Source: Chloroflexota bacterium (lineage in GTDB: Bacteria > Chloroflexota > Anaerolineae > Anaerolineales > Villigracilaceae). From it: a stretch of DNA of 64,000 nt. Both the position numbers and the translations under genes were made by a program. The notes beneath the pieces are model-generated. The model had not been told where the DNA came from. It saw only the letters and a list, made by a program, of their open reading frames with translations, and ran no database searches. Positions 1 through 64,000 of this stretch are shown here, piece after piece (positions within the stretch are counted from its first letter, which is position 1; every line of letters starts with the position of its first letter). The stretch spans positions 2,501 to 66,500 of the forward strand of contig JAJYOU010000010.1 of NCBI GenBank assembly GCA_021795965.1, written 5' to 3'.

Positions 1-293
<293 letters not shown>

Positions 294-368
294 TGTGGTA
301 CGGAGAACTTGATACTTTTTCGAGGTATGAGACGCTATTATGAGTTGTCACTAAAAACGTGAAAACAG

Positions 369-490
369 TCTCTTGGTGATTAGAGCGACGAGGGTACACC
401 CGGTCCCATCCCGAACCCGGAAGTTAAGCTCGTCAGCGCCGATGGTACTTGGAGGGCAGCCTCCCGGGAGAGTAGGTCATCGCCAAGAGA
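369..490 (+). rRNA. rrf: 5S ribosomal RNA
   Basis: About 120 nt whose ends pair (TCTCTTGGTG with CGCCAAGAGA) to form helix I. The conserved 5S core CCCATCCCGAACCCGGAAGT is present, as is GGGAGAGTAGGTC near the 3' end. No tRNA gene sits between 23S and 5S or directly after 5S. A T-rich stretch follows the terminal helix and may end the transcript. Confidence 0.96.
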
Positions 491-511
491 CTCTTTCTTT
501 TTAACCAGGTC

Positions 512-540
512 TTTTCATCAGGCATGATTGGGTGTATAAT
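512..540 (+). promoter_or_regulatory. Promoter ahead of rpsU-infA
   Basis: TTTTCA (512-517) and a perfect TATAAT (535-540) are separated by 17 bp, a good sigma-70-type layout. Transcription would begin near 547, giving a leader of about 165 nt before rpsU. Confidence 0.55.
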
Positions 541-650
541 TTTTTTTGTTCTTTATTAAGACCCAGTGATACCGGTGTCTATTGGCAAGAAGTACGCAGG
601 AGGTTTGCTTTTGAAGATTTAATTATTTTCAATCAGAAAATTCTCCCTGC

Positions 651-700
651 CTCGGCTGCGCACATGGACAGTCGAGTTTTTTATCCCCTTCACGAAGGGA
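651..700 (+). promoter_or_regulatory. rpsU leader: terminator-like hairpin and SD-overlapping hairpin
   Basis: CTCGGCTG (651-658) pairs with CAGTCGAG (669-676) and is followed by six T, which has the form of an intrinsic terminator inside the leader. Directly after it, CCCTT and AAGGG can pair around a four-base loop and overlap the 5' part of the GGGAGGTGA Shine-Dalgarno of rpsU. The combination would allow premature termination and control of translation start, as in other autogenous ribosomal-protein leaders. Function is inferred. Confidence 0.4.
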
Positions 701-711
701 GGTGATTTCGT

Positions 712-909
712 ATGACGCTAGTTGTATTACGTTCCAATGAATCGCAGGAATCTTTACTCAAGCGCTTTCGCAAGAAAATTGTGAAAAGTGGTGTTCTTAG
801 CACGGTGCGCCGCAAGCGCTGGTTTATTTCCAAGAGCGAACAGCGCCGCATGGAAGACAAAAAGGCTATCCGCCGCCTCAAACGGCGTAATGTGAAGGTC
901 ACTGAATAA
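712..909 (+). CDS. rpsU: 30S ribosomal protein bS21
   Basis: A 65-residue, very basic protein with the bS21 pattern: an N-terminal VVLRSNESQESLLKRFRKK segment and an Arg/Lys-rich tail. bS21 binds the small subunit near the 3' end of 16S rRNA and helps mRNA base pairing during initiation. The start is fixed by a strong GGGAGGTGA Shine-Dalgarno 5-6 nt upstream. The gene lies directly behind the rRNA operon and 16 nt ahead of infA, so the two are very likely co-transcribed. Length is typical for the family. Confidence 0.95.
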   Translation: MTLVVLRSNESQESLLKRFRKKIVKSGVLSTVRRKRWFISKSEQRRMEDKKAIRRLKRRNVKVTE

Positions 910-925
910 ATGACCGGAGGTTTGT

Positions 926-1183
926 ATGGCGAAGGAAGATGACAAGTTAGTAGTTGAAGGAATTGTGGTCGAAGCGTTACCCGGGACCCAGTTCAAAGTC
1001 AAACTCGAAAGTGGCCATGTGATTTTGGCTTATCTGTCTGGCAAAATGCGCAAATTTTATATTCGCATTTTATTGGGTGATCGGGTCAAAGTGGAAATGT
1101 CCCCTTATGATCTGAGCCGCGGACGGATTACTTACCGCGCGAAGAAAACCAGCGGTGGTGAGGTTTTTGAGGAACTTTCCTAG
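926..1183 (+). CDS. infA: Translation initiation factor IF-1
   Basis: Small S1/OB-fold protein with the IF-1 hallmarks [12 protein letters not shown] and [20 protein letters not shown]-1 occupies the ribosomal A site and supports IF-2 and IF-3 during initiation in the cytoplasm. It has 85 residues, about 12 more than the usual ~72, because of a C-terminal extension rich in Glu, Gly and Ser (residues ~74-85). A GGAGG lies 7 nt before the ATG. It follows rpsU closely and is ended by a strong terminator at 1211-1240, so rpsU-infA is a two-gene unit. Confidence 0.95.
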
Positions 1184-1210
1184 TCATACTCTAATTTCTC
1201 GAAAAATATT

Positions 1211-1240
1211 AAAGGATGCCAATCAGGCATCCTTTTTGTT
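1211..1240 (+). terminator. Intrinsic terminator after infA
   Basis: Perfect 10-bp stem (AAAGGATGCC 1211-1220 with GGCATCCTTT 1226-1235), loop AATCA, then a T-rich tract. Confidence 0.85.
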
Positions 1241-1295
1241 TATGAATTAATCCCTTGGTTGTGGAGTAAAATTCTATTTAAGGAAAATCAATGAA

Positions 1296-2273
1296 ATGAA
1301 AAAACGTCGGATTACTTCTATTCTGATTTTGGCTGTTTTATTGTTGAGTTCATGCAATCTGCCATCCTCCAAACCAAGCGGTGAAACCAGCCCTGGCGCC
1401 GTTTTTACTGCAGCCGCAAAAACGGTTGAGGCGAAACTGACGCAAAATGCCGAATTAAATGCCTCCCGTGCATCCGCAACGATTGAGTTCCCAACCAACC
1501 TGCCAATTAGTACTCCAACCATCATTCAGCAGACTGCAACTCCGGCTGCCACCAATCCTCCGCAGGTCATCCCGACAAAATCCTGTGATGCGGCTCAATT
1601 CATTCAGGACGTGACCATTAATGATGGTTCCATTATTCCTGCTGGTTCCGCCTTCATTAAAACCTGGCGCCTGAAAAATATCGGCGCCTGTACATGGACG
1701 ACTTCCTACTCCCTGGTTTTTGATTCCGGCGATTTAATGGGCGGGACGAAAATCCAGAATTTATCTGCCGAGGTCACTCCTGGAAATTCCATTGATATTT
1801 CAGTGAGTTTGATCGCACCAGAAAGCGCTGGAAGTTACCGCGGATTCTGGGGCATTTCCAATGGAGTTGGGACGAGGCTGCCAGTGATTGGCGGGGCAGC
1901 TGGACAATCGTTTTATGTCGATATCAAAGTCCAGGCGGGGGTTGGGGTGACCGTCACCCCCGGCTCGGATGGTTTTTCGGTAACAGACGTTGGATTTTCA
2001 GTTGTCCACACTGGAGATTGCAACGCGGCAAATTCAAATTATGTCATCACCGCCCAAATTACCGTAAATAACCCGGGTGTGGTGAATTTCACCTGGATCC
2101 GAAGCGACAATTCCACCTCCCCGGATAATAGCGGGACGCTTTCTTTCAGCGCGGCAGGAACAAAACAAATCAGTTATACCTGGGTGACAACCCTCACTAA
2201 TATATGGATGGATCTCTTTATCGATCAGCCGAATAATCAACAGTTCGGTCGGGCGGCATTGAACTGCCCTTAA
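1296..2273 (+). CDS. Lipoprotein with NBR1-type Ig-like domain
   Basis: Predicted secreted lipoprotein of 325 residues. A basic N-terminus and a hydrophobic stretch end in LLSSC, so Cys20 is the likely lipidated residue. A Thr/Pro/Ala-rich linker (about 25-92) leads to an Ig-like domain (about 93-205) with FIQDVTINDG, TKTWRLKN-like and CTWTTSYSLVF segments, as in the NBR1-type (Next to BRCA1) Ig-like family common in Chloroflexota surface proteins. The last ~100 residues form a second beta-rich domain. A weak AAGGA lies 11 nt ahead of the ATG. It is a paralogue of the next gene. No enzymatic motif is visible; a surface or binding role is inferred. Confidence 0.8.
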   Translation: MKKRRITSILILAVLLLSSCNLPSSKPSGETSPGAVFTAAAKTVEAKLTQNAELNASRASATIEFPTNLPISTPTIIQQTATPAATNPPQVIPTKSCDAAQFIQDVTINDGSIIPAGSAFIKTWRLKNIGACTWTTSYSLVFDSGDLMGGTKIQNLSAEVTPGNSIDISVSLIAPESAGSYRGFWGISNGVGTRLPVIGGAAGQSFYVDIKVQAGVGVTVTPGSDGFSVTDVGFSVVHTGDCNAANSNYVITAQITVNNPGVVNFTWIRSDNSTSPDNSGTLSFSAAGTKQISYTWVTTLTNIWMDLFIDQPNNQQFGRAALNCP

Positions 2274-2366
2274 TTTTGCAGCAGCACCGATCTGGTTTTA
2301 TAGGGGAACAATCAGGTGGCACCTATCGTCTTAAAGATGGAATTAATTTCCATTAAGGAGATTGGC

Positions 2367-3545
2367 ATGCGCAAAATATTCAAAATTATTTCAGTGGGAG
2401 TGGCATTTGGTTTGATCCTGACAGGATGCAATCTTCCTGCAGCGACACCCAATGCGGCGTCAACCTTGCAGGCTGTTTACACTTCCCAGGCGAGCACACT
2501 CGAAGCCCTGCGAACACAGGCAGTTGCCGGGACCTTAACGCCTTCAGCGACAATCCCATTTCCCACGCTTGTTTCAGCAACCCCCGTTGCTTCAATTACT
2601 CCTTATGGTGGAACTCCAACCCCTCAGCCAGCAGCAACTCAGGTGCCCGGCACAGCAATCAACACCCAGGTTGCTTCCCTCTGTAATTGGGCATCTTTTA
2701 TTAAGGATGTGACCATCCCGGATGGAACGATAATAGCCCCAGGTGCCCAATTTACCAAAACATGGAGATTGAAAAATATTGGCACTTGCACATGGACCAC
2801 TTCTTATGGATTGGCATTTTCCAATGGAAATGCCATGAATGGCGCTGCTAATGTAACTTTGCCTGAAAGTGTCAGCCCGGGAGAAATCGTGGATGTTTCC
2901 ATCCAGTTAATCGCACCCTCCACGAGCGGGACTTATAAGGGCTATTGGATGCTGCGTTCAAAGAGTGGAGATTTGTTCGGTGTTGGCAGTACTGCCTCGG
3001 ATCCGTTTTGGGTGTCCATCAAGGTTGGAACACAGGTGGTCACTGTTTATAATTTTGCAGCGAATTACTGTGATGCGGTTTGGCGCACGAACGCGGGTAT
3101 ATTGCCGTGTCCCAGCCCCAGTACCAATGCGGGTTATATGACGCGCGTAGACCATCCAAAACTTGAAAATGGAACAATTTATAATGGCTTGGGACTTCTT
3201 ATGGTGCCCCAAAATGTTCAAAATGGATATATTCAGGGCTACTTCCCTGCCTACAAAGTCAACAGCGGCGACCACTTTAAGGCTTCGGTTGGGTGCAAAT
3301 ACGATGAAACTAATTGCTCCGCAATCGTTCGCCTTGATTACCAGATAGGCACCGGCCAGATTATCACCCTCTGGAAAGGTGCAGAAATTAACGATGGAAG
3401 TAATAAAAATATTGATGTGGATTTGACATCTTTAGCTGGAAAAAATGTCAAAATTATTTTGACGGTGATTTCCAATGTTAATCCGAGTGCGGATAAAATT
3501 ATGTGGGCTGGACCTCGAATTGAGCGCCAGGCAATTCAGGATTGA
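2367..3545 (+). CDS. Lipoprotein with NBR1-type Ig-like domain, paralogue
   Basis: Secreted lipoprotein of 392 residues from the chosen start. The ATG at 2367 has AAGGAG 6 nt upstream and begins a clean signal peptide ending ILTGC (Cys21); longer upstream reading would bury the signal. A Thr/Pro-rich linker is followed by an Ig-like domain (about 108-215) that matches the preceding protein closely: FIKDVTIPDGT, TKTWRLKNIGTCTWTTSYGLAF. The C-terminal ~150 residues contain several Cys and look like a beta-sandwich or carbohydrate-binding type module, but I cannot name it. It arose with its neighbour by tandem duplication and then gained or exchanged the C-terminal module. Confidence 0.8.
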   Translation: MRKIFKIISVGVAFGLILTGCNLPAATPNAASTLQAVYTSQASTLEALRTQAVAGTLTPSATIPFPTLVSATPVASITPYGGTPTPQPAATQVPGTAINTQVASLCNWASFIKDVTIPDGTIIAPGAQFTKTWRLKNIGTCTWTTSYGLAFSNGNAMNGAANVTLPESVSPGEIVDVSIQLIAPSTSGTYKGYWMLRSKSGDLFGVGSTASDPFWVSIKVGTQVVTVYNFAANYCDAVWRTNAGILPCPSPSTNAGYMTRVDHPKLENGTIYNGLGLLMVPQNVQNGYIQGYFPAYKVNSGDHFKASVGCKYDETNCSAIVRLDYQIGTGQIITLWKGAEINDGSNKNIDVDLTSLAGKNVKIILTVISNVNPSADKIMWAGPRIERQAIQD

Positions 3546-3607
3546 TTTGAGGATGTGTCCCCGCTAAATTCGTCAAAAACAGGTTTTTTAAAAAGTAAAA
3601 AATTCTT

Positions 3608-3651
3608 AAATCCAGGTGGACGCGACAAACTTTCATCCACCTGGATTTTAT
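3608..3651 (+). terminator. Intrinsic terminator after the lipoprotein pair
   Basis: 13-bp stem AAATCCAGGTGGA (3608-3620) with TCCACCTGGATTT (3636-3648), 15-nt loop, short T-rich tail. It runs almost into the next reading frame, which argues that the kinase gene starts at 3674 and not at 3653. Confidence 0.65.
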
Positions 3652-3673
3652 TATGGGTCAAAGGGATAACAGG

Positions 3674-4582
3674 ATGGATTACCCTCAAATATTTGTCAAA
3701 AATATTCATAATGCCTTTGGCAGCAGTGGCGATCAATGGCTGATTGATTTACCGGATATCATCACGCTTGCTGAGCAAAAATGGAATTTAACCATTGGTC
3801 AGCCCATGCTGCTTTCTTATAACTATGTCACTGCAGCGGTTCAAAATGACAGTTTGCCTGTGGTATTAAAAATTGGGGTTCCCCAACATGAATTAATCAG
3901 TCAACTGACCTCGCTCGAATATTTTGACGGAAAGGGTTGCGTGCAGCTCCTCGAGCAGGATATTGAGCATGGCATGTTTTTATTGGAAAAGTTAACTCCA
4001 GGGGAAATGCTGGTTTCAGTGGAAAATGATGATCTGCGGACCCACATCGCTTGCGATGTCATGAAAATCCTCTGGCGCTCAGTGCCTGAAAATAGTTCCC
4101 TGATCAAGTTAAGGGATTGGTTCGCCGGGTTGGATGGTCTCCGCCCGGCTTTTTCGGGAGGAACGGGCTATTTCCCTGAAGAATTATTCTCACGAGTTGA
4201 AAGTTTGGTTCCCGCTTTGTTTGCTGATTCAAGCCCGCCTGCCCTGATCCACGGGGATCTTCATCACTTCAATATTTTGTCCTCCAAGCGTGGCTGGGTT
4301 GCAATCGATCCAAAGGGAGTCATCGGACCACCAGAATATGAATGTGGACCTCTCCTCATTAACCCAATCCCAGATTTTCCTTACCTACCGGCTGCAATTT
4401 CACAGACGGAACGAAGGATTGCCATTCTTGGCGAACGCCTTGGATTTGCCCGGGAACGCATTCGGGATTGGGGGTTATGCCACGCGATTCTATCTGCCTG
4501 GTGGGATACTGACGTCCAAACCGGCACGGGTGGCGAATACTCCCTGGCTTGTGCCGAAATTATTGCAAAAGCAATAATCTGA
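3674..4582 (+). CDS. Aminoglycoside/hydroxyurea phosphotransferase-family kinase
   Basis: A 302-residue protein of the protein-kinase-like fold. The catalytic loop IHGDLHHFNIL and the metal-binding segment VAIDPKGVIGPPEYECG are intact, and the spacing fits the aminoglycoside/hydroxyurea resistance kinase family (APH(6)-like). Such enzymes transfer phosphate from ATP to small hydroxylated compounds in the cytoplasm. The substrate here is unknown; resistance should not be assumed from family membership. The start was placed at the ATG at 3674 (AAAGGG 8 nt upstream) because the in-frame ATG at 3653 abuts the terminator hairpin. It is convergent with the following gene, with only 18 nt between. 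Confidence 0.75.
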   Translation: MDYPQIFVKNIHNAFGSSGDQWLIDLPDIITLAEQKWNLTIGQPMLLSYNYVTAAVQNDSLPVVLKIGVPQHELISQLTSLEYFDGKGCVQLLEQDIEHGMFLLEKLTPGEMLVSVENDDLRTHIACDVMKILWRSVPENSSLIKLRDWFAGLDGLRPAFSGGTGYFPEELFSRVESLVPALFADSSPPALIHGDLHHFNILSSKRGWVAIDPKGVIGPPEYECGPLLINPIPDFPYLPAAISQTERRIAILGERLGFARERIRDWGLCHAILSAWWDTDVQTGTGGEYSLACAEIIAKAII

Positions 4583-4600
4583 TCGATTTTCCGCTCAGAA

Positions 4601-5242
4601 TTAATATCTCAAACCGAGAATATTTATATCCGCCATCATTAATTCAGAAAATTTGTTGTGATTGTGGATCGAGCCTCTGACTACATATGACAGCGCCAAT
4701 ATTTCCGGGCTGTCCTTCATCAGCCTTTTTTCATTGATGGTCAGGTTGAATTGCTTCAAGGCATTTTCGATTTTCCCCGATTGATAATCACCGGCTTTGC
4801 ATTGGATCTCATAGTTCCGTATTTCTCCACCCAGGACATCAATCATCTCTTCAATTTTTACGAATCCCCTTAAGACGAACAAAACCCCAATTGTGAACGC
4901 AAGCGCCAGTCCAATATCCCCAACTCCTATAGCAGAACCGATGGCTGCGGCAACCCAGATGGAAGCTGCGGTTGTGAGCCCGGTCACGCGTCTATCGTTT
5001 AATAGAATAACACCCGCTCCCAAAAAACCGATCCCTGGCACGATATTCGCGATGATGCGATTGTCTTTGAAGGTCAGGGACAGGATTGTGAACAAAGTCG
5101 AGCCAATGGTAATGATAGTAATGGTCCGAAAACCGGCTGCCTTGGCGTGTAATTGCCTTTCAATTCCCAGGAAGCCGCCGAATAGAATCGCAAGAACAAG
5201 TTTGATCAGGTTATCCGGTGAAATGATCAGATTGAGGTCCAT
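4601..5242 (-). CDS. MgtC/SapB-family membrane protein
   Basis: A 213-residue integral membrane protein. The N-terminal ~125 residues carry the MgtC family signature GGFLGIERQLHAKAAGFRT and VTGLTTAASIWVAAAIG across four to five membrane segments. The C-terminal ~75 residues form a soluble ACT-like domain. MgtC proteins are linked to growth at low magnesium and to modulation of the F-type ATPase, but most environmental members are uncharacterised. It appears to be a single-gene unit on the minus strand with no visible riboswitch in the 65 nt upstream. Confidence 0.85.
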   Translation of the reverse strand: MDLNLIISPDNLIKLVLAILFGGFLGIERQLHAKAAGFRTITIITIGSTLFTILSLTFKDNRIIANIVPGIGFLGAGVILLNDRRVTGLTTAASIWVAAAIGSAIGVGDIGLALAFTIGVLFVLRGFVKIEEMIDVLGGEIRNYEIQCKAGDYQSGKIENALKQFNLTINEKRLMKDSPEILALSYVVRGSIHNHNKFSELMMADINILGLRY

Positions 5243-5307
5243 TTTCGTCTCCTTCGCAGTCTGCCAGGAATAGTTGGTTTTTTACCCTGGGTTACGGCTG
5301 ATGATGA

Positions 5308-7212
5308 TTATTTGACCGTAATGGCGTAATTCCCAAGCTCCCGGGTAAACCTGGTGGTACCGCTCACGATCAACGTGGCATCGCTTAGATCCATCTTGAT
5401 TTCCGCGGTCTGGTCTGAATTCACATCAATATTTTGAACGGTGATTGGACCGTTGTTATTGACCATTACCAGCCGGAAAGTCTGTGGTAAATTGTTGTCG
5501 ACCCTCACAAAACCATTCCCCTTCCAGCCACCATCATCGCTTTCAAAATCGGTGGAATAATTGATTTCAGGGATGGAAATATCATCCAGCAGCATGCCTT
5601 CTCCATTTACAGCGGCATCGGTCACATATTCAAATCGGATTTGAACTTTCTTGCCTTTAAATTGGCTTAAATCAATATCCTCTTCAATCCAACCATTTGA
5701 TTTTCCGTTATATCCCCACCCATAAGAATTACCTGATGGGTTTGCGTCCGTACCCGAAGGGGTTTTCAGGATGTCCCATGTTTTTCCGCCATCCAGCGAA
5801 GATTCCAGGAAAATATAATCGTAATCTTTTTCGAGATCATACCAGGTGTGATATTTTAAAGTCACGGGTCCTGTGACCTTGGTTAAATCAAATTCATGAT
5901 CCAGGGTCATATCCGATTCATCCCCCTTGTTCGACCAGAAAGCTTCCTTTCCAGAGAGCGGGTTCACTGGCAGCAAACCCGTCAGGGTAGCCCCTTCGAA
6001 TTTGAGTGTGTGTTCGCCAGGGCAGGTGAAATGAACATAATCAGTTCCATACTGGTTGACATTGGCATTCAGCGAATCCGGGCAGTTCGCGATGGTGGTC
6101 GTATCAAAAACCTTTGGCGCATTCTGATAATTATGGTAAACATAGCGACCATCACCCACACTACCGTTCAATACATAATTGGTGGTAACCCAGTCCATGA
6201 AGACATCGTTGGCTGTAATGGGTTTGTTGCTCTGCTTGTCAACAGCCGCGATGGATTTTAAAATGTCATCCACGCTATCCATTCCATTTTGCGGGTCTTT
6301 CACAAGAGCTTTGGTAGCGTTTTCGCCAAACCGGTCCAGGAAATAAGTCAGGAAGAGAAAACTGGCTCCGTAATGAGGACCATTGGTTCCAGGGTCTGGT
6401 CCCCAGTCGGTTAACTGCATATCAGGGTTTGAAGCGAATTCCAGGTCCGCTCCACCCACCGAATAACCATTCAATAAGACCGCCACTTCTGAAAATCCTT
6501 CATTCATCCAGGAAGTTTCATTGCGATCCTGTTTCCAGTGGATCATGTGCTGGAATTCATGAGCCAGAACGCCGTAGGTGTACTGATCGTTTAATGGGGA
6601 GTTATCGGCATTAAAAACGAACATTTCATGAGCATTTGAATATTTGTGAGCCAGGGAATTATATTCGTCGGGGGAGGAAAAATATCCCGCCACCGAAGTG
6701 CCAATTCCGCGCCCATAAACAAGATAGATGTGTGGGTCGTTGTCCACCCCAGGCGTCCATTCACTTCCAAAAAATTCCCTGTCTGTGGGATAAATTTTAT
6801 TTTCAAAAGTGTTTAATAAATTTTTGGCATCGTTTGAACTGTAATCAACTCCCTTTTCCACCCAAAAATAAGCATGATTGGTGACATATTGCAGGGTGGC
6901 ATTGATTTGGAAGCTTTTTGCATTATCCGTATTCGTCAACCAAAAAGATTGAACGTCCCCTTTTTTGAAAGGACCGCTGGCTTGAGTGGTGGGGATGTTG
7001 CATTTTTTCGATAACCGGCAGGCGAGATCATATGCATCGTTGACAGAAACAATACTATTTTCCAGGGTTTCCAATGTTTGGGTGGATATATTCTCCATGG
7101 GCACGCGTGTAAGTTGAAAAAGTAATATGAGACAGCAGAAACATAAAATAACCAATAAAACGAGGATTATCCCCATCGTGCTGGAAAAGAAGCTCTTTTT
7201 TTCTTGGTCCAT
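5308..7212 (-). CDS. Membrane-anchored M6-like (immune inhibitor A type) metallopeptidase
   Basis: A 634-residue protein with an N-terminal membrane segment (about 13-34) and an extracellular body. The zinc site HEFQH (His218, Glu219, His222) and a downstream Glu238 in NEGFSE form a gluzincin-type HExxH...E motif, so the peptidase is probably active. Residues ~425-565 form an MAM/immune-inhibitor-A-like beta module (SSLDGGKTW, RFEYVTD, LLDDISIP). The C-terminus is another beta domain. The family degrades extracellular proteins. No lipobox or cleavable signal is clear, so it may stay anchored. It stands alone, with an MgtC gene downstream on the same strand. Confidence 0.75.
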   Translation of the reverse strand: MDQEKKSFFSSTMGIILVLLVILCFCCLILLFQLTRVPMENISTQTLETLENSIVSVNDAYDLACRLSKKCNIPTTQASGPFKKGDVQSFWLTNTDNAKSFQINATLQYVTNHAYFWVEKGVDYSSNDAKNLLNTFENKIYPTDREFFGSEWTPGVDNDPHIYLVYGRGIGTSVAGYFSSPDEYNSLAHKYSNAHEMFVFNADNSPLNDQYTYGVLAHEFQHMIHWKQDRNETSWMNEGFSEVAVLLNGYSVGGADLEFASNPDMQLTDWGPDPGTNGPHYGASFLFLTYFLDRFGENATKALVKDPQNGMDSVDDILKSIAAVDKQSNKPITANDVFMDWVTTNYVLNGSVGDGRYVYHNYQNAPKVFDTTTIANCPDSLNANVNQYGTDYVHFTCPGEHTLKFEGATLTGLLPVNPLSGKEAFWSNKGDESDMTLDHEFDLTKVTGPVTLKYHTWYDLEKDYDYIFLESSLDGGKTWDILKTPSGTDANPSGNSYGWGYNGKSNGWIEEDIDLSQFKGKKVQIRFEYVTDAAVNGEGMLLDDISIPEINYSTDFESDDGGWKGNGFVRVDNNLPQTFRLVMVNNNGPITVQNIDVNSDQTAEIKMDLSDATLIVSGTTRFTRELGNYAITVK

Positions 7213-7289
7213 TGTTTTCTCCTGTAATCAGGTCAAATTCTACCCGATAAACCGGAAAATGTTTCCATTGAGAATTTTAATTTTTTTTT

Positions 7290-7325
7290 AAACAAACAGA
7301 CTCCGCCAGTTCAAGCAGAGTCTGT
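7290..7325 (-). terminator. Terminator after clpC
   Basis: ACAGACTC and GAGTCTGT (7296-7303 and 7318-7325) form an 8-bp stem; on the minus strand a T-rich stretch follows directly. Confidence 0.6.
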
Positions 7326-7347
7326 TGATTTTGACCAGCCAGGTTCT

Positions 7348-9771
7348 TTATGAAAAAATAATCTTACCTTCAGAAACGTCCACCTTTACAGTTTTACCGC
7401 CAGTGAATTTTCCACCCAGCAGTTCAATCGAAAGCGGGCTCTCGAGGTTTTTCTGAATGGCTCTGCGCAGAGGACGAGCTCCAAACGCCGGATCATAACC
7501 TTCTTTGGCAAACCAGGTCCGGGCTTCGGGTGTCAATTCAATCTTGATATTATATTCATTCAATCGATCTTGAACTTCCTTCAGTTGTAAATCGACAATT
7601 TTCTCCATCTGTTCCACCGATAGTGGCGAGAACATGATGACGTCATCAATTCGATTGAGGAATTCCGGTCGGAACGCACCTTTGAGCGCTTTTTCGATCT
7701 TTTCATGGGCAACGCGTTCCCCGTCATCGATGTCTTGTTGCAGGAAACCCAGGGTTCCGCCCTTGTGGATATATTCCGTGCCGAGGTTGCTGGTCATGAT
7801 CAAGACCGTATTGCGGAAATCAACAACGTTTCCTTGACCATCTGTCATCCTGCCGTCATCCAGGATTTGCAGCAAAGCGTTCCAAACCTCTGGGTGAGCT
7901 TTTTCAATCTCGTCAAACAAAAGAACCCGGTACGGTCTGCGCCGGACTGCTTCGGTGAGCTGCCCACCTTCTTCATAACCGACGTATCCGGGAGGGGCGC
8001 CAAACAGGCGGCTGACAGTGTGTTGTTCATGGTACTCTGACATATCGATCCGCACAAGCGCATCTTCGTCGTCAAACATAAATTCAGCCAAAGCCTTGGC
8101 TAACTCAGTTTTTCCTACTCCGCTCGGACCGATGAAGATGAATGAACCGATGGGTCTCCTCGGGTCTTTCAGACCTGAACGAGCGCGGCGGATGGCATCT
8201 GAAATGGCATGGATTGCCTCATCCTGACCAATAATTCGTTCGTGCAGGCGACTTTCCATCTGCAGGAGTTTGGTGGCTTCTGTTTCCAGCATCTGGCTGA
8301 GAGGGATGCCGGTCCACTGGTGAACAACATCGGCAATGTCATTCACATCCACGACTTCGTCAATGTGGTTTTCCGCTTCCCATTTATCCCGGTTGAGCGC
8401 ATATTCATCCTGCAGGCGCAGCCGTTCCACCTTTTTTTGCGCGGCGCGCTCATAATCCCGCGCCAGACCAGCCTGTTCTTCTTCGGAGGTGATCCGGTCT
8501 ATTTCCTTTTTCATGTCCTTTAATTCAGGCGGCATCGAATACAGAGCCACTCGCAATTTGGCTGCAGCTTCATCCATCAGGTCGATTGCTTTATCGGGCA
8601 GCCGCCTGTCGGTGACATAGCGATCTGCGAGGTTTACTGCTGCAACCAGGGCTTCATCAGAATAACGGACTTTGTGATGGGCTTCATAGCGGTCACGCAA
8701 TCCTTTTAACATGTTGATTGCATCTGCAGCGGAAGGTTCATCCACGTAAATGGGTGCGAAACGGCGTTCGAGGGCAGCGTCCTTTTCAATATATTTGTGA
8801 TATTCATCCAAAGTGGTGGCACCAATACATTGAAGTTCGCCGCGTGAGAGTGCAGGTTTGAGCATGTTGGACGCATCCATGGCACCCTGAGCAGCTCCAG
8901 CACCCACAACCGTGTGGAGTTCATCGATCATCATGATGATATCGCCCTGCGAGCGCTGCACTTCTTCCATGACCGTTTTAAGTCGTTCTTCAAATTCACC
9001 TCGAAACCGGCTGCCAGCGATCAGGGAGCCGAGATCGAGCGCTACAACTTTTTTACCGTTCAGGATTTCCGGAACATCATTATCTGCAATTTTTTGGGCG
9101 AGTCCTTCGACGATGGCAGTCTTTCCGACGCCAGCTTCACCAATCAAAACCGGGTTATTTTTGGTTCGACGTGAAAGTATCTGGATCAGGCGTAGAATTT
9201 CCTTGTCTCTTCCGATGACCGGGTCAAGCTTCCCTTCGCGGGCAAGCTGCGTCAAATCGCGGGAATATTTCTCCAGCGTTCGATATCGTGATTCAGCCTG
9301 TGGGTCGGTCACTCGCTGTCCACCGCGGATCTGCAGGATGGATTCAAAAACCCTGTCGCGGGTAATTCCGGCGCTTTCCAAAATTCGTGAAGCGGGGGTG
9401 TTCCGTTCCGTCAAAATAGCCAGGAAAATATGTTCCGTGGATATGTATTCATCCTTAAGGCGGTTGGCTTCTTCATTTGCCAGGTCAATAATTCTCTTGA
9501 CACGCGGGGTGATAAAAATTTGCCCGGCTCCCCCGCCGAAGATATTGGCTTTGGGCGTTGCGCGCAGAGCTGCGTCAAGTCTTTCAATCAATGAAGGACC
9601 ACTAACATTTAAATTTTCAAGTATCTGGGGGATCACGCCGCCTGGCTGCTCAATCAACGCCATCAAAATATGTTCGGTATCAATCTGGTTATGTCCATAA
9701 CGCTGAATTATTTCCGCAGCGCGCTGGGCGGCTTCTTGTGCCCTTTCAGTAAATCGATCAAATCGCATCAT
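7348..9771 (-). CDS. clpC: ATP-dependent Clp protease ATP-binding subunit ClpC
   Basis: An 807-residue Hsp100 unfoldase with two AAA+ modules. The double Clp N-domain (about 1-145, [15 protein letters not shown] and [14 protein letters not shown]) is followed by AAA-1 with [14 protein letters not shown] (~205), a middle UVR-like coiled segment with [15 protein letters not shown] (~415-450), and AAA-2 with [14 protein letters not shown] (~535). The short middle domain distinguishes ClpC from ClpB. It unfolds proteins for ClpP; clpP is not in the window. The start is one of two adjacent ATG codons with GAAAGGA about 10 nt upstream. No CIRCE or CtsR-like operator was seen upstream. Confidence 0.93.
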
Positions 9772-9807
9772 GGGAGTTCATTCCTTTCAAATAAATCAAA
9801 CGTTCGC

Positions 9808-9813
9808 ATTATA
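9808..9813 (-). promoter_or_regulatory. clpC promoter, extended -10
   Basis: On the minus strand the word TGCTATAAT is an extended -10 element (TGn plus TATAAT), about 37 nt before the clpC start. No good -35 box lies at the usual distance, as expected for extended -10 promoters. Confidence 0.5.
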
Positions 9814-9928
9814 GCAAAACCTGTATTATCAAGGTGAAAGAACCCTGTAAGAATTATGTATGAGTCTATTTTAGCAATTATTTTGTTTCTCAACCACCAA
9901 ATTGCTCCCATTAAAAACCAGGTCATCA

Positions 9929-9934
9929 TATAAT
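9929..9934 (+). promoter_or_regulatory. -10 element of a probably leaderless acetyltransferase mRNA
   Basis: A perfect TATAAT ends 8 nt before the ATG at 9943, and no Shine-Dalgarno lies between. Transcription would begin at or next to the start codon, which suggests a leaderless message. The -35 region is not convincing. Confidence 0.4.
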
Positions 9935-9942
9935 AATACCCG

Positions 9943-10932
9943 ATGGCATCAACTTTGATTGCAGCTTCACCTACATCCAGCGGACAAATGCGTCCGCTTA
10001 ATATCATGCGGGACTTGCCAGGTGTGGCTGACCTGATTGAGCTCTGTTTTTCCACGACTCTGGATCGGGATGGAAGGTCTTTTATCGATATGATGCGTCA
10101 CAGCGGGCATGATTCCAACTTCCTGAACTGGGCACCTCGTGTCATCGAAACCGTCTCCCTGCCTCTTTCGGGGTTTGTCTGGGAGTATAACGGGAGGGTG
10201 GTTGGAAATGTCAGCCTGATCCCGTTTGTAAGTCATGGCAAAAAAGTTTATTTGATTGCCAATGTTGCCACGCATCCCGAATTTCGTCGCCAGGGCATTG
10301 CCCGCCTTCTAACCACAGCTTCCATTAATCGGGCGCGGGAAAAACATGCAGATTCCATTTGGCTCCAGGTCAGGCACGATAACGATGGCGCAATCCAGCT
10401 TTACAAAGACCTTGGGTTTGAAGAGCGTGCCACCCGGACTACTTGGAATGTTCCCCCGGATTTTAAGCTTCCTCCATATCAACCCGGGGATATCAGGATT
10501 CTGCCCAGGAACGATAAGGAATGGGAGTCTCAAAAGGAGTGGCTGGCGCGCGCTTACCCATCCACCCTGGATTGGTATCACCCTCAGCAGTGGAATTTGC
10601 TGCAGCCGGGAATTTTCTATTCCATCTATCGCTTCCTGCTTGATTCCCGCACCACTCAATTCTCTGCATATCGCCATGGAAAACTCCAGGGAGTGTTAAG
10701 TTACCAGCGTTTTAACACTCAACCGGACCAGCTCTGGGCTGCATTACCGGAAACTCCATCGCTGGATGCCATCACCGCCCTCTTTTCAAACAATCCGAAT
10801 CTGCTTAAGAGATCGCGCAACCTGGTGTTCGAATACCCCTCCGGTTCTTATGATGATGCCTTTCAATCCGTTGGACTGATTCCAAATCGCACCCTGGTTT
10901 GGATGAAGTATGCCGGCAAACCTGCAACTTGA
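9943..10932 (+). CDS. GNAT-family N-acetyltransferase
   Basis: A 329-residue protein. The acetyl-CoA binding motif A of the GNAT fold is clear at about 105-125 (VATHPEFRRQGIARLL), followed by AIQLYKDLGFEE, the usual motif B. The C-terminal half (about 175-329) looks like a second, degenerate GNAT-like lobe. Acetyl acceptor unknown. The ATG at 9943 lacks a Shine-Dalgarno but sits just after a TATAAT; an internal start at the second or third Met (9988 or 10006) is possible. Divergent from clpC, about 170 nt apart. Confidence 0.8.
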   Translation: MASTLIAASPTSSGQMRPLNIMRDLPGVADLIELCFSTTLDRDGRSFIDMMRHSGHDSNFLNWAPRVIETVSLPLSGFVWEYNGRVVGNVSLIPFVSHGKKVYLIANVATHPEFRRQGIARLLTTASINRAREKHADSIWLQVRHDNDGAIQLYKDLGFEERATRTTWNVPPDFKLPPYQPGDIRILPRNDKEWESQKEWLARAYPSTLDWYHPQQWNLLQPGIFYSIYRFLLDSRTTQFSAYRHGKLQGVLSYQRFNTQPDQLWAALPETPSLDAITALFSNNPNLLKRSRNLVFEYPSGSYDDAFQSVGLIPNRTLVWMKYAGKPAT

Positions 10933-11004
10933 ATGAATTTCACGCGTAATTAGAAATATTCTGAATAATTTCAGGAAATCCACTTTTTATTCAATAAGGG
11001 AACC

Positions 11005-11376
11005 ATGACACGATTTTTTCTGCGCTGGTTGATCAATACGATTTCTTTGTTTGTTGCCGTATCGCTTGTCCAGGGTGTCACCATGCAGCCCGGGACGAAC
11101 TGGTTATCTTTTGCCTGGCTGGCTTTAATCTTTGGTTTTTTGAATGCAATGGTCAGACCTATTCTGAAATTTCTGACCTTCCCGATTATTTTTCTGACCC
11201 TCGGCTTGTTTACTCTGATCATTAATGCGTTTATGTTCTGGCTTGCCGGTTCGATTGGTTCTTCGTTCCATATCGGTTACGCCGTTGCGGGAATCTGGCC
11301 TGCCATATTGGGTGGTTTGATTACAAGCCTGGTCAGCATGCTGCTTACAGCGGTATTCCGGGATGAATTGAGATGA
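11005..11376 (+). CDS. Phage-holin-4-2/YvlD-type small membrane protein
   Basis: A 123-residue, almost entirely hydrophobic protein with four membrane segments and the family pattern FLNAMVRPILKFLTFPIIFLTLGLFTLIINAFMFWLA. Despite the family name (phage holin family 4, superfamily 2), chromosomal members such as B. subtilis YvlD are not phage lysis proteins and their role is poorly known. AAGGGA lies 6 nt ahead of the ATG. No phage genes surround it. Confidence 0.75.
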   Translation: MTRFFLRWLINTISLFVAVSLVQGVTMQPGTNWLSFAWLALIFGFLNAMVRPILKFLTFPIIFLTLGLFTLIINAFMFWLAGSIGSSFHIGYAVAGIWPAILGGLITSLVSMLLTAVFRDELR

Positions 11377-11384
11377 CTCTGAAT

Positions 11385-12374
11385 TTAAGGAGAGTTGATT
11401 TTCCAGATCACACTGCTTGCTGGGTCGAACATAAAATCGGGCGAAAAATATAATTTATAAGATGGAGAACTCTGCCCGGTCCAGCAGAGAAGACCTTGAA
11501 CACTTCCACCGGCTGGTATGGATCCATCCAAATCCGTGGATGCGCAGGCTGTAAGATTTGTAAGGTCTCTTTCAAGCACGGTATTATCCTGTGTTAGAAG
11601 GATAAATTCAAGCATGGAATCCACGGGTAATTCCGTGGAGGTGTTGTTCCGAATTGTGAGGGTGGTTTTAATCAAATCTGTTGTGATATCCGCCGAGTCA
11701 AGGGAAATCACAATTCCGTTGATATTAATTGAATCACCGACCTGATAAACTTTTTCCGGCACAGCCGTGGGAGCCTTGGTTGAGGTCGGACCGGGTTTTG
11801 TTTTTGTCGCAGAAGGTTCAATGGTCTCAGTCGCAGTTTCCAGAATTTCCTGGGTCAGCGTTTCCATTGGCGGGGTATCGGTTGGCTGAGAACCCGCGGC
11901 TGTACCGTTGGCTGCAATTTCCGTGAAAGCCGGCTTTTCTGTACTCTTCTTGGTCGGGTTTGGTTTGGCGTGCGGCTTGGCTTGGAAAGTGGCTACAGCA
12001 GCCGTCTGGATCGAACTTACTTCCAATGTCGCGCTGCCGGATCCATTGCTGAACAAGGCGTCCAGGGATGGATGAAATATCGAAATCCCAAGGGCGATGC
12101 AGGCTAATAAAACGATCACAGACAGCAGGCGTTTGGTCGATTGAGGTCTCGAGGGGTTTGAATGGAATGGTTTGTCCGGATTAATATAATAATCCAACCC
12201 TACAGGATCCTGCCATTCCCAGATATTGATAAAAATAATTGGAATGCTGATCAACAGCGCAATGACTTCGAAACCATTGTAGGGGTCGTTGGGATCACTT
12301 TTAAAGGCAACCAGGATAAATAAGGTTGCCGGAATGATCAGCATGCATAGAAAGATAATTCTTCGTAGCGACAT
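11385..12374 (-). CDS. Membrane protein with Thr/Pro linker and DUF4352-like domain
   Basis: A 329-residue protein of unknown function. Three membrane segments occupy about 5-25, 33-55 and 82-102. A long low-complexity Thr/Pro/Glu/Ala region (~125-215) follows. The last ~115 residues begin VYQVGDSININGIVISLDSADI and alternate beta strands with the pattern TLTIRNNTS, resembling the DUF4352 immunoglobulin-like fold. The third membrane segment would place the linker and C-terminal domain outside the cell. It converges with the holin-like gene, with 8 nt between the stops. Confidence 0.6.
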   Translation of the reverse strand: MSLRRIIFLCMLIIPATLFILVAFKSDPNDPYNGFEVIALLISIPIIFINIWEWQDPVGLDYYINPDKPFHSNPSRPQSTKRLLSVIVLLACIALGISIFHPSLDALFSNGSGSATLEVSSIQTAAVATFQAKPHAKPNPTKKSTEKPAFTEIAANGTAAGSQPTDTPPMETLTQEILETATETIEPSATKTKPGPTSTKAPTAVPEKVYQVGDSININGIVISLDSADITTDLIKTTLTIRNNTSTELPVDSMLEFILLTQDNTVLERDLTNLTACASTDLDGSIPAGGSVQGLLCWTGQSSPSYKLYFSPDFMFDPASSVIWKINSP

Positions 12375-12804
12375 TTTGCCTGAATTAATCCCTGGAAGTT
12401 TCCGAATCCATTTCTGAAGATTTAATCTTATTTTTCGGTTCGCTCATCATTATACAATACAGGGATTCAACTCAATTTGTTTAATCCCATTTTTGCATGA
12501 TAATGGATTCCGCAGCATTGATTACGGGTTGTCTTTGAGATGTTTTTCAGTGGGATTTTCACCCATACATAAAGACCGTCAAAAACCTTGAATAGAATGG
12601 TGGGCGGACGGGTTTTTTATAGAAAGCGGTTACAGGTAAATCCATTGGACAACTTGATCTCAATGACATCTGTTTTTGCTGAAAGATTGGGAATGAGGTT
12701 TCATCTGGATAGATCAGATCAATCGAAGTAAAATGTTTTCATGGATTGAATAGACAACCTCTGTTACCCATTCGATTTGATTATTGTATTTTTTGGAGAG
12801 AATA
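12375..12804. other. Intergenic region ahead of xpt
   Basis: 430 bp with no supported gene. The stretch 12575-12622 can fold CCGTC with GACGG ahead of a run of six T, so a weak attenuator is possible. A TATAAT on the minus strand (12449-12454) may serve the membrane-protein gene to the left. I looked for purine, ykkC-type and PRPP riboswitch cores and did not recognise any. Confidence 0.35.
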
Positions 12805-13377
12805 ATGAAAGAATTGAAAGAAAAAATCTTAAGTGAAGGCAAAGTCCTCGGGAATGGAATCCTGAAAGTGGACAGTTTCATCAATCACCAGGTCGACCCA
12901 AAATTGATGGACGAGTGTGGCAAGGAATTTGCCCGCCGTTTTGCTGATCTTGGTGCGACGAAGATTCTGACTGCTGAAATATCGGGGATTGCCCCCGCTC
13001 TCACGACGGCGATTCACCTGGGTTTGCCCGTGGTTTATGCCCGCAAGACCAAACCGGTTACCATGCCTGATCAGGTCTACCTGACGCTCGCTCCCTCTCA
13101 TACCAAGGGGCGCATGGTCGAGCTGATCATTTCTCCTGAGCATTTACGAATTGGAGAAAAGGTCTTGATCATCGATGATTTCCTGGCATCTGGCGCCACC
13201 ATCCTGGGTCTTGTCCGCCTGGCTGAAACCGCCGGTGCAAAAATTGTGGGTGTTGGTGCATTAATTGAAAAGAATTTTGAAGGCGGTCGCGAAGCTCTCC
13301 AAAAATTGGGCGTGCCGGTTGAATCCCTTGCAATCATCGCCTCCCTGGATAATGACACGATAACCTTTGCGGATTAG
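12805..13377 (+). CDS. xpt: Xanthine phosphoribosyltransferase
   Basis: 190 residues from the ATG at 12805, which has GGAGAG 5 nt upstream; an in-frame ATG at 12784 lacks a ribosome site. The PRPP-binding loop VLIIDDFLASGATI (about 121-134) and the N-terminal KILSEGKVLGNGILKVDSFINHQVDP segment (shown only in part here as KVLGNGILKVDSFINHQVDP) are typical of Xpt. The enzyme converts xanthine and PRPP to XMP for purine salvage. The product XMP is the substrate of GuaA encoded 300 bp downstream on the same strand, which fits a shared guanine-nucleotide role, although the gap suggests separate promoters. Confidence 0.9.
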   Translation: MKELKEKILSEGKVLGNGILKVDSFINHQVDPKLMDECGKEFARRFADLGATKILTAEISGIAPALTTAIHLGLPVVYARKTKPVTMPDQVYLTLAPSHTKGRMVELIISPEHLRIGEKVLIIDDFLASGATILGLVRLAETAGAKIVGVGALIEKNFEGGREALQKLGVPVESLAIIASLDNDTITFAD

Positions 13378-13401
13378 CATTTCAAATTTACTCTGCCGGA
13401 T

Positions 13402-13430
13402 TTGACATTATTGGTGAATGACTAATTAAT
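13402..13430 (+). promoter_or_regulatory. Possible guaA promoter
   Basis: A perfect TTGACA (13402-13407) is followed at 17-18 bp by an AT-rich word (AATTAA/ATTAAT) that is a weak -10. It would give a leader of about 240 nt for guaA. In the rest of the 297-bp gap I see nothing else recognisable. Confidence 0.35.
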
Positions 13431-13674
13431 TCATAAACCTGCCGCTCGAATATCTGAAAATGTTCAGTACAGGCTTGCTGGTCTAAAAAAAACCTCGTTT
13501 CATATGCAAAACCTGCCTTTCTGAAAAGGTGCTGTTTGCTGAAAATGAGACCTCTGCGCTGGTCTTGATTTCGAATTTATTCCTGATCAAAATTTTTCTA
13601 AATTTCCTCGAATACTCAGAATTCCAGGCACGTCTGCTGGTTGGAAACAATCTTGAGAGGATTGAAAACAATTC

Positions 13675-15216
13675 ATGTCCAATACCATTGCAATACTCGA
13701 TTTTGGTTCCCAGTATGCCCAGTTGATTGCGAGACGAGTGCGCGAAGCCCACGTTTATTGCGAATTATTCCCCTGGGATGCCCCTTCTGAGCGGATTATG
13801 AGCATCAAGCCGAAAGCCTTTATCCTTTCAGGCGGGCCAAAATCGGTCTATGAACCCGGTGCACCTTTTATTCAAAAATTCATCCTCGATTCAAATCTGC
13901 CAATTTTAGGAATTTGCTACGGGATGCAGGCGCTGACCCACGCCCTGGGTGGAAAGGTTGATCCTTCGGCAGCCCGGGAATATGGAAAAGCCACACTCGA
14001 ACCCCTGCCGGGAAACAACCTGCTGGGAAATGAGAATTTCCAGGTTTGGATGTCGCATGGCGATCGGATTACAAAGGTTCCTGATGGGTTCGTTGCCTGG
14101 GCGAAAAGCGATCACAGCCCTTACGCTGCCATGGCTGATCCAAAAAAACGATATTTTGGACTGCAATTTCATCCGGAAGTAAATCACACCATCGGCGGCG
14201 CTGAGATACTGCGGCGATTTGTTGTGGAAATTGCCGGGGTTTCACCTGAATGGACGCCGCAGTCAATCATCGAACAATCCATTAATCAAATTCGTCAACA
14301 GGTTGGAAAGAACCGCGTCCTCGCCGCAGTTTCCGGAGGAGTTGATTCTTCCGTGGCTGCAGCTTTGGTTCACCAGGCGATCGGCGATCAGTTGGTCGCA
14401 GTTTTTGTCGATACCGGTTTATTGCGCAAGGATGAACCCGAGCAGGTTGTAAAAGCCTTCAGGGAGATGCTTGGCGTTGAATTGGTGGCGGTGCAGGCGC
14501 AGGACGAGTATTTTTCTGCCCTTAAAGGTGAAACTGACCCTGAAAAGAAACGCCGGATCGTGGGCGAAAAATTCATTCGTATTTTCGAAAAACAAGCAAA
14601 AAATCTCGGTCAACCGAAATTTTTGGTCCAGGGTACCATTTATCCTGACGTGGTTGAATCTTCGGCGCCGGACCGAAACAAAGCCGATAAGATTAAAACC
14701 CATCATAATGTTGGCGGTTTGCCAAAGGATATGACCTTTGAGCTGGTTGAGCCACTGCGTTTTCTTTTCAAGGATGAAGTGCGCGCCGTTGGCGAAGCCC
14801 TGGGTCTGCCTGCCGCGATGGTCTGGCGGCAGCCTTTCCCGGGACCCGGCTTGACGGTACGCTGTTTGGGAGAAATAACCCCTGAGCGCGTTCAGCGATT
14901 AAAAGAAGCCGATGCGATTCTCATCCAGGAATTATCCTCAGCCGGGCTGTTGGGTAAAAATGCGGGAACCAGCCAGGCTTTTGCTGTTTTACTGCCCGTT
15001 CAATCGGTGGGGGTGATGGGTGACCAGCGCACCTACCAGGAAGCCTGTGCCATTCGTGCAGTTTTAACCGACGATTTCATGACTGCAGACTGGGCTCGAA
15101 TCCCATATGATGTGCTTGCCCGCGTCTCAACCCGGATCGTCAATGAAGTGCCGGGTATTAACCGGGTGGTTTATGACATCACCAGTAAACCACCTGCGAC
15201 GATCGAGTGGGAGTGA
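13675..15216 (+). CDS. guaA: GMP synthase (glutamine-hydrolysing)
   Basis: 513 residues, full length. The class I glutamine amidotransferase domain (about 1-195) has its nucleophile in GICYGMQ (Cys81) and the His-Glu pair in LQFHPE. The ATP pyrophosphatase domain begins with the P-loop [14 protein letters not shown] (~221), and the dimerisation domain ends with KPPATIEWE. It converts XMP, ATP and glutamine to GMP in the cytoplasm. The start has GAGAGG upstream (about 13656-13661). It is preceded by xpt, which makes XMP by salvage. Confidence 0.95.
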
Positions 15217-15280
15217 AGTTCGTTCAACCAGTTTGAAACTTTTTGGCTGGGATGACGTATAAATAAATTGAGGTAATCCT

Positions 15281-15691
15281 TTGAGCCTGGTACAACGAAA
15301 TCCTGTTTCATCACCACCCATTCATCCGCTCGCAGCACTGGCGACGATCGCGCTGGATGGCTTTTTTTCAATTTTTGAACTCCTGGATCCTCTGGTCCTC
15401 CTGTTCACCTGCGTCGGGCTGGGGCTGCTCGGATTTATCACCACGACCATGGTGCAGCATTACCTGGATCAGGATGAATGGGGGGTGGCTGCTGCGAAGG
15501 GACTGGTGATGGGTATTTTTGCCGGTGTACCTTACGCGGTCGGTGGAACGGCAATTGGAATTCCGCTCTTAATCTGGGCAGGTCTGCATAACTGGATCAA
15601 ATTGCCGGTTGGAGGAAATTCAACCATCATAGACGTCATTCCCACCCAACCAGAAATCGAAAAAGGGAAAGAAGATGAATCTGAATATTAA
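15281..15691 (+). CDS. Small membrane protein, unknown
   Basis: 136 residues, starting with TTG at 15281 behind TTGAGGTAAT; no suitable ATG occurs before residue ~57. Two or three hydrophobic segments (about 18-30, 38-58, 75-105) and a charged Glu/Lys-rich tail are visible. I do not recognise the family. Its end overlaps the start of the next membrane protein by 17 nt, so the two are translationally coupled and may act together. The group ends at the terminator at 16758-16793. Confidence 0.6.
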   Translation: MSLVQRNPVSSPPIHPLAALATIALDGFFSIFELLDPLVLLFTCVGLGLLGFITTTMVQHYLDQDEWGVAAAKGLVMGIFAGVPYAVGGTAIGIPLLIWAGLHNWIKLPVGGNSTIIDVIPTQPEIEKGKEDESEY

Positions 15692-16694
15692 TTTTGGGGA
15701 AATTCTTTCAAAATCCTGGAAAATTATCTTGAAATTTAAGATTTTATGGATATTCGGCATCTTGGCTGGCTGTGGTGCCCGAACTGGTGCCAGCTACAAT
15801 TACAATTTGAATTCCGCAGATTTTCGAAATTCAAACTGGTTTAGCGGGTATGAATTCAGCCGGGCTGAATATTTATTGCGCCAATTTTGGAACCAGGCTT
15901 GGACCCGTTATGCCTGGTTAATTTGGTTATTCGTCATTTTATTGATTGTGATGCTACTCCTGAGATTCGCCCTGGGAGTCATCGGCAAAACAGCTCTGAT
16001 CAAGGGCGCCAGCCGGGCTGATTCTGGCGCGGAGACTTTGCGATTTGCTCAACTTTGGCGGGATGGCACCTTTTTTTTCTGGCGCATGACCGGTCTTAAA
16101 CTGGTTTTCACGCTGCCGTTTTGGATCATAGATTTAATCCTGCTGGCAGGCATGTTGTTCAGCGGTTATATGTTGCTGACCAGTAATTTACCCCCCCTGC
16201 CAGGGATTGGTATCTTCACCTTTTTTCTGATGCTGCTATGTGTGATGGGGATCTTCTCGATTCTCGTAAACTGGATATTGGAACAGTCCAGCAATGCTTT
16301 GGTGATTGAAGACCTTGGAATTGCAAAAAGCATTGCCCGCGGTTGGGAGGTATTTAAAAAAGCCTGGTTGAGCATCATTGCATTCTCAATAATCCTGGCA
16401 GTCCTTTCATTTATTGTTTCGATTGTCGTTGCCATCCCAATTATTTTGGTTGCAATTCCCTTGGTCTTTGCCGCGGCGACCAGGCTCTTACCAGCAGGGT
16501 GGATCATTTCCTTTGCCGTTGGCGGCAGTGTGATCCTTTTTCCTGTAATTTTGATTATCATGGGCTTACTGCAAGCCTACATCCAGACGGTTTGGACGCT
16601 GGTCTTCATTCGCATAACCGTTCCCTCATCAGCGGTTTCAAATTCTCCGACGGATTTTCAAGGGAATCCATTAACCCCCAATCCTTTGATCTAA
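15675..16694 (+). CDS. Multi-pass membrane protein (DUF7544 / GlpQ-membrane-domain-like)
   Basis: 339 residues with about six membrane segments. The N-terminal pattern FGEILSKSWKIILKFKILWIFGIL and the later IAKSIARGWEVFKKAWLSI are typical of a large family of bacterial membrane proteins related to the membrane domain of glycerophosphodiester phosphodiesterases, of unknown function. GGGAAAGAAG directly precedes the ATG, which lies inside the end of the preceding gene. Function not assignable. Confidence 0.6.
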   Translation: MNLNINFGEILSKSWKIILKFKILWIFGILAGCGARTGASYNYNLNSADFRNSNWFSGYEFSRAEYLLRQFWNQAWTRYAWLIWLFVILLIVMLLLRFALGVIGKTALIKGASRADSGAETLRFAQLWRDGTFFFWRMTGLKLVFTLPFWIIDLILLAGMLFSGYMLLTSNLPPLPGIGIFTFFLMLLCVMGIFSILVNWILEQSSNALVIEDLGIAKSIARGWEVFKKAWLSIIAFSIILAVLSFIVSIVVAIPIILVAIPLVFAAATRLLPAGWIISFAVGGSVILFPVILIIMGLLQAYIQTVWTLVFIRITVPSSAVSNSPTDFQGNPLTPNPLI

Positions 16695-16757
16695 TATTTC
16701 AACATAGCCTGTCTGAGTTCTAAAAAATTGACGAACCCATCCATTGAAAAGTCATTG

Positions 16758-16793
16758 AGACGCGGACCTGAAAAAGGTTTCGCGTCTTTTTTA
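16758..16793 (+). terminator. Terminator closing the membrane-protein pair
   Basis: AGACGCG (16758-16764) pairs with CGCGTCT (16781-16787), extended by GACC with GGTT, and is followed by a T tract. It lies inside the longest reading frame of the next gene, which supports a later start for that gene (16836). Confidence 0.75.
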
Positions 16794-16835
16794 TTTATCG
16801 AGTATGATAATTACATCAAAAAGGTATCCTTACCC

Positions 16836-18710
16836 ATGCTTGTTTCCAGGCGATTTTTCTTTATTCTGACTTTAATTTGTTTGATCTTGCCTGCATTTCC
16901 AGTAAATGCACAGGGCACCGGAAACGTATTGATTACCACGCCTGATTCCAGTAAATTCCCATCCCTGGGAATGTACATGGACGTTTTTGATGATCAAGGA
17001 AGTTATATCCAGGGGCTTAATTCTTCCAATATCTCCATTCTGGAGGACGGGCAGCAAATCACACCCGAAAAAATCGAGAACCTGCCTGTCCCATTGAAAA
17101 TTGTCCTTGCAGTTAATTCCGACCCCGCCCTCGCAATTCGCGACAGTTATGGCACATCACGCTATGCTAAACTGCTCGAAACTTTTGACCATTGGCTGGT
17201 TTCCCGCCAGCCGGATAGCAAGGATTCATTAACCTTAGCCTGGAATGGGGGCATTGTTGCATCCAACCAATCTCCGTCCGAATTTAAAATCCGCTTGGAT
17301 GCATTTGACCCCAAAGCCAGATCTTCGACCAACAGCCTGGCTGCCTTAAGTTATGCGCTTGATTCCGCCCAGGAAGAAGACTCTGCCCCGGGAGTGAAGA
17401 AGGCGATTCTGCTCGTTTCTGGGCATTTGGGGCTCAAAGACCAGAGCGGCATCAACGATCTGATCGATCGTGCCCGCCAGGCAAGGGTGAGGATTTTTGT
17501 CTGGATCGTCGATTCAAATGTTAATTTGTCCAACCCCGGGGCCATCGCCCTTGAAAACATGGCGCTCTCTACAGGCGGTCGTTTTGTCACCTTTACAGGC
17601 GCAGAAACACTGCCTGATCCGGAGCAATGGTTTGCATCGCTGCGCTCTGTCTATTATTTAACCTATGGATCCAAAATCAGGCAAAGCGGGAATCATTCCG
17701 TCCAGGTGCAAGTCAGCCAGACCGGTGGTATTTTATTGAATAGTTCGGCTTTAAGCTTCCCACTCGATATTCAACCACCCAGCGCCGCCCTCCTCTCTCT
17801 TCCGATTGAAGTTGTCCGGCAAAACCCGAATTCCCCTTTTGACCCGGCAAGTTTTCAGCCAGTCTCCCAGGACATATCCGTTTTGGTGGAATTTCCAGAC
17901 GGTAAGCCTCGCGCATTAAAACGAGTTGCATTGTACGTTGATGGTCAAAAGTTGATGGAAAACACAACCGAACCATTCAATCGTTTTAAGTGGGATTTAC
18001 GAGGTTATCAGGTCAGTGATGAACATGGGCTGCAGGTGGAAGTGGAAGATATCTTTGGGCTGACCAGGATATCTGGGGACGTGCCGGTCAAGATAATTGT
18101 AGTGGAGCCTCCGGGAGGGGTGGCAGGCTTGATCCTCCGCAACCGGACGGCATTGACCATTTCTGTTGTCATATTTGCCGGCGCAATCGTTCTTGGAATT
18201 ATTATTCTCGGCGGACGAAGAGGGCTTGCAACCCTGGCAGAACATCGAAAAAACAGGGTTCTGCAAAACGACCCAGTCACTCAGCCGGTTTTCGGCAAAG
18301 ATCACCCCGATTTACAAAAAAATCTACCCTTACCCTGGCTGCGTCGCAAAGAAAATCCCCCGCCGGCTTATTTGATCCAGCTCATTTCCAGCAATATTGC
18401 CTCCCAGGCGGAACCGATCAAGTTGAATGAGAAGGAGAAGACCTTTGGGAGCGATCCCACCCAGGCAACAATTGTCCTGGACCATCCATCCGTTTCATCC
18501 CTGCATGCACGTTTGCGCCGCTCTGAGGATGATATTTTCACGATCTTTGATCAAAACTCAATCGCGGGAACGTGGGTAAATTTCGATCAGGTCGGGTTGG
18601 AAGGTCGCAGGCTTAAACACGGAGATATCATCAATTTTGGACAGCTCTCATATCGATTCGAGCTTTCGAAAGCCCCCCCTCTTTCACAACCGGTGGTCAC
18701 GCCCCTTTAA
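16836..18710 (+). CDS. Secreted/membrane vWA protein with C-terminal FHA domain
   Basis: 624 residues from the ATG at 16836; the frame is open further upstream (TTG at 16728) but crosses a terminator hairpin. A signal peptide occupies 1-26 (ending VNAQ). A von Willebrand A-like domain spans about 55-290 (ILLVSGHLGLKDQSGINDLIDRA). A membrane segment at about 440-462 is followed by a cytoplasmic FHA domain (about 530-612) with SVSSLHARLRR and NSIAGTWVN. The domain order suggests an external sensing or binding part joined to a phosphothreonine-reading domain. The usual MIDAS DxSxS is replaced by NSDPA, so metal binding by the vWA part is doubtful. No Ser/Thr kinase gene is in the window. Confidence 0.75.
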   Translation: MLVSRRFFFILTLICLILPAFPVNAQGTGNVLITTPDSSKFPSLGMYMDVFDDQGSYIQGLNSSNISILEDGQQITPEKIENLPVPLKIVLAVNSDPALAIRDSYGTSRYAKLLETFDHWLVSRQPDSKDSLTLAWNGGIVASNQSPSEFKIRLDAFDPKARSSTNSLAALSYALDSAQEEDSAPGVKKAILLVSGHLGLKDQSGINDLIDRARQARVRIFVWIVDSNVNLSNPGAIALENMALSTGGRFVTFTGAETLPDPEQWFASLRSVYYLTYGSKIRQSGNHSVQVQVSQTGGILLNSSALSFPLDIQPPSAALLSLPIEVVRQNPNSPFDPASFQPVSQDISVLVEFPDGKPRALKRVALYVDGQKLMENTTEPFNRFKWDLRGYQVSDEHGLQVEVEDIFGLTRISGDVPVKIIVVEPPGGVAGLILRNRTALTISVVIFAGAIVLGIIILGGRRGLATLAEHRKNRVLQNDPVTQPVFGKDHPDLQKNLPLPWLRRKENPPPAYLIQLISSNIASQAEPIKLNEKEKTFGSDPTQATIVLDHPSVSSLHARLRRSEDDIFTIFDQNSIAGTWVNFDQVGLEGRRLKHGDIINFGQLSYRFELSKAPPLSQPVVTPL

Positions 18711-18768
18711 ATGGTTGAATTGTAAGACCAGCCCTTAAGTTAATTTCGATCACCACAAGCTCAGGGTA

Positions 18769-20166
18769 TTATTCCAATAGAGTTTCAGCAAAATTTAGGA
18801 AAGCTTGAACATCTTCAAAATTGGATATCATACCGATCGATATCCTGACAGCGCCGCTCGATTTCCCATCAATGCATAATCTGAAATCATCCAGGGACAA
18901 CCGGTTTTCGTGTTGCGGTTGGTGGAAGCAAACGTCAAGTTCAACCCGCGAGATCCCTAAAGCCAGCTCGCCTGCGCCAGGATTGCAGAAACAACCTGTC
19001 CGGAGAGAAATATTGACCTTGTTTGCAGCGTTTTCAATCTCACGGTGATCAATCGCCTGACCTTTTCCATCGAAAAAGTTGACGGTGACGGCTCCTCCCC
19101 GCGATTCGGTTGTCATGGGTCCATATAATTTGACCAGTGGAACCCCGCTCTTATGCCGCAAAGCAGTGAGATTTTCCAGCATCCAACCTGTCAAACTCTT
19201 CACCCTGGCTTGTATGCTGTCCATTCCCATTTTTTGAATCTGCTGCAGACCAATTTCGATGGCGGGGATATTCAAAAAATCAATCGTGCCATCCTCAAAT
19301 GCTGTATGCCCATCTGCCATGTAGAATTTATCACCCTGGACAGACACAACCGTGATGGTTCCACCAGCGAACCAGGGTCGCTGCAGTTTATTTAGTGCAG
19401 ACCGTCGAACGATCAGCGCCCCCAGCCCTGTGGGGTAACCAAAAATTTTATAGAACGATAGCGGGACATAATCAGGTTTCCAGCGCGAGAGATCCAGAAA
19501 ATTTGTGGGGGCATACGCCGCGGCATCCAGGAGTACATCCCAACCCTTCGCATGCGCCTTCTCGATCCATTCCAGCGGGTGTTTGACTGAAGAGAAATTG
19601 GATTGCGCCGGGTAAGCGAAAAGGTTGTTGCCGCCGGCTTTGGCGAGGTCAAAGTACTCATCCATCCTGCTTTCGTCCACCCGCATATCTGGCAGAGAGA
19701 TCGAGATGTAAGTGACCTTCGCTCCTTTGTGATGGGCAAATTCCCGGATACCGTTCACCGAGTTGTGATTATCAAAGGTCAATAAATATTGATCGCCGGA
19801 TGTGAATGGATAACTTTCCCCGACGATTTTTAATGCACCGCTGGCGTTGGTGGTAAATATCAGATCATATTCAGCCGGATCCGCTTTGAAAAAATTAAGC
19901 ACAGATAACCGGGCAGATTCAACGTAGTGAGTGGCAGCGATGGAAGTTGGATTGGTGGAATGAGGATTCCCAAATGTATTTTCGAGCAGCAGTTGCTGGT
20001 GATTTCTAACCTGCGATTCGCCGTACAACCCGGCTCCAGTGAAGTCGAGATAAATTTGATGGGTTCGATCAATTCGACTGTAATCTTCCCGGCGGATTTG
20101 ATCGATGTGCCTTGTTTCTTCAAAGGTTGGATACTTCTTTAAAAAATCTGCATAAGTTTTGTTCAT
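18769..20166 (-). CDS. Class V aminotransferase, MOCOS-like (Moco sulfurase / cysteine desulfurase type)
   Basis: 465 residues, PLP-dependent. The Schiff-base lysine is in SFYKIFGYPTGLG (Lys240), and the C-terminal active-site cysteine region is LRTGCFCNPGAGE (Cys392/Cys394). Both closely match the N-terminal domain of eukaryotic molybdenum cofactor sulfurase; IYLDFTGAGLYGESQV also fits. Members act as L-cysteine desulfurases that load sulfur on a carrier or cofactor. The MOSC domain found fused in eukaryotic MOCOS is absent. It lies downstream of the B12 importer on the same strand after a 172-nt gap; whether it belongs to that operon is unclear. moaA lies 23 kb away. Confidence 0.75.
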   Translation of the reverse strand: MNKTYADFLKKYPTFEETRHIDQIRREDYSRIDRTHQIYLDFTGAGLYGESQVRNHQQLLLENTFGNPHSTNPTSIAATHYVESARLSVLNFFKADPAEYDLIFTTNASGALKIVGESYPFTSGDQYLLTFDNHNSVNGIREFAHHKGAKVTYISISLPDMRVDESRMDEYFDLAKAGGNNLFAYPAQSNFSSVKHPLEWIEKAHAKGWDVLLDAAAYAPTNFLDLSRWKPDYVPLSFYKIFGYPTGLGALIVRRSALNKLQRPWFAGGTITVVSVQGDKFYMADGHTAFEDGTIDFLNIPAIEIGLQQIQKMGMDSIQARVKSLTGWMLENLTALRHKSGVPLVKLYGPMTTESRGGAVTVNFFDGKGQAIDHREIENAANKVNISLRTGCFCNPGAGELALGISRVELDVCFHQPQHENRLSLDDFRLCIDGKSSGAVRISIGMISNFEDVQAFLNFAETLLE

Positions 20167-20338
20167 CCAATTACTCCTTTGCAGAAATGTACCACAAATC
20201 TCTGGAAAAATAACTGGATGAAAATCATTATTTGTTGGTTACCTTAATTTCTCCAGCACCCCCCGGAAGACCCCGGTTGATCATGTTGTCGTTTATTTGG
20301 GAAAAATGGTTATATTTAAAACTTTGATGATCCGTGTT

Positions 20339-21115
20339 TCAAAGAACAGATTCCGGTAGAATCAACGGGGTGTCAAAAAAGGGATGATCAATTACTTTTA
20401 CGGGCCAGCTGTACGCTTCGGCTAAAATATCTGCTTTCAACACCTGCCAGGGTGTACCCAGGGCTTTAAGCTCTCCATTTACAAGCAGGGCAATGCGATC
20501 AGCAAACCTGGCAGCGAGATTTAGATCATGCAGGGCGATCACGACGGTCAATGAATTTTCTTTTGCAAGCTTTTTGACCAGGCTGAGGAGTTTCATCTGG
20601 TGTTGAAGGTCCAGTGAACTGGTTGGCTCATCAAGCAGCATGATCGGAGCGGATTGAGCCAGGGCACGAGCCAGGATCACTCTTTGTTTTTCACCACCCG
20701 ATAGCTCCCCAATGACACGCTCAGAGAGTTCAAGAGCATCCACCTGTTCCAGCGCAGAACAGGCTATTTCACGATCTAACTGGGAAATCTGACCGAGAAA
20801 ATTTATATAAGGTGTTCGACCCAGCAAGACAGTTTCCATTGCTGTGAAGGCAGATGGGAGAGATGCGTTTTGGGGCACAACTGAAATCCAGCGCGCTCTT
20901 TTGACGGTGTTCAGCGTGGCTGTGGATTGTCCATTGATGGATATTGTCCCTGAGAATCCAGGCAGGATGCCGCTGATACAGCGGATCAATGTTGATTTTC
21001 CAGATCCATTCGGACCTAACACTCCCAGGATTTCACCTTTTTGAGTCTCAAAATTAATATTTCGTAAAACCTGGTGAGTATTGTAGCCAAAAGAAACATT
21101 TTGGATTTTTAACAT
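20339..21115 (-). CDS. btuD: B12-type ABC transporter, ATP-binding protein
   Basis: 258 residues with all ABC ATPase motifs: Walker A GPNGSGKST, signature LSGGEKQRV, Walker B IMLLDEPTS and the switch His in IALHDLN. It belongs to the FecE/BtuD group that powers uptake of cobalamin, haem and Fe-siderophores. It is third in the unit riboswitch-btuF-btuC-btuD. The cobalamin riboswitch ahead of the operon is the reason for choosing B12 over iron as the substrate. Confidence 0.85.
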   Translation of the reverse strand: MLKIQNVSFGYNTHQVLRNINFETQKGEILGVLGPNGSGKSTLIRCISGILPGFSGTISINGQSTATLNTVKRARWISVVPQNASLPSAFTAMETVLLGRTPYINFLGQISQLDREIACSALEQVDALELSERVIGELSGGEKQRVILARALAQSAPIMLLDEPTSSLDLQHQMKLLSLVKKLAKENSLTVVIALHDLNLAARFADRIALLVNGELKALGTPWQVLKADILAEAYSWPVKVIDHPFFDTPLILPESVL

Positions 21116-21211
21116 GACGTCCAGACTCCACTAAAATTCAACATGCAACCTTTTCGAAGGAAAAATCAAGAACCTGAAAAACCGGGAACTTACAAAAATC
21201 TTTTTCCAGGC

Positions 21212-22216
21212 TTACCAGTACTTAAGGTTTCTACCCTTGCGCAAAACCCACAGGAAAAATGGAGCGCCTGCGAGGGAAGTGACGATTCCAACCGGTAATT
21301 CCTGGGGCGCCAGGATGACCCGGGCTAAAATATCTGCAAACAACAGGGCTCCTGCTCCACCAATGATGCTGAGCGGGATGATTCGGCGGTAATCGGCTCC
21401 CCAAAATATTCGCACAACATGCGGAACCACCAACCCAACAAACCCGATAATTCCTGCAAATGAAACTGCCGCCGCAGTAACCAGTGATGATGCGGCGATA
21501 ATGATCAATTTTGCCTTGCGGGTATCCAGACCCATCTGGGTTGCCTGCTCGTCCCCGAACTGCAGCAAATTAAGCGCGTGTCCGCTGATCACGAGCACCC
21601 CGAAACCAATTGCCAAGTAAGGCAGCAAGGCTCCAATGGCTGACCAGCTCACCAGGCTGACTCCGCCCAGGAGCCAATTTAATGCTCTGCGCAGTTCACC
21701 GGTCGAAGTGATCATCAGGAAATAAGTTAAAGCCCCGGTAAAGGATGAAACTGCCACGCCGGCGAGAATCAAGTTTGTGGTCGGGATGTCAGAACGCGTT
21801 TGAGCGAAGAGATAGACCAGGAAAACAGTGCCCAGGCTGGCAACGAAAGCAGTCGCTGGTACGGCGAGAAGCCCCAGGAATGTGTAAGGCCAATTAATAA
21901 ACATGGCGAATACAGCTCCGAGTCCGCCACCGGAGGCGACACCGATCAGGTATGGATCTGCGAGAGGATTTCGAAATAGTCCCTGGTAAGCTGCGCCACT
22001 TCCCGCCAAAGCGGAGCCAACCAGGGCAAGCAAAATAGTCCGGGGCAGGCGAATACTCCAGAGGATGGTCGCATCTGATGAAGTGATCGCTTTTCCAAAC
22101 AATCCGCGCAGGATTTCAAGCGGGGAAATAAAAACAGAACCAATTGCGATACTACTGATTATTGCAGCAATCAGGAAAAAGGTCACCCAAAGGTAAGGAA
22201 AAAACTTTTTATTCAT
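21212..22216 (-). CDS. btuC: B12-type ABC transporter, permease (FecCD family)
   Basis: 334 residues, about ten membrane segments, FecCD/BtuC family (GAAYQGLFRNPLADPYLIGVASGGGLGA is the classical pattern, given here only as GLFRNPLADPYLIGV). The frame is open from a TTG at 22255, but the first 13 codons would lie within a perfect hairpin, and the Met at 22216 opens directly into the first membrane helix, so 22216 was chosen. It is preceded by btuF and followed by btuD. It forms the membrane channel for substrate handed over by BtuF. Confidence 0.85.
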   Translation of the reverse strand: MNKKFFPYLWVTFFLIAAIISSIAIGSVFISPLEILRGLFGKAITSSDATILWSIRLPRTILLALVGSALAGSGAAYQGLFRNPLADPYLIGVASGGGLGAVFAMFINWPYTFLGLLAVPATAFVASLGTVFLVYLFAQTRSDIPTTNLILAGVAVSSFTGALTYFLMITSTGELRRALNWLLGGVSLVSWSAIGALLPYLAIGFGVLVISGHALNLLQFGDEQATQMGLDTRKAKLIIIAASSLVTAAAVSFAGIIGFVGLVVPHVVRIFWGADYRRIIPLSIIGGAGALLFADILARVILAPQELPVGIVTSLAGAPFFLWVLRKGRNLKYW

Positions 22217-22226
22217 AAAGAATTTT

Positions 22227-22261
22227 GGCAGGTTGCCTGGAAAAATTCCAGGCAACCTGCC
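22227..22261 (-). repeat. Perfect 14-bp inverted repeat between btuF and btuC
   Basis: GGCAGGTTGCCTGG and CCAGGCAACCTGCC flank a 7-nt loop in the gap between the btuF stop and the btuC start. No T tract follows on the minus strand, so it is more likely an intercistronic stabilising or processing hairpin than a terminator. Such hairpins often raise the level of the binding-protein message relative to the permease. Confidence 0.6.
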
Positions 22262-22271
22262 ATTCGAAGGC

Positions 22272-23189
22272 TTATTTGAACAATTCCGGGTGTATTAATT
22301 TCGCCATTGCTTCCAAACCATCCACCAGTCGTGGACCAGGACGGCTCACCAGGTTGTCGTCAAAAGGAACCACCTCTTGATTTGTAACAGCCTTGAGTTT
22401 TTCCCAACCGGGTCTCTGACCGACTGAGTCCACGGTTGCACCCCACATTGAATCACCCAACACAATAAAATCGGGATCGGTCTTTACCACCTGTTCCAGG
22501 CTGATTGCTGGATATGGATCCGTGATTCCTGCAACCGTTGTGAGATTAACCCCACCGGCGCGATTGATCAATAAATCCCCAAAAGTTCCCGGTCCAATGG
22601 TATAAGGTTTGGCTGGGTCGGTGGCATCGAGCTCATAATAAACCACCGGCTTATTACTTGCTGTCTTGATTTTTTCATCCACTGCAGCCACCCGCTGTTT
22701 GAGACTATCAACCAATTTCTTGACTTCGGCATCGTGACCCGTGAGGCTGCCTGCAATTGCCAGGTTCGCATACATATCTTCCAGGGTGACAGGATTATTA
22801 AGGTAATAAACATTCAATCCAAGGTCTTCAAATTTCTTGACATCTTCCTTGTTGTTTATTCCTGCCATTAAGACCAGGTCTGGTTTTAAAGCCACAATCT
22901 GTTCAAAGTTGATTTTATTGGAATCCCCCAATTTTGGCAGGGATTGCACCTCTGCCGGGTAGTCGGAATAATCGTCCCGACCAATAACCTGCTTCCCGGC
23001 GCCAATTGCATACAGGATCTCCGTATTGGAGGGTGCCAGGGAAATGATTCTTTGGGCTGGTTGATTCAAGATTACATTGCGTCCGAGCCCGTCTGTCAAT
23101 GTCAATTTCTGTGGTGTGGCAGCGGGAGTGTTGCAGCCGCTCAATAACAGGGCGATCAACAAAAACGCTACGATTAATTTTCGAGTCAT
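22272..23189 (-). CDS. btuF: B12-type ABC transporter, substrate-binding lipoprotein
   Basis: 305 residues. The signal ends in LLLSGC (Cys19 lipidated). The helical-backbone metal-receptor fold is seen in RIISLAPSNTEILYAIGAGKQVIGRDDYSDYP (key parts: ISLAPSNTEILYAIGAG and DDYSDYP) and in the long central helix. Asp-Tyr-Ser-Asp-Tyr-Pro is typical of BtuF-type proteins. It captures corrinoid outside the membrane and delivers it to BtuC. CTGGAG lies 7 nt ahead of the ATG. First gene after the cobalamin riboswitch and terminator. Confidence 0.87.
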   Translation of the reverse strand: MTRKLIVAFLLIALLLSGCNTPAATPQKLTLTDGLGRNVILNQPAQRIISLAPSNTEILYAIGAGKQVIGRDDYSDYPAEVQSLPKLGDSNKINFEQIVALKPDLVLMAGINNKEDVKKFEDLGLNVYYLNNPVTLEDMYANLAIAGSLTGHDAEVKKLVDSLKQRVAAVDEKIKTASNKPVVYYELDATDPAKPYTIGPGTFGDLLINRAGGVNLTTVAGITDPYPAISLEQVVKTDPDFIVLGDSMWGATVDSVGQRPGWEKLKAVTNQEVVPFDDNLVSRPGPRLVDGLEAMAKLIHPELFK

Positions 23190-23218
23190 TCAACTTCTCC
23201 AGGTTTATTTTTGGTGGA

Positions 23219-23247
23219 AATAAAAACCCCTGTCTGCAAGACAGGGG
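23219..23247 (-). terminator. Riboswitch-controlled terminator ahead of btuF
   Basis: CCCCTGTCT (minus strand) pairs with AGACAGGGG around TGC, 9 bp, then TTTTTATTT. It sits between the cobalamin aptamer and the btuF start, so B12 binding probably decides whether transcription continues. Confidence 0.85.
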
Positions 23248-23274
23248 AGGGGATTTTGGTCAAAAACTGGCCGG

Positions 23275-23440
23275 CTCCACCTCCTTTCTGCGAGAGTGTG
23301 GTATTCCATGGTGAGGGCGGGCGACCTGACTTATCAGAATTTGAAGATTTGGAATCTTGTTCTGAAATACAGTTGCGCAACAGTGCCGGACTTAAACCGG
23401 CTTCGCCATTGAGCCTCCCCATCCGGGGGTAAAGGCACCC
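23275..23440 (-). promoter_or_regulatory. Cobalamin riboswitch
   Basis: On the minus strand the stretch contains GAAGCCGGTTTAAGTCCGGC, then ACTGTTGCGCAACTGTA (the B12-box region, variant of GCCACTG) and, 60 nt later, AAGTCAGGTCGCCCGCC (variant of GAGTCAGGA-ACCTGCC). These are the conserved elements of the cobalamin aptamer in the right order. An intrinsic terminator follows. It should lower expression of btuFCD when cobalamin is plentiful. Confidence 0.85.
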
Positions 23441-23446
23441 TGACCA

Positions 23447-24628
23447 TTATTCAATTGTGGATGTGATTTTATGACTAACCGGGGATATCGTCAATGAATT
23501 AATCAAAATGAGGATAAATATCACAGTTGCGCCGAGTGGCAGAACGAAATTACTTGCGCGCCCGGTAAACAGCAAAATAATGGGCAAAAAATAGAGAATA
23601 ACAACCATCCTGCTCCTGGTTGCAAGCCAAATTATGGGAAGAATCATCAGGACATAATCATAATTGAGTAAATAAGGATCCACCAGTAATGTCACGGTTG
23701 CCAGTAGGCAAATTAATACAAAAGGATCTTTCAAAGCATTTTGAAATTTACTTAATAAGAGCCAAACAATTGCGATCAATAACCCCATTCCAATCAAGAC
23801 TGCTTGCTGGGTATCTCCCTTGCCTGTAAGTGTTTTGATGACGCTAACGGACAGGCTGGCGCACAAACCACAACTCTGGACCCCGGGCAGCGTCCGGTAT
23901 CCATTTAAAGACTTGAGATAAGAAACTGGCCAGCTGGGGTCTGCAAAAAATCCAAAGAGCACCAGCAGGACCAAACCAATCACCGTCCAGCGAAATGCCT
24001 TTCGTGACGAGGATGATTTCTCCCACAAAAGCCAGAGGCTCGCTCCCACGAAGAGAAATCCCCCAATGTGAGGTTTAAAAGTCATCAAAATCAAGCCTGC
24101 TGCCAGCCAAAAGGAATTTTTATTCCGGGCTCCAAAGACAAAAAGAGCAGCACCCAGTAAAACAGGTGCTGCGTATTGCCCCACGATCAAAAGCCCCAGT
24201 GAAGGCAGGTAGAGAACAGCGGCAAGATTCCCGATGATTCGCCTTGGAATGGACCACCCGGGCGTAACAAGCCAGGAAGCCAGGCTGATCATTGCCAGGT
24301 TCATCAGGAACCAGAAATTGGCTGCTGCCTGGATCGGCAGCAATCCCAGAAACAGGGTGGAAAATGCGTACCAGGGTGGGTACGGATAAGGTAAAAATTC
24401 AAAATTATTTGGCACCAGCGTTTTGATGTAAATCAATTGGGCAGGATAATCATAAATCGAGATGCCGTGCAGCAGGGATTTGACCGTGAAATACATGACC
24501 GAGAAATCACTGTAATGAGGCAAACTCAGATAAGGAATAAACGCTATCAGACCGGCAAGAATCAATCCCCCGGATGAAATGGCTATTATTTTGAATATTT
24601 GCTTTAAATCTGTGCGTTGATGCGGCAT
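23447..24628 (-). CDS. GT87-like membrane glycosyltransferase
   Basis: 393 residues with about ten membrane segments. The N-terminal motif SDFSVMYFTVKSLLHGISIYD and the PYPPWYAF segment fit the polyprenol-phosphate-mannose dependent glycosyltransferase family 87 (DUF2029, GT-C fold), where the acidic residue in the first outer loop is catalytic. It would add a sugar to an envelope glycan or lipid outside the membrane. Acceptor and sugar are unknown. It overlaps the end of the next upstream gene by 25 nt, so the two are translationally coupled. Confidence 0.65.
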   Translation of the reverse strand: MPHQRTDLKQIFKIIAISSGGLILAGLIAFIPYLSLPHYSDFSVMYFTVKSLLHGISIYDYPAQLIYIKTLVPNNFEFLPYPYPPWYAFSTLFLGLLPIQAAANFWFLMNLAMISLASWLVTPGWSIPRRIIGNLAAVLYLPSLGLLIVGQYAAPVLLGAALFVFGARNKNSFWLAAGLILMTFKPHIGGFLFVGASLWLLWEKSSSSRKAFRWTVIGLVLLVLFGFFADPSWPVSYLKSLNGYRTLPGVQSCGLCASLSVSVIKTLTGKGDTQQAVLIGMGLLIAIVWLLLSKFQNALKDPFVLICLLATVTLLVDPYLLNYDYVLMILPIIWLATRSRMVVILYFLPIILLFTGRASNFVLPLGATVIFILILINSLTISPVSHKITSTIE

Positions 24629-25917
24629 TGAATTTCTTTCAACAAGTGTTCAAAATTTTTCTTGAATAAAGACCATCCTAGGAAGCCAGTCAAATCCCGC
24701 GGCTGGAAGAATACTGTTTGTTCCAACCTCGTTCCATCAAGACGAGGTGTGACCTTCCATTCAATCCAGGCTTCGCCCGGCATCTTCTGCAGTACTTTTA
24801 ACCTCACCGTGTAACTATTTTGGAAATCCACCCTGAAAGAATGGAACTTTCCAATCTTAAAATCGCTACTGATAATTTTCAGCAAAATATCAAAGACATG
24901 TCCTGTGGAAGCTGGAATTTGAATTCTTCGATAATCCACGAACATCCCCTCATGTTTTAAGGTAATGACATCCTGGTCCCGGTCCAGCCAAATTCGTTCC
25001 ATTAACTCAGGTCTAGTATCCAGGAGCGCCTGATTGATCGCTTCTTTGATGTTCATTACGCTGATATCTGGAAATAATTCAAGTGCACATGGATCAAAGA
25101 CCGTGCTGTCCTTTTGTAAACTTCCCACAAGGGCACGCGCGTACAAATGGTCAACCGGAGTTAAATGATCGATCGTGGTTGCCATCAACCATTCAGGGAT
25201 GAGGGGAACCAGTAATGAGGGTCTCTTTAAATTACGGAGTTGAGCATATTGTTTCATGATTTCGATATAGGTGAAAATTTCGTGGCTTCCAATATCAATA
25301 ATTTTTTCTCTCACCGCCGTGTTATTAAGCCCTGCTACCAGGTATTCCAGTACGTTTTTAATCGCAATTGGCTGGGAATGTTGTTTCAGCCTGATGGGCC
25401 CTAATAAAATGGGAAATTGCTCAACCAGGAATCGAATCATCTCAAATGAGACCGATCCTGCCCCGATGATGACTCCAGCTCTAAACTCGGTCACTGGGAT
25501 GCCGGATTCGCGCAGGGCGTTGCCGCTGTTGATGCGGGAAATTAGATGTGTCGCCATGCCCGGATCTTTGGGATTGATCAGCCCGCCCAGGTAAATAATA
25601 TGTTGAATTCCTGCTTCTCGAGCGGCGAACGAAAAATTTCGCGCTGATTCTATTTCCAGGCGATGATATCCCCTTCCCATCGACATGTTATGGATCAGGT
25701 AGTAGGCTGAATGAATATCTTTCATAACTGGGGGAAGCGTTTCGGGTTGTGTTACATCCCCAACGCAAACTTCGACCTTGGGATACCATTCTCTACCCGT
25801 CAGGGTATTGGGTTTCCTGGTCATGCAGCGCACGGAATAGCCAGCTTCCAGTAAGCGTGGAATTAATCTGCTGGCAATGTATCCGGTCGCACCAGTTACG
25901 AGAACTTTTTCGCCCAT
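24604..25917 (-). CDS. NAD(P)-binding SDR fused to DUF2867-like domain (copy 2)
   Basis: 437 residues from the ATG at 25917 (an upstream in-frame TTG at 25941 lacks a ribosome site). The N-terminal Rossmann domain, atypical/extended SDR type, has VTGATGYIASRLIPRLLEAG; the third Gly of the fingerprint is Ala. The last ~150 residues form an SRPBCC/DUF2867-like domain (FRVDFQNSYTVRLKVLQKMPG is part; WIEWKVTP). Same architecture as its upstream neighbour at 26000-27484, with extensive similarity, so tandem duplication is likely. Substrate unknown. It overlaps the GT87 gene. Confidence 0.7.
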   Translation of the reverse strand: MGEKVLVTGATGYIASRLIPRLLEAGYSVRCMTRKPNTLTGREWYPKVEVCVGDVTQPETLPPVMKDIHSAYYLIHNMSMGRGYHRLEIESARNFSFAAREAGIQHIIYLGGLINPKDPGMATHLISRINSGNALRESGIPVTEFRAGVIIGAGSVSFEMIRFLVEQFPILLGPIRLKQHSQPIAIKNVLEYLVAGLNNTAVREKIIDIGSHEIFTYIEIMKQYAQLRNLKRPSLLVPLIPEWLMATTIDHLTPVDHLYARALVGSLQKDSTVFDPCALELFPDISVMNIKEAINQALLDTRPELMERIWLDRDQDVITLKHEGMFVDYRRIQIPASTGHVFDILLKIISSDFKIGKFHSFRVDFQNSYTVRLKVLQKMPGEAWIEWKVTPRLDGTRLEQTVFFQPRDLTGFLGWSLFKKNFEHLLKEIQCRINAQI

Positions 25918-25999
25918 TAATTGTTTTGCCTGTTGGATCAAAAGAACGTGTCATACAGCAGGATTGACAGCCTGGCTTTACGGGATGCCTTGAACCCTT

Positions 26000-27484
26000 C
26001 TATTCTTCCAGGTAGATTTTTTCAGCCCGGTTTGCGATCTCTCGTGTGAGACCATCAAAAATAAATTTATGAAATGGCCACATGGTAAACCAATAAATTA
26101 AGCCTTTTAACCCTAATGCATCATAATATGCCGTCGTAGTTAATAGAGTTTTATTCCAACTGGCAGGCGTGCACGTGAATTCAAGCCACGCTTTTCCCGG
26201 GACTTTCATTTCTGCCCTTAATCTCATTGAATACCCGGGTTCGACAGATTCAACCCGCCAGAAATCAAGAGAATCTCCAACCCAGACATCATCCGGATGC
26301 CTGCGCCCACGCCGCAAACCAACCCCGCCGATGGCTTTATCAATCCATCCACGGATGGTCCACAACCAATCCATGTATAACCAACCGCGCTCACCACCGA
26401 TCCCGGTGAAGGACCGGTAGACTTCATTGGTCGAAGCATCCACCAATCTCTGCCGCCTTTCGATGTACATTCCCGCTTCAAGGTCAAAACGATACGGTTG
26501 GATATCCCCTGCGCTGGTGACAAGAGCATCCTTCCAGGAGGAAACGATTTCTCCTGCTTCTATTTTGTTAAAGGCATACTGGACAGCGGTCGGGAAATCC
26601 AACAATTCGATGGATGGAAATATTTGTTTTGCCTGGTTTATGTCGGCAATCGCTTTGATATTCAGCCCTTCAATCAACGGCAGCACCGCGTTATAAGTTA
26701 CGGGAGTCACCATGTGGACCCAATAAGCACTTATATGTGGAAAATTGAAAGGTATTGGTAACAGGTACCGTTTCAAGTTTCGCAGGTCGGCGTATTTAAG
26801 CAGCATTTCTGCATACGTTAACCGCATGGAACCGCCAATTTCGATTCTCTTTCCAACACTTTCTGGATTGTTGATCGCTCCAACCAGGTAATCAAGCACA
26901 TTACGAATTGCGATTGGCTGGGCTAATGAATAAAACCATTTTGGACAAAAAAGGATTGGTTCCCGCTCTGCCAGGTAACGAACCATTTCAAAAAGGATGC
27001 TGCCCGAACCGACGATCATACCGGCGAGAAATTCTGTAACGGGAATTGCCCCCTGTCGCAGAATATAACCGGTTTCGTGACGCGAGCGAAGGTAGGGTGA
27101 AAGCTTGGCGGTGGTATCCACAAGTTCGCCCAGGTAAATAATTCGAGAGATGCCAACCTGGTTCGCTGCCATGACAAAATTACGCGCCACATTCATATCC
27201 CGAATTGCGCTGGCTTTTCCACCCTGCCAGCCATGGATCAGGTAATAAGCTACAGACACATTTTTCAATGCAGGATAAAGTGTTTCGAGCTGCAGGGCAT
27301 CTCCCTTGACCACTTCAACCTTGTCCAGCCAGGGTCTGCCCTGCAAACGAGATGGATCTCGTACGAATACCCGGACTTTATATCCAGCTTCCAGCAACCG
27401 CGGTACCAGGCGGCCACCGACATAGCCCGTCGCTCCGGTGACCAGGATAATTTTTTGATCGTTGTTTTCCATATTTATGGTCAT
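26000..27484 (-). CDS. NAD(P)-binding SDR fused to DUF2867 domain (copy 1)
   Basis: 494 residues. The N-terminal Rossmann domain keeps the full fingerprint VTGATGYVGGRLVPRLLEAG; SVAYYLIHGWQGG and IIYLGELVD continue the NmrA-like/SDR pattern. The C-terminal ~170 residues (RPFTGIGGERGWLYMDWLW-like region, LEFTCTP, LKGLIYWFTMWPFHKFIF) match the DUF2867 type found with such reductases. It has the intact nucleotide fingerprint while the downstream copy does not. Start ATG at 27484 with GGA 8 nt upstream; the Met four codons later is also possible. Divergent from the next gene. Confidence 0.72.
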   Translation of the reverse strand: MTINMENNDQKIILVTGATGYVGGRLVPRLLEAGYKVRVFVRDPSRLQGRPWLDKVEVVKGDALQLETLYPALKNVSVAYYLIHGWQGGKASAIRDMNVARNFVMAANQVGISRIIYLGELVDTTAKLSPYLRSRHETGYILRQGAIPVTEFLAGMIVGSGSILFEMVRYLAEREPILFCPKWFYSLAQPIAIRNVLDYLVGAINNPESVGKRIEIGGSMRLTYAEMLLKYADLRNLKRYLLPIPFNFPHISAYWVHMVTPVTYNAVLPLIEGLNIKAIADINQAKQIFPSIELLDFPTAVQYAFNKIEAGEIVSSWKDALVTSAGDIQPYRFDLEAGMYIERRQRLVDASTNEVYRSFTGIGGERGWLYMDWLWTIRGWIDKAIGGVGLRRGRRHPDDVWVGDSLDFWRVESVEPGYSMRLRAEMKVPGKAWLEFTCTPASWNKTLLTTTAYYDALGLKGLIYWFTMWPFHKFIFDGLTREIANRAEKIYLEE

Positions 27485-27594
27485 TCGTTTATCCAGACAT
27501 TGAATAATGCTACAATTATATTCATTCTATCAAACACGATCCCTATCGTTACGTTCTGGTTTGAAAACTCGATAAATCAACATAAAAAAACCCC

Positions 27595-28101
27595 ATGACT
27601 TCAATCTCCCGGAAAGCCAGAAGATGTGCCTGCGACCAATTGCACCCTGATTTATTGCAGGCAATTCAAAGTTATTTCGAATCTCACCAGTTGGGGGAGA
27701 TGGATTTTGGCAGCCTGGTTTGTTGCGAAACCGTGATAGAAAAAAATGAGGGTTTGTTTTCCGCCGGGTTAAAAAAAGGCGCTTCTCCAATTATTTATTC
27801 GGTCGTGGTTCTATCATCCGATACCCTGATCTGGGGACAATCCGGAGGACCAAGAGGAACATACCTTGTTGGCGCAAAACTGAAAAATATTCACGTCAAG
27901 GTGCATCATTCTCTCTTTTCCGGGGAGGCGGGGCTTGAGGTCAAGGGGCTGGTTGAGGATTCCCGCCGGGTGGTGGAGGGCGTGATTGTAATCGGAACAG
28001 GTGAAGAATCGGAGGCTTTTTGCAAAGAGGTTTGTGATGCGGTTGAAAAAATAAATCCGTCACCCACAAGGAAATGGTCCACCTGGTTGGGAGGTCATTA
28101 A
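27595..28101 (+). CDS. Hypothetical protein, 168 aa
   Basis: I do not recognise the family. The protein is soluble, mixed alpha/beta, with alternating strands in the middle (PIIYSVVVLSSDTLIWGQSG, LEVKGLVEDSRRVVEGVIVIG), which hints at a PH-like barrel; that is a guess. It starts with ATG at 27595 without a clear Shine-Dalgarno and is 33 nt upstream of comEC on the same strand, so co-transcription is likely. It has no signal peptide or membrane segment. Confidence 0.5.
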   Translation: MTSISRKARRCACDQLHPDLLQAIQSYFESHQLGEMDFGSLVCCETVIEKNEGLFSAGLKKGASPIIYSVVVLSSDTLIWGQSGGPRGTYLVGAKLKNIHVKVHHSLFSGEAGLEVKGLVEDSRRVVEGVIVIGTGEESEAFCKEVCDAVEKINPSPTRKWSTWLGGH

Positions 28102-28134
28102 TTCCATGGCAGGATCTTTTTACGAGAGAATTTG

Positions 28135-30507
28135 ATGGGTATTCAAACCGCTAAACCTTCAATTTCCACTCAATTATTATCTCTCCCGCTCGTTTGGCTG
28201 GCTGCCGCCTTTTTAGGCGGCATCATTCTCGGAAGGTTCATCGAATTATCCATCCTGAGCTGGATTCAGCTGGTTTTTCTCGGGCTGGTGATCGCTTTCA
28301 TTCTTCGATACATTCGACCTCTCACCCCTTTTGCCATTCTGCTCATTCCTGCCGTCCTATTCCTGGGGGCTGCTCGCTACCAATCTGCACAACCGGTCAA
28401 TAATTCATCCTTTATCGCCTACTATAATGGGCTGGATCGGAAAATTTACATAACGGGGACATTGATCGAAGAGCCGGATATTCGTGACACTTACGAGAAC
28501 CTGAGGATCCGTGTTTCGGCATTGGATACCGGAGGAGGGGATTTTCCTGTCCGGGGTGATATCCTGGTCAGGTTAGGCAACGATTACGAAGTCGCTTATG
28601 GGGATCATGTCCGGGTCAGAGGTTTTGTCGAGACACCCCCCGCGGAGGAAATTTTTTCATATCGGGATTACCTGGCTCGCCAGGGAATCTATTCAATCAC
28701 TCAGACAAATTCCATCACCATGCTGCCCGGGAAGGATGCCAACCCATTTTGGGCGTGGATGTATCGAACACACAACAGCCTGGTTAAAAGACTAAATCTC
28801 ATTTTTCCTGCACCAGAATCCTCCCTTTTGAGCGGAATTTTATTGGGGGCTGATAAAAATATCCCGGTTGAAATTCAGCAGGCTTTCAAAAATACAGGAA
28901 CCTCGCACATCATCGCCATCTCGGGCTTTAATATTGCCATAGTGGCTTCAGTGCTGGTTCTATTATTTAACAAATTATTGGGTAGAAAATGGGGTTCCTA
29001 CCTGGCAATTTTGGGCATTGCTTTCTATACCCTTTTAGTTGGAGCAAGTCCTTCGGTAGTCCGCGCCGCGATCATGGGCGGTATTTCGATTATTGCCTGG
29101 TTAATCGGGAGGCGCAGCCTGGCAATGACTGCCCTTTCAACCTCAGCCCTGGTCATGGCTGCATTTAACCCGTTTGTTTTGTGGGATGTCAGTTTTCAGC
29201 TTTCTTTTGCAGCCACTCTTGGACTGGTGATTTATGCCCAGCCAATGCAGGATTACGTCAGGGCGTTTTTATCCCGCTTTGTGCCACCTGCTTATCTGGA
29301 TAAATTCATCGGTCCATTTTCGAATTATGTCCTGCTGACATTTGCTGCCCAGTTGACAACCCTGCCCATCTCCATCTATTATTTTGGCCGGATTTCCCTC
29401 GTATCATTCCTTGCAAATCCTTTCATCCTTCCCGCGCAACCAGCGATCATGATTTTTGGGGGATTGGCTGCTGTTTTCAGCAAAATATATCTTCCGCTCG
29501 GACAATTGTTCGCCTGGATTACCTGGCCTTTTGCAGCATATACCATTCGAATGGTGGAGTTTTTTAATGGTTTTCCAGGTGGAGTGTGGGTGTTGGGGGA
29601 AGTCGCTCTGATCATCGTCATTTTATTTTATTGTATCCTTTTCGCAAGCACACTGGCTTGGTCTCGCTTTAAAAATATCCTGACCCCCACTTATCTCATT
29701 TCTTTTTTGGCTATTTTAACCTTTCTCACCTGGCGATCGGTATATTGTCTCCCTGACGGTCTTTTACATGTCTATTTTCTGGATGTCGGTTCTGCGGATG
29801 GCATCTTGATCACTACCCCGGGCGGGCGCAATGTCCTCATCAACGGCGGCGAAAGTCCATCTTCGCTGGCTGACCAACTTGGTCGTCGGATTGCCCCTTT
29901 CAATCGTGGACTTGATTATCTGTTGGTCGCTTCAACCCAGGAAAACCAACTGGCAGCTTTGCCACGGGTGGTCGACCAGTACCGGCCCGCAAATATCCTT
30001 TGGTCTGGCAATTTTGAAGCTTCATACTCGTCCCGCAAATTGAAAGAATGGGTGACTGTTAATTATGTCCCCCTTGAAATTGCCAAATCAGATTCCGGTT
30101 TGGACCTGGGGGATGGAACTATTCTGCGTGTTCTGGCAGCATCCAATCGAGGTGCCATTTTAAGTGTTGAAAAGGGAAATTTTAAAGCCGTGTTGCCGGT
30201 TGGTGTGAATTTTGATGTCTTTGATCAGCTCGAATACGGGAAAAATATCGGTTCAGTCTCAGCCTTATTGATTTCTGAAAGTGGATATGCTCCCTCGAAC
30301 CCCCCTGAATGGCTGGCAAACCTGAAGCCTCAGGTCACCATTTTGAGCGTTGCAGCTGCTGATCCGAATGGTCTGCCTTCAAATGACGTCATCAACGAAG
30401 TCCAAAGTTCAAATTTACTCCGAACCGACCAACTGGGTTGGATTGACCTTTCCACCGACGGAAATCAGTTGTGGATCACCACTGAACATCAGAAGGTATC
30501 CCAATGA
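28135..30507 (+). CDS. comEC: ComEC/Rec2-family DNA uptake protein with degenerate metallo-beta-lactamase domain
   Basis: 790 residues. It has an N-terminal OB-like domain (DUF4131, about 85-190) and the competence membrane core with HIIAISGFNIAIVASVLVLLF and GASPSVVRAAIMGGISIIA (about 255-520). The C-terminal metallo-beta-lactamase-like domain (about 540-785) begins HVYFLDVGSADGILITTPGG. ComEC forms the channel for single-stranded DNA entry in transformation. The usual metal-binding THxHxDH loop is replaced by ASTQENQ, and the DVGQGD/IDxG motifs are altered to DVGSAD/INGG, so the nuclease domain is probably inactive. The ATG at 28135 has GAGAG upstream. No comEA is in the window. Confidence 0.85.
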   Translation: MGIQTAKPSISTQLLSLPLVWLAAAFLGGIILGRFIELSILSWIQLVFLGLVIAFILRYIRPLTPFAILLIPAVLFLGAARYQSAQPVNNSSFIAYYNGLDRKIYITGTLIEEPDIRDTYENLRIRVSALDTGGGDFPVRGDILVRLGNDYEVAYGDHVRVRGFVETPPAEEIFSYRDYLARQGIYSITQTNSITMLPGKDANPFWAWMYRTHNSLVKRLNLIFPAPESSLLSGILLGADKNIPVEIQQAFKNTGTSHIIAISGFNIAIVASVLVLLFNKLLGRKWGSYLAILGIAFYTLLVGASPSVVRAAIMGGISIIAWLIGRRSLAMTALSTSALVMAAFNPFVLWDVSFQLSFAATLGLVIYAQPMQDYVRAFLSRFVPPAYLDKFIGPFSNYVLLTFAAQLTTLPISIYYFGRISLVSFLANPFILPAQPAIMIFGGLAAVFSKIYLPLGQLFAWITWPFAAYTIRMVEFFNGFPGGVWVLGEVALIIVILFYCILFASTLAWSRFKNILTPTYLISFLAILTFLTWRSVYCLPDGLLHVYFLDVGSADGILITTPGGRNVLINGGESPSSLADQLGRRIAPFNRGLDYLLVASTQENQLAALPRVVDQYRPANILWSGNFEASYSSRKLKEWVTVNYVPLEIAKSDSGLDLGDGTILRVLAASNRGAILSVEKGNFKAVLPVGVNFDVFDQLEYGKNIGSVSALLISESGYAPSNPPEWLANLKPQVTILSVAAADPNGLPSNDVINEVQSSNLLRTDQLGWIDLSTDGNQLWITTEHQKVSQ

Positions 30508-30653
30508 TGTGTTTTTGCCGGCATTGATTGACGCAGCTCCGCAATGGGTGGATTCATTTTGAGGAATTGCCCGGCAACTTTCGCCGGGCTGACTTGGTCA
30601 CTTCCCGAAATTAATTTATCGCCCCATAAAGCTTTGCAAATAAAAGTTCAATC

Positions 30654-32798
30654 TTATCGGCTCCTCTGATTAACTTGGTCCGCTAAAATGCGCTGGAGCA
30701 TTTCCTCTCTCGGAAATTCTGTGACCAGCTTTTTCAGGAAGGAGATGATTTCCTCCCGTTTGTTTTTCCCGGGAGCATTTACCCAGGATTCCAATTCTAC
30801 CTGGGCTTGATCTACTTGATTCAACTTTAAATTTAGTTTCACCAGGTTTTCGCGAGCGCTCATATCCTCGGGCGAAAGATCGAGGACTTGTTCGTAAACT
30901 TTGATCGCCTGCCGCCAATCGAGGCGTTGTAAATCGATATCTGCAATCCGTCCCAGGATCTGGACACCCAAATCGCGGTTTGTTGAATTTTGCTGCGACG
31001 CACCAAAGGCATCGGTCAGCACTTTTCTTGCAGCTTCCAAATCAGTCTGCTGGTAGTGAATATCCGCAAGTTCGATATATTCGCTGACAGCTTCATCGTT
31101 GTTTCCTTGCGCAAGCAGTTGCTCAATCAATCGATTCCGCGGGGGAAAATCCATTGGGGAAAGCTCGATGACATGCCTCAGAATTTTAATCGCCTGCGCC
31201 GTTTCTCCTCGGGCTATATATGTGTTTGCAACCACCATGAGTTTGGTCACCGCATCGGGGAAATTCTTTTCCTTCACCAAGAGATCAGAAATAAAAATAT
31301 GGAGAGGCAGGTAGTTTGGTGCATATAAAAGAGCTTGAAAAGACTCATCCATGGCAGACCAGAAATATTTTTTTCCCACCAATTCGTTGATATATTTGAT
31401 TGATTCCATGACACGATTAAATTGAGGCTGCAGGATTAATTCCGAGAAAGATGTGGCTTGATATTCTGAATTTACCAACTCATCTTTAATCCGTTGTAAA
31501 TTTTGTCTCCAGTTTTTTTGATTGAGAATTCCATTCACATTTTCGCATAAATTAGCCTGCACTCGCGGGTCGTCTTCCCTGCTGAGCAGCGTCGTCATCG
31601 GTTCGTAGGTTTGCAGGATTTTTTCTGTCTCGTTTTTCTCTGAAACCGAAACATCTGCGATTTTTAATGCTGCCAGGTATTCAATCGCAGCCTGCTTGTT
31701 TTGGTTCATTCTTTGCAGAATTTTTCCATTTAAGATCCGGGTCGCTAGAGCAAAATCCTGATCGTAAACAGATTGTTTCAGATTCTTTAAAGCTTCCTCG
31801 TTGTGACTCGCATTTGATTGGTTCAACCCGAGATCAAAAAACCCAGCCGGGTGATTAAATCCAGACTTGATGGCTTTTTCCATTTCAGAAATGGAGAGCA
31901 AGTAATTTTGCTTGGTTTGTGCGTCCAGGAGATTGGTCAAATGCAGTTGGATTTTTTGAAAATCCGGTTCAAATCCTGGTGAACTCCTGCTGAATCCCCG
32001 GAATTTAATATCAGGTTTGCCCTGCTCAGCGCCCTGATCATCAGCCATTTCGAAAAGTATTTTTGCAAAAAATTCCAGAGCCAATTGCCGGGCTTCTGAA
32101 ATTGGATCAGGGCTTTCCTTGATTTTTATTTTTGATGGTAATTCCTTGGTTACCGCCGTCCGGTGAGGTTCCATGCCTTCTTTTGGGAGCGTCGGTTTTG
32201 GAAATTTCTGACCGGAATAAATTATTTTAATCGCCTGCAATAAATCAGGGTTTGCTGGATCAAGCTCCCGGGCGCGAGTAATCACCTCAAGCGCCTTTTC
32301 TGAATTCCCCCGGTTTTGTAAATTGCCGGCAAGAAGTACATAATCCTTCGCAGCCAGCTGGACCTGCCCAATCTTTTCGCGAATTAATGCCATTCGCGAG
32401 CGCGCCTGTAAATTTTCAGGATCCAGCTCAACCACAATTTGCCAGTTTTCAAGTGCTTTATCAACATCCTTCTGTTTTAGATAAAGCTCAGCTGCAAACA
32501 AAGCTGCCTGAATGGCTTCCTTCGGTTTTCCCAACTTTTGAAAAATAATCGCGATTTTTTCAAAGGCAATTGGATCTTCAGGAGATACTTTGGCTGAATG
32601 GATATATGCCTTAAGAGCATTGTCAAAAAATTGAAGCTGGTACTGGGCGAGAGCGTAGCTGCTGGAGGCAGACGGGTTATCAGGAAATTCATTCAATGCT
32701 TCCTGGTAAGCTTTTAAGGCTTGTTCCCAATTCTGATCCCAGGCTGCGTTATGTCCTTCATTCATTGCCTTGTGAAAAACTTGTCGATTTCCAGCCAT
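30654..32798 (-). CDS. TPR-repeat protein
   Basis: 714 residues, almost wholly helical, with two blocks of tetratricopeptide repeats: about 5-200 (AWDQNWEQALKAYQEALNEFP) and about 490-700 (AIKVYEQVLDLSPEDMSARENL). A less regular segment lies between. No signal or membrane segment is visible, so it is probably a cytoplasmic scaffold; the partner is unknown. The start was placed at the Met at 32798, since upstream codons overlap the polA end and start with TTG. It follows polA on the same strand with 43 nt between. Confidence 0.75.
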   Translation of the reverse strand: MAGNRQVFHKAMNEGHNAAWDQNWEQALKAYQEALNEFPDNPSASSSYALAQYQLQFFDNALKAYIHSAKVSPEDPIAFEKIAIIFQKLGKPKEAIQAALFAAELYLKQKDVDKALENWQIVVELDPENLQARSRMALIREKIGQVQLAAKDYVLLAGNLQNRGNSEKALEVITRARELDPANPDLLQAIKIIYSGQKFPKPTLPKEGMEPHRTAVTKELPSKIKIKESPDPISEARQLALEFFAKILFEMADDQGAEQGKPDIKFRGFSRSSPGFEPDFQKIQLHLTNLLDAQTKQNYLLSISEMEKAIKSGFNHPAGFFDLGLNQSNASHNEEALKNLKQSVYDQDFALATRILNGKILQRMNQNKQAAIEYLAALKIADVSVSEKNETEKILQTYEPMTTLLSREDDPRVQANLCENVNGILNQKNWRQNLQRIKDELVNSEYQATSFSELILQPQFNRVMESIKYINELVGKKYFWSAMDESFQALLYAPNYLPLHIFISDLLVKEKNFPDAVTKLMVVANTYIARGETAQAIKILRHVIELSPMDFPPRNRLIEQLLAQGNNDEAVSEYIELADIHYQQTDLEAARKVLTDAFGASQQNSTNRDLGVQILGRIADIDLQRLDWRQAIKVYEQVLDLSPEDMSARENLVKLNLKLNQVDQAQVELESWVNAPGKNKREEIISFLKKLVTEFPREEMLQRILADQVNQRSR

Positions 32799-32841
32799 AT
32801 TAATTCGATTCTTCCATCTGTCAGTCAAAACCTGACAATAT

Positions 32842-35667
32842 TCAATCAACTACCTGCATCGAGCCCCAGCTTTTTCCAGATCGAGCTTCGGTCAGCAAGG
32901 GGATTTTTAATTGAAAAGCCGATTCCATCACGTTTTTTACGAGTTTCACAGTTTTGTTCAATTCAACCTGTGGACATTCGAGCACGATCTCATCATGGAC
33001 CTGCAGGAGCATCATTCCTTTTAAGCCGGCGTTTTTTAAAGCGGGAGGGATTTGCAGCATGGCTATTTTCATAATGTCCGCTGCGGTTCCCTGGATCGGG
33101 GCATTGATCGCTTCCCTTTCCTCGCGATTGCGTAACTGGGGGTTCATCTGTCCTTTTAATGCCGGAAAATAGCGCCTTCTTCCCAGCAAAGTGGTTACAT
33201 AACCCTGTTGTGTTGCCAATTTTCGAATGTTATCCAGGTAAAACTTGACGCCGGGAAATCTGGCGAAATAGGTTTTTACAAAATTTTCCGCTTCACCCAG
33301 GGTCAGATCAGTGGTGCGCGCCAGACCAAAGGCAGACATCCCGTAAATCAGACCAAAGTTGATCGCTTTGGCGTGACGGCGCTGCTCTTTCGTGACCTCG
33401 GTGAGGGGGATATTGTAAATTGCCGCGGCTGTGGTGGCGTGAATATCCTGCCCGGAACGGAATGCCTGCAGCATGGCTTCATCCTCAGCCATATGGGCGA
33501 CGATTCGAAGTTCCACCTGCGAATAATCGACCGAAAGGAGCACATTGCCTTCATCAGCAATGAAACCATTTCGAACTCTTCGACCAGTCTCGGTCCGGAT
33601 CGGTATATTCTGGAGATTGGGGTTGTTGGATGACAACCTCCCGGTGACGGCTCCTGTCTGACTGTAGGATGTGTGGACGCGACCGGTTTTTGGATCCACT
33701 GCTGCCGGCAGGGAATCGACGTAAGTGGATTTTAGCTTCGAGAGTTCGCGGTGTTCCAAAATCAGGTCAACCAGCGAATGTTGTCCTCTCAATTCTTCGA
33801 GAACATCCGCTGAAGTGGAATAATGACCACTCGAAGTTTTTTTCCCCCGCATGGGTGGAATTAATTTTAATTGGTTGAACAGGATCGCAGAAAGTTGCTG
33901 GGTGGAATTGATGTTGAAAGGATGTCCGACTTGTTCGTAGATTTGATCTACCAGTTTTGCCAGGTTCGAGGTTAATTCTTTCGAAAAATCATGGAAGAAT
34001 TCCAGGTCAAGGCGCACTCCCAGGAATTCCATTTCTGCGAGCACACTCACCAGGGGCATTTCGATTTCATACATCAAATTATCAAGACCGTCTCGTGCCA
34101 GTTCGGATTGTAATTGCGGCATCAATCTGATGCAAGTTTCAGCATCTGCCGCCGCGTAGGGAGCAGCCAGTTCCACCGGCACTTCAGCCATTGATATTTG
34201 TTTTTTCCCGCTGCCGATTAACTCCTCGATATGGGTCATCTCGAGACCCAAGCGCACAAAAGCGAGGTTTTTTAGACCAAGATTACGTGAATTGGGGTCA
34301 ACCAGCCATTCGGCGATCATTGTGTCAAAAGATAAAGGTGCCACCCTTAAACCCTGCCTGGCAAGCATCAAATAATCGTATTTAATGTTATGTCCAATTT
34401 TTTGGATGGATGGATTGGTGAGAGGTTCTTTTAATGCTTCAAGCACTCGCTCTTTTTTCAGGTTTTGTCCGTGATAATGACCAACCGGGATATACCATGC
34501 CCCTCCGGGTTGGGTTGCCAGGGAAATCCCAACCAGTTCAGCCTGCATTTCCTCCGTGGAAGTGGTTTCAGTATCGAAGGAAATTAATTTTGCCTGGTTA
34601 AGTTCCTTTACGAGGGTTTCCAATTTTTCGGGAGTATCAACAATTTCGGTATTTAGATTGGAAGGAGATTGAAGAGAAATTGCAGATTTCTGGGTTGTTT
34701 TCTCCGGCTCCTCGAACATGGAAATCTGTCCCTGTTTGCGTGGCGCAGCCGGGGTTTTCGCTGAAAATGGAGAGATGGCTTCATGAACCGCGGCTATTTT
34801 TGGAATAAGCGTGCGGAATTCCAGCTCGCGAAATAATTTCTCCACGGCTTCGATCTCAAAATCATGCGATTTGGCTCGCTCGAGGTCGAGTTTTATCGGC
34901 AAATCAGTCCGAATTTGAGCAAGGTTCTGGCTCAGGTATGCCATCTCGCGATTTTCTTCCAGCTTGAGGCGCAGCTTGGCAGGTAAATTCTCGAGATGGG
35001 CATAAATATCATCCAGCGATGTATAAGTCTCAAACAGTGACTGTGCGGTTTTCTCTCCGACACCTTTCACGCCAGGGATATTATCTGAAGTATCCCCAAC
35101 AAGTGCTTTGTAATCCACCACCAGCCTGGCAGGTACACCAAATTTGGATCTGACATCATCATCAGTGATGTAATCTTTTGCATCTGCCAGCTTGCCGCCT
35201 TCGGGTAAATTGACAAAAATATGATCACCCACCAGCTGCAGCAAATCCCGGTCTCCAGTCACAATTTTTACTCCCAATCCCTCGCCTGCCATCTGCTTTG
35301 CGATGGTGCCCAGGATGTCATCCGCTTCGAAACCTTCCATTTCAAGGCGCGGAATATTGAACGCATCCACCAACTGCCGGATTCTCTCAATTTGCGGTCG
35401 CAAATCATCGGGCATTTTGGCTCGGGTGGCTTTATATTCCGGGTAAAGCTTATCCCGGAATGTTTTTCCAGTATCGAATGCCACAGCGATGTAATCAGGA
35501 CGATCGTTTTCGAGTAACCGCATGATTACGGTGGCGAAACCAAAAATTCCAGCGGTTGGTTCTCCACTCGAGGTCTGCCAGCGTGAGTTGGAGGAACCGC
35601 TGGTCAGGGCAAAAAAGGTCCTGTATGCCAGTGCATGACCATCGATTAGATAAAGTTTTTGCGGCAT
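32842..35667 (-). CDS. polA: DNA polymerase I
   Basis: 941 residues with all three domains. The 5'-3' exonuclease/flap domain (1-~300) opens LYLIDGHALAYRTFFAL. The 3'-5' exonuclease (~355-545) keeps the acidic residues in SFDTETTS, NIKYDYL and AAADAETC, so proofreading is probably functional. The family A polymerase domain (~560-941) has DYSQVELRIVAHMAED, the O-helix RRHAKAINFGLIYGMSAFGL (part) and LLQVHDEIVLE. It acts in Okazaki fragment processing and repair. Transcribed away from the divergent left neighbours and followed by the TPR gene. Confidence 0.95.
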   Translation of the reverse strand: MPQKLYLIDGHALAYRTFFALTSGSSNSRWQTSSGEPTAGIFGFATVIMRLLENDRPDYIAVAFDTGKTFRDKLYPEYKATRAKMPDDLRPQIERIRQLVDAFNIPRLEMEGFEADDILGTIAKQMAGEGLGVKIVTGDRDLLQLVGDHIFVNLPEGGKLADAKDYITDDDVRSKFGVPARLVVDYKALVGDTSDNIPGVKGVGEKTAQSLFETYTSLDDIYAHLENLPAKLRLKLEENREMAYLSQNLAQIRTDLPIKLDLERAKSHDFEIEAVEKLFRELEFRTLIPKIAAVHEAISPFSAKTPAAPRKQGQISMFEEPEKTTQKSAISLQSPSNLNTEIVDTPEKLETLVKELNQAKLISFDTETTSTEEMQAELVGISLATQPGGAWYIPVGHYHGQNLKKERVLEALKEPLTNPSIQKIGHNIKYDYLMLARQGLRVAPLSFDTMIAEWLVDPNSRNLGLKNLAFVRLGLEMTHIEELIGSGKKQISMAEVPVELAAPYAAADAETCIRLMPQLQSELARDGLDNLMYEIEMPLVSVLAEMEFLGVRLDLEFFHDFSKELTSNLAKLVDQIYEQVGHPFNINSTQQLSAILFNQLKLIPPMRGKKTSSGHYSTSADVLEELRGQHSLVDLILEHRELSKLKSTYVDSLPAAVDPKTGRVHTSYSQTGAVTGRLSSNNPNLQNIPIRTETGRRVRNGFIADEGNVLLSVDYSQVELRIVAHMAEDEAMLQAFRSGQDIHATTAAAIYNIPLTEVTKEQRRHAKAINFGLIYGMSAFGLARTTDLTLGEAENFVKTYFARFPGVKFYLDNIRKLATQQGYVTTLLGRRRYFPALKGQMNPQLRNREEREAINAPIQGTAADIMKIAMLQIPPALKNAGLKGMMLLQVHDEIVLECPQVELNKTVKLVKNVMESAFQLKIPLLTEARSGKSWGSMQVVD

Positions 35668-35854
35668 GTTCGTAATTTACCTTGTTGAAGGAAGTTAAAA
35701 ATTAGGATGATCAGGGAAGTCTGTTCCTGATTAATTTAAAGTGAGTGTTGTTTTCTTAAGTCATTCACAGCGAAGGTGTTTAAGACCGGCTGCCGAAAAA
35801 GCCTGCCAGGTGGATCGGGTTCAGATGATTATTATTTTAAACCAATTGCTTACT

Positions 35855-37579
35855 TCACATTCTCAAACCCTGGCGCACTCGAGTCTGTTTGATAAAGTCT
35901 TTAATAAGTTTTTGGGGATGCGGTTGTGATCCACCCTGAACGATAAAACCGCGTGCCCAAAATTCGCCGGATGGGTTGTCAATCATGAAGCGTGGAAATT
36001 CATTAAACATGCGTTCTGACGTGTGCTTGCGAATGGTGTTGATGACATAACCCGCGGCGGTGTTGACCGGAACCCTTGTGATCCATTGCAGATAATCAGG
36101 TCGGATGGCGAGATATTCCAAGCGCCAGCCGTAAGCAACGCTGATTTGTTGGACCCATTCATTCAAATGCGTGGATACATCACCGATAAGGTGATGATGT
36201 TCAAAGCGGGGAATCAACAGGCAGGCATAGGCAAGATTAATCGAAAATACCGAGGGCGACTCGATCAGGATTCTGTGGGCAGAATCGGGAGTGTTCCCTG
36301 AAACAAAATGAACCCGTGTTTCAATCACAGATTGCGGGTCGTTATTAATTTCGCTTTTTCGGGTGGATGCCAGATCCTGGTCTGGTTTCTGGTTTGTTTT
36401 TTCATACCCGTTTTTATTTTTGAGAGAAGGTTCTCCAGAGTTTTGGTTGCCTGGAGTGCTTGCTTTTTGCTGCCCGAACCCTGGTTGAATCTCAGAGTTT
36501 GTATCTGCCTGGGTCTGAATATCTGGAATCGACTTTAAATATTCCTCAGGAGCGCGGTTGAATCGCGTGCTGTCAATACGTTCAATTTCTGGCTTGGAAC
36601 CCGGGAAATTTACGATTTCAGTTTTCGCCAGAGGTGGGGTAGGATTTTTGCTTGGGATTGGCAGCGGAATTTCACCTAAAAGATCCGCTATTGGTGGAAA
36701 ATCGGGAAATTCCGTGTTATCAGCGGGTTCATTCTCTGGTTCGGCATGCGAAAAATTGGATTTTTGAGGCAAATCCACCTGCACCATATCGTTTTTGTAT
36801 AAATCTTTCACCAATTTTCCGGTTTGCAGCCGGATCGTGCTGAAAGGTGTTTCCGCATCAAACACGAGTGCCAGGCTCATATCTCCAGAAAGTTTGCGGG
36901 CGTATAACATGTGCTGCGCCCCGGTTGCTTTCAGCCTGACAAACCTGAGCAAATCGCTCTCTTCTTCATGATTCCAGGTTTGCTCGATGGAATCGGTCAA
37001 TTCCTGGGCTGCCTCTCGCGAGAGTTGACCAGCGTACGCCCATAGTTCGTTTTTACGAATGATGAATGCAGCCTGGGCTGATGATTCCAGGGTGATTTGT
37101 GTGAGCTGTTGGGCTGCTTTGCTGACATCTTTCAGCCATATTAATTTTGGACTTTCATTCTCATCCGGATGATTGGAAATTGCCTGTGAAGCGGGAGTTC
37201 CGAAGCTTGTTTGATCTCGATTCGAATTTACCAGTTTCTGAAGCAGGATGCTCAGATCTTTCATCGAAATCGGTTTGATTAAAGTAGCCGCAGGAGTGAG
37301 CGAAGCGGAATCCACATCCTGTCCTGTATGAATCACGATAATAAATTGAATCTCAGGTTTGATCTGCCGAAGGGCGTAACCTATATCCAGAACCGAGAGG
37401 GCAACATCTTCCAACTCAGCATCCAGCATCACCAATCGACAGTCATTTTCATGGACAAAACGAATCGCCCCCGAAAAATCTTTGGTTACAAAAATATTAA
37501 ACTCTGAATCCCCCAGTTCTTTCAGAATTGAGGTGCCAAATTCAGCCTGGGGACTGATCACGAGCAGTGCAGTCTTCAT
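35855..37579 (-). CDS. Receiver - roadblock-like - inactive IS200/IS605 transposase-like fusion protein
   Basis: 574 residues. Residues 1-118 form a response-regulator receiver domain with phospho-acceptor Asp53 (VMLDAEL) and Lys102 (LIKP). Residues ~150-270 resemble a roadblock/LC7 module (QITLESSAQAAFIIRKNELW). A disordered Pro/Asn/Gln-rich linker spans ~272-425. Residues ~440-570 align along their length with the IS200-type Y1 transposase (HVW-like strand, KGKSS-like IRKHTSERMF, GEFWARGFIVQGG, LIKDFIKQ). The HUH pair is replaced (Tyr496, Gln498), and the catalytic Tyr is Phe562, so it cannot cleave DNA by the known mechanism. No IS ends or accessory tnpB are seen. Probably a domesticated DNA- or RNA-hairpin-binding module under phosphorylation control. 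Confidence 0.7.
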   Translation of the reverse strand: MKTALLVISPQAEFGTSILKELGDSEFNIFVTKDFSGAIRFVHENDCRLVMLDAELEDVALSVLDIGYALRQIKPEIQFIIVIHTGQDVDSASLTPAATLIKPISMKDLSILLQKLVNSNRDQTSFGTPASQAISNHPDENESPKLIWLKDVSKAAQQLTQITLESSAQAAFIIRKNELWAYAGQLSREAAQELTDSIEQTWNHEEESDLLRFVRLKATGAQHMLYARKLSGDMSLALVFDAETPFSTIRLQTGKLVKDLYKNDMVQVDLPQKSNFSHAEPENEPADNTEFPDFPPIADLLGEIPLPIPSKNPTPPLAKTEIVNFPGSKPEIERIDSTRFNRAPEEYLKSIPDIQTQADTNSEIQPGFGQQKASTPGNQNSGEPSLKNKNGYEKTNQKPDQDLASTRKSEINNDPQSVIETRVHFVSGNTPDSAHRILIESPSVFSINLAYACLLIPRFEHHHLIGDVSTHLNEWVQQISVAYGWRLEYLAIRPDYLQWITRVPVNTAAGYVINTIRKHTSERMFNEFPRFMIDNPSGEFWARGFIVQGGSQPHPQKLIKDFIKQTRVRQGLRM

Positions 37580-37811
37580 ACAAAAAGAAGTTTATCACGG
37601 TGAAAGACCTCGTACAAGTAAAAATAACCCAATCCTGTAATTTGTATCCCAATTGCAACCAAACTCTCTTGAGTGAATTTCTTCATGTTTTGAGTTGATT
37701 TTAACCGTGCGCCAAAACCTGGATTCCAAACCTTTTCAGATCAAACGGATTAAATCCTGATGTCATGATATTATTTTTGATATCGACTCGATTTGGAAAG
37801 GACCGCTCTTT

Positions 37812-38177
37812 ATGTATGAAAATCACAAGGACCCTTTGCTGCCTTTGCACGATTTCATAATTCGGCTGCTCAATCATGGTCTAGTAGCCATCGGACTGCT
37901 TGTATTTTCCCTGGGAATCGGCGTTCTTGGATATCATATTTTGGAGAATCTTCCATGGGTCGATTCGCTTTTGAATGCTTCGATGATATTGGGTGGAATG
38001 GGACCGGTCAATCAATTGCAGACGGTTGCCGGGAAAGTTTTTGCTTCCATTTATGCCATTTATTCAGGGATGATATTTTTAATTATTGCCGGTGTAATGT
38101 TGGCACCAGTCTTTCACCGGGTTTTACATCATTTTCATTATGATCTTGCTGACGAAACTGAAAAAGCCAGTAATTAA
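37812..38177 (+). CDS. Conserved small two-helix membrane protein
   Basis: 121 residues with two membrane segments (about 20-45 and 75-100). The segment GVLGYHILENLPWVDSLLNASMILGGMGPVNQLQTVAGKVFAS (key words GYHILE, LNASMILGGMGP) recalls a widespread family of small uncharacterised membrane proteins with ion-channel-like spacing of the two helices. A selectivity filter is not evident. AAAGGA lies upstream (about 37797-37803) of the ATG. Soluble downstream genes at 38300 and 38473 are on the same strand. Confidence 0.6.
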   Translation: MYENHKDPLLPLHDFIIRLLNHGLVAIGLLVFSLGIGVLGYHILENLPWVDSLLNASMILGGMGPVNQLQTVAGKVFASIYAIYSGMIFLIIAGVMLAPVFHRVLHHFHYDLADETEKASN

Positions 38178-38299
38178 AAGTGGATTGTTGGTGCTGGACT
38201 TTCGATATTTCCTTCCACTTCAAGATTGGTGAAAATAGTTCGGATAAGCTGGATGGCGCAGCAGGTTCTTCCCATTTGCTCTGATTATTATGTGTTTTT

Positions 38300-38476
38300 A
38301 TGATCCCCGTTGAAAAACATCTTTTCCTTGCGGATATTCAAGCCGCAAAAGAAAAAGCAGATCAGGCGTCAAACGTCCCCAAACTCATGGTGATTGTTTT
38401 AAGTTCTTTAAAAAAGTATACTGAGAATGGAGTGAAAATCGCTGGGGTGGGTTGCGATCACAAGGAGCAAATATGA
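38300..38476 (+). CDS. Possible 58-aa soluble protein
   Basis: An open frame of 58 codons (MIPVEKHLFLADIQAAK...VGCDHKEQI) ends in TGA overlapping the ATG of the next gene, the ATGA arrangement typical of translational coupling. Composition is that of a normal small helical protein. No Shine-Dalgarno precedes its ATG, which keeps confidence low. It fills most of an otherwise empty 295-bp gap. Confidence 0.35.
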   Translation: MIPVEKHLFLADIQAAKEKADQASNVPKLMVIVLSSLKKYTENGVKIAGVGCDHKEQI

Positions 38477-38889
38477 AGGAAGAAGTTGGTCTGTGGATTG
38501 ACCATAAGAAAGCCGTCTTTATTTTTGGAGATGAAAACAACATACTTACTCTGAAATCCAACCTGACAAAAAATATCCACTTAACCGGGGGAGCCCGGGG
38601 AAAAACAGCATATTCTGCTAATTATTTCCCGGCGGACGATCAAATTGATCGCCGCAGCAATGAATATTTGAACAAGTACTATTCGGACGTCATTACTCAT
38701 TTGCGCGGGGCGAAATCCATCATCATCCTTGGCCCAGGGGAGGCAAAGCTGGAACTTGAAAAACGCCTTTCGCAGGAAGGGTTGAAAAACTCGGTCCTCA
38801 GCGTCGCAACAGTCGATAAGTTGACCGACCGGCAGCTTGCCTCGAAAGTCAAAAAAATGTTTAATGAAGCCCGGGCAACCATCCAATAG
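38473..38889 (+). CDS. eRF1-domain-like / host-attachment-type protein of unknown role
   Basis: 138 residues from the ATG at 38473, which has AAGGAG 5 nt upstream. The opening EVGLWIDHKKAVFIFGD and the later IIILGPGEAKLELEKRL and RQLASKVKKMF recall small bacterial proteins related to the RNase H-like middle domain of eRF1 (translational machinery-associated or host-attachment type families). Function is not established. It ends with a strong terminator at 38929-38958. Confidence 0.55.
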   Translation: MKEEVGLWIDHKKAVFIFGDENNILTLKSNLTKNIHLTGGARGKTAYSANYFPADDQIDRRSNEYLNKYYSDVITHLRGAKSIIILGPGEAKLELEKRLSQEGLKNSVLSVATVDKLTDRQLASKVKKMFNEARATIQ

Positions 38890-38928
38890 AGGATATAAAC
38901 GCACAGATGCTATTAATCACCCACCCTG

Positions 38929-38958
38929 CCCCTTTCCGATCCCTGGAAAGGGGTTTTT
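38929..38958 (+). terminator. Intrinsic terminator
   Basis: CCCCTTTCC (38929-38937) pairs with GGAAAGGGG (38945-38953), 7-nt loop, then TTTTT. Confidence 0.85.
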
Positions 38959-39090
38959 AATCTGTTCAAGCGAAGGGATTATTAATCGACCACGCACATT
39001 TCAATTCAGGTCAACAGGGCAGGTTGGAATGCCTCGAAGGTGAATAAATTGTAGTAAGATTTATGGATGTCACAAACCTTTAAGAGAAAA

Positions 39091-39256
39091 TTGGGCATGA
39101 GAAGTGTTAATATATATATTGTTTAAAAAATCATACGGGTTGATAATGGATGTATGCTGCAAAAGGATTCTTATTTTGCCATACACGACAGCTTGTTCAC
39201 AAAATGGCAACAAAGCCTGATGGATGAATCGTACACCATCAGGTTTTTTATTTCTT
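39091..39256 (+). promoter_or_regulatory. Candidate promoter and attenuator leader of the aminotransferase gene
   Basis: TTGGGC (39091-39096) and TATATT (39115-39120), 18 bp apart, could start a transcript near 39127. The leader holds a 24-codon open frame from ATG 39146, whose TGA stop falls at 39218-39220 inside the left arm of the following hairpin, and a stem TTGCCAT/ATGGCAA. That hairpin is an intrinsic terminator: CCTGATGG with CCATCAGG, then TTTTTTATT (about 39215-39256). All of this is within 40 nt of the start of the gene, so transcription attenuation is plausible. No T-box core was seen. Confidence 0.4.
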
Positions 39257-39294
39257 TCTTTAATTCAGGAAAACTGTTAATTCAAGGAGAGTGA

Positions 39295-40518
39295 ATGGAA
39301 ACACCCTGGGAATATCGTTATGCTCATCGAACACAAAGGATGGGTAGTTCGGTTGTTCGTGAATTATTAAAACTGACCGAACAGCCTGATATTATTTCCT
39401 TCGGAGGAGGGTTGCCCGCACCAGAAGTATTTCCTTTAAAAGAATTTAAAGATGCGTGTGATTATGTACTGGATCATGATGGCGCACAGGCTCTGCAATA
39501 TTCCACAACTGAAGGCTATTCTCCCTTAAGAGGCATGATTGCCCGTCATACAACTCGGTATAACGTTTCAATTAAGCCGGAAAACATCCTCATTACATCC
39601 GGTTCCCAGCAGGCTCTCGATTTTATCGGTCGATTGTTTGTTAACCGGGGCGATTATATCGTCGTCGAATCCCCGACTTATCTGGGTGCACTGCAGGCAT
39701 GGAACGCCTATGGTGCTCAATATATTTCCATTCCCATGGACGAACACGGCATGATTGTGGATGAGCTGGAAAAAGCCCTCCGCAATGGCCCGAAATTTAT
39801 TTATGTCCTGCCAAATTTTCAAAACCCAAGCGGTGCCACCCTGAGCCTTGAACGCCGCCAGAGAATCGTTGAACTGGCTGATAAATATGGCGTGCCAATC
39901 GTGGAAGATGACCCGTATGGGCAGCTGCGCTATGAGGGAGAGCATCTCCCCTCCCTTGTGTACCTCGACAGCCAGTATCGCGGGGATGATGGAACCTACA
40001 CCGGGAATGTCATTTACCTGAGCACTTTTTCCAAGATACTTTCGCCTGGCATCCGGCTTGCCTGGGTAATTGCACCTGAACAGGTCATTAAAAAACTGGT
40101 CAATGCAAAACAAGCCGCCGATCTCCACACCGCCACTTTTAACCAGATGATCGCTTATGAAGTTGGGAAAGGTGGCTTCCTGGATGAACATGTGAAGATT
40201 ATTCGCGATGTTTATAAAGAACGACGGGATGTCATGCTGGAAACCATGGATGAAATTTGGCCAGCCGGCACACAATGGACCAAGCCACAGGGGGGGATGT
40301 TCCTCTGGGGAATTTTGCCAAAAGACATGGATTCGGCAGAAGTATTGAAACTTGCGATCGAGAGGAAAGTTGCCTTTGTTCCCGGGATGGCTTTTCACGC
40401 GAATGGCGGCGGTCTGAATACCATGCGGCTTAATTTTTCCTATTCAAAGCCTGAAATTATCCGGGAAGGCACCACCCGGCTGGGGCTTTTGCTGCGCGAA
40501 CTGGTTTCGAAAAATTGA
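39295..40518 (+). CDS. PLP-dependent class I/II aminotransferase (LysN / 2-aminoadipate type)
   Basis: 407 residues. Fold-type I aminotransferase with the pattern DIISFGGGLPAPEVFP, ALQYSTTEGYSPLR, NFQNPSGATL and the Schiff-base lysine in YLSTFSKILSPGIRL (Lys247). This matches the 2-aminoadipate/alpha-aminotransferase group related to MocR C-terminal domains, but no HTH domain is present. It moves amino groups between amino acids and 2-oxoacids; lysine, aromatic or branched-chain amino acids are possible substrates. AAGGAGAG lies directly upstream. A leader with a terminator precedes it. Confidence 0.8.
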   Translation: METPWEYRYAHRTQRMGSSVVRELLKLTEQPDIISFGGGLPAPEVFPLKEFKDACDYVLDHDGAQALQYSTTEGYSPLRGMIARHTTRYNVSIKPENILITSGSQQALDFIGRLFVNRGDYIVVESPTYLGALQAWNAYGAQYISIPMDEHGMIVDELEKALRNGPKFIYVLPNFQNPSGATLSLERRQRIVELADKYGVPIVEDDPYGQLRYEGEHLPSLVYLDSQYRGDDGTYTGNVIYLSTFSKILSPGIRLAWVIAPEQVIKKLVNAKQAADLHTATFNQMIAYEVGKGGFLDEHVKIIRDVYKERRDVMLETMDEIWPAGTQWTKPQGGMFLWGILPKDMDSAEVLKLAIERKVAFVPGMAFHANGGGLNTMRLNFSYSKPEIIREGTTRLGLLLRELVSKN

Positions 40519-40557
40519 TCTGAGAATTGTTGGCTTTGCTCCAATTCTTTAGGAAAT

Positions 40558-40593
40558 AAAAACGGGTATTTATTTTAAAATACCCGTTTTTCT
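40558..40593. terminator. Bidirectional terminator
   Basis: AAAAACGGGTATTT and AAATACCCGTTTTT form a 14-bp stem with A/T tracts on both sides, between two convergent genes. Confidence 0.85.
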
Positions 40594-40613
40594 ATCATCA
40601 TTCTTTTTTATCA

Positions 40614-41963
40614 TCATTCTTCCACGTAGGGCACGTAGTCTGATCGTGCGATGCCTTGTTCGATCGCTTTAAGCGCCACCGCTTTGGCAACCGCATGGTG
40701 AACTTTTTTATCCAATGGATTGGGGACCAACTCACCAGGCGGGGTCATGTCAGCGATGGTTTGAGCTGCAGCCAGGAGCATTTCATGGGTGATCCTGGGT
40801 GCATTCGCATCCACAACACCCCGGAAAATTCCAGGGAACCCCAGCACATTATTAACCGATTTACCGTCCGCCGCAAAAATGGCGCCGTGTTCAAGTGCAT
40901 CAATTGGATTGATTTCAGGAAATGGATTTGATAAGGCCAGGATGATTTGACCTTTTCGAACCATTTCCGGTTTGATCAAGCCCGCCACACCCGTGGTGGA
41001 GACGATAATATCGCAGGTTGCCATGATCTCGGCTAAAGTTGAAGGGATACCGCCGGCAGCACTCAGCCGGTCAAGCGCTTCCTGATTTAAATCAGCCCCC
41101 CAGACGGGGTTGCCCGTTAACCGCATGCCCATATCCGCGATTGCAAATCCGGCTGCTCCCAGGCCAATCTGACCAATTTTTGCTTTTGAAAGCGACACTC
41201 CGGTTTGCCTTGAGGCAACCATTAATGCAGCAGTTGCCACAACCGCCGTCCCGTGCTGATCATCGTGCATCACTGGAATGTCTAGTCTTTTTTGTAATCG
41301 TTCTTCTATTTCAAAACAGCGTGGAGCCGAGATATCTTCCAACTGGATGGCAGCGAAAGTCATGGCAATATTTGAAATTGTTTCCACGATTTGATCCGGG
41401 TCATGGGTGCTGAGCAAGATGGGGATCCCTGAAAGACCCACCAGGGTTTCCATTAACATGGCTTTCCCTTCCATGACCGGCATCCCAGCCAGCGGACCGA
41501 TATCACCAAGCCCCAGGACGGCGCTGCCATCCGTCACAATGGCAACCATGTGAGAGGTCGAAGTGTATAACCTTGCCAGTGACGGATCTTTGGCAATTTT
41601 CATGCAGACTTCTGCCACGCCTGGCGTGTAAACCTTGCGCAAGGTGGCAAGCGAATCGATCGGGTATCTGGACCGGATTGCAATTTTTCCTTTCACATGC
41701 AGTTCCAGAACCTCATCCCGCACATCGGTGATGACACTGCCCTCCAGGGCGCGGATAGCTTTCAGGACAATTTCGAATTGATCCAGGTTATCTGTATAGA
41801 TGACAATGTCTCGAACCACGTGTTGGGAGGTTTCTGTGAGCATATTAATATCACCCACGGTTCCACCAGCCAGTGAAATTGCCATTAACAAGCGGGCAAG
41901 TTGACCCAGCGTTTGATCGTTGCGAACTCTGACGGTCCGACTTAATTTTTGTTCCCAAGCCAT
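40614..41963 (-). CDS. NAD(P)-dependent malic enzyme with N-terminal ACT domain
   Basis: 449 residues. The N-terminal ~85 residues form an ACT domain (TVRVRNDQTLGQLARLLMAIS), likely a small-molecule control site. The malic enzyme core follows: YTPGVAEVCMKIAKDPSLA, VTDGSAVLGLGDIGPLAGMPVMEGKAML (parts), HDDQHGTAVV and the NAD-binding GLGAAGFAIA. It decarboxylates malate to pyruvate. It is coupled to the HAD gene upstream (22-nt overlap), so the two are probably one operon. Confidence 0.88.
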   Translation of the reverse strand: MAWEQKLSRTVRVRNDQTLGQLARLLMAISLAGGTVGDINMLTETSQHVVRDIVIYTDNLDQFEIVLKAIRALEGSVITDVRDEVLELHVKGKIAIRSRYPIDSLATLRKVYTPGVAEVCMKIAKDPSLARLYTSTSHMVAIVTDGSAVLGLGDIGPLAGMPVMEGKAMLMETLVGLSGIPILLSTHDPDQIVETISNIAMTFAAIQLEDISAPRCFEIEERLQKRLDIPVMHDDQHGTAVVATAALMVASRQTGVSLSKAKIGQIGLGAAGFAIADMGMRLTGNPVWGADLNQEALDRLSAAGGIPSTLAEIMATCDIIVSTTGVAGLIKPEMVRKGQIILALSNPFPEINPIDALEHGAIFAADGKSVNNVLGFPGIFRGVVDANAPRITHEMLLAAAQTIADMTPPGELVPNPLDKKVHHAVAKAVALKAIEQGIARSDYVPYVEE

Positions 41964-42676
41964 AGATTACTCTCCTTTAGTAAAGAAAAGATTTGGCCAT
42001 GTTGTTGAATAACAGGGCAATCTGGTGAATCAAATACACCATGAACATCATACAGAACGGGAAATAGCCCTGCATTTCGCGAACCAACCACATCGGCATA
42101 ATAATTATCACCGATGTATACGGATTCTTCTGCGGAAATATTGGCTTTCTGCAATAAATATCTAAAGATTTCCGGGGTGGGTTTGTAAAATCCAGCTTCA
42201 CCGGCTGAAATGGAAATATCAAAAAAATCACCAAGTCCCAATTCGGACAAGTATTCAGAATAAGAATTTTCCCTGTTCGACAAAACCCCCAGCAAAAATC
42301 CTCTATGTTTTAGGGTTTGAAGTGTTCCCGGCAGATCGCTCGGGATCATGTCCTGCGGGTGATAACCGTTCTGCATTTTAGTAAACATTTTTGGCGCCAG
42401 CTCTGCCGCCAGGGAAGGTGCTAAACCGAAATTAATGAATTGACGATATTCATAATTGGTCCAGAAAGATTCTTTATTTTGATAATTTTTCTGGTCTTCC
42501 AGCTTTTCTGGGGATTCAGCGAAATAATAATGCTCCCAGCGGGCAGCCCTCAGGCAATCTTCGTTACTATAATCCAATCCAAGTTCGGCAGCATACTCAG
42601 TAAATGCGATCCGGCTGTTTGGTTGGTTTAATCGCAGAGTGCCATCGAGATCATAAAAAATTGCACGTATGGACAT
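41942..42676 (-). CDS. HAD-superfamily hydrolase
   Basis: 244 residues. HAD motif I is FYDLDGTL (Asp9, Asp11), motif II GVLSNRE, motif III Lys near KPTPEIF, and motif IV GDNYYADVVGSRNAG. It is a Cap-1 type phosphatase; substrate unknown. Its stop overlaps the malic enzyme start and it follows moaA with 6 nt between, giving the order moaA-HAD-malic enzyme on the minus strand. Confidence 0.82.
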   Translation of the reverse strand: MSIRAIFYDLDGTLRLNQPNSRIAFTEYAAELGLDYSNEDCLRAARWEHYYFAESPEKLEDQKNYQNKESFWTNYEYRQFINFGLAPSLAAELAPKMFTKMQNGYHPQDMIPSDLPGTLQTLKHRGFLLGVLSNRENSYSEYLSELGLGDFFDISISAGEAGFYKPTPEIFRYLLQKANISAEESVYIGDNYYADVVGSRNAGLFPVLYDVHGVFDSPDCPVIQQHGQIFSLLKESNLWLGNKN

Positions 42677-42682
42677 TCTGTT

Positions 42683-43657
42683 TCAGCCGCCAATCTGATT
42701 CATCACCCGGTTGAGAGGAATGATTCCCTGATCCAACCCATGTCCCCAGGGTTTTTCCCAGACTCCATCTAAAATTAGCTGTCGCAAATCATCTTCGCTG
42801 GCGCCGCTGCGCAGGGGGGTGAGAAGATCGATCTCTTTTTCACGCAGAAGGCACATTCTCAGGACCCCATCAGCAGTCAGGCGGGCGCGCGTGCATTCAG
42901 AACAAAATGGGAGCGTGATGGATGAAATAAAACCCAATTCACCTTTCGCCCCATGAATCCGATAAATTCGAGCCTCCCCATCATATTTCCCGGCTGGTTC
43001 CAGTGGACCAAATTCTGTTTCAATTTTATTCTGGATCTGCGCAGCGGTGATGGTTTGCTGTGTTTGTAAATCGGTTGCTCCCGCGAAAGGCATCATTTCA
43101 ATAAAGCGCATTTGCCAGGGTTTTTCCAGGGTCTGCGCCGCCAGGTCAATCACATCCTCTTCATTATAACCTTTGACGATGACGGCATTCAGTTTGACCG
43201 GAGTCAGCCCGGCTTCCTCAGCCGCCAGAATTCCCTTCCAAACATCTTCCAATTTTCCCCAGCGCGTCAGGCGGTGGAATTTATCCGGTTCGAGCGTATC
43301 TATCGAGATGTTGACCCGCTGCAAACCGGCTTCCTTTAAAGGAACAGCCAGCTTGGGAAGGAGGACTCCATTGGTGGTCATTGATAAGGATCGAATACCC
43401 GGAACGGAGGAAATCCCCCGCACGATGTCTACGATATTAGCCCGAATGGTGGGTTCGCCGCCAGTCAGACGAATTTTGTCGAAGCCGAGTTTGGCGAACA
43501 GCTGAGCAAATTTCAGGATTTCTTCATCCTGCATCAGTTTATGGTTTGGACAGAAAGTCTGGTCTGCGGGCATGCAATAAATGCAGCGCAGGTTGCAGTG
43601 ATCAGTCAGGGAAATTCTGAGATAATGAATATTTCTTCCGAATCGGTCAAAAGCCAT
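42683..43657 (-). CDS. moaA: GTP 3',8-cyclase MoaA
   Basis: 324 residues from the ATG at 43657, with AAAGGAG 6 nt upstream (the first in-frame Met 18 nt earlier is less likely). A radical-SAM cluster is in CNLRCIYC (Cys21, Cys25, Cys28). A second 4Fe-4S site is CSECTRARL...CLL near the C-terminus, and the essential C-terminal Gly-Gly is present. It converts GTP to 3',8-cyclo-GTP in the first step of molybdenum cofactor synthesis. No other moa, mog or moe gene is in the window. Confidence 0.93.
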   Translation of the reverse strand: MAFDRFGRNIHYLRISLTDHCNLRCIYCMPADQTFCPNHKLMQDEEILKFAQLFAKLGFDKIRLTGGEPTIRANIVDIVRGISSVPGIRSLSMTTNGVLLPKLAVPLKEAGLQRVNISIDTLEPDKFHRLTRWGKLEDVWKGILAAEEAGLTPVKLNAVIVKGYNEEDVIDLAAQTLEKPWQMRFIEMMPFAGATDLQTQQTITAAQIQNKIETEFGPLEPAGKYDGEARIYRIHGAKGELGFISSITLPFCSECTRARLTADGVLRMCLLREKEIDLLTPLRSGASEDDLRQLILDGVWEKPWGHGLDQGIIPLNRVMNQIGG

Positions 43658-43745
43658 CAGTACTCCTTTTAACAAGATGAACCAATAATTTTTTTATTAT
43701 ACAGCCTCTACTATTAGAAAAAGGATAGAGAATCTTGACGGAGAA

Positions 43746-43774
43746 TTGACGCAATCTGGTGAGCATGCTATCAT
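43746..43774 (+). promoter_or_regulatory. Promoter for the PIN-TRAM gene
   Basis: TTGACG (43746-43751) and TATCAT (43769-43774) are 17 bp apart, with TGC directly before the -10 (extended -10). Confidence 0.6.
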
Positions 43775-43898
43775 GTGAATTAATTCATTGATTATTTTTT
43801 TTATTATTGCCTCCGCATTTATCTAAACTATTATTGGTCTCTTTGGAAAACTCCTGGTCCGAGTTTAGAAGAATACATCGGTGGCAGGAGGTCTTATT

Positions 43899-44963
43899 AT
43901 GAGTGCGGATTTTTTAATCAGGATTTTAGGTTTAATAATTTTTTCATTAATGGGTGGATATTACGGGTTTTGGTTATCTCGAACAGCCGACATTAATGCA
44001 GTTTGGACATACACGCTCGGTATGGGGTCGGTCGGCGCACTTTTTGGGCTGATTGCCACTCCATATTTCACCACTTTTCCCCTGAAAGCCCTGCGTCGCT
44101 TGATGGTTAGAGTATCCGCTGAAAAACTGTTTGCCGGTCTCAGCGGTCTGATCGCTGGTTTGCTCGTGGCAGCTTTGCTGGCTTTTCCCCTCTCCATGCT
44201 GCCCCAACCACTGGGGAATATCCTTCCCTTCATCGCCGTGCTTTTGTTTGGATATTTTGGCGTTTCATTATTCGTGATGCGCCAGGCTGATATTTTGTCG
44301 ATTATCGGATCAGTGAACCAAAATGGCGGCGAGACGATTGGTGCGAATAACTCAACCTGGAACCTTGGCTCCCGTTCGATTCTTTTGGATACGAGTGTCA
44401 TCATCGATGGACGCGTAGCCGATATTGCCAAGACGGGATTTCTTCCCGGAACCTTGTTAATACCCCGTTTTGTATTGAACGAGCTGCAGTACATTGCTGA
44501 TTCCGCAGACGGCTTACGCAGGCAGCGTGGCCGCCGGGGCATGGAAATACTGGCTGAGCTGCAAAAAATATCAGCGATCAGTGTGCGCATTACGGATGTC
44601 GATGTCGAGGGGGTGCGCGAAGTGGATGACAAGCTGGTCATCCTTGCGCGTCAGCTCAAGTGTCCCATTCTTACCAATGACTATAACCTCAATCGAGTTG
44701 CAGAATTACAGGGTGTGATTATATTAAATATCAATGAACTGACCAATGCAGTCAAGTCGGTGGTTTTACCTGGCGAAACGATGGCAATTGCCATTATTCA
44801 GGAAGGCAAGGAACTTAGCCAGGGAGTGGGTTACATGGATGACGGGACAATGGTGGTCATTGAAAGCGGGAACAAATATATTGGTCAGACCAAAATGGTC
44901 AGCGTGACCAAGGTTTTGCAAACCGCTGCAGGTCGCATGATCTTCGCCAGACCTGAGGAATAA
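43899..44963 (+). CDS. PIN- and TRAM-domain membrane protein (YacL-like)
   Basis: 354 residues from the ATG at 43899, preceded by AGGAGG at 7 nt. Four membrane segments (about 1-115) are followed by a PIN nuclease-like domain (~150-270) with ILLDTSVIIDGRV and the acidic residues in DDKLVILARQL and NDYNLN, and a TRAM RNA-binding domain (~285-345, GQGVGYMDDGTMVVIE-like). B. subtilis YacL is the best known relative. It may act on RNA at the membrane. Next to cysS, as yacL-like genes often are near ispD/cysS clusters. Confidence 0.85.
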   Translation: MSADFLIRILGLIIFSLMGGYYGFWLSRTADINAVWTYTLGMGSVGALFGLIATPYFTTFPLKALRRLMVRVSAEKLFAGLSGLIAGLLVAALLAFPLSMLPQPLGNILPFIAVLLFGYFGVSLFVMRQADILSIIGSVNQNGGETIGANNSTWNLGSRSILLDTSVIIDGRVADIAKTGFLPGTLLIPRFVLNELQYIADSADGLRRQRGRRGMEILAELQKISAISVRITDVDVEGVREVDDKLVILARQLKCPILTNDYNLNRVAELQGVIILNINELTNAVKSVVLPGETMAIAIIQEGKELSQGVGYMDDGTMVVIESGNKYIGQTKMVSVTKVLQTAAGRMIFARPEE

Positions 44964-45000
44964 ACCCGGTTTGGATCGCTTTAACCGCAGGATTGAACTC

Positions 45001-45037
45001 AAAAGAGGCGCAGTTCCATTTGAACTGCGCCTCTTTT
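45001..45037. terminator. Bidirectional intrinsic terminator
   Basis: Perfect 16-bp stem AAAAGAGGCGCAGTTC / GAACTGCGCCTCTTTT with a 5-nt loop and T/A tracts on both sides. Confidence 0.9.
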
Positions 45038-45071
45038 AAATGAAAATATATATTCATGAGGATCTCTAGTT

Positions 45072-45077
45072 TATAAT
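45072..45077 (+). promoter_or_regulatory. cysS -10 element
   Basis: TATAAT 22 nt ahead of the cysS start, just after the terminator. The -35 region at 17 bp (TATATT) is poor. Confidence 0.35.
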
Positions 45078-45099
45078 TCAGAGGGTCAGGAGAAATGCC

Positions 45100-46494
45100 A
45101 TGATTCGTTTATACAATACACTCAGCCGGAAAAAAGAAGACTTAACCACCCTGGAACCTGGAATTGTTAAACTATATGTCTGCGGACCTACCGTATACAA
45201 TGATGCTCATGTTGGACATGCGATGTCGGTCCTTGTCTTTGACATTGTCAGGCGTTATCTTGAATACAGGGGATATAACGTCAAGCACGTCATGAACTAT
45301 ACTGACGTGGATGACAAAATCATCAATCGCGCCAACCAGATGGGAATGGATCCGTTGACGTTATCCGAGGGATATATCAATGATTTCGACCAAAACCTGG
45401 TTGACCTGAATATCAAACCCGCCACCGCCAAGCCAAGGGTCAGCAAAATCATCCCCCAAATCATTGTCTTTATTAAGGGACTGATCGATAAAGGGTATGC
45501 CTACACCGCTCCCAATGGGGATGTGTATTTCCGAGTCTTGAAGGATCCTGATTACGGAAAATTGGCAGGTCGAAAATTGGAAGATATGCAGGCGGGTTCC
45601 AGGATTGAAGTCGAAGCGCTGAAAGAACATCCCATGGATTTTGCCCTTTGGAAGGCAGCCAAACCTGGTGAACCATTTTGGGAAAGCCCCTGGGGCAAAG
45701 GCAGACCGGGTTGGCACATTGAATGCTCGGCAATGAATTTATCTGAATTGGGCGAACAAATTGATATTCACGGCGGCGGGAATGATCTGATTTTCCCCCA
45801 CCATGAGAATGAGATTGCCCAATCCGAGGCTTACACTGGCAAACCCTTTGCGCGTTATTGGATGCACAATGGCATGTTGCAGCTCAGCGGCGAAAAAATG
45901 TCCAAATCCCTCGGCAATATCATCAGCATTAAAGAATTTCTTTCCCGCCGCGATCCAGATGTGATGCGAATGCTGGTATTAAATGGCAGCTACCGCGCCC
46001 CCCTGGTATTTAATGAAGAAGTCCAGGACGCTGCCGAAAAAGGTCTCGAGCGCATCAAGGCAGCCTTGAAACCTGCAAATTCACTCCAGGATGCCTCAGA
46101 TGAGGTGTTTGGCATGCTTTCAGCCCAGGTGGAGCGCACGAGGAATGGTTTCATTTCCGCCATGGATGATGACTTTAACACCGCGGGTGCATTGGGCACG
46201 CTCTTTGACCTGGTGCGAGCCATCAACTCCGCCCGAGATTTGGGCGCCAGTCAAATCCAACTCAAACCCGCCCAGGATTTACTGAATGAATTCACCCGGG
46301 TTTTTGGTTTACGAATGTCTGAAAAAACCGGCTCAGGCGACGCTGATCAATTCATCGAACTCCTGCTTGAAGTTCGCAGCCAGGTTCGCAAACAAAAACT
46401 TTGGACTATGTCAGACCTGATTCGTGATCGACTGAAGGAATTGGGTATCACGGTCGAAGATAACAAGGAAGGTTCCAGCTGGCATTGGGATTGA
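45100..46494 (+). CDS. cysS: Cysteinyl-tRNA synthetase
   Basis: 464 residues, class I synthetase. The HIGH motif is HVGHA, the zinc ligands start with Cys in YVCGPTVYNDAH and continue in WHIECSAM and HHENE, and KMSKS is EKMSKSLGN. The C-terminal DALR-type helical domain is complete. It charges tRNA-Cys. CAGGAG lies 8 nt ahead of the ATG. Confidence 0.95.
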   Translation: MIRLYNTLSRKKEDLTTLEPGIVKLYVCGPTVYNDAHVGHAMSVLVFDIVRRYLEYRGYNVKHVMNYTDVDDKIINRANQMGMDPLTLSEGYINDFDQNLVDLNIKPATAKPRVSKIIPQIIVFIKGLIDKGYAYTAPNGDVYFRVLKDPDYGKLAGRKLEDMQAGSRIEVEALKEHPMDFALWKAAKPGEPFWESPWGKGRPGWHIECSAMNLSELGEQIDIHGGGNDLIFPHHENEIAQSEAYTGKPFARYWMHNGMLQLSGEKMSKSLGNIISIKEFLSRRDPDVMRMLVLNGSYRAPLVFNEEVQDAAEKGLERIKAALKPANSLQDASDEVFGMLSAQVERTRNGFISAMDDDFNTAGALGTLFDLVRAINSARDLGASQIQLKPAQDLLNEFTRVFGLRMSEKTGSGDADQFIELLLEVRSQVRKQKLWTMSDLIRDRLKELGITVEDNKEGSSWHWD

Positions 46495-46934
46495 TCAGTA
46501 CTTCCCTGGTTGATCGCTTCCTTTAACAATCTTAGCGGATGGCATTTGGGAGAATTTTCTTCAATCCCAGAATTGGCTGGACTTCGGGGCAGGCTCGTTT
46601 TTTCTGGTCAGCTCAGCCAATTTATGATCTTTGCCCGGTCATTGTATGCAGGAACCTTAAAAACCACCGGCACCTATTTCGTCAAAAATCATTGGAACGG
46701 AAAGTGTTGGTTTTGAAAGTGATTAAAACAGGCTTGAAAGCAGCGGGAATTTTCCAGAGCTTTCAGGCTCACCTCCCTATTTTTCGCTATCTCCACTCAG
46801 AGAATGATTAACAAACCATCTCTTTCAATATTTGGCAGGGAATGATAGACAAAGTTTTTGTTTTATCCAAACGACGCAATTGACGCCTAAAAATCTCATC
46901 AAGTAAGAATGAAAGTTACCCGGTCGAGTAAAAT
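46495..46934. other. 440-bp intergenic region
   Basis: No supported gene. Two overlapping open frames of 68 and 90 codons have unusual composition and no ribosome site. A possible gmk promoter is TTGACG (46880-46885) with TAAGAA 18 bp later. No terminator or conserved RNA was recognised. Confidence 0.4.
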
Positions 46935-47561
46935 ATGAATATGATTGAAACTGATTATCGAATTATCCAACCCAAACCCCTCCTGATCGTTATATCGGGT
47001 CCATCCGGGGTGGGCAAAGATACCGTACTGACCCGCATGAAGGAACGCGGTCTGCCATTCCATTTTGTGGTTACTGCAACCACGCGCCCAAGGCGCTCGA
47101 ACGAGGTGGATGGCAAAGATTATATTTTTGTGACCAGTGATGAGTTTGCCCGCATGATTGAAGAAAACGAACTCCTCGAATACGCGATTGTTTATAACGA
47201 TTACAAGGGCATTCCCAAGCGGCAGGTCCGCGATGCACTCAAAAGCGGGAAGGATGTCATCATGCGGATTGACGTCCAGGGGGCAGCCACCATGCGCAAG
47301 CTGATCCCGGATGCTGTTCTCATTTTTTTGACCACTGAAAGCGAAGAAGACCTGGTTCAGCGTCTCGAAGCCAGGCACACTGAAACCACCGAAGGACTCA
47401 AGCTCAGAATTGCCACCGCCCGCCAGGAGCTCAAACGTGCCACCGAATTTGACTACGCGGTTATCAATAAAAAAATGTGTCTCGATGAAACCGTGGACGA
47501 AATATCAGCCATCATCACTGCAGAACATCACCGCGTCATCCAGAGGAACGTGACCTTATGA
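46935..47561 (+). CDS. gmk: Guanylate kinase
   Basis: 208 residues. The P-loop is SGPSGVGKDTV, where Asp stands in place of the more usual Ser or Gly after GK. The GMP-binding site is intact: TATTRPRRSNEVDGKDYIF (part) and EYAIVYNDYKG. The enzyme phosphorylates GMP to GDP. Its last codons overlap the start of the rhomboid gene (ATGA). It uses the product of guaA. Confidence 0.93.
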   Translation: MNMIETDYRIIQPKPLLIVISGPSGVGKDTVLTRMKERGLPFHFVVTATTRPRRSNEVDGKDYIFVTSDEFARMIEENELLEYAIVYNDYKGIPKRQVRDALKSGKDVIMRIDVQGAATMRKLIPDAVLIFLTTESEEDLVQRLEARHTETTEGLKLRIATARQELKRATEFDYAVINKKMCLDETVDEISAIITAEHHRVIQRNVTL

Positions 47562-48316
47562 GTGATTCATTCAATCAACCTTATGCACCCCCGCCGCCTG
47601 CTTCTCCAACCATTGAAGAAAACCTGGTTTCGCCCACAGCAACCTATTTTTTGACCGGCTTCACTATTTTGATTTATCTTGGTCAAATGGCTTCCCAGGC
47701 TCTGACGGGCAACGATCTTCTCGCCGTTTGGGGCATGAAGAACAATCTCGCCATTATCGCCGGCGAATATTGGCGCTTTATCACCCCCATGTTTTTACAT
47801 GGATCGTTGTTGCATATTGGTTTTAACATGTATGCCCTGGTGGTGATCGGCTCCGGGCTGGAGCGCCGTTTTGGGCACGAGAGATATTTATTGCTTTATT
47901 TCCTGGGGGGATTTGCCGGAAACGTGTTTTCCTTCCTGTTTTCACCCGCGTATTCCCTGGGGGCATCCACATCCATCTTTGGTCTTCTAGGCGCAGAAAT
48001 GGTATTTTTCTACCAGAATCGGGAACTGTTCGGAAAAGGGGCACGCCGCGCCCTCCAGAATGTGATCATGGTCGCCGGCATTAACCTGGTGATAGGTCTC
48101 TCGCCTGGGATTGATAACTGGGGGCACCTGGGCGGATTGATGGGGGGCTTGATCTTCTCGTGGTTCGCTGGTCCCTTGTTAAGGTTGAGTGGAAATTACC
48201 CAAGTTTGAAAGTGGTCGATCAGCGCACTTCACGCGATCAGTTTTTGGGAGCAGGTCTCGTTCTAATAAGTTTCGGTTTTTTTGCGCTGGCAAAAATTAT
48301 AGGACTCCTGCCTTAA
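47558..48316 (+). CDS. Rhomboid-family intramembrane serine protease
   Basis: 252 residues with six membrane segments. The catalytic serine is in GASTSIFGLLG, and the catalytic histidine is in WGHLGGLMGG; the conserved HxxxN motif is HIGFNMYAL. These make it a probably active rhomboid protease that cuts membrane protein helices. Its ATG overlaps the gmk stop, so the two are coupled. The last helix is followed by a short tail. Confidence 0.88.
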   Translation: MSDSFNQPYAPPPPASPTIEENLVSPTATYFLTGFTILIYLGQMASQALTGNDLLAVWGMKNNLAIIAGEYWRFITPMFLHGSLLHIGFNMYALVVIGSGLERRFGHERYLLLYFLGGFAGNVFSFLFSPAYSLGASTSIFGLLGAEMVFFYQNRELFGKGARRALQNVIMVAGINLVIGLSPGIDNWGHLGGLMGGLIFSWFAGPLLRLSGNYPSLKVVDQRTSRDQFLGAGLVLISFGFFALAKIIGLLP

Positions 48317-48456
48317 ATATTCATTTTTGTCATCTTTTAAATCATTAATACCATCGATATGTTAGTGAAAAACAGCACAAACATTAAGCCATATTTCCGT
48401 TTTCTCTGGTATATTTCAATATCTTCTCTATTATCTCTAACAAGTGAGGGAAACAG

Positions 48457-49752
48457 ATGAAACAAATTTGCGTAATTGGCGTTGGGTATGTTGGAATTGT
48501 CACAGGCGCATGTTTTGCAGACCTTGGAAACCGCGTCATTGCTCTGGATGTAAATGTTCAGCGAATTGAAAACCTGAATAAAGGCATCATGCCAATCTAT
48601 GAGCCTGGTTTGGAAGAGCTGGTGAAACGCAACGTCAAGGCTGGCAGATTGATTTTTACAACTGATTATGCCGAAGCGGTAAATGGAACTGAGTTTGCTT
48701 TTATTGCAGTCGGCACACCCTCGGGGGTGAGCGGTGAAGCAGATCTGCAATATGTTGCTTCTGCTGCCAAGTCCATTGCTGAGAATATGACTGCCCCCAC
48801 GATCATTGTCAATAAGTCCACGGTTCCGGTTGGGACCGGGGATTGGGTGGCAGATATCGTCAAGAGATCACAAAAAACCCCGATTGATTTTTCAGTGGTT
48901 TCATGCCCTGAATTTTTGCGCGAAGGTTCTGCCATCAGCGATTTTCTACAGCCTCATCGCACCGTCCTCGGCTCGACAAATCGCGAAGCAGCCAACCAGG
49001 TTGCCCAACTTCATCTGCCCCTACGGGCGCCCATCGTGATCACAGATCTGCGCACAGCCGAAATGATTAAGTACGCATCCAATGCCTTCCTGGCGACAAA
49101 AATTTCCTTTATCAACGAAATCGCCAACATTTGCGAGGCGCTCGGTGCAGATGTCAAGGAAGTTGCCGCCGGGATGGGATACGACGCCCGGATTGGCCGC
49201 CATTTCCTCGATGCCGGTCTCGGCTGGGGTGGCTCCTGCTTTCCAAAAGATGTCCTCGCCCTGGCTTACATGGCTGAGGAAGCAGGTCTCGATCCGCGCA
49301 TCCTGAATACGGTCATGGATGTAAATTACGAACGTCGCAAGACCGCCGTTGAACATGTTAAAAAAATGCTTGGGGGTTCCCTCGCTGGGAAAACCATTGG
49401 TTTGCTCGGGCTTGCGTTCAAACCCAATACGGATGATATGCGCGATGCCCCCTCCATTGATATTGCCCAGGAATTGAATGCCGCCGGAGCCATTGTGCGC
49501 GGGTATGATCCTGTGGCGATGGATGTAGCCCGCAACCTGCTGCCTGCAGTCATCATGGCGGATGATCCTTACAGCATGGCGGATGGCTGTGATGCCCTCA
49601 TGGTGCTGACGGAGTGGAACGAGTTCAAACAACTCGACCTTGATAAATTAAAAGGGTTGCTGAAAACGCCGGTCATTTACGATGGGCGTAATATTTACGA
49701 TCCTTCGACCATGCGCAATTTCGGATTTACGTACCGGGCAATTGGTCGCTGA
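48457..49752 (+). CDS. ugd: UDP-glucose 6-dehydrogenase
   Basis: 431 residues. N-terminal NAD-binding domain [20 protein letters not shown], catalytic cysteine in [10 protein letters not shown], and C-terminal UDP-binding domain with [15 protein letters not shown]. It oxidises UDP-glucose to UDP-glucuronate for envelope polysaccharides. GTGAGGG lies upstream of the ATG. A hairpin without a strong T tract (49777-49808) follows the stop. Confidence 0.92.
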
Positions 49753-49843
49753 TCTTGTTTTTCCGATACGATTGGCGGATAATCGGGGGAAAATACCCCG
49801 GTTATCCGTTTCCATTTTTCCTCCGGTTGATTGAATCAAAAAT

Positions 49844-50755
49844 ATGACCACACCCCCAGTATGTGATTACGAAGGCTCCGATTACCAGACATCTTTCTGG
49901 GATCGGGGAGGACGTCAGTATGAAGACCTTGCAGAAGCGGCTGCGCTCAAGCGACTCTTACCTGCTGCTGGACACCTGATGCTCGAGTTGGGTGCTGGCG
50001 CGGGCAGGAACACACTTCGTTACCAGGGCTTCGATCGCATCGTGCTGCTTGATTATTCCCTTTCCCAGTTGGAACAAGCGCGGACCCGCCTGGGTGATTC
50101 AGCACGCTTCATCTATGTTGCCGCCGATATTTATAAATTACCCTTTAGGGACGCCAAATTTGACGCTGCAACCATGATCCGCACCCTGCACCACATGGCG
50201 CAAGCTCCAGCAGCATTAAAACAGGTGCGGCGTGTTTTACAGCCCGGTTCAATCTTCATCCTGGAATTTGCCAACAAATTAAATTTAAAATCCATCCTGC
50301 GCTACTGGCTTGGAAAGCAAAGCTGGAGCCCATTTACTCCTGAACCGGTTGAGTTTGTTTCTTTAAACTTCGATTTCCACCCCAAAGAAGTTAAAAAATG
50401 GCTGGCTGAGCTTGGTTTTGAAATTCAAAACATGCTTTCAGTCTCATTTTTTCGCCTGGGTTTGCTCAAGCGAATTATTCCCGCCAAAATTTTGGCATCG
50501 CTGGATAATATCCTTCAACCCAGCGGTAAATTGTTCCAACTCACCCCCAGCGTTTTTGTCCGGGCACAGCTAAAAAACTGGCAGTCTTTAAATTCATCCT
50601 CACCGGATTCTTTGGAAATTGTGGATCTTTTTCGCTGTCCGGAATGTGAATCCCACCCATTGCAGGACCAGGTCGACTTTTTGGTTTGCCCGGCCTGTGG
50701 TAAAAAATGGTCTCACTGCGCTGGAATTTATGACTTTCGGGCTCCGATCGAATAG
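49844..50755 (+). CDS. SAM methyltransferase with C-terminal zinc-ribbon (Trm112-like) domain
   Basis: 303 residues. Class I SAM methyltransferase with motif I LMLELGAGAGRNTLRY (~45-60), FIYVAADIYKLPFRD and a UbiE/Methyltransf_11 type core. A C-terminal zinc ribbon, CPECESHPLQDQVDFLVCPACGKKW (Cys pairs CPEC and CPAC), resembles Trm112. Such ribbons usually help partner methyltransferases; here one is fused. Substrate unknown. Confidence 0.72.
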   Translation: MTTPPVCDYEGSDYQTSFWDRGGRQYEDLAEAAALKRLLPAAGHLMLELGAGAGRNTLRYQGFDRIVLLDYSLSQLEQARTRLGDSARFIYVAADIYKLPFRDAKFDAATMIRTLHHMAQAPAALKQVRRVLQPGSIFILEFANKLNLKSILRYWLGKQSWSPFTPEPVEFVSLNFDFHPKEVKKWLAELGFEIQNMLSVSFFRLGLLKRIIPAKILASLDNILQPSGKLFQLTPSVFVRAQLKNWQSLNSSSPDSLEIVDLFRCPECESHPLQDQVDFLVCPACGKKWSHCAGIYDFRAPIE

Positions 50756-50852
50756 CCATTTTTTAAATCTTCGCCGGAACAACCCAAAAAAGTTTCTAAT
50801 TAATTAACCACAAAATTAAAAGAAAAAGAAACAGGTTTATCTCAAACCAGCC

Positions 50853-50890
50853 AAAAAAAGAGCTTCCGCCAATCGGTGGAAGCTCTTTGT
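50853..50890. terminator. Bidirectional terminator between convergent genes
   Basis: AAAGAGCTTCC with GGAAGCTCTTT plus the inner pairs GCC/GGT give a 14-bp stem with a 4-nt loop; A and T tracts flank it. Confidence 0.85.
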
Positions 50891-50892
50891 GT

Positions 50893-51216
50893 TTATGCCC
50901 GGATCATGGTCAAAAGCATCTTAAATTTTTGCGTTGCTTTTATGGCGTGAGTTTGCCCTGCAGGTAAAATGATCGCCTGGCCGGTTTTTAACAGGAATGG
51001 TTGATGATCGATCTGAATTTCAGCTTCACCTTCCAGGATTTCCACCAGTGCGTCATACGGGGCTGTGTGTTCGCTCAGCTCCTGACCAACATCAAAAGCA
51101 AATAAAGTGATATTTCCAGCCTCTGCTTTTGTGATCTGCCGGCTGACTACGGATCCTTCCTGGAATGAGACCATGCCGGTCAAATCAAGAATTTTAGCTT
51201 TTGGAGCGATGGACAT
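50893..51216 (-). CDS. Cupin-domain protein
   Basis: 107 residues from the ATG at 51216, with AAGGAGG 6 nt upstream. Single small cupin barrel: HTAPYDALVEILEGEAEIQID and ILPAGQTHAIKA keep the two cupin motifs, including His residues for metal binding. Function unknown; such proteins often bind small molecules or act as isomerases or dioxygenases. It follows kbl on the opposite side of a 66-nt gap on the same strand. Confidence 0.78.
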   Translation of the reverse strand: MSIAPKAKILDLTGMVSFQEGSVVSRQITKAEAGNITLFAFDVGQELSEHTAPYDALVEILEGEAEIQIDHQPFLLKTGQAIILPAGQTHAIKATQKFKMLLTMIRA

Positions 51217-51282
51217 TTTTGTCCTCCTTCTATTCTGATCCAAATTGCGATCATTATTTTAATATCCTGGTGACCTTGTCAA

Positions 51283-52461
51283 TTAAATCACACCAAGTTT
51301 TTTCCCGACAGATTTAAATGCTGCCAATCCCTGTTCGAGATCTTTTTCGGAATGTGCTGCCGAGATCATGACCCTGATTCTTGCTTTTCCCTGTGGGACG
51401 GTTGGGAATCCAAGAGGCATGGCGAAAACCCCTGCCTCGAAGAGTTCGCGGCTAAATTGTTGTGCCAGGGGTGCCTCACCCAGCATCACGGGCGTGATGG
51501 GGGTCTCACTTGCGCCGGTATTGAAGCCGAGAGATTTTAACTCGGCTTTGAAAAAGCGGGTGTTGCTCCATAATTTATCCACCAGCTCGGTGGAATTCTC
51601 CAGCAAATCCACGGCTGCCAGGCAGGCGGCAGCATCCGGTACTGTAACCGCGGAAGAAAAGAGGAAAGGTCGTCCGCGCTGGCGCAGCCATTCAATGATC
51701 ACCGAATTTCCCGCGACCACGCCTCCCACAACGCCGAAGGCTTTGGACATGGTACCAATTTCCACGTCCACTTTGCCATGCAGATTGAAGTGATCCACAA
51801 TTCCGCGACCACCTTTTCCGAGCACACCTTCGCCGTGGGCATCGTCCACCATTAATAGAAGATCGTACTTTTTTGCCACCTCGTAAAGGTCAGGCAGGGA
51901 GGCAATATCTCCATCCATGCTGAAAACACCATCGCTGACGATTAACCCGCGCCGGAATTGATTCAGATTGATTCGGATCTGTTCATCCAGCGATTTTGGA
52001 TCATTGTGTTCGTAAGGGATTATTTTTGCCCCTGAGAGCCGGCAGCCATCAATGATACTTGCGTGATTGAGGCGATCTGAAAAAATGACATCTTCCTTCC
52101 CAACCAGCGCCGGGATGGTTGCCAGGTTGGCGGTAAAACCGCTTTGAAATGTAATGGTCGCCTCAACCCCTTTGAAATCTGCCAGCCGCTTTTCCAATTC
52201 CAGGTGCAGACTCATGGTTCCAGCAATGCTGCGCACAGCACCAGGTCCAATTCCCATTGAATCAATCGCTTTTTTTGCAGCCGAGACAAGATTGGGGTGA
52301 TTCGCCAATCCCAAATAATTGTTGGAACAAAAATTGAGAACCTTTTTCCCGTCAACCACGAGCCAGGACCCTTGAGGGGATTGAATGGTGCGGATTTTGT
52401 TGTAAAGTCCCGCCTGTTTCAGACCCTCAAGCTCATGGGTGATCCAATCAATTTTGGACAT
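51283..52461 (-). CDS. kbl: Glycine C-acetyltransferase (2-amino-3-ketobutyrate CoA ligase)
   Basis: 392 residues. PLP-dependent alpha-oxoamine synthase with [23 protein letters not shown] and the Schiff-base lysine in IGTMSKAFG (Lys240). The overall pattern matches Kbl better than BioF. It links glycine and acetyl-CoA with 2-amino-3-ketobutyrate in threonine breakdown. Threonine dehydrogenase (tdh), usually beside it, is absent here. Confidence 0.85.
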
Positions 52462-52547
52462 ATTTTCTCCTTTTCAACATCCTCGAATTATTTTTCTGGA
52501 TCAAAATATATTTCTGCAAAAATGGAATGGAGATTTGTGATAACTGT

Positions 52548-54257
52548 TTAGACGATAATTTCCTCTTCTGCCAGGAGACCCATTTCTGCCAGCGCAGATA
52601 AAACTTTTGCTTGGGCTCCAGCCTGGATGACGATTGTGGTCGGTCCCAAAATTTCACCCAGAAAACGGTTGGCTTTTGAAGCACGCAGTTCATTCAATAC
52701 TTCAGGTCTTGCCACCTTCAATACCACCAGTTTATTAATCCTGGCTTCGGTCCCATTTTTCTCCCAGCGCTGCAGGGCTTTTACAAACATGGCTGGCAAC
52801 GGAGAGGCTGAATATTTTTGTAGTAGGGTTAGCAAATGCTCAACTTTCAACCCCTGGGCTTTGGCTCGTTTCAAAGATGGGGCACTGACGTGATAGGTGT
52901 ATTCCTGGTTTTTCTGCCCATTCCAATCCGTAAACCTGGCGATCTGGTAGCGAATTGCACGCGGGAAGGCTCTTTGGACGACGATCTTTCCCTCTGAGCT
53001 GACTGTTAGTTTACCATTTTCTTCGATTAAACCCGCTGCCGCTTGCCGGTTGCGCAAGCGAAAAGCCGTTGCGGGTGCAGCTTCCACCGTTGAGGCTAAA
53101 TCCAGCAATCCAAGCCAATGCAGCGGTCCGCAAATGAGATAGCGAATCAGGGCGCCGTCCACTTCGTCCCAATTCGAAAAACCACGCAGGTACACCCCAT
53201 CTGATTTTCGTTTGATAAACCAGGTATCATAATCCCCCGCGGGGCGCTGGAAATCTGGATTCTTTGCTTTAATATCCCGCACAAAGGCGGGCAAACTCCA
53301 CCACTGGTCTTCAGGGATGGGTTCCAATTGCTCAAGTAAAAACTCCCTGGTAACCAGTGGCTGGTTGCTCCAGCCGCCTTCACAAACCAAGCCAGGCAGC
53401 TGTCGCAGTTCGTTGAAGGTCTCGCTCGACTGCCATTTTTCCAGCAGCAACTCGAGGGCTTTATCCCGCGGGGCTTCGAGAAAGGATTTCACTTTTTGGG
53501 GATTGAGTCCATCCGGGGCGATCAGCCCGGCAGTTCGGAGCAGTTCATGCAGGATGGGAGCCGGCATACTGGTTTCAGGCGACGCCAATTCCATGCGCAA
53601 TGCCGCCAGGTAGCTGCAGGCATCGTCCAGAATGTGATCACTTGCCGGCATGACAAATGATTTTTCTGCCGGAGAAGCAGCCCGCCCCGCTGCGCTGCTT
53701 CCTTTAAAATTGGAGGAAAGGGTATTTCCTGGTTCATCGCTGGCAGGGTTCAATAAGCTCCGGGTGTCTTCCTCAACATCTCCATCCCCTGCAGGGATTG
53801 ATTTGCTCTGGTCTGCCAAGATATCCCCAAAATCCATGGTCATAAAAATATCATCGGGGATAAAAGCAAACTCCATCATCCCTTTTTCCCCGTCGAAAAA
53901 AGCCCTGGCGATTAATGCCCGGTACCAGAGAATTTCGGTGGCAGATGAGGGGTTTAAATACGGCATTTCCCGATCCCGCTTCGCAGCCCCCATTTCGCGC
54001 AGCTCACCGAAGCGACGGGTAAAAACAACCCAGGGCATCCGTCCGTTTTCTGCCACCAGTGCCAGCAGCGCAGCCTGTCCTTCTTTGGGCAGGCTGGCGG
54101 TGATTTCTTCCAGCAATTCCGCATCGCAGAGACTTTCGCCAAGTTCAACGGCAGCCTCAGCCGGATCGGATGAAATTAATTCCAATCCCCAGAGAGAAGC
54201 AACGATGCGCAAATAACCAATATCATTGGTGGGGAGAACCTGGGCGAGGGTTGGCAT
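52548..54257 (-). CDS. Helicase-associated XPB/Ssl2-like N-terminal domain protein
   Basis: 569 residues without a helicase motor. The C-terminal ~120 residues (LKVEHLLTLLQKYSASPLPAMFVKALQRWEKNG through LSALAEMGLL; key parts LLTLLQKYS, FVKALQRWE) match the helicase-associated Helicase_C_3/XPB N-terminal family seen in Actinobacteria and Chloroflexota. Similar stand-alone proteins occur beside DNA repair helicases; none is in this window. Function likely in DNA repair or protein contacts, inferred. Confidence 0.6.
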   Translation of the reverse strand: MPTLAQVLPTNDIGYLRIVASLWGLELISSDPAEAAVELGESLCDAELLEEITASLPKEGQAALLALVAENGRMPWVVFTRRFGELREMGAAKRDREMPYLNPSSATEILWYRALIARAFFDGEKGMMEFAFIPDDIFMTMDFGDILADQSKSIPAGDGDVEEDTRSLLNPASDEPGNTLSSNFKGSSAAGRAASPAEKSFVMPASDHILDDACSYLAALRMELASPETSMPAPILHELLRTAGLIAPDGLNPQKVKSFLEAPRDKALELLLEKWQSSETFNELRQLPGLVCEGGWSNQPLVTREFLLEQLEPIPEDQWWSLPAFVRDIKAKNPDFQRPAGDYDTWFIKRKSDGVYLRGFSNWDEVDGALIRYLICGPLHWLGLLDLASTVEAAPATAFRLRNRQAAAGLIEENGKLTVSSEGKIVVQRAFPRAIRYQIARFTDWNGQKNQEYTYHVSAPSLKRAKAQGLKVEHLLTLLQKYSASPLPAMFVKALQRWEKNGTEARINKLVVLKVARPEVLNELRASKANRFLGEILGPTTIVIQAGAQAKVLSALAEMGLLAEEEIIV

Positions 54258-54291
54258 AAGATTTTTTTTGGTGAGTTCTTTCAGGTTTATT

Positions 54292-55209
54292 TTAACCGCG
54301 AACGACCCTTAACGCACCTGGTAAAATCTCAAATTTTAAATTTCTAAGATTGCTGCCAAAGCTGGTATATATTTCCCCGTCCGCATGGATATACATGGGT
54401 CGATTCGCCTGGATGCTGAAGCGATGACATCGCCCCATCCTGACATGGCTGGAGCCAATATGGGTCCCCTTCATAAATTTGGGCACCAGATTGAACATCG
54501 CCGGGCGGCTGCAGACATTTACATAAAGATAATCTAATATTCCATCGTCAATTTTCGCTTCCGGAGCGATCATAAAACCGCCGCCTTCGCGCCCGCCGTT
54601 ACAAAGCGTAAACATCAACACACTTTCCTCTACCAATTTTCCGTCAATATCCATTTTCATCTGGATGGGATCATGGTTCAGAATGATCGTCTGGATGACT
54701 GCGGTCAGGTACATGATGAAGCCACGCAAAAAGGGGAGTTTGTGCGAGCGGATGGTGACCACCGCATCAAAACCAATCCCAAGCGAATTGTCAAAATATT
54801 CCTGGCGTCCATTTTCATCCGTCATCAAGCCGACATCTATCAGGGAGGCTTCACCTTCCAAAGCTCGGACCAGAGCTTTATCTGCAGAGGTGGGAACGCC
54901 GCTCGCATAGGCAAAATCATTTCCCGAACCCACTGGAACAATCCCCAGGATCGGGCGTTTTTCAAATGGTACCTGCATCAAACCATTGACCACTTCGTGG
55001 ACAGTTCCATCCCCTCCCAGCGCGATGACCATGTCATATCCATCCAGACCGGCTTGTTTCGCCAGCTCGGTCGCGTGGGTGGGATAAGCCGTTCCGCTCC
55101 AGTCCGCATTTCCATACTCCTGGATGATCGGTCGTAAATCATTTACAACCTTCCAGGCAGATCCCATATCCGCCATTGCATTTAGAATTAGTTTGATTTT
55201 CCTGGGCAT
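54292..55209 (-). CDS. Diacylglycerol kinase-family lipid kinase (YegS/BmrU type)
   Basis: 305 residues from the ATG at 55209, which has GGAGG 5 nt upstream; an earlier in-frame ATG would place that site inside the gene. ALGGDGTVHEVVNGL carries the GGDGT ATP-binding motif. GSGNDFAYASGVP and GGREGGGFMIAPEAKIDDG complete the family. It phosphorylates diacylglycerol or related lipids with ATP. Confidence 0.85.
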   Translation of the reverse strand: MPRKIKLILNAMADMGSAWKVVNDLRPIIQEYGNADWSGTAYPTHATELAKQAGLDGYDMVIALGGDGTVHEVVNGLMQVPFEKRPILGIVPVGSGNDFAYASGVPTSADKALVRALEGEASLIDVGLMTDENGRQEYFDNSLGIGFDAVVTIRSHKLPFLRGFIMYLTAVIQTIILNHDPIQMKMDIDGKLVEESVLMFTLCNGGREGGGFMIAPEAKIDDGILDYLYVNVCSRPAMFNLVPKFMKGTHIGSSHVRMGRCHRFSIQANRPMYIHADGEIYTSFGSNLRNLKFEILPGALRVVRG

Positions 55210-55512
55210 ATTTTCCTCCATCCAAATTTGATCAAAATTTGAGACCAGCGCGGTAAGGGATTAATTTTTTGAAAAATACACGGTAATCAACCGCATACGC
55301 AGTCGTTTACCTCGTTTGAGAACCATTCAGATGACTGATCAAGATTAATTGAATCCATTTTTCATGGACCAATTTTCAAAAATAATTCTGTTTGATTGTA
55401 TTCATAAGTGTGTCAAATAACAACCTGTTTTCATAGAAGAAACGCAATATCGGGGCATTCACCAGAGTATGTTAAAATCAACTCATCTTGATTCGATATT
55501 TTGGAGATCTGC

Positions 55513-56292
55513 ATGCCATCCACAAACCGTAATTCTGCGACACCCCTCAAACCCGGGAAATGCGCCATTATTGTCGGCTCAGCAAAAGGCTTGGGGGGCG
55601 CCCTGGCTCGCAAATTGGCGCGCGAAGGATTTGTTTTGGGATTGGTGGATCGTAATTCTGAACTATTGGTCCAACTTTGCGCCGAAATCAACGCGGGAAA
55701 TGTGGGGCAGGCTTTTCCTTATGTTCAGGATGTGACTTCTTACGAGGAAGTTCCTGCATTATTTCAAAAGATTCTGGTCGATCTGGGTGGTCTGGATACA
55801 TTTATTTATGTTGCTGGAATTTTACTCCCCACCACGCCTACAACCTATGATTTTGAAAAAGATCGCCTGATGATCTCGGTCAATGCACTCGGCGCCCTGG
55901 CCTGGTTCAACGTCGTCGCACCGGTATTTCAAGCCCTGCATTCCGGACACATCGTTGGCATCTCCTCTGTTGCAGGCGACCGCGGACGGGTGGGCAATCC
56001 GGGCTATAACTCCTCCAAAGCGGCTTTGACCACTTACCTCGAAGCCCTGCGCAATCGTTTGAGCCGGTATGGGGTTCATGTTCTGACTGTCAAACCCGGA
56101 TTTATGGATACGGATATGTTGAAAAGCAGCCCGCGTACCTTTTGGGTGGTTTCCCCTGAACAGGCAGCGGAGGACGTTTATAAAGCCCTCCGGCAGCGCA
56201 GACAAACCATTTACACCCTTGGTCGCTGGGGCTGGATCATGTTCATCATCAGGCATGTTCCTTCGGTTATTTTCAGGCGTTTATCCTTATAA
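55513..56292 (+). CDS. Short-chain dehydrogenase, DprE2-like
   Basis: 259 residues from the ATG at 55513, with TTGGAG 6 nt upstream. Rossmann SDR with AIIVGSAKGLGGALARKLA, catalytic Ser in GISSVAGDRG and YxxxK in YNSSK. It is followed 38 nt later by a DprE1-like oxidase. In Actinobacteria DprE1-DprE2 together epimerise decaprenyl-phosphoryl-ribose to arabinose; this pair may perform a similar two-step epimerisation of a polyprenyl-linked sugar. Function is inferred from context. Confidence 0.7.
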   Translation: MPSTNRNSATPLKPGKCAIIVGSAKGLGGALARKLAREGFVLGLVDRNSELLVQLCAEINAGNVGQAFPYVQDVTSYEEVPALFQKILVDLGGLDTFIYVAGILLPTTPTTYDFEKDRLMISVNALGALAWFNVVAPVFQALHSGHIVGISSVAGDRGRVGNPGYNSSKAALTTYLEALRNRLSRYGVHVLTVKPGFMDTDMLKSSPRTFWVVSPEQAAEDVYKALRQRRQTIYTLGRWGWIMFIIRHVPSVIFRRLSL

Positions 56293-56330
56293 TTTTCTGG
56301 AGAGAGGGCAAATCATCACCTGGATGAAGA

Positions 56331-57761
56331 ATGCCCGTGACAAAAATGATTGAACCCATCCTTCCTGTTGAAAAATTAACTTATCTTGAAAATTTTGGAC
56401 ATTCGCTCAGGGCAGCTTCTTATCTTTATAAACCCTCATCAGCCGATGAAATTTTCGATGTTTTCAAGGTAGCAAAACAAAACCATTTGACCGTGACCCT
56501 GCGCGGAGCGGGTCGATCTTATAATGATGCCGCGTTGAATGGGGCAGGCATCATCATGGATTTAACCAGGATGAATAAAATCCTTGATTGGAATCCTGAA
56601 ACAGGCATGATCACCGTTGAACCGGGCGTCACTCTTGAAAAGCTCTGGCAACATGTTCTGCCAGACGGTTGGTGGCCGCCGGTGGTCTCTGGCACCATGA
56701 CCACAACTCTGGGCGGCTGCCTCGGGATGAATATCCACGGGAAAAACAACTACAGAATGGGTCCGATCGGCGAGCATGTTCAGGAATTTACTGCCTTGCT
56801 GCCGACCGGTGCGGTGATGACCTGTTCACCCGAAAAGAATGGCGATTTGTTTTACTCCATGATCAGCGGCATGGGCATGCTGGGTGTGTTCACATCCATC
56901 ACCCTTAAGATGAAACGGGTCTACTCAGGTTTGCTGCGGGTAAAAGCTTACCCGGTTTCCAATTTGCACAACCATCTCAACGAAATATTCCTGGCTGCAC
57001 CGGATCATGATTACACCGTGGGATGGCTGGACGCCACGGCTGGCGGCAGCGGCATGGGACGTGGACAGATTCACGCGGCAAAATATTTGCATGAAGGGGA
57101 GGATCCTGATCCCCAAAAAACCCTGCGCGTGGAATACCAGACCCTGCCCGCCACAATGTTTGGCTTTTTCCCGAAAGCGTCCATTCATTATTTCATGACC
57201 CCGTTTTTTAACAACCCTGGCGTAAAGCTGGTCAACACTGCCAAGTACATCGCTGGTTTGCGCAAAGGCGAGCATCTCCAATCACACGCGGCATTTCACT
57301 TCCTGCTGGATTATGTCCCCAACTGGGAGCTGGGCTACGGCAAAAACGGACTGATCCAGTACCAATCATTTTTGCCCAAAGAAACAGCCGAAGCCACCTG
57401 GAATGAAATCCTCACCATTTCTCAAAAGAAAGGCATGCCCTCCTACCTGGGAGTGACCAAGCGCCACCGTCCGGATAAATTCCTTCTCTCCCATGCTGTG
57501 GACGGATTTTCACTGGCGCTCGATTTCAAAATCACCATTGGATCTCGCGACAAAATGTACGCCATGCTCCAGGATTTTGACCGGATCGTACTCCAGGCGG
57601 GTGGACGTTTTTATTTCGCCAAAAACAGCGAGACTTCATCCGAAACCGCTCTCCAATTCCTGGGCGAAGAAACCGTCAAACGGTTTAAGGCGCTCAAGCA
57701 CCGCACCGATCCCGACAATTTGCTCGAATCCAATCTCTACCGGCGGGTGTTTGGCAGTTAA
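56331..57761 (+). CDS. FAD-linked oxidase, DprE1-like
   Basis: 476 residues. FAD-binding type 4 domain (VAO/BBE family) with LRGAGRSYNDAALNGAGIIMDLTRMN (key parts GAGRSYNDAALN) and VVSGTMTTTLGGCLGMNIHGKN. The IHGKN word is typical of DprE1, which oxidises C2 of polyprenyl-phosphoryl-ribose. The C-terminal ALO-like domain ends in ARADNLLESN-type HRTDPDNLLESNLYRR. Directly downstream of the SDR partner. The cysteine of mycobacterial DprE1 that reacts with benzothiazinones sits in another position, so the active site is not identical. Confidence 0.75.
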   Translation: MPVTKMIEPILPVEKLTYLENFGHSLRAASYLYKPSSADEIFDVFKVAKQNHLTVTLRGAGRSYNDAALNGAGIIMDLTRMNKILDWNPETGMITVEPGVTLEKLWQHVLPDGWWPPVVSGTMTTTLGGCLGMNIHGKNNYRMGPIGEHVQEFTALLPTGAVMTCSPEKNGDLFYSMISGMGMLGVFTSITLKMKRVYSGLLRVKAYPVSNLHNHLNEIFLAAPDHDYTVGWLDATAGGSGMGRGQIHAAKYLHEGEDPDPQKTLRVEYQTLPATMFGFFPKASIHYFMTPFFNNPGVKLVNTAKYIAGLRKGEHLQSHAAFHFLLDYVPNWELGYGKNGLIQYQSFLPKETAEATWNEILTISQKKGMPSYLGVTKRHRPDKFLLSHAVDGFSLALDFKITIGSRDKMYAMLQDFDRIVLQAGGRFYFAKNSETSSETALQFLGEETVKRFKALKHRTDPDNLLESNLYRRVFGS

Positions 57762-57772
57762 TGAATTAATGT

Positions 57773-57800
57773 TTGACCTGCCGGCAAGTTGGAGTATAAT
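57773..57800 (+). promoter_or_regulatory. tRNA-Lys promoter
   Basis: TTGACC (57773-57778) and a perfect TATAAT (57795-57800) with 16-bp spacing. The start would fall near 57807, about 76 nt ahead of the tRNA. Confidence 0.7.
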
Positions 57801-57882
57801 ATTGTCCGCTTGACCGTCTGAAAACGCAGTCGCAGGAAATAAAGAGCAGCCGGCACATAAAGCGGCTGGCTGCAAAAAACAC

Positions 57883-57954
57883 GGTCGACTAGCTCAATGG
57901 CAGAGCAACTGACTCTTAATCAGTGGGTTGAGGGTTCAAGTCCCTCGTCGATCA
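57883..57954 (+). tRNA. tRNA-Lys (anticodon CTT)
   Basis: Full cloverleaf. The acceptor stem is GGTCGAC / GTCGATC, the anticodon stem-loop CTGACTCTTAATCAG holds CTT, and the T arm is GAGGGTTCAAGTCCCTC. The discriminator is A followed by CC; the final A of CCA is not encoded (CCT). An integrase gene follows, so its 3' end is the probable attachment site. Confidence 0.93.
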
Positions 57955-57957
57955 CCT

Positions 57958-57983
57958 AAAAACCACCAGATATGGTGGTTTTT
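57958..57983 (+). terminator. tRNA terminator
   Basis: AAAAACCACCA and TGGTGGTTTTT form an 11-bp stem with loop GATA and a T tract. Confidence 0.8.
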
Positions 57984-58042
57984 CGTTTCAATATCCCGTA
58001 TATGGGGGTATCCTTCGGGCGTGAAATAGGATTTTTTGTTGG

Positions 58043-58062
58043 CGGGTGCAACCGGGTGCAAC
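58043..58062. repeat. Tandem 10-bp repeat CGGGTGCAAC between tRNA and integrase
   Basis: Two exact head-to-tail copies of CGGGTGCAAC lie 90-110 bp from the tRNA 3' end and just beyond the integrase stop. Possible integrase arm-type binding sites; function inferred. Confidence 0.45.
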
Positions 58063-58066
58063 CGTT

Positions 58067-59227
58067 TTAATTACTTGGGGAAACTTTGATCTGAGAGATT
58101 TGAATCTGGATGGGGGTGACCAGTTCATCGATGATTCTACTGGCTTCATCCTGCATTTCGTTGAATAGATGACCATAAATATCCAGGGTGATGCTGGGCT
58201 TTGAATGCCCCAGAATCTTGGATACCACGATGACCGGGATGGAATGGTTCAACATCAGCGAAGCGGCTGTGTGTCTTAAATCATGGAAACGTATTCTGGG
58301 CAAGCCCGCATGATCAAGAAGCCGGTTAAAATCCACGTGCAGGTTGTTTGGATCCATGGGGGTGCCAATCGATGAGGGGAAGATCAATTCATATTCTTTC
58401 CAACGCTCTCCCGTCACAAGTTTCTCAATCTGCTGTTTTTCCTGGTGTTTTCTCAGCACCTGCAAGGTAGCTTCGCCCAGTTTGATCAAACGGCGACCTG
58501 CCCGGGTCTTCGGTTCACAAAAGCTCCACCCTTGACCATGGATATGCTGCACCTGCCGCTGAACATGCAGTGTCCCACTCGACCATTTTAAATCCGACCA
58601 CTTCAGACCAAAGAGTTCTCCCTGACGCATCCCCGTCGTTACTGCCAGGTGGTATAACGCTTCGTTTCTTGTGCCGTTGACGGCTACCAGGAAGCGGGTG
58701 ATCTGCTCTTCATCGAAGATTTTCATTTCCTGCTGCACCAAACTGGGAAGCGTGGCACCATGGGCAGGATTTCTCATGATCAGATCAAGTCTGACAGCTC
58801 TCTCCATTGCCCGGTGTAAGACCCCATGTGATAACCGGATGGTGCGGGTGCCAAACCCGGCGCTTTTTAACTGTGCATAAAATTTTTCCACTCGATCCAG
58901 TCGAAGCTCTCTGAGTTTAATATTCCCAAGATTTGGAATGAGTTTGGCGCGAACAATATGCTCATATTGAACGGCTGTTTTTGGTCGGATTGCCACTTTG
59001 GCTGTTTCAAGCCAGCTTTTTAAATATTCTTCGAGGGTGATTTGGCTTCCAAGCAAATCTGCCCCATTGTCGATTTGCTCCAGTGTTCGATTCAACCAGA
59101 TCTGGCATTCAGCCCTGGTTTTGGCGCTGAAATTGACTCTTTCGCCATTAATCGAAACCTGTGCTCGCCAGGTTCCACTGGGTCGCTTGGAAATTGAGCC
59201 CTGGTTATTACTTCTTTTTTTCGCCAT
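58067..59227 (-). CDS. int: Tyrosine site-specific integrase
   Basis: 386 residues. N-terminal AP2-like arm-binding segment (QGSISKRPSGTWRAQVSINGERV, about 9-31, followed by a SAM-like core-binding domain) and a C-terminal catalytic domain with Arg in TTGMRQGELFGL, HDLRHTAASLML and Tyr in TLDIYGHLF. All of RKHRY needed for strand exchange appear to be present. AGGAGTAAAGGAA precedes the ATG. It sits next to tRNA-Lys and points at it, as in many integrative elements. Confidence 0.92.
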   Translation of the reverse strand: MAKKRSNNQGSISKRPSGTWRAQVSINGERVNFSAKTRAECQIWLNRTLEQIDNGADLLGSQITLEEYLKSWLETAKVAIRPKTAVQYEHIVRAKLIPNLGNIKLRELRLDRVEKFYAQLKSAGFGTRTIRLSHGVLHRAMERAVRLDLIMRNPAHGATLPSLVQQEMKIFDEEQITRFLVAVNGTRNEALYHLAVTTGMRQGELFGLKWSDLKWSSGTLHVQRQVQHIHGQGWSFCEPKTRAGRRLIKLGEATLQVLRKHQEKQQIEKLVTGERWKEYELIFPSSIGTPMDPNNLHVDFNRLLDHAGLPRIRFHDLRHTAASLMLNHSIPVIVVSKILGHSKPSITLDIYGHLFNEMQDEASRIIDELVTPIQIQISQIKVSPSN

Positions 59228-59288
59228 TTCCTTTACTCCTAACCATGAGTGACCCCATTAAAGACTGGGGTACGTAAAGGAAAGGCGA

Positions 59289-59363
59289 CTCTGCTCTGCC
59301 ATATTGAATTGTTAAGGTTCAATATTTCCACAGTTATTGTACTGCAAGAGCGGCTGAGCAGAG
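59289..59363. repeat. Nested inverted repeats between integrase and excisionase
   Basis: CTCTGCTCTGCC (59289-59300) pairs with GGCTGAGCAGAG (59352-59363) with one mismatch, and inside it ATATTGAA (59301-59308) pairs perfectly with TTCAATAT (59318-59325). Could be a regulatory RNA fold, recombination site or operator. Confidence 0.45.
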
Positions 59364-59397
59364 CGCTGTTCATATTAGTTGATCCATCGGAAAAGTC

Positions 59398-59601
59398 TCA
59401 AGACGCAGTCAAGTTCTGGTTAATAAACTCCTGCAAATCCACCGGGCGCACACGCACAGCCCTGGCAATGACCACCGTCCGGATCTTTCCCTGCTGCATC
59501 AAGCGGTAAGCAAATGCCCGGCTGACATTGAGGATCCTGGCAACTTCGGTGGCTCGCAACAACCTGCTTTCAGTATTAATTAGGAATAAATTTTCATCCA
59601 T
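59398..59601 (-). CDS. xis: Excisionase-type HTH DNA-binding protein
   Basis: 67 residues with a winged helix-turn-helix (LRATEVARILNVSRAFAYRLMQQGKIRTVVIARAVRV; key part EVARILNVSRAFAYRL), typical of Xis/MerR-like small proteins encoded next to integrases. It would bend DNA and favour excision, or regulate int. AAAGGAC lies 9 nt ahead of the ATG. It precedes int on the same strand with a 170-nt gap. Confidence 0.75.
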   Translation of the reverse strand: MDENLFLINTESRLLRATEVARILNVSRAFAYRLMQQGKIRTVVIARAVRVRPVDLQEFINQNLTAS

Positions 59602-59736
59602 AGTGTGCTGTCCTTTCTATGAATAAGCATACCGAAAAAGAACAGCCTGGTCTGTAGTCCCAGGGATTGACCGATGTATAGGTTTCTGGGTTTCGCTTAC
59701 ACCTTGTAATCCCCCCCAATCGTTTTATTTTTCAGA

Positions 59737-59768
59737 GTATATACTCAGGTATATACCTGGGTATATCG
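59737..59768. promoter_or_regulatory. Three 12-bp iterons GTATATAC upstream of xis
   Basis: GTATATAC occurs at 59737-59744 and 59749-59756, with GTATATCG at 59761-59768, exactly 12 bp apart. The middle copy is inside a 12-bp palindrome AGGTATATACCT. Array of binding sites for a DNA-binding protein, about 140 bp upstream of xis on its 5' side. The cognate protein is not known. Confidence 0.55.
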
Positions 59769-59821
59769 TTCATTTCAAAGCCTTTGGCGTCGTCTTAAGG
59801 ACAATATTTTTAAGATGTTGA

Positions 59822-60229
59822 TCAATCTTTCTTAAATAACACCTCACTAAATGGATCTTTAATGGTTTCAATCTCGCTGACTCTCTTGCCGAGGAAAACA
59901 TATTCTTCCATGGCAGCGGCTTCCAACTCATCAAATTCAGTGCCCTGTATATGGAGTTTTTCATATAAATCCATGCCAGCATTTTCATCGTGTGAGGGGT
60001 GATGCACACAAACGATCAGGCGGTCAGGAGTGCCTTGAATATCCATAGCCTGTGAGAGCCACCAGCAGCGTACCGGGTAACCCAGGTTTGTAGCTTCATC
60101 AATGATGGTGTGGATATCTTTTTGATGTGAAGAGGGTTGGTCAAAAATATAGGCCGCATAAAAATGATTTGGAAGACAAATTTCTTTTATTGGCCGACTG
60201 GCTGCTTCATATCTCTCAACATTCCCCAC
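59822..60229 (-). CDS. Hypothetical protein, 135 aa
   Basis: I do not recognise this protein. It starts with GTG at 60229, without a Shine-Dalgarno, directly after an in-frame stop four codons upstream. Soluble and acidic, with conserved-looking residues WWLSQAMD, IVCVHHPSHD and MEEYVFLGKR. It lies between xis and the Fic gene within the element. Confidence 0.5.
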   Translation of the reverse strand: MGNVERYEAASRPIKEICLPNHFYAAYIFDQPSSHQKDIHTIIDEATNLGYPVRCWWLSQAMDIQGTPDRLIVCVHHPSHDENAGMDLYEKLHIQGTEFDELEAAAMEEYVFLGKRVSEIETIKDPFSEVLFKKD

Positions 60230-60344
60230 AACCAGACTTTATCAAATTCGATCTCACAATTAAAGAGATAAGTTACTACGCATCGTTCAGGACTTCGCCC
60301 GGAAGATGCGTATTCCCTCTTATTGATTCGCCAAAACAACTACC

Positions 60345-61475
60345 TTACCCACCGCAGATCATTTCTTTTTTACAACCGGGATTGCCGATAAACTCCCAAT
60401 GTATTGCCGATAAGCGGTATGCACGAGTTCTGCGCGCGCTATCTGAAACTTCCAACCAGCCTTGTTCCACCCATCCCTGCATTAAATTCCGCACCATCCG
60501 GTCAGAAAGTCCCAATGTCTCCGCCACCAGCGTGGCAGTTATTGTTTCCTGCCTGGCAAATAGCCCGAGCACAATCCTGGAGCGATGATCCAAACGCCAC
60601 ACCACATCCGGCTCTGGGTTCAATGGCGCTTTTTTCAGGCGTAAGGCTTCTTCTTTTGCCAGCGTAAATACATGCGCGAGTAAGTCAATAAAATAAACCA
60701 GCCAGGATGTCAGATCGGCATCTTCCCGGCCTTCGTAATAATCATGATGCGGGTGAACTGCCAGCGCAGTATAGTAATTGTCGAGATCTCGCGCGTGAAA
60801 CTCTTCCAGGGAGAAAAAGCCATTTAATCCATACCCGCCGCGATGAAGCAAGAAAGGCGCCAGCAGGCGGGCCGTGCGCCCATTGCCATCATAATAAGGG
60901 TGGATGGTAACAAACTGGTAGTGTGCCAACCCCGCAATCAGTGGGATAGGAAATTTTTCTTTCTCAGCTTGAATAACCCAGCCAACAAGATTGGCCATCA
61001 AAGCCGACATATCCTTGGCCTCAGGGTGAAGGTAGACAATTTGTCCGTTAAAAGAATCACGAATGACGTTTTGCCCATCCCGATAGGGAGTAGGTTTTGC
61101 GCGTAATCCATACTCTACCAGAGCATGCAGATGGCGAATTAAATCCTCACTTAACGGTTTCCCTTGTGCAGCCCAATCTTCCACCCTGATGAGCGCATTC
61201 CAATAATTTCGAACCTCACGGACATCCCGTTCCCGCCCCTGAATGGCAACATTTTTTTCCTGTATCACCTGCTCAGCCTCTTCCAGAGTCAGCCGGTTCC
61301 CTTCGATTCGTGTGGAATAATGCGTGGCCCGGATCCGTGCCCGTTGTCCGAGTTCAGCCTCGATCGCCGGGGGCAAGGAGATATGCTCCACAGCCGAACG
61401 GGCAGACTCGATTTCAATCAGCCGTTGAGCCAGTTCAGGACTAATGCTATATTTCGGTTGCCAAATTCCATTCAT
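60345..61475 (-). CDS. Class II Fic-domain protein with C-terminal winged HTH
   Basis: 376 residues. The Fic active-site loop HPYYDGNGRTAR (His192-Arg203) is complete, so AMP transfer to a target hydroxyl is likely possible. An N-terminal inhibitory helix STRIEG (Ser54-Gly59, (S/T)xxxE(G/N)) makes it class II, kept in check by Glu58. The C-terminal ~80 residues form a winged helix (ATLVAETLGLSDRMVRNLM). Its promoter -10 (TATTAT) ends 6 nt before the ATG, so the mRNA is probably leaderless. Two copies of ATTGCCGATAA lie within its 3' end and two upstream. Gene in the element. Confidence 0.85.
   Translation of the reverse strand: MNGIWQPKYSISPELAQRLIEIESARSAVEHISLPPAIEAELGQRARIRATHYSTRIEGNRLTLEEAEQVIQEKNVAIQGRERDVREVRNYWNALIRVEDWAAQGKPLSEDLIRHLHALVEYGLRAKPTPYRDGQNVIRDSFNGQIVYLHPEAKDMSALMANLVGWVIQAEKEKFPIPLIAGLAHYQFVTIHPYYDGNGRTARLLAPFLLHRGGYGLNGFFSLEEFHARDLDNYYTALAVHPHHDYYEGREDADLTSWLVYFIDLLAHVFTLAKEEALRLKKAPLNPEPDVVWRLDHRSRIVLGLFARQETITATLVAETLGLSDRMVRNLMQGWVEQGWLEVSDSARRTRAYRLSAIHWEFIGNPGCKKEMICGG
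60381..60413. repeat. Two copies of ATTGCCGATAA inside the Fic 3' end
   Basis: Exact copies at 60381-60391 and 60403-60413, 22 bp apart (twice the 11-bp unit). They fall in two different reading frames of the Fic gene, so DNA rather than protein is conserved. Confidence 0.6.
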
Positions 61476-61481
61476 ATTAAG

Positions 61482-61487
61482 ATAATA
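61482..61487 (-). promoter_or_regulatory. Fic -10 element, probably leaderless
   Basis: TATTAT on the minus strand, 6 nt before the ATG at 61475. The -35 position coincides with the first ATTGCCGATAA unit. Confidence 0.45.
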
Positions 61488-61506
61488 GCCCGAAATGCCG
61501 TCTTTT

Positions 61507-61528
61507 ATTGCCGATAAATTGCCGATAA
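61507..61528. promoter_or_regulatory. Tandem ATTGCCGATAA operator at the Fic promoter
   Basis: Two perfect head-to-tail 11-bp copies (61507-61517 and 61518-61528) overlap and extend past the -35 region of the Fic promoter, one helical turn apart. The Fic winged HTH is a candidate ligand (inference). Confidence 0.6.
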
Positions 61529-61549
61529 ATGCAGGTTTGAGAAAATAAA

Positions 61550-61585
61550 TTACATGGTTTCCAGAATGATGTTGATATCAACCAT
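61550..61585 (-). pseudogene. Remnant of a PIN-domain toxin, 11 codons
   Basis: A frame MVDINIILETM then stop begins 10 nt after the RHH antitoxin stop. It matches the start of PIN toxins (VDTNIILD...). The rest of the toxin gene is missing, so the module is broken. Confidence 0.5.
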
Positions 61586-61595
61586 GAGGATTGGT

Positions 61596-61832
61596 TTATC
61601 GCTGAGATTTCTCGTCCAAATGGTTTTTATAATCGGCTATGCTGACATCTTGCGAGAGCGTGCCAGTTAACCTGCCTACGATGGGTGCATTATCAAGCGG
61701 ATGCCTGGCTGGGATGCGACGCAGGTAAACCTCAATCAAGTTGGTGAGAGTGGTGTTATTCTCAGCTGCAAAATGTTCTGCCTTCTCGATTAATTCGCGG
61801 GAAATTCGGATGGTTAACTTGGCATCGCGCAA
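61596..61832 (-). CDS. RHH-type antitoxin (DUF6364-like)
   Basis: 78 residues from a TTG at 61832, which has AGGAGA 6-7 nt upstream; the longer open frame to 61943 would run through the promoter. N-terminal ribbon-helix-helix MRDAKLTIRISRELIEKAEHF is typical of the antitoxin family that pairs with PIN toxins. The partner toxin is reduced to 11 codons. The C-terminal tail (IVGRLTGTL and following) would normally bind the toxin. Confidence 0.7.
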   Translation of the reverse strand: MRDAKLTIRISRELIEKAEHFAAENNTTLTNLIEVYLRRIPARHPLDNAPIVGRLTGTLSQDVSIADYKNHLDEKSQR

Positions 61833-61851
61833 GGCTGCTCTCCTGTCTTCT

Positions 61852-61879
61852 ATAATATGACTTTTTTTAGGTCTGTCGA
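61852..61879 (-). promoter_or_regulatory. Antitoxin promoter
   Basis: TCGACA and TATTAT on the minus strand, 16 bp apart; the start falls near the Shine-Dalgarno, supporting the TTG start. Confidence 0.5.
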
Positions 61880-62033
61880 GATATTGTAAATTGATTGAAT
61901 TTATTGGGTATAGGGCTATACTTGCGTTTAGTAGATACGCCAAGCCTCTGCCCCTTCGGGAGCATGTGTCACTATGAAAGGTGTTATTTAATTATATGGT
62001 TTGGAACTTGGACCGGCTGAGCGAGGCGCTGTC

Positions 62034-62654
62034 ATGAGCATCCCAATTGCGGATAATCCAAAGCTGACGTATGCGCTGATCAAACTCGAAGATGAATTGA
62101 GTGAACAACTCGCGAATCCCCACCCTGCGTTTACAGAAGTCACAACTCACAAAGATGAAGTCCTGACCCGCTACCAGCCTGTTTTTTCTGCCAATCATCT
62201 GCACAAATTGACGCGCGAGGAATTCGATTCTTTCCTGCTTTTTCGGAACAATCATCATTGGACCAGCATGAACCGGGTTGGCAAATACATAACGGAAAAT
62301 ATGGATTTGCTGCGGGAGGCTTTGGCAATCCTGGTGGATGAAACCCGCCCCATTCGTGATCGTCTCAATGAACTGCGCCCTGAACGCTATTGGGGTGAAC
62401 ACAGCATGGTTTCACACCTAGGTGTACCGATGCTCACTGCCATCCTGCAAGTAACCCAGCCTGATAAATATGGGGTCTGGAACAATACCTCCGATGAGGG
62501 TTTGCGGATTGTCAGGTTGTGGGACAGCCACTGGGAAGGAAAATTGGCTGGCGACAGCTATGTGGAAATGAACGAAGTTTACCTTTTTCTGGCAAAATCG
62601 CTACAGGTTGACCTGTGGACTCTGGACGTATTGTGGTGGATGCTAAAAAAATGA
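62034..62654 (+). CDS. Stand-alone restriction-associated N-terminal-type protein, unknown
   Basis: 206 residues from the ATG at 62034 (GCGAGG 7 nt upstream). I cannot name the family with confidence. The words FLLFRNNHHWTSMNR, LREALAILVDE, LTAILQVTQPDKYGVWNNTSDEGL and DLWTLDVLWW recall the region found at the N-terminus of McrB-like or restriction/HNH proteins. Here it stands alone. No nuclease or ATPase motif is visible. It is the only plus-strand gene in this part of the element. Confidence 0.5.
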   Translation: MSIPIADNPKLTYALIKLEDELSEQLANPHPAFTEVTTHKDEVLTRYQPVFSANHLHKLTREEFDSFLLFRNNHHWTSMNRVGKYITENMDLLREALAILVDETRPIRDRLNELRPERYWGEHSMVSHLGVPMLTAILQVTQPDKYGVWNNTSDEGLRIVRLWDSHWEGKLAGDSYVEMNEVYLFLAKSLQVDLWTLDVLWWMLKK

Positions 62655-63026
62655 CTCACAGCCCCTACCCCCGCCATAAAAGAGACCGGCTTCTCGGCTT
62701 GTGCAAATCCCCATCCATTGGGAGGTGAAGCCGCTCAAATTGTAGGTTCGTCGAGATTTTATTGATCCATGTCAAATCCCCCGCTCATCCCCTATCCTGA
62801 ATTTTCCAACCTGCCCCAAAAACTCTTATGGCTCTGGACAGCATTTTGGCTATGATCATCGCATGTGAATCTCAATAGCAAGGGTAAAGATAAGCACCTA
62901 CATTGGAAGATTATTACTTCTTTGCAACTGGCATTGCCGATAACCTAATTTTTACTTTGGGCCGCTTTGAATATACGGTTCAATATTCCGGCTACCCTTC
63001 TCCGTTCGCATTGCAGGTTGACCGTG
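62655..63026. other. 372-bp gap in the element
   Basis: Between two convergent genes. No gene supported. It contains one copy of ATTGCCGATAA at 62933-62943 and an inverted repeat GAATAT/ATATTC near 62969-62988. The 11-mer GGTTCAATATT (62978-62988) also occurs at 59316-59326. Confidence 0.4.
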
Positions 63027-63575
63027 TTAATTGAGTCCTGTCTCGGCTAGCATTTGTCCAAAAATTTCAGCTTGTTCTTGAGCATCTTCCAGCGCCTGAT
63101 GGGTATGTGCGGTCTGAGGTTGATAGCGAGTGCGGATTTTCTTTTTGGAAGTTTCTCCCCAAGTGGTGCGGTGTTTCCCCATGTAATAGGCTTTAATATC
63201 CAATCCTGAAATACCAAAAGGATCGCGTCCGAGATATTTAATAAAATACCAGTGTGTGAACGACCAATCAAAAGTGGCATTAAAAGCCACCAATACTGGC
63301 CGATTATCTCCGACCACTTGACGAATCCATTGTTCAAACCGTTCCATCGCCAGGCGTGGCTCCTCACCTGTAATTGTTAGTTTTTCCATGGAAAGCCCGG
63401 TGATTTTTATGGCACTTGCCACGTAATGGTCATTGATGGGTTTAATCTCGGCATAAAAATTTAGATCAGCCTGACCCACAACGCAAGCTCCGATGGCCAA
63501 CAGACTGTACTCCCCCGGTATCGGGCCTGAGGCTTCAATATCCACTGAAATAAAAACTTCTCGGTTTGATCTCAT
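63027..63575 (-). CDS. DEDDh-type 3'-5' exonuclease
   Basis: 182 residues, RNase T/DnaQ fold. Exo I SVDIEASGP, exo II FNATFDWSF, and exo III HQALEDAQEQA with the His and Asp give a full DEDDh set, so activity is likely. It could trim RNA or DNA. Part of the element cargo; a defence role is possible but not shown. Confidence 0.8.
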   Translation of the reverse strand: MRSNREVFISVDIEASGPIPGEYSLLAIGACVVGQADLNFYAEIKPINDHYVASAIKITGLSMEKLTITGEEPRLAMERFEQWIRQVVGDNRPVLVAFNATFDWSFTHWYFIKYLGRDPFGISGLDIKAYYMGKHRTTWGETSKKKIRTRYQPQTAHTHQALEDAQEQAEIFGQMLAETGLN

Positions 63576-63587
63576 GGGTTCTTTCGC

Positions 63588-63616
63588 TTGACAATTGGTG
63601 ATAAATGGTATTTAAT
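63588..63616 (+). promoter_or_regulatory. Promoter of the AbiEi-like gene
   Basis: Perfect TTGACA (63588-63593), 17-bp spacer, TTTAAT (63611-63616). Confidence 0.7.
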
Positions 63617-63652
63617 CTACTGTAGGTCGGAATATTTCCGTCTCACAGTAGA
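63616..63652. promoter_or_regulatory. 37-bp interrupted palindrome, candidate AbiEi operator
   Basis: TCTACTGT (63616-63623) with ACAGTAGA (63645-63652), and inside it CGGAA (63628-63632) with TTCCG (63636-63640). Both pairs share the same centre (63634). It overlaps the transcription start, as expected for a repressor site. AbiEi antitoxins are known to repress their own operon through inverted repeats. Confidence 0.6.
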
Positions 63653-63666
63653 GTTTTACAAATATT

Positions 63667-64000
63667 ATGGATAACGACGTTTTATTAAACATCTATCGAC
63701 GACCGGAGACGGTACTGACAGTTGATGAGATAGCCCAACTGTCGAGGAATATTCCTTATAAGAGTCTTAAGGATCGTCTTTCCTATTTTACCAAAACCGG
63801 CCGATTGATTCGGCTCCGCCCGGGGATTTATGCCAAGCCCGATTATGATCCATTGGAGTTAGCCAACAAAGTTTATCGACCTGCCTACATTAGTTTGGAA
63901 ACGGTGCTCTTCCGGGGTGCTGTTATCTTTCAAACCTATCAGACTATTTTTTTGGTCTCTTACCTGACTCGGTCGGTGACCGTAGCTCAAACTACGCTTC
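63667..64000 (+). CDS. abiEi: AbiEi-type antitoxin / transcriptional regulator (partial)
   Basis: First 111 residues; the gene runs off the window. N-terminal winged helix (VDEIAQLSRNIPYKSLKDRLSYFTKTGRLIRLRPGIY; key part LIRLRPGIYAKP) is the AbiEi N-terminal antitoxin domain of type IV toxin-antitoxin systems, where the antitoxin represses the operon and counters the AbiEii nucleotidyltransferase toxin. The expected AbiEii gene would be just to the right. Preceded by a strong promoter and palindrome. Confidence 0.7.
   Translation, partial: MDNDVLLNIYRRPETVLTVDEIAQLSRNIPYKSLKDRLSYFTKTGRLIRLRPGIYAKPDYDPLELANKVYRPAYISLETVLFRGAVIFQTYQTIFLVSYLTRSVTVAQTTL

Follow-up and report, generated by a model that had tools for sequence, protein, structure and literature searches.

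A comEC gene on the forward strand of the window (the whole stretch of 64,000 nucleotides of Chloroflexota DNA analysed here) encodes a protein in which the C-terminal metallo-beta-lactamase (MBL) domain lacks the motifs that should bind metal. This raises the questions of whether that domain still exists as a folded and selected unit, whether the protein still imports DNA, and what would then become of the second strand.

The ComEC protein of the window and its metal-binding motifs

The gene was called with a TTG start, with ATG as its second codon, and a single uninterrupted reading frame runs through all three of the altered motifs noticed at the outset (Table 1). The original prediction had described the membrane core as typical, and Pfam bears this out: the Competence family PF03772 was matched at 190 bits against a cut-off of 23, and the DUF4131 OB fold, a feature that is common but not universal in ComEC, at 67.3 bits against 31.6. 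No MBL family was matched at E<=0.1. The best NCBIfam match, TIGR00361 (ComEC_Rec2), scored 127.5 bits, below its curated equivalog cut-off of 190.05, and stops at residue 576, with most of the C-terminal domain contributing nothing; by these scores the protein is filed under PF03772 ComEC rather than as a TIGR00361 equivalog. A 168-aa open reading frame at 27595-28101 ends 30 bases upstream of comEC; neither Pfam nor NCBIfam gave it a match at E<=0.1, and it is absent among the recurring neighbours of comEC.

Table 1. Position of comEC, its domains and its altered motifs in the window.
Feature	Coordinates	Strand	Basis
comEC CDS, 791 aa	28132..30507	+	ORF call; PF03772 and PF13567 above cut-off
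DUF4131 / OB-fold region, residues 44-194	28261..28713	+	Pfam, E 1.7e-18
Competence (transmembrane channel) domain, residues 236-512	28837..29667	+	Pfam, E 6.9e-56
Pseudo-MBL domain (MBL fold kept, as predicted; catalytic site lost), residues 541-785	29752..30486	+	alignment, model, ligand scoring, dN/dS
Motif I, DVGSAD for DVGQGD, residues 551-556	29782..29799	+	sequence and alignment to intact relatives
INGG for IDGG (D571N), residues 570-573	29839..29850	+	sequence; family conservation
Motif II, ASTQENQ for THxDxDH, residues 600-606	29929..29949	+	alignment to 9ic4; ligand scoring
Motif IV, LPVG for LTGD; metal-bridging Asp replaced by Gly691	30193..30204	+	alignment to 9ic4; ligand scoring
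Motif V region, ISESGY for VxHHGS	30271..30288	+	alignment to 9ic4; ligand scoring
GLP for GHP, His ligand lost; preceding F/Y also lost (N746, proposed pin loop)	30370..30378	+	alignment, ligand scoring; PMC12455585

Ligand positions were mapped by alignment to the solved domain of Moorella glycerini ComEC (9ic4) and to 21 intact relatives. In the window protein S, Q, N and Q stand at the positions of motif II, which PMC12455585 numbers H598/D600/D602/H603 in M. glycerini. The motif IV Asp has become G, E and S take the places of the HHGS pair, and the GHP histidine is replaced by L; the loop bearing the motif III Asn is a gap in the alignment to 9ic4. The protein retains none of the seven scored metal-ligand positions. 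The replacements first noted (DVGQGD by DVGSAD, IDxG by INGG, THxHxDH by ASTQENQ) were all located, at 29782-29949. The span originally given took in two motifs, but the loss is wider and extends to motif IV, HHGS and GHP.

A shift of the histidines was ruled out. Residues 541-785 contain a single His, H546; all 34 same-family sequences have His there, and in our reading the position lies outside the metal motifs. Because the metal ligands are lost, the nuclease activity proposed for the C-terminal domain would be absent, as the original prediction supposed. In M. glycerini, alanine at most of the ligands left the domain virtually inactive, with D600A only about 5-fold down, and matching ligand changes abolished transformation in Legionella (PMC12455585).

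Extent of the loss in the order and the phylum

We drew 65 ComECs of the window's order from 258 matched genomes (the best-scoring sequences, a set from the window's family and members chosen to represent other families); they span 12 of its 15 family codes, all but f3, f8 and f10. The HxHxDH motif was complete in none of them, and its absence from 65 of 65 assemblies makes sequencing error very unlikely. Three uncultured Anaerolineae relatives at 61-62% identity likewise lack it. Among the order's proteins, 34 keep none of the seven ligands, 27 keep one and four keep two, while all 23 proteins classed as intact from elsewhere in the phylum retain six or seven; since three of the seven scored positions served to define the intact set, its high score is to that extent expected, the remaining four being independent. 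The motif IV Asp was present in a single order member, with Gly there in 57 of the 65, and at the first position of motif V, which is E in the window, His is not among the order's six commonest states. Domains of the window's family contain one to three His each and almost no Cys, and their mean His count is 1.8 over 34 rows, whereas that of the intact set is 8.3. The alignment across Chloroflexota that had been proposed as a check shows histidines that are not displaced and a motif loss common to the 65 sampled members of the order. In one order genome (G040), whose ComEC is not among the 65, nothing matched the intact-domain profile at E<=1e-6.

Outside the order, three of 13 ComECs from the same class are intact (G372, G416 and G424); the ten that are not come from five families, and one of these retains 4/7 ligands. 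The rest of the phylum contributed 20 intact ComECs and 12 that are not intact. Of the 12, two (L128 and L132) match neither the dead nor the intact domain profile and one retains 5/7 ligands, so that, judged by these scores, some of the 12 are not clear dead MBL domains. In six cases (L055, L102, L106, L115, L074 and L112) ComEC appears split, by fission or frameshift, into a channel ORF of 474-520 aa and a ComEC-matching ORF of 298-544 aa; an HxHxDH-type motif lies in the second ORF of the first four, and L074 and L112 are without the exact motif.

A quickly built tree of the channel region, in which many branches are weak, places 64 of the 65 order rows in one group (SH-aLRT about 94, not starred). 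A tree in which all 65 were forced together was not rejected (p-AU 0.616), and the fewest changes between intact and lost states over the 109 tree rows is nine. On this tree, the simplest reading would be that the order lost the ligands once, at its base or earlier, and that other lineages lost them independently. One order member with a lost motif (L089, genome G037, family f11) groups in the free tree with an intact class member (L078), which might reflect wrong binning, transfer or long branches. A proposed link between the loss and a His-to-Asn change in the channel motif SGxH was rejected: N occurs in 65/65 order rows and also in 19/23 intact ones.

Fold and selection in the altered domain

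Despite a Pfam result in which PF00753 matched 0/51 dead domains (of the 65) and 21/21 intact domains (of the 23) at E<=0.01, homology remains readily detectable. A profile built from 51 C-terminal domains of the order matches 9ic4 at E 4.4e-35 over nearly its full length, and one of 21 intact domains matches all 65 order domains at E<1e-5. AlphaFold2, given the 51 same-order rows only, returned a model with pLDDT 92.6 and pTM 0.90, whose best solved match in Foldseek was again 9ic4 (TM 0.81, 20% identity); on this predicted structure the domain has the MBL fold. When the full-length model was searched in the same way, the 50 matches listed included a ComEC structure only as the isolated MBL domain, and our literature search found no cryo-EM papers on ComEC. 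In fold (as predicted here), place and full-length homology the domain resembles the catalytic ComEC domains of M. glycerini (9ic4) and M. thermoacetica, from which it differs in the loss of the metal ligands, the motif III loop and the pin aromatic.

Selection was estimated from within-genus pairs. Across 72 pairs, the MBL domain, the channel and the OB region had median NG86 dN/dS values of 0.134, 0.142 and 0.209, respectively; one sequence (L043) is frameshifted, and dropping it leaves 70 pairs, 55 of them from one genus. In these 70, MBL medians by genus range from 0.096 to 0.264 and exceed the channel value in 5/7 genera, by 1.03 to 1.85 times, as compared with a ratio of about 1.2 to 1.6 in intact pairs (n=4, one within genus and three within family). 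The low dN/dS of the dead domain shows, at this level of comparison, that it is maintained under purifying selection, the exact strength of which is not given by such pairs, which share branches and to which NG86 is a crude guide. Part of the constraint is, by the same measures, relaxed, because dN/dS in the MBL domain lies above that of the channel in five of the seven genera and because divergence runs deeper: at a channel identity of 0.4-0.5, mean identity is 0.321 between dead domains and 0.444 between intact ones.

The pattern of conservation has also changed. Of the positions conserved in the intact set, 22 are altered in the order and 31 are conserved in both, and a further 27 are conserved in the window's family and not in the intact set. 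Several replacement residues are themselves conserved in that family of 34 (N571 0.97, S601 0.88, Q606 0.88, G691 0.97, D744 0.94). Conserved acidic and polar replacements such as E604, D744 and Q606 could be taken to mean that other residues still give the domain some unusual nuclease or phosphodiesterase activity. We consider this highly improbable given the scarcity of His and Cys in the family's domains, the Gly that replaces the motif IV Asp in most of the order and the missing motif III loop.

Competence genes, nucleases and the fate of the second strand

The original prediction had also allowed that the protein might have changed role, and had suggested a search for comEA, comF and pilus genes. 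DprA scored over cut-off in all 39 order genomes searched, the window's genome included. ComEA was matched at E<=1.1e-11 in open frames of 139-273 aa in 37/39 (one ComEA-sized protein carries SLBB and HHH domains, and G233 has a weaker match at E 2.1e-4). A strong ComF match (E<=3.3e-25) was found in 37/39 as well, none over the TIGR00201 cut-off, and no ComF match was found in G175. A comFC-like gene lies beside Tad-type pilus genes in 4/7 stretches read; in the one stretch where the adjacent genes were scanned, T2SSE, two T2SSF and RcpC/CpaB identify a Tad pilus cluster. In four of the stretches (L193, L194, L195 and L196) the comFC-like gene stands at one end of the cluster, and in three of these it is adjoined by a gene for a ribosome hibernation factor.

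A change of role is weakened by these results, since comEA, comFC and dprA are kept along with the OB and channel domains, and continued DNA import in the order is likely on this gene content. That the order has lost transformation, with ComEC in some other role or decaying, seems to us improbable: dN/dS is low across all three ComEC domains, the three competence genes are kept across the order and Tad genes adjoin the comFC-like gene. In its favour are the lack of any report of transformation in these organisms in the literature searched, and the finding that no PilT-family ATPase passed the curated cut-off in the 39 genomes, weaker matches occurring in 37.

How, then, might the second strand be handled? 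Another nuclease acting in place of ComEC was one alternative in the original prediction, and the closest published precedent points that way. Streptococcus pneumoniae ComEC, like that of the window, keeps a full-length MBL-like C-terminal domain with substituted metal ligands, and that domain was judged inactive in PMC5031224 and, less certainly, in PMC8579336. The substitution is less complete, in that the pneumococcal protein keeps 2/7 positions, with changes that are partly conservative, against 0/7 in the window. S. pneumoniae, however, has EndA, and no EndA-type gene (PF01223) was found in 39 order genomes; ligand loss, in turn, is shared by all 65 ComECs sampled from the order. PF01223 is present in three of the 69 genomes searched, one of them G424, an intact genome of the same class.

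A separate full-length ComEC-type MBL was found in 3/39 order genomes (G027, G297 and G175), while the 23 genomes searched from the window's family have none, and an order-wide replacement by a second ComEC-type MBL was rejected accordingly. The separate frames in G027 and G175 have intact motifs on reading, no ORF above 200 aa with the searched motif pattern was present in the loci fetched from G297, and weak partial MBL matches were seen in G254, G233 and G054. The two frames whose motifs are intact (L162/L180 and L165/L178) are 443 and 304 aa long, and their products may be secreted. SNase showed no enrichment, being present in 21/39 order genomes and 11/20 intact ones. Near comEC (20 same-family stretches and the window), comEA (6 stretches) and comFC, no conserved neighbouring nuclease was recognised by eye, a minority of these neighbours having been scanned against Pfam. 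The three families searched in whole genomes (EndA, ComEC-type MBL and SNase) yielded no order-wide candidate.

A different arrangement was seen elsewhere in the phylum, in family f43, whose ComECs (L176, L181, L182 and L183) are about 500 aa long and, like the order's, without their own nuclease, although here the domain is absent rather than dead. A gene for an EndA-family putative lipoprotein lies about 2 kb away; it is near comEC in 4/5 fetched genomes (not seen in L184; PF01223 checked in L176) and is possibly a nuclease acting in trans.

Degradation of the second strand by a separate extracytoplasmic nuclease, as with EndA, the ComEC domain being a structural remnant, would fit the pneumococcal precedent, the f43 gene pair and the separate ComEC-type MBL genes with intact motifs. 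We regard it as a serious possibility, albeit one we would not put first: EndA is missing from the 39 order genomes, a separate full-length ComEC-type MBL is present in three of them, EndA does occur in an intact genome of the class, and neither SNase counts nor the neighbouring genes judged by eye give a replacement signal.

The original prediction also allowed that degradation might be dispensable here, and on these results it may be. Displacement of the non-translocating strand during reeling-in, rather than its degradation at the membrane, strikes us as rather doubtful. The idea has been raised for ComECs without the domain, and a catalytic mutant of B. subtilis keeps residual transformation (PMC8579336). 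Liberibacter crescens is transformed through a ComEC of 782 aa that is required for transformation, although it reportedly has no Pfam MBL domain, and Tad pili serve uptake there (PMC8513845). That no replacement nuclease was found would favour displacement too, but the searches spanned three families only, and the Legionella substitutions described above argue against it.

On balance we lean towards a ComEC that remains an import channel and in which the outer MBL domain has been maintained as a pseudonuclease, probably serving as guide or scaffold. ComEC would still import single-stranded DNA, delivered by ComEA and probably by a Tad pilus, and ComFC and DprA would take over the strand inside the cell. 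Most likely the dead domain has been retained to seat the OB fold and the duplex at the mouth of the channel, and degradation of the other strand would have been passed to another nuclease or replaced by displacement. A guide role has been suggested for the S. pneumoniae domain, if inactive (PMC8579336). Several observations weigh against this preferred reading, among them the partly relaxed constraint and the missing profile match in G040 described above. The pin-loop aromatic, linked to strand guidance by PMC12455585 and F or Y in 22/23 intact proteins, is lost (N746 in the window), and guidance through the pin loop is unlikely for that reason. The family's domains are acidic, their net charge averaging -14.9 where the intact set averages -10.8; this disfavours DNA binding, although the window's own domain, at -10, is no more acidic than the intact mean. 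Finally, the window's own genome, which is 62% complete, has no clear ComEA or ComFC: DprA is the sole clear match among the three, ComEA being matched only inside a 732-aa frame and ComF weakly.

Among the open-licence papers searched, no report of an order-wide dead ComEC domain was found; S. pneumoniae ComEC is a published and less complete precedent. Why an inactive domain should be retained in ComEC, and what happens to the second strand where ComEC has no such nuclease, are questions left unanswered in PMC8579336. We offer only tentatively, as somewhat unlikely in its full form, the wider proposal that the order imports DNA without a nuclease at the channel mouth, the MBL fold having been turned once into a metal-free structural part and the second strand being displaced, and that many ComEC domains 'lost' according to Pfam are maintained pseudonucleases. 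Surveys based on Pfam, such as PMC6299819, would list ComECs of this kind as DUF4131 plus Competence only. The absence of a Lactamase_B match in Pfam does not mean that the domain has gone, which bears on the published counts of ComEC domain gain and loss in that survey. The whole order represents a natural, near-complete ligand knockout preserved by selection, for which intact relatives in the same class serve as controls.

Follow-up and report, generated by a model that had tools for sequence, protein, structure and literature searches.

A catalytically dead IS200/IS605-type transposase domain in a receiver-roadblock protein encoded next to polA in Anaerolineae

TnpA transposases of the IS200/IS605 type act as dimers, and they bind single-stranded or hairpin DNA on the lagging-strand template. 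A TnpA-like domain is encountered at the C-terminus of a much longer protein encoded in assembly GCA_021795965.1 (Chloroflexota; Anaerolineae; Villigracilaceae), within a 64,000-nucleotide stretch of contig JAJYOU010000010.1 that was analysed as a whole and is referred to here as the window. This raises the question whether the gene is an insertion sequence copy that fused with a host gene by chance or carries a transposase domain that was recruited by the host, and, in the latter case, what the domain would do. The initial annotation, made from the letters of the window without database searches, proposed a dead transposase that serves as a phosphorylation-controlled module for nucleic-acid binding or dimerisation.

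Domesticated Y1 transposases are known as RAYTs or TnpA-REP, in which catalysis is kept (PMC8266576), and a survey of such proteins set aside PF01797 members without HUH or Y as probably non-functional (PMC6006769). No prior description of a receiver-roadblock-dead Y1 fusion was found in the open-access papers searched; PMC8756737 goes no further than listing a hypothetical Y1 Tnp protein near nirS.

Domain architecture and catalytic residues

The gene, its domains and motifs, and its conserved neighbours are listed in Table 1. An AlphaFold2 model of the 574-residue protein, built with 38 homologues, contains three confident domains and a disordered linker, and it displays what had been proposed for the larger part of the chain, i.e., a receiver fold with Asp53 and Lys102, a roadblock-like middle part, and a long disordered linker. 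The roadblock domain is folded in the order helix-strand-strand-helix-three strands-helix and matches MglB in Foldseek (6izw_B and 6hjm_H, E about 1e-6); at the profile level an NCBIfam MglB trace was obtained (E 0.08), and this part of the window protein did not reach the Pfam Robl_LC7 threshold. A roadblock domain is present in all Y1-fused proteins checked.

Table 1. Positions in the window of the fusion gene, its parts and its conserved neighbours.
Feature	Position	Strand	Basis
Receiver - roadblock - disordered linker - dead Y1 (TnpA-like) gene	35855..37579	minus	ORF, 574 aa, ATG start
Degenerate receiver (REC), residues 1-124	37208..37579	minus	AF2 pLDDT >92; VIA-align Z 17.8 to Spo0F; column counts
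Roadblock/LC7-type domain, residues 147-265	36785..37141	minus	AF2; Foldseek to MglB
Disordered, fast-evolving linker, residues 266-446 (about)	36242..36784	minus	pLDDT mostly <50; median dN/dS 0.204
Dead Y1/TnpA-like domain, residues 447-572	35864..36241	minus	PF01797 E 1.1e-9; Foldseek; VIA-align
Former HUH motif, Tyr496-Leu497-Gln498	36086..36094	minus	Family alignment; 126 distinct fused domains
Former Y---Q motif, Phe562 (nucleophile position) to Thr566 (third metal ligand position)	35882..35896	minus	Alignment columns
polA (DNA polymerase I), conserved neighbour	32842..35667	minus	Directly downstream, 187-nt gap
TPR-repeat protein, overlaps polA end	30654..32849	minus	Pfam TPR; synteny

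The proposed resemblance of the C-terminal ~130 residues to Y1 transposases of the IS200 type was upheld by Pfam (Y1_Tnp, residues 448-565, 38.9 bits against a cut-off of 23), by NCBIfam (IS200 transposase NF033573, E 2.8e-10), and by sequence-level matches to the solved TnpA structures 2ec2, 2f4f, 2fyx, and 2xm3. The NF033573 score of 40.5 bits lies under the equivalog cut-off of 55, as expected of a diverged member. Structure prediction recovered the TnpA fold as well: in the model, where the domain spans residues 447-569, it matches 2ec2 in Foldseek (E 2.6e-10) and IS200/IS605 transposases in VIA-align (Z 16.4, rmsd 1.9, 109 residues), and since the whole-protein VIA-align list is filled by receiver matches, the missing of other fold families there means little. 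The corresponding domain of family f20, modelled alone (pLDDT 93), has its best match in 2fyx (Z 14.2, rmsd 2.9 over 121 residues) besides a match to 2ec2 (E 3.3e-8), and reaches Z 7.6 with the RAYT 4er8, against 12-14 for IS200 TnpA. Within the Y1 domain, conservation across all branches is highest in the strand region that contains the Trp. A PHROGs search of the protein returned a generic transposase family only, and a defence system was discarded as a candidate, PADLOC having given no match.

The residues at the former active site were subsequently compared among relatives. Tyr496 and Gln498 had been placed on the positions of the two HUH histidines, and the family alignment agrees, with Tyr in 39 of 39 sequences at the first position and Gln in 38 of 39 at the second. 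The third metal ligand, which in class 1 TnpA is a Gln at +4 from the nucleophilic Tyr (PMC6006769), is replaced by Thr566 in the window protein and by Thr, Ile or another residue in its relatives. Among the homologues 126 distinct fused domains were compared, none of which has both HUH histidines; the first of these positions is occupied by Tyr, Phe or Trp in most families, and one His is kept in some members of families f35, f55, and f60. Phe562, which had been read as the lost nucleophile, does occupy that position in the window protein, but this replacement is not shared by the whole family: Tyr and Phe occur in 21 and 18 sequences of the family alignment, and the 126 distinct domains have 69 Tyr, 54 Phe, and 3 Leu. 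Judged from these alignments, the loss of the metal site is a family-wide feature and Phe562 is a lineage detail. In the short standalone TnpA of the class the two histidines, the Tyr, and the Gln are intact almost without exception, and twelve proteins have all four. The exceptions are an Arg for the Gln (L029), a truncated protein (L092), and an Arg at the second His (L165:2001-2403, minus strand); the last of these retains the Tyr and the Gln and is perhaps a recently dead IS copy.

Distribution, mobility and selection

With the domain alignment as query 157 relatives were detected, and with full-length-protein patterns, which lie in variable parts, none; the named genomes that contain relatives belong to uncultured Anaerolineae/Anaerolineales. 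The gene is present in 145 of the 152 genomes of the window's family (f1), including 86 of the 88 good genomes, and long fused proteins are found in ten sampled families of the Anaerolineae (f1, f20, f34, f35, f46, f48, f53, f55, f59, and f60). A phylum-wide search for fused forms outside the class returned only TnpA-size proteins and a few longer read-through frames, and the single longer frame that was checked (533 aa, genome G562, L273) is an HUH-intact TnpA. Receiver-roadblock proteins without a Y1 domain occur in f10, f14, f16, f41, f45, and f50. Moreover, standalone Y1 proteins of 144-231 aa without intact HUH occur in genomes of the window's family (L090, L150-L158) as a sister group to the fused domain, and genome G315 contains four standalone HUH-less Y1 proteins; they are candidates for unfused partners of the fusion protein.

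A tree of 65 domains, which is based on 127 columns only and in which many forks are open, separates 51 dead domains from 14 TnpA of the class with a support of 98/98, and its groups track the host families. The window's branch and the f20 branch were joined in a profile comparison (E 1.6e-15). A single capture followed by vertical inheritance is the simplest reading of these data, and convergent loss could also draw the dead domains together.

Selection on the parts of the protein was estimated by pairwise Nei-Gojobori analysis; many of the pairs have branches in common, and in many the synonymous sites approach saturation. The median dN/dS was 0.046 for the Y1 domain and 0.050 for the roadblock domain, compared with 0.112 in the receiver and 0.204 in the linker. 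By this estimate the dead Y1 domain is under strong purifying selection and is constrained like the best-kept part of the protein.

These data bear directly on the reading of the gene as an IS copy, either inactivated recently or mobile to this day, that chanced to fuse with a host gene. This reading has in its favour that the domain has the sequence and the fold of an IS200 transposase, but it is refuted by the comparative data, i.e., by the near-universal occurrence as a single copy, the conserved locus, and the low dN/dS of the domain, and its probability is practically nil. In agreement with this, neither a second Y1_Tnp match nor a second DNA copy was found in the window's own genome (62% complete), and no tnpB, IS ends or IS context was seen at the locus. 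The region 35600-38300 was searched for repeats of at least 10 nt beside the gene: no inverted repeat lies within 35600-37800, a single AT-rich pair occurs at 38077-38179, and no such repeat that could represent a REP palindrome stands beside the gene. Fused homologues combining intact HUH/Tyr residues with flanking IS ends were not encountered. The fused gene displays the properties of a host gene, namely single copy, vertical inheritance, purifying selection, and a conserved locus, and fold, residue losses, copy number, locus, and selection give strong support to the core of the initial annotation, the recruitment of an IS200-type transposase domain that is catalytically dead.

Comparison of the homologues shows capture, loss, and retention. 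The TnpA domain was added, apparently a single time and in an ancestor within the Anaerolineae, to the end of a receiver-roadblock protein whose gene lies upstream of polA; the metal site and the greater part of the basic, DNA-binding surface disappeared, and strong purifying selection has preserved the domain since. The fused domain resembles IS200/IS605 TnpA (2ec2, 2f4f, 2xm3, 2a6m) in whole-domain fold, motif order, conserved Trp, and sequence, but differs from it in the loss of all three metal ligands, a nucleophile position with either Tyr or Phe, a reduced basic surface, the fusion to receiver and roadblock, and its single copy at a fixed locus without visible IS ends or tnpB. TnpA-REP/RAYT proteins (PMC8266576; 4er8) are likewise Y1 transposases kept as host genes with housekeeping-like behaviour; unlike the fused domain, which is without catalysis, they have HUH and Tyr intact and act in the processing of REP hairpins, and the RAYT catalytic set of HUH and Y---N(P), as defined in PMC6006769, is absent from the fused domain.

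Receiver, roadblock and the role of the dead domain

Asp53 (37421-37423) is kept in 38 of 38 family members and Lys102 (37274-37276) in 35 of 38, which together with the clear receiver fold could suggest a response regulator in which phosphorylation of Asp53 by a histidine kinase controls whether the Y1 output domain dimerises or binds. However, the classical residue set (acidic pair, Asp, Thr/Ser, Lys) is incomplete: the acidic pair of the Mg2+ site is replaced by Ser9/Pro10 in the window protein and by Ser/Thr9 and Pro10 throughout its family, the Thr/Ser switch position is not conserved, and Pfam Response_reg gives 12.5 bits only. In other families the Asp (f35, f48) or, mostly, the Lys (f20) is lost while roadblock and Y1 are kept. 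Furthermore, constraint on the receiver is weaker than on either roadblock or Y1, and no histidine kinase was identified among the annotated neighbours. Of the phosphorylation control that had been proposed, the conservation of Asp53 and Lys102 in the window's family stands, but the missing acidic pair and the losses elsewhere make a classical phospho-switch unlikely as a general mechanism, and the response-regulator reading is, overall, highly improbable. As the acidic pair is missing, the receiver would rather act as a pseudo-receiver interaction domain.

The net charge of the domain, a crude measure of nucleic-acid binding, ranges from +5 to +9 in TnpA of the class, whereas the fused domains have a median of +2 in f1, -7 in f20, -5 in f48, -11.5 in f46, -9 in f59, and -2 in f35; in the window's family the charge of about +2 corresponds to a pI of 8.8. 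Basic positions fixed in TnpA are lost, an Arg of all 14 TnpA being replaced by Ser/Thr and an Arg present in 93% of them by Pro or Asp. The dead domain might nevertheless still bind single-stranded or hairpin DNA and deliver the receiver-roadblock adaptor, and perhaps PolA with it, to intermediates of replication or repair, as a reader of DNA structure and not a nuclease. The polA linkage (see below) and the retention of the whole TnpA fold would fit such a role, and in the window's family, where arginines 458, 486, 517, and 567 are invariant or nearly so, the remaining charge is such that some nucleic-acid binding may occur; the aromatic residue at the first His position of most members could stack on a base. 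Besides the loss of the basic positions conserved in true TnpA, it speaks against this role that orthologous domains with the same architecture, in f20 even at the same locus, have charges of -7 to -11.5, which a conserved DNA-binding job would hardly survive. Because of this charge reversal in orthologues at the same locus, conserved nucleic-acid binding by the fused domains is unlikely, and a reader of DNA structure is on balance rather doubtful. With respect to the earlier alternative of nucleic-acid binding or dimerisation, the drop from +7 in TnpA to +2 in the window and to -7 or -11.5 in other families makes the evidence lean to dimerisation or protein interaction.

Within an adaptor, the fused domain now most likely serves for dimerisation or protein docking without any catalysis, a role suggested by the dimeric action of TnpA, from which dimerisation would be carried over, and by the superior conservation of the Trp-containing strand region. 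The roadblock domain would bind an MglA-type small GTPase or the product of a neighbouring gene, and the long linker could let the two halves of the protein reach different partners. Arf-like small GTPase ORFs of about 180-200 aa are encoded in most of the 14 genomes checked, including the window's own, where an Arf/MglA-like ORF of 184 aa (G000:C6:55305-55799, plus strand) is a possible roadblock partner.

TldR proteins are nuclease-dead derivatives of TnpB. As RNA-guided transcription factors (PMC13418256) they also represent IS200/IS605 proteins recruited by the host after loss of the nuclease, but they still use guide RNA and DNA binding, whereas the fused domain derives from TnpA and probably does not bind DNA. 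The MglB-type roadblock GAPs and RomR-like receiver regulators of Myxococcus (PMC3441718, PMC10329633) share the roadblock and receiver folds and act in polarity-type signalling; in contrast to these, the fusion protein combines both folds in one chain with a dead transposase, has no MglA gene beside it, and contains a roadblock domain beyond the reach of the Pfam model.

The polA linkage and its meaning

Of the 108 distinct loci for which 1.5 kb or more of downstream sequence is available, 86 are followed within 1 kb by polA in the same orientation, at a median gap of about 108 nt. This linkage was seen in f1, f20, f48, f53, and one f35 locus, with gaps down to 3 nt. The link is not obligatory, since polA is not found within 1 kb at the other 22 loci, which include most of f35 and all of f46. 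The neighbours in the window other than polA are mostly not common to the polA-linked families; a TPR protein follows polA in most f1 genomes, and a weakly similar one lies near polA in two f20/f48 loci. The link can also exist without the transposase part, as in one f10 genome, where a receiver-roadblock protein lacking Y1 is encoded directly before polA (L089:6183-6989, minus strand). Among the Y1-less genes of f10, f14, f16, f41, f45, and f50 this is the only one beside polA, and the Y1 domain may have been either gained or lost with respect to f10; some distant receiver-roadblock proteins without Y1 do not adjoin polA. Elsewhere in the window, the end of a 23S rRNA gene and a 5S rRNA gene (1-488, plus strand) and a cobalamin riboswitch (23299-23457, minus strand; Rfam RF00174, 49 bits) were detected.

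Gene order suggests that the adaptor might serve PolA-dependent DNA synthesis or repair. It is also quite conceivable, if short of probable, that the adjacency is inherited gene order without functional meaning and that the protein works elsewhere, e.g., in cell polarity with MglA-type GTPases: roadblock domains such as MglB are known partners of these GTPases, small GTPase ORFs are encoded in the genomes, and several loci are without polA. This is countered by the persistence of polA beside the gene across families that have almost no other window neighbour in common, by gaps as short as 3 nt, and by its position next to the Y1-less protein in one f10 genome. More speculatively, and in our judgement unlikely, the class-wide adaptor could assist or regulate DNA polymerase I as a hitherto unrecognised factor; its TnpA domain, which formerly seized single-stranded DNA of the lagging strand, would have turned into a protein-docking module coupling PolA to roadblock/GTPase signalling. 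Taken as a whole, the protein is probably best explained as a roadblock scaffold, linked to polA, in which a domesticated, dead transposase has been kept for dimerisation or protein docking and not for catalysis.

Among host genes of Y1 transposase origin, the known examples are mainly RAYTs, in which the chemistry is preserved, whereas all metal ligands, much of the charge, and the mobility are gone here. The fused gene is nearly universal in a bacterial family, and its transposase domain is under a constraint as strong as that of its roadblock partner. Dropping PF01797 proteins without HUH or Y from catalogues, as was done in PMC6006769, hides such cases, and automatic annotation will label the gene a transposase. 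Finally, the linkage with polA provides a starting point from which a role in replication or repair could be tested directly in this major, uncultured lineage.
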